From: Pseudomonadota bacterium
GTDB lineage: Bacteria > Bdellovibrionota > Oligoflexia > Oligoflexales > Oligoflexaceae
DNA: 10,456 bases
Reading direction: 5' to 3'
Assembly (NCBI GenBank): GCA_029556045.1
Contig: JAKQGS010000253.1
Span: 1 to 10,456, forward strand
The number at the start of each line of letters is the position of its first letter. The first letter of the stretch is position 1. The notes beneath the pieces are model-generated. The model did no database searches. It worked only from the letters and a program-made list of their open reading frames with translations, and was not told the origin of the DNA. Positions 1-10,456 of this stretch are shown one piece after another. A program made the translations under genes and the position numbers.

Positions 1-1064
1 TCCTCCACCATGGCCAGCAGGTACATGTGGTGTTTTTCCATACGCAGTGATTGCCCCGGTACAGAAAATCCCCGGGGATTGGCGAGGCTGCTGAGGGTGG
101 CACTGGCGAGTGCGGGCACCTGCACCCCTGCCGGGAGCTGCGCGTCGTCAAAACCCGAAGCCAGGTATCCCAGGTCCGACATCACCGCGTCAGCGCCGGT
201 GGTGAACCACAGTTCCCCGGAAATATCTTCGATATAAAGTGGTAGATCGGACGATGCGGTGGCAACCGTATTGCTGCCCTGCCAATAGGAACTGTCCGCG
301 TCAAACGTCCCTAAATCAGGGCAGTCGCCGGCGACGCAGGTGGCGAGAACATCCACCAGTTTGAGGCCCATACTCTTTTGGCCAGTCACTCCACTATCTG
401 CCTGCACCGCTAGATCCATCTTTAGCTTAGGGACCACACAGACCGCCGGGCTGGAGGTTTGGCTCACCTCTTCCCCCTCGTCCTGTGAGGTAAACACCAG
501 AAAGCAATAGGACGCCCCGGTCTCGAGTCCGCTGATGGTATAAGATGTTGTGCCGCTAAAGGGGGTCACCATGTCGCCAGTCGCCTGTGGCGATTGGCAA
601 ACGCCGTCCGCCCGCGGTGAACAGGTGGGTAAAACAGGCTTTTTATCATCATCGAGGCTATAGACCGGATAGAAGCTGTATTTACCCTCTACTTTGGGTT
701 TGTCAGCGGTGGTTTCCAGATCCTGGCCGTTGTAACTCATCCCCTGCAGCACATCCTTCGCTCCCGCGATCGCATTGCCATCACCATCGAGAAGCTGCAG
801 CGCCTGCCCTTCCATCAGCCCGAGTTCACCTGCGGTGCCTTTGGCACCAAAGATATTGTACCCGTCAAAATCATCTTCAAAATTAGAGCCCCGCCACGTC
901 AATCGAATCGTGCCGTTTCCCTGATCCTGTATACTCAGGTGATTGGGATACTTTAAATCCTTCAGCGTCACCGCATCCGGATCGTCACTTTTATCGCAGG
1001 CCACCACCAGCGTCAAAGCCCCGAGCAGTCCCCCCACCATACATCGTATGTGCCATCGTCCCAT
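1..1064 (-). CDS. Fn3-like lipoprotein, N-terminal part (runs off left edge)
   Basis: The reading frame is open from an ATG at 1064 to the window edge (354 whole codons) and has no stop inside the window, so the C-terminus is missing. The start is supported by AGGAGT six bases upstream. Residues 1-23 form a lipoprotein signal: Arg/His n-region, hydrophobic GGLLGALTLVVA, then Cys23 as the lipidation site. Asp follows Cys; in E. coli this retains lipoproteins at the inner membrane, but the rule may not apply here. Residues about 37-212 look like a fibronectin type III domain with a large insertion: an early strand ending in LTW, a DGYNIF strand, and late YTISGLETGASYCFLVF. Residues 213-354 are not recognised; C243 and C248 lie close together. 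It is the likely receiver of the FNR-like box at 1090-1103. The specific function is unknown; an extracytoplasmic binding or scaffold role is inferred from the fold only. Confidence 0.85.
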   Translation of the reverse strand, partial: MGRWHIRCMVGGLLGALTLVVACDKSDDPDAVTLKDLKYPNHLSIQDQGNGTIRLTWRGSNFEDDFDGYNIFGAKGTAGELGLMEGQALQLLDGDGNAIAGAKDVLQGMSYNGQDLETTADKPKVEGKYSFYPVYSLDDDKKPVLPTCSPRADGVCQSPQATGDMVTPFSGTTSYTISGLETGASYCFLVFTSQDEGEEVSQTSSPAVCVVPKLKMDLAVQADSGVTGQKSMGLKLVDVLATCVAGDCPDLGTFDADSSYWQGSNTVATASSDLPLYIEDISGELWFTTGADAVMSDLGYLASGFDDAQLPAGVQVPALASATLSSLANPRGFSVPGQSLRMEKHHMYLLAMVE

Positions 1065-1089
1065 TGTTCACTCCTATGCTGGATTTCTA

Positions 1090-1103
1090 TTGATCTGTAT
1101 CAA
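1090..1103. promoter_or_regulatory. FNR/CRP-type palindrome upstream of the Fn3-like lipoprotein
   Basis: The sequence TTGATctgtATCAA matches the FNR consensus TTGAT-N4-ATCAA at all ten defined positions, and flanking A/T bases extend the symmetry to 1089-1104. It lies 25 bases upstream of the ATG at 1064, between the start and any likely promoter. Known Crp/Fnr-family regulators activate from about -41 or further upstream and repress when bound over or downstream of the promoter. This position therefore suggests repression, or a promoter closer to the start than assumed. Which regulator binds cannot be told from this window. Confidence 0.45.
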
Positions 1104-1187
1104 TGAAAAACTGCCACCCAGAGTGCGGCTAAATCAAAATAATCTCAAGCCTATTTGCCGGATTCTCTTTTTCTTTTGTAAAATCGT

Positions 1188-1233
1188 GAAAAAAACCGAT
1201 GGACGGCCATAGACAAGGGTCAGACTACCCTTG
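1188..1233 (-). terminator. possible terminator after the kelch lipoprotein gene
   Basis: Forty bases past the stop codon (minus-strand direction) is a perfect 7-bp inverted repeat, CAAGGGT (1214-1220) and ACCCTTG (1227-1233), with a 6-base loop but no immediate T-run. Just beyond it, a weak GGCCG/CGGTT stem is followed by seven T on the minus strand. Together they could end transcription, but neither is a textbook terminator alone. Confidence 0.35.
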
Positions 1234-1272
1234 GTGAAAATAGCTAGTACTTGGGCGAAATGAGGACTCGCC

Positions 1273-4200
1273 CTAGGGTGAATAGGGAGTTCCGGTGTTG
1301 ATATAGGTTGGCATTCCAATACTTCCGCTATCCCCCCCCCAGATGACCATCTGAGTGCCGGTCCAAACAGCACCGTGTTTCATGCGACTGCTGGCCGCAT
1401 TGGTTGTTGACGTGGCTAAGACCCACGCATTTTGACCGGGATTGTAAAGTGCCCCTGTATTGGTGTGACCACTGCTATGCCCACCCCAAATGATCATGTC
1501 ACTTCCGGTCCAGACCGCTGTGTGCCACTTTCTGGCTGATGGCGCCCCTGTTGCTGGAAGCGTCTCCCAAGTATTGGTGGCTGGGTCATAAATACCACCC
1601 GTGTTGAATCCACCCGTCGTATTGTTGCAGGCACAACCACCAAAGACGATCATGCGGGTTCCCGTCCATACTGCAGTGTGATACCAGCGAGCAACCGGGG
1701 CATTGGTTGCCGTCAAATCATACCAGCTATCGGTGGTCGGATTGTAGCGGGCACCATCATTGTAATAGGTTGATCCATCAAAACCACCCCAGACAATCAT
1801 TTCGGTGCCAGTCCAGACAGCAGTGGCACCTTTTCGTCCCGCTGGTTCATACCCACCTTCTGCCATATAGGTCCAGGTATCCGTGGTTGGATCGTAGAGC
1901 CGTCCGCCTGTGTAATAGGTGACGCCGTCTGCACCACCCCAGATAAGCATTCTACTGCCAGTCCATACGGCGACATGGTCGCGGCGGGCAAAGGGAGTAT
2001 CAGCATTGACTGCCGTCGCAGTCCAGGTATTGGTCGTCGTATTAAATATACCCCCGGTATTTTCGGCAGCCGATGAACCATAACCTCCCCAAATAATCAT
2101 TTTACCGTCAGCAACCACCGCGGTATGACCGCGACGGGCGGTCGGTTGATTGGCCACTGGCAGAGTTGTCCATGACGCTCCATTCCAGACCGACCCGCCA
2201 GACACAGCACCACCCCCATTGGTACCGCCGAATACGATCGTCTTACCGTCAACATAGACCAAGGAAAAATCCGTACGACCGGCTGGCGAAGTTGTCAACG
2301 CTGTTCCCCATGAGTCGTTGAAAAAACGAAAATTATACGTACCACTGTTGGATGCTTGTATGTAATTTCCTGCACTGTCATATGCTTTCATGCAAACATA
2401 ATACTTGTCAGCCACAAGGGCAACTCCCTGCGTGTATGAAACTCCTGTGATATTTGAAAACGTATGCAATGGTGATGGGCAGTTTGGTTCATTATCTACC
2501 ATCAACATATAATAGTCGCTCCCGGAAGCGCTGCTCCAGTTCCACGTCGGTGTCAGAATGGTTGCCGAGCCGGGATTATTGATGGTAAACGCACCGGGCG
2601 GTGTATTATCGTGGGCAATGTCATCAGAAACACACGATGTTTCATTACCTGCCGGATCGCGAAATTTTGCATAAACGGTGGCCATTGCATTGGTTTGTCC
2701 CAGTGCCCATGACTTTTCATTTGCGTAGACTTCCCAAGATCCCCCGGAGGCACACCCCGCATCATTGGTAACATACATCTCCGTGGCACCTAAAGTGCTG
2801 AGCGACAGGAAGACCACATCGACGTTTGTGTATGCACTATAATTTGCAATGACGATGGTTTCATTGGTCGGGGGTTGATCATCATGCACAATAGTGTCGG
2901 AAACACAGTTTGAAAAATTTCCAGCATCGTCCTTAAATTTAACATATACGGTGACGATGCTATTGGTTTGCGTGAGTATCCACGATCGAGATGCCGTCAC
3001 TGGTTCCCAGACACCACCTGCAGCGCAATCACTTGCGTTGGTCACGTACATCATCGATGCCTCTGTTGCCGTAAATGAAATCATTACATTGGTACTATTT
3101 GTGGATGCAGCTCCTCCCGCAATCTGGATCGAAGCGCCCGTTGGCGCGACATTGTCATGATTGATCGAAGCAGTCAGGCAGCTGGATTCATTTCCAGCCT
3201 GATCGCGAAATTTAGCGTATAGGTTAGCCATAGTATTTAGCTGTGAAAGGTTGAAATTTTTCGCCGTGTTATAAGCCTCCCAAACCCCACCTCCACTACA
3301 GTCCGCGGATTCTGTCACATACATTTCGCTAGCTCCCGATGCGTTCAGAGCCAATGTCACGGCGACGTTATTGGTATGGGAATCGCCCCCGTTGATCGCA
3401 AAGCTATTGGCAACCGGAGCATCGCCATCATGGGTCACAGAATCCGAAACACAAGCCGATTCATTGGCTGCAGCATCTCTGAATTTGACAAAAACCGCAT
3501 TCAACCCATTGGCCACCGGCAACAGCCAACTCCGATTGCCATAGGGCTCCCATGCACCGCCACTCCCGCACCCCATGGTGTTAGTTACATACATTTCCGT
3601 CGCACCCGTAGCCACAAGTGCCAGAGCGACTGACAGGGAATTAACATATTCGACTCCCCCTGCGATGGTAAGCCCTACATCCGTTGGAGGTATGGCATCA
3701 GGCGCCGGGGAGACCGGATCATTCGTAACCACGGGAGTCGCATCGTCAAATTCAGCTTTCTCCCATGAGGAAACTGAGTCGCGTCCATCCATTGTACGGC
3801 ATTGAATTTGTACGTACAGCGTATGAGATTCCTGATTCAATGCGCTAAATTCTGCTGTCGATTGTTCGACATTCTGCGACAAATCCCATGGAGTTTTTTG
3901 ATTCAGGTCACCCACAACAAGACAATGGTCTATGGTAATTTCGTTCCCGAGACTAAAAGTGATTTTTGTCTTCCTTTTGTCATTGTCGACAACAATGTCG
4001 ACGTTCCATTCAATTGCCGGCAACTTTTGTTCTTCAACTTTTGTCAGAATCGGGGTCGTCGAAACCACTTCCGCAACAGCGGTAACCACGACTGAGGTGA
4101 AGGCGGCTTGATATACACCAAATCGCGTTTCCTGAAACGTTGCCAGGCCACCGCCAACTTTAAAATTTTGACGTGGAATGACTCCACTGTTAAAGCCACC

Positions 4201-4722
4201 TTCGCGGGACCTGACTTTATAAATAATGTTCAGATTTTCATAATCGTCCATTAATAGCAGACCAGACTGACCGGATATGGGAATATTCATGGTAAATGGG
4301 GCCATGGATTCCGCGACGTCCGAACTTTGCACGGCTACAGCCGCATGTGCCGGATGAATTTCCACAGACTGGTCCAGTTGCAATTCGTTGGCTGTCGTTC
4401 TCGTAGCGATATCCGCCGCTGCCTCAAAGGTTACTTCAGAGCCCACTGCCAGCGCTCCGGGGGGAAAAATGACATGGCTTCCGCTGATGTCACTCCCGGC
4501 GGAGCCAGAAATTTTTTGCGCCGCTGCCCCACTCCCAATGACAGCGGTAACAACACCATTTTCATCGCTGAGAATGGCAGCGTCACTCACCGTTTCGGGG
4601 GAGGCGCTGGTCATCCTGCGCTTTGATGCCGTTTCCTTCCCATTGTATTTTTCCACAAGGGTGCCGATTTGCGTGCATCCTGTCACTACGATAACCAGTG
4701 CTAAATTCATGATGCGGAGCAA
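1273..4722 (-). CDS. lipoprotein with Ig-like repeats and a seven-blade kelch propeller
   Basis: This is an 1149-residue exported lipoprotein. The TTG start at 4722 is preferred over the in-frame ATG at 4710: GGGAG lies 8 bases before the TTG but 20 before the ATG, and the TTG start keeps Arg3 in the n-region. The lipobox is VVTGC, with lipidation at Cys16; Thr follows, compatible with outer-membrane sorting. Residues about 55-210 carry an IFPPGAL motif and strands resembling a ZU5-type domain. Residues 232-327 are a further beta-rich segment. Residues 346-706 are four Ig-like repeats of about 89 residues sharing EMYVT, a GG-x-WE strand, KFRD-x-AGNES and a closing HD. Residues 707-800 are Fn3-like. 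Residues 818-1149 form seven kelch blades, with (W/F)GG at 831, 878, 928, 978, 1027, 1079 and 1128. A surface-displayed binding or adhesion role is inferred; kelch propellers usually bind proteins or sugars, and no catalytic site is claimed. A G9 tract falls in the last blade. Confidence 0.93.
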   Translation of the reverse strand: MLRIMNLALVIVVTGCTQIGTLVEKYNGKETASKRRMTSASPETVSDAAILSDENGVVTAVIGSGAAAQKISGSAGSDISGSHVIFPPGALAVGSEVTFEAAADIATRTTANELQLDQSVEIHPAHAAVAVQSSDVAESMAPFTMNIPISGQSGLLLMDDYENLNIIYKVRSREGGFNSGVIPRQNFKVGGGLATFQETRFGVYQAAFTSVVVTAVAEVVSTTPILTKVEEQKLPAIEWNVDIVVDNDKRKTKITFSLGNEITIDHCLVVGDLNQKTPWDLSQNVEQSTAEFSALNQESHTLYVQIQCRTMDGRDSVSSWEKAEFDDATPVVTNDPVSPAPDAIPPTDVGLTIAGGVEYVNSLSVALALVATGATEMYVTNTMGCGSGGAWEPYGNRSWLLPVANGLNAVFVKFRDAAANESACVSDSVTHDGDAPVANSFAINGGDSHTNNVAVTLALNASGASEMYVTESADCSGGGVWEAYNTAKNFNLSQLNTMANLYAKFRDQAGNESSCLTASINHDNVAPTGASIQIAGGAASTNSTNVMISFTATEASMMYVTNASDCAAGGVWEPVTASRSWILTQTNSIVTVYVKFKDDAGNFSNCVSDTIVHDDQPPTNETIVIANYSAYTNVDVVFLSLSTLGATEMYVTNDAGCASGGSWEVYANEKSWALGQTNAMATVYAKFRDPAGNETSCVSDDIAHDNTPPGAFTINNPGSATILTPTWNWSSASGSDYYMLMVDNEPNCPSPLHTFSNITGVSYTQGVALVADKYYVCMKAYDSAGNYIQASNSGTYNFRFFNDSWGTALTTSPAGRTDFSLVYVDGKTIVFGGTNGGGAVSGGSVWNGASWTTLPVANQPTARRGHTAVVADGKMIIWGGYGSSAAENTGGIFNTTTNTWTATAVNADTPFARRDHVAVWTGSRMLIWGGADGVTYYTGGRLYDPTTDTWTYMAEGGYEPAGRKGATAVWTGTEMIVWGGFDGSTYYNDGARYNPTTDSWYDLTATNAPVARWYHTAVWTGTRMIVFGGCACNNTTGGFNTGGIYDPATNTWETLPATGAPSARKWHTAVWTGSDMIIWGGHSSGHTNTGALYNPGQNAWVLATSTTNAASSRMKHGAVWTGTQMVIWGGDSGSIGMPTYINTGTPYSP
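1276..2271 (-). repeat. seven kelch repeats inside the kelch lipoprotein
   Basis: Blades recur about every 50 residues from residue 818 to the C-terminus. The typical unit is R-x-x-HTAVWTG-x-x-MI(V/I)WGG followed by TGG-x-Y(D/N)P-T-x-TW. The di-glycine and the later Tyr/Trp are the hallmark kelch residues. Seven copies fit one closed beta-propeller. The first copy (around IVFGG at 829-833) is the most divergent, and the last ends only about 19 residues after its WGG, so ring closure probably uses strands from both ends of the block. Confidence 0.85.
1332..1340 (-). repeat. G9 homopolymer in the last kelch blade
   Basis: Nine C on the plus strand read as G9 on the coding strand, spanning codons TGG GGG GGG GAT for W1128-G-G-D1131. 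It is the longest mononucleotide run I see in any coding region of the window. Such tracts are known slippage sites in phase-variable surface genes; here variability is inferred, not shown. Confidence 0.8.
2605..3687 (-). repeat. four tandem Ig-like repeats inside the kelch lipoprotein
   Basis: Four consecutive coding units of about 89-91 codons (residues about 346-433, 436-523, 526-614 and 617-706) encode the same pattern: EMYVT or MMYVT, a cysteine, GG-x-WE, an aromatic W/F-x-L strand, KF(R/K)D, AGN or AAN, a second cysteine, and HD. The cysteine pairs are C385/C424, C475/C515, C566/C606 and C657/C697, nearly constant at 39-40 residues apart. This suggests one disulfide per domain once exported. 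The units have diverged well beyond recent duplication. Confidence 0.85.
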
Positions 4723-5035
4723 ATTCTTATCTCCCGGTAAAATTTTTAAAACCCCGACATTTAGTCCTTCGGAAGTTTTTTTAAAATTCTTAGGGATAAG
4801 ACTTAAAACTATGAAATCATATCCTTGGCAAAATAGATGAGGCCGACTCGCAATGAGGTAGTCTTAACTATTACGTACGAATTCCCAAATTTGCGAAACA
4901 CCTAATTTTGATTTGTATTTATTGAAATCAGAGTAATAACAGCCCATACCAAAGAAAAAGAATGCCCCCCTTGATTAAGGGGAGCATGCCTTTTTATATG
5001 GGATTTATAAAGTGGACCCGACCCTGCCGCCGGGT
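4723..5035. other. 313-base intergenic region between two minus-strand genes
   Basis: The half next to 5036 holds the strong terminator at 4951-4995. The half next to 4722 is AT-rich and must carry the promoter of the kelch lipoprotein, but I see no convincing -35/-10 pair. A small inverted repeat, TCTTA-GGGA-TAAGA (4788-4801), lies about 66 bases before the TTG start and could be an operator half-site pair. No ORF with coding character or RNA gene was seen. Confidence 0.6.
4951..4995. terminator. bidirectional Rho-independent terminator
   Basis: ATGCCCCCCTT (4962-4972) and AAGGGGAGCAT (4977-4987) pair as an 11-bp stem with one G-U wobble around the 4-base loop GATT. On the minus strand the stem is followed by TTCTTTTTCTTT, a good U-tract for ending the upstream gene at 5036. 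On the plus strand it is followed by CCTTTTT. It insulates the secreted-protein gene from the kelch lipoprotein gene, so the two are separate transcription units. Confidence 0.88.
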
Positions 5036-6052
5036 TCAATTGCGGTTGCACGGGCTGTTGGGGTCAGCCGCTTCGATAACCGTCCATTGGTCCCCATAAC
5101 GCACCGCTGTCCCTAGGATCGCTTTTTCGCCCTGGACCGGCCAGCCTTCAATGCTGCGCTGAGCCTTCAGATATTCTAATGCCATGCCGGGGACCTGGAC
5201 GCGAAAGCTGTCGCACCAGTTGTGGTGGGTGTTGCGATAGTCCACCATGCTTTCAACCTCAGCACCCTGGATTAAAATCGGTTGACCACGGACACTGTCC
5301 GGCAACTTTTCATTCTGATCCACGATGCGGACTTCTTTCACACCATAAATACTGCTATGACCAGCCCCTTGTCCTGCGCAACCACTGAATGTGATGGTGG
5401 CGGAACCGAGAACTTCATCCATTGTAAACGGACGCATCGATGCCCCGCAATCCCCTGCCGTGCCACCCTCAAAGGGATTACCAAAAAGCAACTCACCGAC
5501 AAAAATGGGTTCGTTTAACGTGTAGAAATTGGTGGGTGTGTCGGTAAATCGCGTGCCGACAACCACAGTCTGGCCGCCGACTTCCTCGGCTTGGAGACGG
5601 ATGCCGCTCCCCCGGCGATTGATCAGCAGATCAAAATCCTTGGGCTCCCCAAAAATCGCATCCCCAAGGTTTTTGCCCTTGATCACGGAATTTTGCGCCG
5701 TCAGGTTTTGTTCAAAGGGACGCTCCGAGCCATCGGGAAGGATATTGCGATAGCGGAGCAAAGCGCCGATGACGGAATAGGAGCCATCATCCATTTCGCA
5801 CAGATCCAACCTGATGTTGAATTCTTTTCCCGGCTCTACAAAGGTTGGACCTTTGTTGCGATCCCAATAGGGAGACAGATCCAAACGGGTGGTATCAACA
5901 GGCTTAGGGGTTAACCCGAAAGACGTTTCTTTTCCGGCGGGACAGAGATCTTTGGCACCGAGATCCTGAAGGTCCGGACTATCCAGCGGAGACCCGGCAG
6001 CCCAGGTTACCGGAGCAGCCCCTAAAGCCGTCAAAAGAATAAGTTTTTTCAT
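5036..6052 (-). CDS. exported protein of unknown function, six cysteines
   Basis: This 338-residue protein has a classical Sec signal peptide: MKK, a hydrophobic stretch, then cleavage probably near TWA-A at residues 17-19. There is no lipobox, so a soluble periplasmic or secreted product is expected. The mature part has no transmembrane segment and contains cysteines at 37, 85, 202, 225, 280 and 335, an even number compatible with three disulfides. A Gly-rich stretch lies around 190-235 (NPFEGGTAGDCG and SGCAGQGAGHSS). I do not recognise a family. The ATG at 6052 is preceded by AAGG with a 7-base spacer, and that ribosome-binding site overlaps the edge of an 18-bp palindrome. A strong terminator follows the TGA. 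It appears monocistronic. Confidence 0.88.
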   Translation of the reverse strand: MKKLILLTALGAAPVTWAAGSPLDSPDLQDLGAKDLCPAGKETSFGLTPKPVDTTRLDLSPYWDRNKGPTFVEPGKEFNIRLDLCEMDDGSYSVIGALLRYRNILPDGSERPFEQNLTAQNSVIKGKNLGDAIFGEPKDFDLLINRRGSGIRLQAEEVGGQTVVVGTRFTDTPTNFYTLNEPIFVGELLFGNPFEGGTAGDCGASMRPFTMDEVLGSATITFSGCAGQGAGHSSIYGVKEVRIVDQNEKLPDSVRGQPILIQGAEVESMVDYRNTHHNWCDSFRVQVPGMALEYLKAQRSIEGWPVQGEKAILGTAVRYGDQWTVIEAADPNSPCNRN

Positions 6053-6061
6053 AAAATTGCC

Positions 6062-6079
6062 TTACTTTAATTAAAGTAA
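6062..6079. promoter_or_regulatory. 18-bp perfect palindrome next to the ribosome-binding site
   Basis: TTACTTTAATTAAAGTAA is perfectly self-complementary and begins nine bases before the ATG of the minus-strand gene at 6052. Its inner edge overlaps the AAGG ribosome-binding site (6060-6063). It could be a dimeric repressor operator, or in RNA form a short hairpin touching the ribosome-binding site. The core TTTAATTAAA recurs at 6526-6535, upstream of the divergent gene. Confidence 0.55.
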
Positions 6080-6098
6080 TACTAACAAAACATCGAAG

Positions 6099-6127
6099 GA
6101 AATAATATTTATTAATAAAAAAGTCAA
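6099..6127 (-). promoter_or_regulatory. possible promoter of the secreted-protein gene
   Basis: On the minus strand TTGACT (6122-6127) matches five of six -35 positions. Downstream AT-rich DNA offers TATTAT at a 14-base spacing (6102-6107) or TATTTC at 17 bases. The -10 choice is uncertain, and the low-complexity AT sequence makes chance matches likely. Confidence 0.4.
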
Positions 6128-6135
6128 ATTATTAA

Positions 6136-6141
6136 TATAAA
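6136..6141 (+). promoter_or_regulatory. possible -10 element in front of the candidate structured RNA
   Basis: TATAAA matches five of six -10 positions and lies seven bases before G6149, where the first copy of GCCCTATGC begins. A weak -35 candidate, TTAATA (6112-6117), lies 18 bases upstream. The position would start a plus-strand transcript exactly at the GC-rich block, but the surrounding DNA is so AT-rich that chance is a real alternative. Confidence 0.3.
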
Positions 6142-6148
6142 GTGTTTA

Positions 6149-6260
6149 GCCCTATGCATTGAACTGTGACCGAGCCCAATTGGAAAGGCCGGCGCGACCA
6201 GCGGTCATTTTTTATGCCCTATGCGTGGATGGGACTGAGACCGAGCCCATACGGAAAGGG
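6149..6260 (+). repeat. imperfect tandem repeat GCCCTATGC ... CTGxGACCGAGCCCA-N3-GGAAAGG
   Basis: Copy A has GCCCTATGC at 6149-6157, then CTGTGACCGAGCCCA and GGAAAGG ending at 6188. Copy B has GCCCTATGC at 6216-6224, then CTGAGACCGAGCCCA and GGAAAGG ending at 6259. The two copies start 67 bases apart, and copy B has four extra bases between its two motif halves. The conserved parts form the same GACCG-A-GCC...GGC hairpin base in both copies. Confidence 0.75.
6168..6213 (+). terminator. hairpin plus U-run in the first repeat copy
   Basis: GACCG (6168-6172) pairs with CGGTC (6202-6206), with an inner GCC/GGC pairing, and the stem is followed at once by ATTTTTT (6207-6213). This has the form of an intrinsic terminator for plus-strand transcription, although the 5-bp outer stem with a large loop is weak. 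Bases 6186-6198 of its loop are also one arm of the 13-bp long-range stem, so the two structures could compete. Confidence 0.35.
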
Positions 6261-6610
6261 CAGCAGGGTGGAAGGGTCCCACCGGAGCGCAGACGCGGTC
6301 CCCAAAAGCAACTTCTGTCCCACGGGTGCGACCGCGGCGAGTGAGGTGGGAAGCGTCCGCCCGTCGCGCCGGCCTCGCCCCGGACTACATGCCCCTCCCT
6401 GTCACCGTTGCTGCAATTCATGCGCCCACCTAACCTCTTGCCCCTTCATCACGAAATTCGACCCCCTGCCAGACTGACAGACACTCTCATCGAGTTGGAC
6501 AGTAATTTAACCAACATCCTACTGTTTTAATTAAATATTTTATCTAGCACGGTAGTTGCACAATACAAGACAAAGACTGTTCCTCAGCCCCAGAACGCGG
6601 GAGGTTTGCC

Positions 6611-6949
6611 ATGCTGATCCGAATTTCACTTTTAGCTTTCGTCATTTCCGTGGGTGTCTACCAAAGCTGTGGCACCGCGGAATTTGCAGCCGATACGGAA
6701 ACCGGAGAGGCTCATCCGGTCATCATTCCGGTGGATATCCCCACCGATGAACAGGAATCACCCGATCCTGCGCCCACCGTTGCCACGGAGCCTGATCCCA
6801 CTTCCACGGAGTGCCCTCCGGTAGACGCGGGTCAAAATCAAAACCAGAATCAGAATGAGGGAGACTACGACGGGCTACCGCCCCATTGCCAGCCGAACGG
6901 TGGGCAAAACGGTGGACAAAATGGCGGTCAGAACCAGAGTCAGAATTAA
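6611..6949 (+). CDS. small Gln/Asn-rich lipoprotein
   Basis: This 112-residue product starts at an ATG with GGGAGG six bases upstream. Residues 1-20 are a lipoprotein-type signal: Arg4, a hydrophobic stretch, then VYQSC with Cys20. The lipobox is non-canonical because Gln occupies the usual -2 position, so lipidation is probable rather than certain. The mature part is low complexity: an acidic Pro/Thr/Glu-rich linker (about 28-68), then QNQNQNQN near residue 75, and three GGQN units followed by QSQN at the C-terminus. No globular domain is seen. Surface anchoring with an unstructured Q/N-rich tail is inferred; the function is unknown. The gene stands alone: it is divergent from the secreted-protein gene and convergent with the beta-barrel gene, and its TAA overlaps that gene's stop codon. 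Confidence 0.75.
   Translation: MLIRISLLAFVISVGVYQSCGTAEFAADTETGEAHPVIIPVDIPTDEQESPDPAPTVATEPDPTSTECPPVDAGQNQNQNQNEGDYDGLPPHCQPNGGQNGGQNGGQNQSQN
6899..6946 (+). repeat. 12-bp GGQN coding repeats
   Basis: Three 12-base units encode Gly-Gly-Gln-Asn (GGTGGGCAAAAC, GGTGGACAAAAT, GGCGGTCAGAAC), followed by CAGAGTCAGAAT for Gln-Ser-Gln-Asn. The units differ mostly at third codon positions, so the peptide pattern is better kept than the DNA. Confidence 0.75.
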
Positions 6950-7563
6950 AAGTCCAGCCACAGGGCCAGATAGGGCATCGTAAATTCGTCCGTTTGTTTT
7001 TGCGGCAGGTCGGAGCGGGTTCCCCCCTGCTCCACCTTTTTGTATTCAAAATGATGAAGGGACAGCATCGGCCCAAACCGTACATTGCTGATCTTAAATC
7101 CATAACCAACATCGATCGTTTGCGCTGAAGACATGGGATAGACCTCATCGCCACTGGCGGTGCTGCCGATGGACGCGCCTTTTTCCCGCTTTCCGTTGAC
7201 GATCACCGCATAAGTGGCTACCAGACCCTCTCCCGCATAACCAATCTTAACCCCAAGACCACTATATTTGGTGTCCGCCTTGCTGGTGATAGCAGAGGAC
7301 GATGACGTGGTTTTGGTATCCTTGGTGCCGGCAAAATATTTAGCACCGAGGCAAATACTGTCGATTTGGTAGCAAAACCCCACATCGTAGAACGTATAGG
7401 CGGTGGTGACCTTCGTGCTATCTGTGCTGCCACTGGTGGTTGAATCGTTGGTTTCCGAAAAATAGAATAAGCCCAGTGAGCCGCTTAATTTTTCAGCAGC
7501 CTGGGATATCTGGGATGTACCCCAAACAATGATTGCCAGCATCCATGCAAGCCAAAGTTTCAT
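6946..7563 (-). CDS. small outer-membrane beta-barrel protein
   Basis: This 205-residue protein has a Sec signal peptide (about 1-22, cleavage near SQA-A). The rest alternates short polar turns with amphipathic strands such as GSLGLFYF, YDVGFCYQI, SGLGVKIGYAG, LVATYAVIV and PYLALWLDF. It ends in Phe, the usual last residue of BAM-assembled outer-membrane barrels. Its size suits an eight-strand barrel of the OmpA/OmpW/OMP_b-brl kind, but no specific family motif is recognised. A Ser/Thr/Asp-rich stretch (about 38-54) and another (about 80-97) would be surface loops. The ATG is preceded by GGAGGGG with good spacing. Two GTGTTAC direct repeats lie upstream. Function unknown; transport or structural roles are both possible. 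Confidence 0.85.
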   Translation of the reverse strand: MKLWLAWMLAIIVWGTSQISQAAEKLSGSLGLFYFSETNDSTTSGSTDSTKVTTAYTFYDVGFCYQIDSICLGAKYFAGTKDTKTTSSSSAITSKADTKYSGLGVKIGYAGEGLVATYAVIVNGKREKGASIGSTASGDEVYPMSSAQTIDVGYGFKISNVRFGPMLSLHHFEYKKVEQGGTRSDLPQKQTDEFTMPYLALWLDF

Positions 7564-7605
7564 AATCCCCTCCCGCCGTCCGTATCGGCCAAAGGCTGTT
7601 TGGCT

Positions 7606-7630
7606 GTAACACTATGAATTGTCGTAACAC
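7606..7630 (-). promoter_or_regulatory. direct repeats upstream of the beta-barrel gene
   Basis: On the minus strand GTGTTAC occurs twice (7624-7630 and 7606-7612) with an 18-base period, about 43 bases before the ATG at 7563. An inverted repeat, GCCAAA/TTTGGC (7588-7604), lies between them and the start. Directly repeated sites of this spacing are used by some response regulators, but none can be named here. Confidence 0.3.
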
Positions 7631-7717
7631 CAATATCCCACCCTATCCCTAAACATTTCCAGCTGATACCTGGCGCGCATTCATCCCCCCAATGGCCTCT
7701 GTGAGAATCCTTCCCTA

Positions 7718-7746
7718 TTGCCTCGATCGGAACGCAGGGATATACA
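7718..7746 (+). promoter_or_regulatory. possible promoter of the addB-like gene
   Basis: TTGCCT (7718-7723) and TATACA (7741-7746) each match four of six sigma-70 positions and are exactly 17 bases apart. They lie 66 bases upstream of the ATG at 7812. Confidence 0.4.
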
Positions 7747-7811
7747 CATACATAACCACCAATAACGGTCATTCTTGCCAACACCCAACGGCACCCCGGG
7801 AAAGCGACTCC

Positions 7812-10456
7812 ATGACCTTGCGTCTCATGCCACCCCATACCGATATGATTCAGGTCCTGGCGGAGGAACTTCTCGCCATCCCCCGTCCCGAGCTGCGCCA
7901 AACCCTGGTGCTGCTGCCCACGCAGCGACTGGGCACCCAACTTTTGGCCACCATATCCATGAAGGAAGCGGCCTTTGTGCCTCCACAGGTTCTCACCATG
8001 GAGGGTTTTCTCGCGCGGGAAGCCGCCCGTATTAAACCATTGGCCCCTGTGATACCGGATACCGCCTGGGAATGGGTGCTGGCCGACATCATACGCGGGG
8101 GCTCCTATGAGCACGTGCGGCAGGGGCACGAGCGGGAGCTGCGACTTTTTCACCAGGAGTTAACGGAAGCGGGTCTAGCCGATATTGGATTCGCCAAACT
8201 GCGGGAAACCCTGTCCATCGATGTGTACCGCTCGGACGAACACCAGGGTTCTCTCTTCGCCCGCATCGATGAAATGGAAATCATTCTATCCGCAGCCCAG
8301 GATAAACTGCGCCAGTGGGGCGTGCAGACCAAGGGTGAATCGCTTGCAACAGCGGCGAAAATCCTCGCAGAGGCGTTGGGTCAACAGACCTGGCAACCGC
8401 CCTGGGAGCGAATCTATTGGGTTGGATTCACCAGCACCGTCGAGAGTTGGACGCCATTTCTGCGTTCATTGCAAAACCTGCCGCAGGTGCAATGCTGGCT
8501 CAGTCAAAGCCCCCCTCTTTATGCGGTCCAAAACCCGCTCCGAAAATTTGCCGAACGGGTCTTCGCTCTAGGCGATCAGGATATGCATCCGCCGAGTAAC
8601 CCCGCTAGCCAGGTGTTTGTGGCAGAATCGCCATCCCCGGCTCATGAGGTGATTCAGGCCCTTTCCCTGGCCCATCATTTGATCCGCGGTGGGGTATCCC
8701 CATCCCACATCGGTATTCTGGTCACCAATGAAGGGGACTATGCACCGCTTCTGCGAACCTATGGCCCGCTGTTTCAGGTGCCGATGAATCTGGCCATCAC
8801 GTTCCCACTATCCCATACGGAAGCGGGAGCATGGCTCAAAGCCCTGACGACCTATCTGCGACAGCCAAAGTCGATTCATTTGCTCCCCTTTTTGATGCAT
8901 CCCCTCACCTGCCAGTTGTTGCGGGGGGAGAGCGATATATCATCAGCCCACTGGGCTAGCGCCATCACCCAGGCATTTCAACGTCAACCGCATCAACCGG
9001 ATTTCCTGCAACTGCAGGAGCATCTGCCGCATGCCATGCGCCCTATGGCGGCGACCCTGGAGGGTTTGCTGACACGGGTGGCGATTCAGGGCGCAACCCC
9101 ACAACCACTGGCGGCTTGGTTGGCGCCATGGCAAACGATGGTTGACCATTTAAAACTCTTTGCCACCGACGGTGAGCACAGTGACATCGCCCAGGCCAGC
9201 GAAGAGGTCTGGCGCCAGTTTGAATCCCTGTTGACCCAGTGGAGCCCGCACCTCTCGAACGCTGTTTCCGGTGGGGAATTCCTGGCCCTGCTGGAACGGC
9301 ACGTGTTGGCAGCGGATCTGCGCACCGTCGGCGAGCCTCTCGCGGGAGTGCAGGTATTAAGCCTAGCGGAGTCCCGCATGATGCCATTTGCCTACGTTAT
9401 GATCCTGGGGTGCAACGAGGGTATTTTTCCCAAATCCCTCCCCCAGGATGAGTTGCTGGACGACTTTCTCAAACGCCAGATCGGCCTTCCCGGCTGGGGT
9501 ATGCTGGAGGCCATGGAGGATCTGACGTTCCACTTTCTGCAATGGCGTATCCCGCACCTGATCCTGCACTATTCCCGCGAAGACCTGAATGGCCTGCGGG
9601 TGAAGTCCCGTTTCGTGGAAAACGTGCTGGCCCAGGGAGCAACCGAATGGCCCGCGTTTCAATTTGACCCGGAGGTTTTCAGCCGATCCTATACACGACT
9701 GAAATTCCCTCCCGGACCCCGTCGCCGTCCCGAGGGCAGGATCGGCACACCGCAAAAGGTACGTCGATTGCCCATGTCCGCAAGTTCTCTGGGGGACCTG
9801 CTGAAATGCCCCTACCGCTACCTCCTGCACTCTTTGCAGGTGCGAGAGATGACTCTGCCCTCCCTTAAGCCTGATCTGCGGCAGGAGGGGGATTGGCTGC
9901 ATGCCGTGCTGGAGGCTTTTTTCACGGGCCATGTAGGGGGCCGCCGAATTCTTCCCCATGAGCCGGGTGCATCGACAACTATGGACTTTTCTGATTACGC
10001 CTTACAACGACTGATGACGTTGACACGGCTTCTAGCCCCAACAGGCAGTGAACAAACCGTGTTATTTCACCAATTGCAGCACTACTCCTGGCCCCGATTT
10101 GCCGCTCACCTGGCAACCCTCTACGATCGTGATGTCTGGTGCGTTTTTGAGCGGGGGCATCGGGAGTTTCGCCTGGCGCCCCATCAGCAAAAGGGGCATC
10201 CCGCGCATATCACCGTCAGCAGTGTTCCCCGTCCTGTGCGCGGTTCCATCGATAGTATCGATCCAGGGGCCTTTGGCCCAGTCATCACCGACTATAAACG
10301 CAAAAACGTTCCCAACGCCGCCTCGGTGGATCGGGGCGACAGCCCGCAGCTGATCTTCTATAGTATGGCGCTGGCGGGACTAGAGAAAAATCCCCTGGAT
10401 CTATCGCAACTGATCGTGGGCTATTGGAGTATTCTCGATGCCAAGTGGACCCCGAT
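7812..10456 (+). CDS. addB: AddB-like helicase/nuclease subunit, PD-(D/E)XK family (runs off right edge)
   Basis: The frame is open for 881 codons from the ATG at 7812 to the window edge; the stop lies outside. AddB proteins pair with AddA to resect DNA double-strand breaks for RecA-dependent repair, a role equivalent to RecBCD. Motifs in order: LVLLPTQR (32-39), the motif Ia-like strand; the superfamily I-like C-terminal core GCNEGIFP near 533-540; and a C-terminal RecB-type nuclease beginning SASSLGDLLKCPYRYLL (656-672). The nuclease shows WLHAVLE (His697), GSIDSID (Asp814), TDYK (Asp827, Lys829) and QL-x-x-Y (Gln846), the expected catalytic series. Cys666 would be the first of the four cysteines that bind an iron-sulfur cluster in B. 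subtilis AddB; the others would lie beyond the edge. No Walker A motif precedes LVLLPTQR, as in alphaproteobacterial-type AddB. The start is uncertain: only a weak GGGAAAG precedes it. addA is expected downstream. Confidence 0.85.
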   Translation, partial: MTLRLMPPHTDMIQVLAEELLAIPRPELRQTLVLLPTQRLGTQLLATISMKEAAFVPPQVLTMEGFLAREAARIKPLAPVIPDTAWEWVLADIIRGGSYEHVRQGHERELRLFHQELTEAGLADIGFAKLRETLSIDVYRSDEHQGSLFARIDEMEIILSAAQDKLRQWGVQTKGESLATAAKILAEALGQQTWQPPWERIYWVGFTSTVESWTPFLRSLQNLPQVQCWLSQSPPLYAVQNPLRKFAERVFALGDQDMHPPSNPASQVFVAESPSPAHEVIQALSLAHHLIRGGVSPSHIGILVTNEGDYAPLLRTYGPLFQVPMNLAITFPLSHTEAGAWLKALTTYLRQPKSIHLLPFLMHPLTCQLLRGESDISSAHWASAITQAFQRQPHQPDFLQLQEHLPHAMRPMAATLEGLLTRVAIQGATPQPLAAWLAPWQTMVDHLKLFATDGEHSDIAQASEEVWRQFESLLTQWSPHLSNAVSGGEFLALLERHVLAADLRTVGEPLAGVQVLSLAESRMMPFAYVMILGCNEGIFPKSLPQDELLDDFLKRQIGLPGWGMLEAMEDLTFHFLQWRIPHLILHYSREDLNGLRVKSRFVENVLAQGATEWPAFQFDPEVFSRSYTRLKFPPGPRRRPEGRIGTPQKVRRLPMSASSLGDLLKCPYRYLLHSLQVREMTLPSLKPDLRQEGDWLHAVLEAFFTGHVGGRRILPHEPGASTTMDFSDYALQRLMTLTRLLAPTGSEQTVLFHQLQHYSWPRFAAHLATLYDRDVWCVFERGHREFRLAPHQQKGHPAHITVSSVPRPVRGSIDSIDPGAFGPVITDYKRKNVPNAASVDRGDSPQLIFYSMALAGLEKNPLDLSQLIVGYWSILDAKWTP

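Follow-up and report, generated by a model that had tools for sequence, protein, structure and literature searches.

A worn copy of a dispersed palindromic repeat with a conserved internal loop in a relative of Oligoflexus

The window analysed here is a stretch of 10,456 nucleotides from a bacterium of the family Oligoflexaceae. Its left part holds a 1149-aa frame (1273-4722) with matches to kelch-type beta-propellers and, at 4954-4995 between two minus-strand genes, an AT-flanked GC hairpin made up of an A-run, a CCCCCCTTGATTAAGGGG-type stem and a T-run. Judged by its sequence, this hairpin looks like an ordinary bidirectional terminator, and a weak match there of one of the models introduced below (R1) appears to be due to chance. 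The next frame (5036-6052, minus strand, 338 aa) has no Pfam match, and a short-word search among about 5.8 billion proteins returned no relative of it other than itself. This frame is divergent from a plus-strand gene at 6611-6949, and the right end of the window is taken up by a 921-aa frame (7692-10454) with a PD-(D/E)XK nuclease domain. Seven homologues of the nuclease, one of them 92% identical, were found among the best 7999 candidates by shared words, and, in the named genome collection, its top-ranking relatives come from metagenome-assembled genomes (MAGs) labelled Proteobacteria bacterium, Oligoflexus sp. and Oligoflexales. Given that one homologue (P0001) begins with MTLRLMPPH, the true start of the nuclease probably lies 41 codons further downstream than listed.

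Between the divergent genes lies a GC-rich island (6149-6385). In 60-base segments, GC content is 0.53-0.80 between 6140 and 6409, compared with 0.15 at 6080-6139. An earlier reading from the sequence alone (hereafter, the sequence-only reading) had described an island with abrupt edges; the island and its left edge are borne out, whereas on the right GC declines gradually, with values of 0.55-0.58 still seen up to about 6499. The 13-nt inverted repeat on which that reading was built is present, AGGCCGGCGCGAC at 6186-6198 being perfectly complementary to GTCGCGCCGGCCT at 6363-6375, and a repeat finder lengthens it to 19 nt at 89% (6186-6204 and 6357-6375). Likewise present are the hairpins with GACC/GGTC stems, namely GACCAGCGGTC at 6196-6206 and GCGGTC (6295-6300) with GACCGC (6330-6335). 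Two direct repeats were absent from that account, one of 39 nt (77% identical; 6155-6193 and 6226-6264) and, immediately before it, one of 14 nt (6149-6162 and 6216-6229).

Single-sequence folding, which had been proposed as a check, gave energies within chance on both strands: z was -1.31 on the plus strand (19 of 200 shuffles as stable) and -1.28 on the minus strand (24 of 200). The claim that no known RNA signature fits was upheld, and the candidates of this kind were rejected: Rfam (release 15) covariance models had no match in the window up to an E-value of 5 and none over the core of seven related loci at the same limit, the lone exception near a core being a sub-threshold 20.6-bit match at L098 1397-1430, and a search of the window for tRNA and tmRNA found none.

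Relatives of the island occur in multiple copies. The comparison set comprised the 58 genomes of the class of an Oligoflexus MAG (G002); the phylum of G013 gives the same 58. With 6130-6500 as the query, blastn produced short matches (E up to 0.05) in four of the 58 genomes; they recur at several places in two of these, G015 and G013, as parts of one element, and in G015 two of the matching stretches are collinear with the window. At an E-value limit of 0.01, the covariance model R1 matched G013 43 times and G015 10 times, each of these totals counting one place twice, once per strand, and it gave no match among the best-scoring candidates per genome in the other 56, where MAGs may be incomplete. 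The window is part of the training sets of R1 and R3, and R1 scores 69.7 bits on it (6253-6379). A model built from 39 G013 and G015 copies with the window excluded (R2) still matches the window at 6258-6377 on the plus strand (49.4 bits, E 1.4e-13), the second-best place in the window scoring 10.1 bits, so that the window copy is a member of the family by an independent test.

A broader model gave no match among the best-scoring candidates per genome in 40 of the other 56 class genomes, and none came from 33 genomes reached via more distant loci, a scan that had no positive control. No matches were obtained with a 20-base motif in genome contigs, with an 18-base motif in viral contigs, or by blastn against plasmid and phage sequences; a loose gapped pattern picked out 22 loci in viral contigs, and the model supported none of them (best 12.7 bits, E 0.72). 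Judged by its nuclease protein, the window stands nearer to G001 and G002 (434.6 and 426 bits, respectively), both without an element match among the best-scoring candidates per genome, than to G013 and G015 (341.2 and 272.2 bits). The element is present in a few lineages related to Oligoflexus and its distribution is patchy. We found no earlier description of it among the titles and abstracts of open-licence papers, and passages of the Oligoflexus tunisiensis genome paper (PMC5154148) contain no mention of such a repeat. The island is a worn copy of a dispersed palindromic repeat that has not been described before in the literature searched.

Read on the plus strand from the outside in, the unit consists of P1, an asymmetric loop, P2, a purine-rich loop, P3, an internal loop, P4 and a variable tip (Table 1). 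The asymmetric internal loop has GGGCAGC on its 5' side facing GCGCCGRCC on its 3' side, and the window version is 94-100% identical to those of the G013 and G015 lineages. Between the three lineages, identity amounts to 92-100% in the loop strands, 49-82% in P2, 29-47% in the arms and 27-32% in the tip. P2 occurs in G013 in several versions, all complementary (AGATCGG/CCGATCG, CAGACAGA/TCTGTCTG and AGCTTGG/CCAAGCG), and in most G015 copies one P2 pair is mismatched.

Table 1. Parts of the element copies in the window.
Feature	Position	Strand	Basis or remark
Left (reverse) copy, outer arm and first direct-repeat member	6149..6185	.	direct repeats D1, D2
Putative left-copy relic, reverse complement of the conserved 3' end (GGCCGGCGCGAC...)	6186..6206	-	by-eye comparison
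T6 run after the putative left-copy relic	6208-6213		
Right copy, 5' outer arm and second direct-repeat member	6216..6257	+	direct repeats, model alignment
Right copy, structured core	6253..6379	+	R1, R2 matches
Internal loop, 5' strand GGGCAGC(A)	6258..6265	+	94-100% identical between lineages
Internal loop, 3' strand GCGCCGGCC	6366..6374	+	92-96% identical between lineages
P2, 5' side GGGTGG	6266..6271	+	pairs with 6357-6362
P2, 3' side CCGCCC	6357..6362	+	both sides changed at 5 of 5 P2 pairs, 42 copies
P3, 5' side TCCCACC	6277..6283	+	pairs with 6345-6351; 7 pairs read from the window
P3, 3' side GGTGGGA	6345..6351	+	both sides changed at 3 of 6 P3 pairs
P4, 5' side GCGGTC	6295..6300	+	pairs with 6330-6335; in the single-sequence fold
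P4, 3' side GACCGC	6330..6335	+	model aligns P4 in a partly shifted register

In G013, matches form 14 head-to-head pairs, with the left member on the minus strand and the right member on the plus strand, 44-58 nt apart; 13 of the 14 include one CAGACAGA-type member. The order in the window is the same, with an arm and the reverse complement of a 3' end at 6149-6206 followed by an arm and a forward copy at 6216-6379. The segment 6186-6206 would be a relic of the left copy, the remainder of which appears to be gone; R2 gives the left relic 7.8 bits (E 0.56; 6168-6241, minus strand). In the right copy, the 3' partner of the 5' outer arm is nearly lost, and the model alignment pairs the innermost bases alone. 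Thus, of the complementary closing arms (P1) that define the family, the window has retained the innermost pairs only. It is fairly likely that 6149-6383 represents a degraded head-to-head pair, whose right copy is nearly complete and whose left copy is cut down to its 3' end. Given that one unit has kept its 3' end alone and the other has lost nearly all of its closing stem, the window copy is probably inactive. Two G013 copies, L163 and L164, are palindromic recombinants that lack the centre of a pair.

This arrangement accounts for the 13-bp stem, which the sequence-only reading had taken for the closing helix of a domain. Both head-to-head copies keep the conserved 3' loop strand, so their 3' ends are complementary; the closing helix proper is P1, nearly lost in the window. 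The pseudoknot proposed between GTCCG (6355-6359) and CGGAC (6381-6385) is abandoned as well: the former lies mostly on the 3' side of a conserved stem and has ATCCG, TGCCG or ATTCT as its counterpart in homologues, and the latter is outside the conserved core.

The collected homologues vary with compensation in their inner stems. In an alignment of 16 copies, including the window, made by MAFFT without structure (A2), RNAalifold called 48 pairs, 32 of them changed on both sides, and the covariation score with P1 included was 0.644, compared with 0.210 for shuffled and at most 0.160 for slid alignments. A larger alignment (A5) is limited to E-values of at most 5e-14, which leaves 42 matches, among them the window, with L163 and L164 falling below the cut-off. 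With P1 excluded, both sides were changed at 16 of 24 inner-stem pairs in these 42 copies, and the score was 0.369 vs. 0.171 shuffled and at most 0.115 slid; A5, like A3, was fitted to the model structure and is hence biased toward it. The number of further pair types in the inner stems, 34, is close to the shuffled value of 32.2 (119 of 500 shuffles reach 34). The asymmetric loop is retained in all of the 42 aligned copies except L173, an indication that its retention is not accidental, albeit from a biased count, given that loop-less copies score low, as L163 and L164 do.

Conservation of the loop could instead reflect a cellular RNA function. Specifically, the copies might constitute a functional small-RNA family, with a conserved loop that serves either in protein binding or in catalysis; its copies would have multiplied via duplication or by being carried on REP-bounded elements. 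The persistence of the asymmetric loop across three lineages and the compensated inner stems are in line with this possibility, and so is the excess of G-U over A-C mismatches in the A-type P1 arms of G013 (9 to 0) and the inner stems of G015 (13 to 0), as if RNA of the plus strand were selected. In contrast, the corresponding counts are 3 to 4 in the G015 arms (152 Watson-Crick and nine other pairs) and 21 to 21 in the B-type arms of G013, and the inner stems of G013 show 15 to 9 (A-type) and 6 to 8 (B-type). These counts come from 40 of 59 aligned rows, related copies sharing changes by descent; the 19 dropped rows were antisense self-matches of palindromic copies, L163, L164 and L173 on both strands, L174 and the window. 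The counts do not separate RNA from DNA. Moreover, a sigma-70 scan of 5900-6700, blind to other promoter types, detected no promoter-like site, and a small-RNA family has to be squared with the lack of matches in 56 of the 58 class genomes. On balance, we consider a small RNA rather unlikely.

At seven of the nine G015 loci, the arms are 20-24 nt long and near-perfectly complementary within a copy (0-3 mismatches), and they are dissimilar between copies beyond the innermost AAGAGG. Template switching can create and mend hairpins, as described in PMC8794818; because arms can be built and mended in this way, covariation in P1 is no proof of selection on RNA. A rival account would make the element a passive quasi-palindrome that is copied and corrected by template switching during replication, with no recognition in trans and with covariation as a mutational by-product. 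Apart from the palindromic recombinants L163 and L164, such an account finds backing in the G015 copy L173, where the internal loop has been turned into a perfect palindrome, and in the other long perfect inverted repeats with unrelated interiors, of which there are 22 in 341,813 bases of G015 and seven in 397,003 bases of G013. Nine stretches with such repeats were viewed; some share arms, and two of the seven in G013 are the element copy L280. Yet correction should erase the asymmetric loop, which is kept in nearly all copies in the count qualified above, and dispersal to many unrelated sites requires a copying mechanism. We therefore regard a purely passive palindrome as quite improbable. 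A separate repeated palindrome was also observed in G015 (L241 4970-5124 and L243 7031-7185); its 21-bp arms read CAATGTCATTCGGTTAAGGCA, and a 29-bp hairpin is nested within it.

The genomic surroundings bear on a cis-acting role. The sequence-only reading had envisaged a single-copy non-coding RNA or a leader or riboswitch of one gene; of this proposal, an unrecognised, conserved, structured element stands, and the single-copy or one-gene part gives way to a multi-copy dispersed repeat. According to rough ORF calls, neighbours are convergent at six of the 19 G013 loci, divergent at six and co-directional at seven, and the nine G015 loci comprise three convergent and four co-directional ones and two at contig ends. 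A Pfam scan of ten neighbours returned different families, including nucleotidyl transferase, porin, FtsX permease, peptidase, methylmalonyl-CoA mutase and MFS transporter, with three of the ten left without a match. Since both the neighbouring genes and their orientations vary, a regulator of one class of genes is unlikely. A leader or riboswitch of one of the divergent genes in the window, which its position between them would suit, is thus highly improbable, and the lack of an Rfam match and the near loss of the closing stem in the window also speak against it. Near two G015 copies, starts of RF02001 group II introns are found at contig ends (L098 1883-1929 and L092 1-42), which suggests multi-copy group II introns in that genome.

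Most of the G013 units have a further, outer boundary. Using a criterion of up to one mismatch within 250 nt, 17 of the 19 loci are flanked on both sides by REP-like palindromes in inverted order (GGAACCAGCTGCGCAGTTTCC and variants), their spans being 271-506 nt; the exceptions are L146, with no such palindrome, and L161, with one. At up to one mismatch, the palindrome has 132 matches in G013 and 77 in G015, and a reversed control never matched; none was seen by eye in the window. Direct repeats flanking the 17 G013 loci measure 3.18 nt, compared with 3.16 nt in shuffled pairs, that is, no target duplication is apparent, and a MITE of the DDE type was rejected on these grounds. The transposase domain Y1_Tnp (PF01797) has one match in G013 and 12 in G015, none of which adjoins a complete core; a REP-like palindrome (up to three mismatches) is present at three of these 13 loci. 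The G013 match (L229) is an IS200/IS605-like Y1 transposase (147-aa frame) with a REP-like palindrome at 3272, followed on the opposite strand by an apparent TnpB-type gene.

The closest known systems are the REP, REPIN and BIME elements, including the GTAG and CGTC families (PMC3733652, PMC3116915). Like REPs and REPINs as portrayed in PMC3733652, the element is extragenic, dispersed and palindromic, forms head-to-head heterodimers and contains no gene; it is a multi-copy palindrome of this kind in both G013 and G015, and the window shows one pair. The absence of a visible target duplication and the inverted REP-like palindromes that bound the G013 unit itself extend the resemblance. Unlike REPs, which measure 20-40 bp (PMC3733652), the unit is about 160 nt long and has conserved internal loops as well as three inner stems. 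No gene for a REP-associated transposase (RAYT, Y1) was found beside a complete core in G013 or G015. MITEs moved by DDE transposases are similarly short, gene-free and multi-copy, with inverted ends as in G013; the element differs from them in having no target-site duplication and, in G015, copies with unrelated arms. The attC sites of integrons are imperfect hairpins with variable stems that are recognised by structure and that conserve their outer boxes. The element shares the imperfect hairpin and the variable stems; in contrast to attC, its outermost arms vary and the conserved loop is inside.

Taken together, we favour, with moderate confidence, a non-autonomous mobile palindrome similar to REP and REPIN elements that carries an undescribed structured core. 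Each unit, as a single strand of DNA or RNA, would fold into a long hairpin and might be recognised at the loop by a trans-acting factor that moves or copies the element, much as TnpA_REP presumably moves REP and REPIN elements. The arms may be made and mended in part by template switching at the hairpin. Mobility is deduced from dispersal to unrelated sites combined with the patchy distribution; no transposition event or empty site was seen among the loci. A more far-reaching proposal, which we deem unlikely, is that an undescribed mobility system acting in trans recognises the loop. Its substrate would be a large single strand in folded form (RNA or ssDNA), and its copying step would generate, around each new copy, an inverted duplication of about 20-24 nt that is specific to the site. 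A new duplication with every copy would explain why the G015 arms are unrelated and still near-perfectly complementary.

For a bacterial class that has received little study, the present analysis describes a family of structured dispersed palindromes that is new with respect to the literature searched. Some of the covariation in its stems may arise from template switching at the DNA level, and the family thus offers a possible natural test of how far covariation can be taken as proof of an RNA function. Furthermore, if the loop is a recognition site, an enzyme that is not yet known is implied.
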